Positions 1-6,247 of a stretch of DNA of 6,247 nucleotides are shown here, piece by piece (the first letter of the stretch is position 1; every line of letters starts with the position of its first letter). Source of the DNA: Desulfuromonas sp. SDB (GTDB lineage Bacteria; SDB-A). Where the stretch lies: the NCBI GenBank assembly GCA_001412365.1, contig LKUE01000330.1, positions 1 to 6,247 of the forward strand, written 5' to 3'. A model generated the notes under the pieces. It had not been told where the DNA came from. It ran no database searches and saw only the letters and a list, made by a program, of their open reading frames with translations. Position numbers and translations under genes: made by a program.

Positions 1-417
1 TAAATTTTCATAAATCTCTGAATAGGAATTATGTTTATTGTCCAGAACACAGATGGTTCCAAAAGGTCTGCCATCGGGAAGGTTAAGGGGATAACCCAAA
101 TAAGAAATCATGTCTAGTTTTATATCAGGATTGTCTTTCCAATTCTCATCTTCTAAGGCATTAGGAACCATAAGCTTTTTACCGGTACGGATAACTGTTT
201 CGCAGTATAATCCAGACGACCAAAGTTTTTCGCTTTGACCTCTGATATAAGGATTTCCCTTAGATCTGCTTGAAACTAATACTACAATTTCCGGATCATC
301 ATATTTCATAATCAAACCAGCAGGTACCTTGATTATTTCAGCCAAAATGTCCACAATTTCCTGCCAATTAGTTATTATTTCGAAAGGCACTTCAATCTTA
401 AATTCATCTACTGTCAT
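1..417 (-). CDS. GAF-domain sensory protein, N-terminal 139 residues (3' end beyond window)
   Basis: The reading frame is open from ATG at 417 to the left edge with no stop, so the gene is partial at its C-terminus. The visible residues form most of one GAF domain. A helical start around residues 12-30 is followed by the run WSSGLYCETVI, then KLMVPNALED, a DNPDI...MISYLGYPL segment, and PDGRPFGTICVLD near residues 118-130. This YC-T-VI / VPNA / YLGYPL / FGTICVLD pattern is typical of GAF modules at the front of sensor histidine kinases, PAS proteins and diguanylate cyclases. GAF domains bind small ligands or mediate signalling in the cytoplasm. No signal peptide or membrane segment is seen. 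The output domain lies outside the window, so kinase versus cyclase cannot be decided. The start is supported by a strong GGAAGGG ribosome binding site six bases upstream. The gene follows the PHP-ATPase gene on the same strand after a 254-base gap, so it is probably a separate transcription unit and may be ordinary chromosomal flank, not part of the defence locus. Confidence 0.9.
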   Translation of the reverse strand, partial: MTVDEFKIEVPFEIITNWQEIVDILAEIIKVPAGLIMKYDDPEIVVLVSSRSKGNPYIRGQSEKLWSSGLYCETVIRTGKKLMVPNALEDENWKDNPDIKLDMISYLGYPLNLPDGRPFGTICVLDNKHNSYSEIYENL

Positions 418-423
418 ATTTTG

Positions 424-430
424 CCCTTCC
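424..430 (-). promoter_or_regulatory. Ribosome binding site of the GAF-domain gene
   Basis: Read on the minus strand this is GGAAGGG, six bases before the ATG at 417. It fixes that ATG as the start. An ATG slightly further upstream (within 'gatgaaaa') is out of frame. Confidence 0.75.
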
Positions 431-451
431 TTTTTTCATCACTTAAATTAT

Positions 452-477
452 AAATTTCCCTGTTCTAACAGAAATTT
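452..477. repeat. Imperfect palindrome upstream of the GAF-domain gene
   Basis: CTGTT (460-464) and AACAG (467-471) are perfect inverted arms separated by two bases. They are flanked by AAATTT at 452-457 and again at 472-477, which pair with each other if two C residues (458-459) bulge out. The palindrome sits about 35 bases upstream of the GAF gene's ATG, where an operator or a 5' leader hairpin could act. No U-run follows on either strand, so it does not look like an intrinsic terminator. Short AT-rich palindromes also occur by chance, so a regulatory role is only a suggestion. Confidence 0.35.
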
Positions 478-619
478 TCAAATAGTCCGTTCTCTTTAAT
501 GTATTAAATTTTTGTTATCATCATATATTCTAAACGCACATAACATCTTAGCTAATTTGCTATAGGTTTACGGTGTACAGACTTTGAATGACCCAAAAAC
601 TTGAAAAACCGTACAGTCC

Positions 620-645
620 CTGCAGTCAAGTTGAGCCAATGTTTA
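620..645 (+). repeat. Possible decayed attC-like arm downstream of the PHP-ATPase gene
   Basis: On the plus strand this stretch reads CTGCAGTC, AAGTTGAGCC, then AATGTTTA. It resembles the better-formed element at 3846-3872 in the same orientation. CAGTC and AGTTGA are shared with a one-base spacing change, and both end in a GTT(T/G)...TAT-like tail. In the minus direction it lies about 27 bases past the PHP-ATPase stop codon, where a cassette recombination site would be expected. The second arm of an attC hairpin is not recognisable, so this is either a relic or a chance resemblance. Confidence 0.25.
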
Positions 646-671
646 TGTTTTTAGAATTTTAACTATAAAAA

Positions 672-3600
672 TTATACATTAAAATATTTTAAACGCCTAA
701 TATCAAAAGCCTTAATTGTTCCTTCTAATATTTTTGAAGCGAATTCGTTAATATTAGGATTTTCGATAGCACCAGATTCAAAATCAACTTTATTTTTATT
801 TTTTTTATCAATACTTACATATATCAACTGTTCAGAATCACCAACGATTGCTAAATTAGGATTATGTGTTACTAATATTACTTGACGTCTTTTTTTAGTT
901 TGTTTTATGAAATGAACTAATATTTTATATATGCTCTCATTATCTAAATTTTCTTCTGGTTGATCAATGATTAGTGGGATGTTGTCTTTATCTAACATTA
1001 GATAAAATACAATAAGCATAGCACCCTTCTCACCAGGAGATAATTCTGTTATATATTTATCCCCAAGTTTTAATTCATATGAAGGTTCAAGGTAGTCAAT
1101 TGAAAATATAAAATTGTAAAAATCTAAATTTATTTCACTGTTAACTTGCTCATTTATATATCTTCGTTCATTATGATAACCTTGCCTTTTATCATACTCC
1201 AAATTCTCTATTAATTCTTTTAAAACTTCTTCTAAAGTGTCATTTTTCTGAAAATTTTTATTTTCAACAATTAGTTTAATCCTTTGTTTACCTTGGTCTT
1301 TTTGATAAAATGATCCCATTTTATTTTGATTAATAAAATAAAGAAATTTATCACTAAAATTAGATTTTAATTTTAGATCAACATCAATATTTATTTCATA
1401 ATCTTTTAAAATTCCTTTATAAGATTTAATTTCTGAATCCACTGATCCTTTTAGTTTATTGTAAATATTTACCAGTTCTAACTTTTTGCTTAATATCTCT
1501 ACAGTTTTATCTAATCTTTTTTTTCTTAAATTTGAAATTTCATTATTCAATCGTTCTTCTATATATTTTATTTGTGCATTATACCATTTAATTGTTTTTA
1601 GTTCTGTTTCATTACCTTCTATAGTAGATTTTTCTTTTTCCCACGTTTTTAATTTTTCTTTGAAATCCTGATATTTTTTATAAGGAGATGAAAGCTCATT
1701 TTTTAAAGTTCTTATTTCTTTATCAAGCTTTTCCAATTGAATTATATAACTATCTTTTTCAAGTATTTTATGTTCTTTTGTTGGATAATTTGATAATATT
1801 TTCTGCTTAGTCAAAAGTTGCTTCGTAATTTTTGAATGTTCTTTCTTCTTTTTATCAATTTTATTTTCTAATTGGATCAAGTTGAATTGATATTGAAATA
1901 ATTGCTCAATGTCTATTGAATATTTTTTTAGATTTTCTTTTTTCTTGGATAAAAATCTTTTAATTTCATCTTCAAAACGATTAAAATCCTCTTTAATATT
2001 TGTTAGTTCTTCAATCTCTTGATTTAGGATAATTAATTTCTCTTTTTTATCAGAGATAATCTTTTCTAATTCATCTTTGTTTTTGTTTTTCTCATCAAGT
2101 TTTTTTGTAATTTCTTCATTATGATCTTTTGTAGATTCATCTAAATCAGGATTTTTTACTTCTTGTGGTTTTATTTTTTGATGTTCTTCTAATTCTTTCT
2201 TTTTTATTTTAAGCTCTTTCTCCAATTTTTCTTTGAAAGTTGGATGTGCTTTATTTTCAAGCTCAATTAATTGAATATTAATATTGTTTATTTCTTTCTC
2301 TATTAATTCAATATCCTTTTTTATGCTTTCTTTTTTATACTGGATGAGTTCTGAAAAAGAATTTCTGCCTAATTTTTCTTCATCTGGTAAGTATGAAAAA
2401 ACAATATCTTCTAAAGTCTTTTCAAACTCATAACTTTCAAGATTATTTGTTAATTTTTCAAAAAAACTTTGTGGTAAATATCTGACTCGTTCTGGTGCAT
2501 TAAAATCGGTAGAATCGGAAAGGTATCTTGTAACAGTATCTCCATCTGCCCATTCAAGAGTTGCTTTAAAATTTTTCGCTAATCCATCTTTTAAAAAGCG
2601 TTCTCTATTTAAAAATGAGAAATCTTCATAATGATGAGAATTACCACATAAACCAATTATATCCGTAAGCGCACTTTTACCATTACCTTTATTGCCAATT
2701 ATTGACACCATACCATAATTCAACATTATTTGAAGGTCTTTAAACCAAATCCCTTTTTCTTCTGTGTAACCATCTATTTTTGTTATAAAAATATTCTTTA
2801 TAAATTTGGTTTTATTGGCTTTGACTCTTTCTAATAATTCAGGGATTTCACCAACAAAAATCCTTTCATCAGGCTCAAACAGGATTTCAGATAATCCTTC
2901 AAATGTTGTGTTTGCTTTAATCCAAGTAAAAGAATTGCCAATTCTATCTTTATTATTTGAAGAAGAAAAATAATGTGCATCACTACAATCTAATAATAAA
3001 TCCTTGACTTCCTGCTCTTTAAGTTTTCTTTTTGCAGTTGCCCATTTTTCAGGTGATTCTGAAGCGGTAAATATAATATTTGCCTTATTAATAATACTCT
3101 TTTTGGTTGCAATCGAATTATCTGACCATTTAAGTTTGTCCCACTCTGTTTTTCCAATAGCAATTAAGTATTTATCTTTAAAAATGTCTCGATTTAATAG
3201 TTCAAAAATTTTATCTTCCTTTACGTTTAAATTATTGAATCCTTCTTCTATATCAGAACCATATTTATACAACTCTTTTAGAGGAACAGTTTCTTTAATT
3301 TTCTTACCAAGTTCTGCAATACTTTCTTTTGTAATTGCTCTGTTCCATTCAGAGCCGCCTTTTTCAAGAGTATAAGATTGCTCTAATCCATTTAAAAATT
3401 GACTTTGTATTTGTTCAATAGTTAGTTGATTTGAAAAAATTATATGGAGGTTTATTCTTTTTAAATTTCCAAAATCCACTCCTGCAAATTTTTCAATTCT
3501 AAATTCAACAACAGGTAAAATAAGTTCAATCTTTTTTAACCTACCACTTTTTTTATATTCTAAAACCTTTTTATATCCATCTAAAAATAAATAATCATTT

Positions 3601-3749
3601 ATACCAATAGATTTGAATTCTATTGGTAAATTCTCTAAATCAGTAATGAATTTTTCCCAGGTTTCATCATCATTTTTCCCATAATATTGGACAATTGATG
3701 CTGGTGTGTGAATATGCAAATCCCACTTATTCCATTCAGAGCCAACCAT
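672..3749 (-). CDS. PHP-domain/SMC-like ABC ATPase (TrlF-family AAA-like ATPase)
   Basis: This complete 1025-residue protein joins a predicted metal-dependent phosphoesterase (PHP) domain to an SMC/Rad50-type ATPase split by a long coiled coil. The PHP part spans roughly residues 1-300. Candidate metal ligands are H12 and H14 (DLHIHTP), D52 (INDY), E82 (LPVVEFR), H102 (NLHIIF), and D257 and H259 (SDAH). The ATPase N-half has Walker A at 352-359 (GNKGNGKS) and a Q-loop at Q427 (YLPQSFF). Lys/Glu-rich coiled coil with breaks runs from about 465 to 785. The C-half has the signature LSPGEKG at 903-909, Walker B ending in D929 (IPLIIDQPEE), a D-loop-like ENLDN and the switch His H962 (VTHNP). All ATPase motifs are intact. 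The only two cysteines (255, 368) are outside the coil, so there is no Rad50-style zinc hook. The ATG at 3749 is supported by an AGGA box and by the GSEWNKWDLHIHTP start typical of the family. Family members occur in defence islands. The substrate is unknown, and a nuclease triggered by ATPase sensing is inferred. The gene is very AT-rich compared with its neighbours. Confidence 0.95.
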   Translation of the reverse strand: MVGSEWNKWDLHIHTPASIVQYYGKNDDETWEKFITDLENLPIEFKSIGINDYLFLDGYKKVLEYKKSGRLKKIELILPVVEFRIEKFAGVDFGNLKRINLHIIFSNQLTIEQIQSQFLNGLEQSYTLEKGGSEWNRAITKESIAELGKKIKETVPLKELYKYGSDIEEGFNNLNVKEDKIFELLNRDIFKDKYLIAIGKTEWDKLKWSDNSIATKKSIINKANIIFTASESPEKWATAKRKLKEQEVKDLLLDCSDAHYFSSSNNKDRIGNSFTWIKANTTFEGLSEILFEPDERIFVGEIPELLERVKANKTKFIKNIFITKIDGYTEEKGIWFKDLQIMLNYGMVSIIGNKGNGKSALTDIIGLCGNSHHYEDFSFLNRERFLKDGLAKNFKATLEWADGDTVTRYLSDSTDFNAPERVRYLPQSFFEKLTNNLESYEFEKTLEDIVFSYLPDEEKLGRNSFSELIQYKKESIKKDIELIEKEINNINIQLIELENKAHPTFKEKLEKELKIKKKELEEHQKIKPQEVKNPDLDESTKDHNEEITKKLDEKNKNKDELEKIISDKKEKLIILNQEIEELTNIKEDFNRFEDEIKRFLSKKKENLKKYSIDIEQLFQYQFNLIQLENKIDKKKKEHSKITKQLLTKQKILSNYPTKEHKILEKDSYIIQLEKLDKEIRTLKNELSSPYKKYQDFKEKLKTWEKEKSTIEGNETELKTIKWYNAQIKYIEERLNNEISNLRKKRLDKTVEILSKKLELVNIYNKLKGSVDSEIKSYKGILKDYEINIDVDLKLKSNFSDKFLYFINQNKMGSFYQKDQGKQRIKLIVENKNFQKNDTLEEVLKELIENLEYDKRQGYHNERRYINEQVNSEINLDFYNFIFSIDYLEPSYELKLGDKYITELSPGEKGAMLIVFYLMLDKDNIPLIIDQPEENLDNESIYKILVHFIKQTKKRRQVILVTHNPNLAIVGDSEQLIYVSIDKKNKNKVDFESGAIENPNINEFASKILEGTIKAFDIRRLKYFNV

Positions 3750-3755
3750 AGTTTT

Positions 3756-3759
3756 TCCT
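3756..3759 (-). promoter_or_regulatory. Ribosome binding site of the PHP-ATPase gene
   Basis: AGGA on the minus strand, within 'taggaaaaact', ends six bases before the ATG at 3749 and supports that start. The presence of its own site, with a 155-base gap after the methyltransferase stop, means translation is not coupled to the upstream gene. No convincing -35/-10 pair could be chosen in the AT-rich leader at 3760-3805. Confidence 0.65.
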
Positions 3760-3807
3760 ATTAAAGATTTGATTAATAATTTATTGGCATATATTTAAAA
3801 CATAATA

Positions 3808-3872
3808 CTGCAGCTCATCGGCAGCAATGGAACGCAACGGAAATGCCAGTCCGAGTTGACGCGGTTGTTATA
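3808..3872 (+). repeat. attC-like (VCR-type) half element between the methyltransferase and PHP-ATPase genes
   Basis: Read on the minus strand from 3872, this starts TATAACAACCGCGTCAACT and continues through GGACTGGCA. This has the look of the left simple site of a Vibrio-type integron attC (TATAACAA, then G-C-TCAA-, then GGACTG). It begins 33 bases after the methyltransferase stop codon, the usual place for attC in a cassette. The segment continues to CTGCAG at 3808-3813, where ACTG can pair with CAGT. The expected complementary arm ending in GTTATA or GTTRRRY is absent beyond that, where AT-rich sequence begins. It is GC-rich compared with the AT-rich leader on its left. It could be a truncated attC or another dispersed intergenic repeat. 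The match is from memory of attC sequences, not from a search. Confidence 0.4.
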
Positions 3873-3904
3873 TCGCTTTTTTTTTATTACATGCCCATGG
3901 CGAT

Positions 3905-6247
3905 CTATTTTATTTCCCCTTCCACAATCTTGATCTCTTCCTCGGTCAGGCCGTAGAGTTTATAGACCAGCTGGTCGATTTGTTGTTCATATTCCTTTAC
4001 CTGTGACTGTTTGACGGGGTTTTGGAGGTAATCATCAGCTTTGGTGATGGTGATTATTTTGTTGACAAGTTCTATAATAATATTTTGCTCACTTTTTGAA
4101 ATTTGTTTAATAGGAATCTTACCTAAATAATAACTATCGAAATGCATTGTACGTATTGCACAAGCATATATAAATTTATATGTATACCAATTAACTAACC
4201 GAGAATTAAGTAAAGCTAAAATGTAACAAATAAAATAATTATTATCTGTTATAAATGTATTATTTATAGTATCTACACTAAGAACATTACCAAATACATC
4301 AACTGAAGATGTAATTTTAATATGTGGTTTTGGATTCTCTATGTGTGCAATAATATTTTGTGATAATATTTTTGGTTTCAATAGTTTAGTTGCCTTTTTA
4401 TAATTTAAAATAGTTTCTTCGTTTATATAACCTTTTACTCCAGTTACAGAATAACGCTGAAGCTCTTTCCCTCCTATTACAGGAATATCTCCCTTTTCTT
4501 TTAGCTTTCTTTGTAAAGGTAATCCTCGCATTGTAAAACTAACATCTTTAAGGAAAATAGTTTCATTTAATAATTTTTCAGACAATTTAATATCAATTTC
4601 AGACACATCACATAACCATGATTCATATTTGCCTATTAACTCTGTGGGAATTTCAGCGCGTTTGATAAACACTCCTTCGTCAAACTTAATTGCCTGATAT
4701 TTACTAATTTTTTGTGAGATGTGAAAAACAAAAACAACCTGCTCCAATAATACATTCTCAAATCCTTTTTCAATGTCAACAATAGTCGAAGTATTTTCAC
4801 ACAATGCTTTTACTAATGATAACCATTTTTCAGAGAATAATAAGGACTTAGGAACTATAAATGTAACGATTCCATTTTTATTTATAAATTTATTTTTGGC
4901 AAAATCAATAAAAATAGCCGCACTGTTTGAGTTGCTTGTATCTTTACATTGCTTCATAATTTTAGCTAACTGAATTTTAGGTATATCAGCTCCATACGGC
5001 GGATTGGCAATCACCACATCAAACCCGCCCTTGTTATGAAACACTTCCGAGAAATAGACCTCAAAATCAAATTCTCTATGTCCTTTGGTAATCCGGCTGA
5101 TCAGGTCATCAATCTGCTTTTTATATTCCTGCTTTATGGTTGGATTGGTCTCATTAAAATACAAGGGCTTCAGTTTTTCCATGTCACTAAAAATCTGATG
5201 GTTAAACAGGTTTTTCTCCACACCCATCAATGAATTGCCACAGACAATTTTATAATCCAGATTGGGCAGAGGCTTGATGTTCTTTATGTCCTCTTCCTCT
5301 ACTATGAGGGAGAGCCACAGCCGCAGTTTGGCGATCTCCACCGCGCCGGGGTCGATGTCCACACCGTACAGGGAATGCTCGATGCAGCAGCGCTTGAATT
5401 CATAATCATTCCGTGTATGGTCATTTAAAAATACCGAGATCACATTTCTGGCGCGCACGATTTCGTTCATCATGCCCACCGGAAATGCGCCGGATCCCAC
5501 TGCAGGGTCGCAGACCGTGATGTCTTCCAGCCAGTTATCTATGGAGGCAGCGTTTTCCCGGATGCTATCGGAGAGCAGAGCGTCGTATCCCGTGGATTTC
5601 TGGATACCCTTTTGAATTTTTTCTTGTTTGATGATGGCGGTGGCTTCATGCTCGGTGATCAGTTCCCCGACTTCAATCAGGTCTTCGATGTCTTGTTTTT
5701 GTATCTTATCCGATAGTCCGGCTTCCTCGGCCTGGGTGTAGAGGTAATTGATCAAACTCTGTTTGCACATATAGTGCACGATTTCCCGGGGGGTATAATA
5801 AACGCCAAATTTTTTGTTAAATTTATTTTCTTCACCCTTCTTTCCGCTCTTTAGCGCTTTGGTGAATTTATCGAAATTATCCGGCCGGATGGCGTTGAAT
5901 TTCTCATAAGCCTTGCCCAGCAGTTCCGGGTCAATAGCCACTTCCTTTTCCAGAGGCTCATCTTCGCGCACGGTAAAGTTGTAACGGTCAAACACATCCA
6001 AAATGCCGTCGCCAGTATCGCCTTCTTTGGTCTTGCGGGAATTGGAAAACAGGCCATCAGGCAGATTGATATCGGTAGGCACCCAGTCATAATTACCGAT
6101 AGGATCGAACAATCCACCGTTTAAGAACGGGATTTTGCAGTTGAAGTGGCTGTAATAGTGATCAACATGGCTGCGATCTATGCGCAGGGCTTCGTAAAAA
6201 AGCGGCTCCAGGATATCGTTGAAAAAATTGTCATAGCCACTGTGTTT
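3905..6247 (-). CDS. Eco57I-family type IIG-like restriction-modification methyltransferase (5' end beyond window)
   Basis: The frame is open at the right edge and ends at a TAG at 3905, giving 780 visible residues. It is predicted to transfer a methyl group from S-adenosylmethionine to adenine N6 in DNA. Family relatives join methylation, target recognition and often cleavage in one polypeptide of about 1000 residues or more, so roughly 250-300 N-terminal residues are probably missing. In order from the first visible codon: NFFNDILEPLFYEAL (7-21), FLNGGLF (41-47), YYTPREIVHYM (150-160), SAM-binding motif I DPAVGSGAF (247-255), VDIDP (295-299) and catalytic motif IV NPPYG (415-419). A predicted target-recognition region follows (about 470-725), containing the TaqI-like LLNSRLVNWY near 679-688. 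A conserved C-terminal block (about 725-780) contains VKEYEQQIDQLVYKLYGLTEEEI. The TTG at 6112 is not the real start, because it lies inside the conserved FLNGGLF. Composition changes sharply inside the gene. The fused nuclease is not visible here, so a methyltransferase-only role, for example in a multi-gene system, remains possible. Confidence 0.94.
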   Translation of the reverse strand, partial: KHSGYDNFFNDILEPLFYEALRIDRSHVDHYYSHFNCKIPFLNGGLFDPIGNYDWVPTDINLPDGLFSNSRKTKEGDTGDGILDVFDRYNFTVREDEPLEKEVAIDPELLGKAYEKFNAIRPDNFDKFTKALKSGKKGEENKFNKKFGVYYTPREIVHYMCKQSLINYLYTQAEEAGLSDKIQKQDIEDLIEVGELITEHEATAIIKQEKIQKGIQKSTGYDALLSDSIRENAASIDNWLEDITVCDPAVGSGAFPVGMMNEIVRARNVISVFLNDHTRNDYEFKRCCIEHSLYGVDIDPGAVEIAKLRLWLSLIVEEEDIKNIKPLPNLDYKIVCGNSLMGVEKNLFNHQIFSDMEKLKPLYFNETNPTIKQEYKKQIDDLISRITKGHREFDFEVYFSEVFHNKGGFDVVIANPPYGADIPKIQLAKIMKQCKDTSNSNSAAIFIDFAKNKFINKNGIVTFIVPKSLLFSEKWLSLVKALCENTSTIVDIEKGFENVLLEQVVFVFHISQKISKYQAIKFDEGVFIKRAEIPTELIGKYESWLCDVSEIDIKLSEKLLNETIFLKDVSFTMRGLPLQRKLKEKGDIPVIGGKELQRYSVTGVKGYINEETILNYKKATKLLKPKILSQNIIAHIENPKPHIKITSSVDVFGNVLSVDTINNTFITDNNYFICYILALLNSRLVNWYTYKFIYACAIRTMHFDSYYLGKIPIKQISKSEQNIIIELVNKIITITKADDYLQNPVKQSQVKEYEQQIDQLVYKLYGLTEEEIKIVEGEIK
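4066..4990 (-). other. AT-rich target-recognition segment of the methyltransferase gene (probable exchanged module)
   Basis: This part of the methyltransferase gene runs from just after the catalytic NPPYG motif to just before the conserved C-terminal block. Hand counts of G+C per 60 bases are 37 at 5341-5400, 29 at 4981-5040, 18 at 4921-4980, 13 at 4861-4920, 10 at 4201-4260, 14 at 4081-4140, 19 at 4021-4080 and 26 at 3961-4020. The low stretch coincides with the region that in type IIG enzymes carries DNA target recognition. The reading frame stays intact across both edges. The pattern fits replacement of the specificity module by recombination between conserved flanks. The edges are good to a few tens of bases only. 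Confidence 0.6.

Follow-up and report, generated by a model that had tools for sequence, protein, structure and literature searches.

Restriction-modification (R-M) systems are commonly taken as complete units. What, then, might a large ATPase gene be doing directly behind the methylase gene of one of them? The window analysed here, a stretch of 6,247 nucleotides from Desulfuromonas sp. SDB, is a whole contig (C330) of a 3.14-Mb genome assembled in 433 contigs, which has few close relatives in our sample. Its minus strand, on which all the window features given below lie, holds the 3′ part of a methylase gene (3905-6247), a 155-base spacer (3750-3904), the gene of a TrlF-family protein (672-3749) and the start of a gene for a GAF-domain protein (1-417). 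The TrlF gene has an AGGA 6 nt ahead of its ATG. A terminator on the strand of the genes was sought in the spacer and none was found, and the spacer RNA folds no better than shuffled sequences (z −0.07). As to the GAF-domain gene, it starts 254 bases behind TrlF, is truncated at the contig end and shows no sign of belonging to the system. The recurrence of TrlF genes in unrelated R-M operons, described below, suggests that TrlF is a widespread candidate back-up weapon against phages.

The earlier note on this DNA had described the TrlF gene product as an intact ABC/SMC-type ATPase with a predicted PHP phosphoesterase at its N-terminus, and both parts of that description held. Judged by its sequence, the 1,025-residue protein is a member of the TrlF family (TrlF_fam_ATP, TrlF family AAA-like ATPase; NCBIfam NF045780), since it matches this profile over its full length (positions 2-943 of 944; 628.2 bits against a cut-off of 350; 3.9e-188). 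It stays below threshold with the profile of the Spaf_1101 family (NF045781, 98.5 bits, cut-off 475) and with that of Ppl (NF042955, 78.3 bits, cut-off 1000), and is therefore not a Ppl. The full-length AlphaFold model (pLDDT 83.8) has an SMC/Rad50-type head and long coiled-coil arms. The best compact structural match of the head is 5h68 (Z 18.9, 3.4 Å, 257 residues), and the Foldseek matches of the model include Rad50, JetABC, Lamassu and PARIS AriA. The predicted arms (residues 465-784; 1398-2357) lie between the two ATPase halves, according to the secondary structure of the model and to TIGR02168 (SMC), which matches residues 474-757. Because Pfam detects no PHP domain in the protein, structure prediction was needed to find it; phmmer against the PDB returned ABC ATPases only. 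In the full-length fold search SMC proteins fill the matches and the PHP domain is not reached, and residues 1-336 were therefore modelled separately (pLDDT 78.7, pTM 0.81). This second model matches EndoQ and TM0559 (Z 13.7), RNase AM (Z 12.9) and then the PHP domains of PolC and DnaE, the last PHP chain scoring Z 10.2 and the next unrelated fold Z 6.8. On the evidence of the model, the N-terminus (residues 1-300; 2850-3749) is a PHP fold, and no anticodon-nuclease family model of Pfam, NCBIfam or PADLOC matches the protein.

The residues expected of such a protein are largely present. H12, H14, K358 and D929, which had been singled out beforehand as targets for mutation, are all in place, and their conservation was followed in an alignment of 81 TrlFs, that of the window and 80 others. 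Among the canonical PHP site residues, the window protein has H12 and H14 of motif I (H12-I-H14, 3708-3716; HxH in 64 of the 81), D52, the motif III glutamate E82 (3504-3506; E in each of the 78 rows that have a residue at this position) and D257-A-H259 (2973-2981; D in 81/81, H in 54/81), with a tyrosine, Y53, at the place of the motif II histidine, a type of replacement found in 31 aligned rows. H102 (3444-3446) is kept mainly in the clade of the window protein. On the ATPase side we find the Walker A motif GNKGNGKS with K358 (2673-2696; K in 80/81), the ABC signature LSPGE (1029-1043; S and G nearly invariant), the Walker B motif PLIIDQPE, followed by a further E, with D929 (954-977; D in 78/78) and, in the alignment, a nearly invariant H-loop, T961-H962-N963 (861-869).

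What does this protein stand next to? An Eco57I methyltransferase on the same strand, 155 bases away, had been proposed, and this holds, but the R-M unit turns out to be larger. The window is a whole contig with one end within the methylase gene, and the ORF therefore covers only the C-terminal 780 residues of the enzyme. It contains an Eco57I methylase domain (4778-5374; PF07669, 6.5e-26) with the motifs DPAVGSG and NPPY, a TaqI-like target-recognition domain (4109-4483; PF12950, TaqI_C, 1.3e-8) and a match to the PADLOC profile REase_MTase_IIG (2.2e-188). Positions 1-288 of profile PDLC03596 end on another contig, C223, and positions 283 onward start in the window; the two contig ends share 21 identical bases as an exact overlap, and this profile has no further match anywhere in the genome. 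Joined across C223 and the window, the methylase is 1,083 residues long. Upstream on C223, on the same strand, lie a 1,073-residue PLD-SNF2 helicase (PLDc_2, SNF2, Helicase_C) and a 451-residue SLFN_AlbA_2/HATPase_c_4 protein, the latter two genes upstream of TrlF. This gene order points to a probable operon, in which co-transcription is inferred, of helicase, AlbA_2/HATPase gene, IIG-like methylase and, last, TrlF. At the N-terminus of the methylase the PD-(D/E)XK triad is unclear, the expected acidic residue not being seen (LDILVITLKK), and the helicase keeps the PLD nuclease motifs HxK and GSSN; the helicase may therefore be the cutting subunit, so that the label type IIG enzyme describes the methylase only. 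Base composition differs along the locus: the target-recognition half of the methylase gene (4081-4950), including the domain itself, has about 27% GC and the remaining gene about 40-46%, contig C223 has 40% and TrlF 26%. This contrast suggests a recombinational swap of the recognition domain and an outside origin of TrlF.

Forty-nine of the 386 sampled genomes encode the helicase, and the helicase and IIG-like methylase (9041-13581 of the C223 locus, L224) form a widespread pair behind which the genes vary (TrlF, a TIR protein, others). The pair occurs without TrlF at five loci (L225, L226, L229, L230, L231), whereas the order helicase-methylase-TrlF is found again in L152 and in a viral contig (L105). 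On a Parabacteroides plasmid (L226, 14660-18886) the pair is followed by a 304-residue protein, a TIR-domain protein and an AAA protein instead of TrlF. We would thus regard the position behind the pair as an accessory slot. Literature searches gave nothing direct on the combination of a PLD helicase and a type IIG methylase. Further upstream of the helicase, on the same strand (6432-8870 of L224), are PDC-S32-like and NucC/DUF6602-like genes, and the locus therefore looks like a defence island.

Our preferred reading, to which we give a probability of roughly 0.45, is that TrlF may be an autonomous anti-phage PHP nuclease, held by a Rad50/SMC-type ATPase and employed by R-M systems as a portable accessory. 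The PHP site would cut nucleic acid, and the ATPase would hold this nuclease in check and gate it on an infection signal. The trigger would be a signal arising from, or alongside, any R-M system; the simplest candidates, in line with the report on Ppl (PMC12904381), are free DNA ends or a disturbance of nucleotide pools. The outcome would be phage DNA degradation or growth arrest, a back-up for the R-M enzyme that would require no contact between the two. DNA ends would arise from type I, II and III restriction; BREX-embedded copies fit less simply. This reading is supported by the PHP fold, the intact site residues, the SMC/Rad50 head, the gene order across two contigs, the repeated independent association with R-M genes, the plasmid copies that occur alone or with TrlG, and the biochemistry of Ppl. 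Ppl is the nearest tested analogue by architecture: it likewise has an N-terminal PHP domain and a C-terminal SMC-like ATPase (PADLOC Ppl), the two ATPase halves are homologous (3.3e-22, residues 253-1018 of the window protein), and it is reported to act as a single-gene 3′-5′ ssDNA exonuclease, NTP-restrained and activated by nucleotide depletion and 3′ ends (PMC12904381). TrlF and its Ppl-like relatives together occur on more than 1000 plasmid records. Our literature searches yielded no paper dealing directly with TrlF function or with anti-phage proteins that combine PHP and SMC parts, and no report of phage protection by any TrlF.

Is the neighbourhood of the window a chance arrangement? 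Two samples of TrlF loci were surveyed. Sample 1 comprised 44 loci, 30 from 386 genomes (L071-L100), about 8% of which have TrlF, and 14 from genome contigs; sample 2 had 40 loci, of which 37 came from a Bacteroidota draw, used since a second random sample around genome G377 gave mostly the same genomes, and 3 from relatives of G377; 40 regions of these sample 2 genomes served as controls. R-M genes were found with seeds from sample 1 and the K-12 hsd genes, and a neighbour was defined as a gene on the same strand within 350 bases. The seeds, the 350-base limit and the manual reading of operons were chosen while viewing the data, and sample 2 is the cleaner test because sample 1 supplied the seeds. 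In sample 2, R-M genes were present in 9/40 TrlF regions and 1/40 control regions (p 0.014), and a same-strand adjacent R-M gene accompanied 6/40 TrlFs compared with 4/255 of the remaining ORFs in those regions (p 0.0006) and 0/325 ORFs of the control regions. The corresponding adjacency in sample 1 was 8/44 against 14/278 (p 0.005). Read together with PADLOC, operonic linkage extends to 19 of the 84 other TrlF loci, in addition to the window, with partners of types I, II/IIG and III, BREX and Hma (sample 1: L006, L010, L072, L075, L081, L084, L085, L086, L088, L094, L099; sample 2: L118, L139, L140, L143, L144, L148, L151, L152). The enrichment of homologues near R-M genes, which had been set beforehand as the check on the proposed link, is thus borne out, as is recurrent linkage to Eco57I-type genes, the IIG-TrlF order being found again in L143, L144, L152 and L105.

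In several operons TrlF is embedded between R-M genes: HsdM-TrlF-HsdS (L006) and HsdS-TrlF-HsdR (L148, L151) in type I systems, Mod-TrlF-TrlG-Res (L139), PglX-TrlF-TrlG-PglZ-like-BrxL-like (L086), PglXI-TrlF-BrxHI (L081) and PglXI-TrlF-TrlG-BrxHI (L072). The PglZ-like gene of L086 is not called by PF08665 (PglZ), a model that mostly catches proteins of about 520 residues, probably PorX-like regulators. On a viral contig (L101, 2576-11069) TrlF is divergent from hsdR-hsdM-hsdS, with about 220 bases between them. In the part of the RptR paper concerned with it, a pair of an RNA-binding protein and an AAA-like ATPase, of unknown function according to the authors, lies between hsdS and hsdR in four genomes (PMC12255303); this is very likely a TrlG-TrlF pair in an R-M operon. 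That part of the paper describes the pair in a type I context and in RptR-linked cases only, with no other R-M types, PHP site or phylogeny of the pair.

A challenge to any functional coupling is that TrlF might be a pure hitchhiker, a stand-alone defence gene landing in insertion-tolerant slots of R-M operons within defence islands. Eight of 29 TrlFs lie within 10 kb of a Pfam methylase, where 1.8 are expected by chance (p 0.0006), but AbiEii, a generic island gene, also clusters near methylases (6/51), and the difference between the two is not significant (p 0.12) in a control whose size does not suffice to tell coupling from island clustering; island clustering therefore explains part of the proximity. 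In the same direction, R-M genes are absent beside the five plasmid TrlFs that were read closely, plasmid TrlFs standing alone or with TrlG. DarTG2 of the RRDM island, too, is similarly embedded as a second defence module within a type I R-M operon, although it is an ADP-ribosylating toxin-antitoxin pair and a protein unrelated to TrlF (PMC12255303). Against the hitchhiker, on the other hand, count operonic positions that overlap the genes on both sides (L006, L148), which go beyond mere proximity, the rarity of R-M adjacency among the other and the control ORFs, and partner types that differ between clades. We consider uncoupled hitchhiking possible but doubtful. Some plasmid TrlFs (L196, L197, L198) adjoin Abi-family genes, ccdAB or colicin genes.

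How did TrlF come to have such different partners? An approximate FastTree phylogeny of the 81 TrlFs, with long branches flagged, separates clade A, whose 40 rows include the window and a single case with TrlG, from clade B, whose 41 rows have most of the TrlG pairs. R-M linkage requires 19 changes for 19 linked rows, and types I, IIG, III and BREX each require as many changes as they have rows, so that, as far as this tree can tell, nearly every pairing of TrlF with an R-M system would be a separate event. If TrlF has indeed been taken up by type I, IIG, III, BREX and Hma operons at least 12 separate times, R-M operons would carry a shared accessory slot, TrlF would be its standard filler, and an already named family would gain a concrete, testable role. 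In clade A all 10 linked rows have type I or II/IIG partners, whereas in clade B 8/9 have III, BREX or Hma (p 1e-4), a split that is a lead only because the two samples differ in taxonomy. A variant of the preferred reading builds on it: TrlF would be a general back-up nuclease that any R-M type can adopt, answering a common signal such as DNA ends or failed restriction, with clades specialised by partner (I/II without TrlG, III/BREX with TrlG) and with BREX-linked copies able to lose the nuclease site, because BREX, to our knowledge, is not known to cut DNA. We regard this fuller version as rather unlikely.

The same tree bears on the idea, contained in the earlier note, of a second-line role like that of PrrC. 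The R-M linkage behind this idea stands at the family level; we do not favour a guard that one cognate enzyme keeps silent. PrrC, the guard of EcoPrrI (PMC12707154), provides the precedent, its gene lying in a type IC R-M locus and its activation following inhibition of the enzyme (PMC12707154; PMC2610378), and the recurrent embedding of TrlF with 4-bp overlaps (L006, L148, L086) is what one would expect if R-M proteins kept TrlF inactive by contact until a phage inhibits the enzyme. Such contact would need rebuilding each time, however, since there are at least five unrelated partner kinds, almost no inheritance of partners on the tree and, for most TrlFs, including the five closely read plasmid copies, no R-M neighbour. 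Even close relatives differ: the nearest ones of the window protein are L003 and L151, and the partner is IIG in the window and type I in L151, where TrlF lies between hsdS and hsdR, with none found for L003 and L150. The 22 kb of L003 contain no relative of the methylase of the window, and no R-M seed match lies beside its TrlF. We therefore think a contact-based guard unlikely. In common with PrrC and RloC, TrlF couples an ABC ATPase to a putative nuclease, but it differs from them in its PHP domain, in matching no anticodon-nuclease family and in having partners beyond type I.

Site conservation limits what can be said of the family as a whole. In 7 of the 81 TrlFs (L080, L081, L086, L087, L136, L138, L142), of which L081 and L086 are BREX-embedded, QxN replaces HxH, and the site looks catalytically lost as judged from these residues; the seven rows cluster together in the tree and therefore probably reflect one event, not seven. 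Since HxH is lost in some TrlFs, nuclease activity cannot be the function of the whole family. That TrlF is instead an ATP-driven DNA-binding sensor, its PHP fold only binding nucleotide or DNA while the methylase-helicase pair cuts, would suit the QxN group, which has two of the three BREX-embedded copies, and the many copies with a Y53-type replacement, but is very improbable given that all copies in the tree with type I, II/IIG or III linkage keep HxH and that the window protein retains HxH, E, H102 and DxH. The TrlF closest to that of the window (L003, 9197-12307), at 61% identity over the ATPase half, differs at the N-terminus, where QxQ stands for HxH and DxR for DxH; exchange or decay of its PHP part, with the ATPase retained, seems to have taken place.

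Against the autonomous nuclease we count Y53, the QxN rows, the presence of AbiEii near methylases and the behaviour of the family's namesake. The window protein shares the PHP and ABC ATPase layout of the NF045780 family, whose name comes from trlF in the temperature-restriction locus of Photorhabdus. There the TRL operon stops growth at 36 °C, and the mutations selected for temperature tolerance lie in trlG, with none in trlF (PMC7554251). In that operon (trlR-trlF-trlG), trlG (AlbA_2 and HATPase_c_4) lies beside trlF, whereas the window TrlF has no adjacent TrlG and its clade is mostly without one. This does not bear on membership of the TrlF family, because only 26 of the 81 TrlFs have TrlG adjacent. 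With PARIS AriA (3.3e-6), Lamassu LmuB (0.0013), JetABC, MukB and Rad50, TrlF shares an SMC/Rad50-type head and coiled coils, while in these proteins no PHP domain is fused and the effectors are others.
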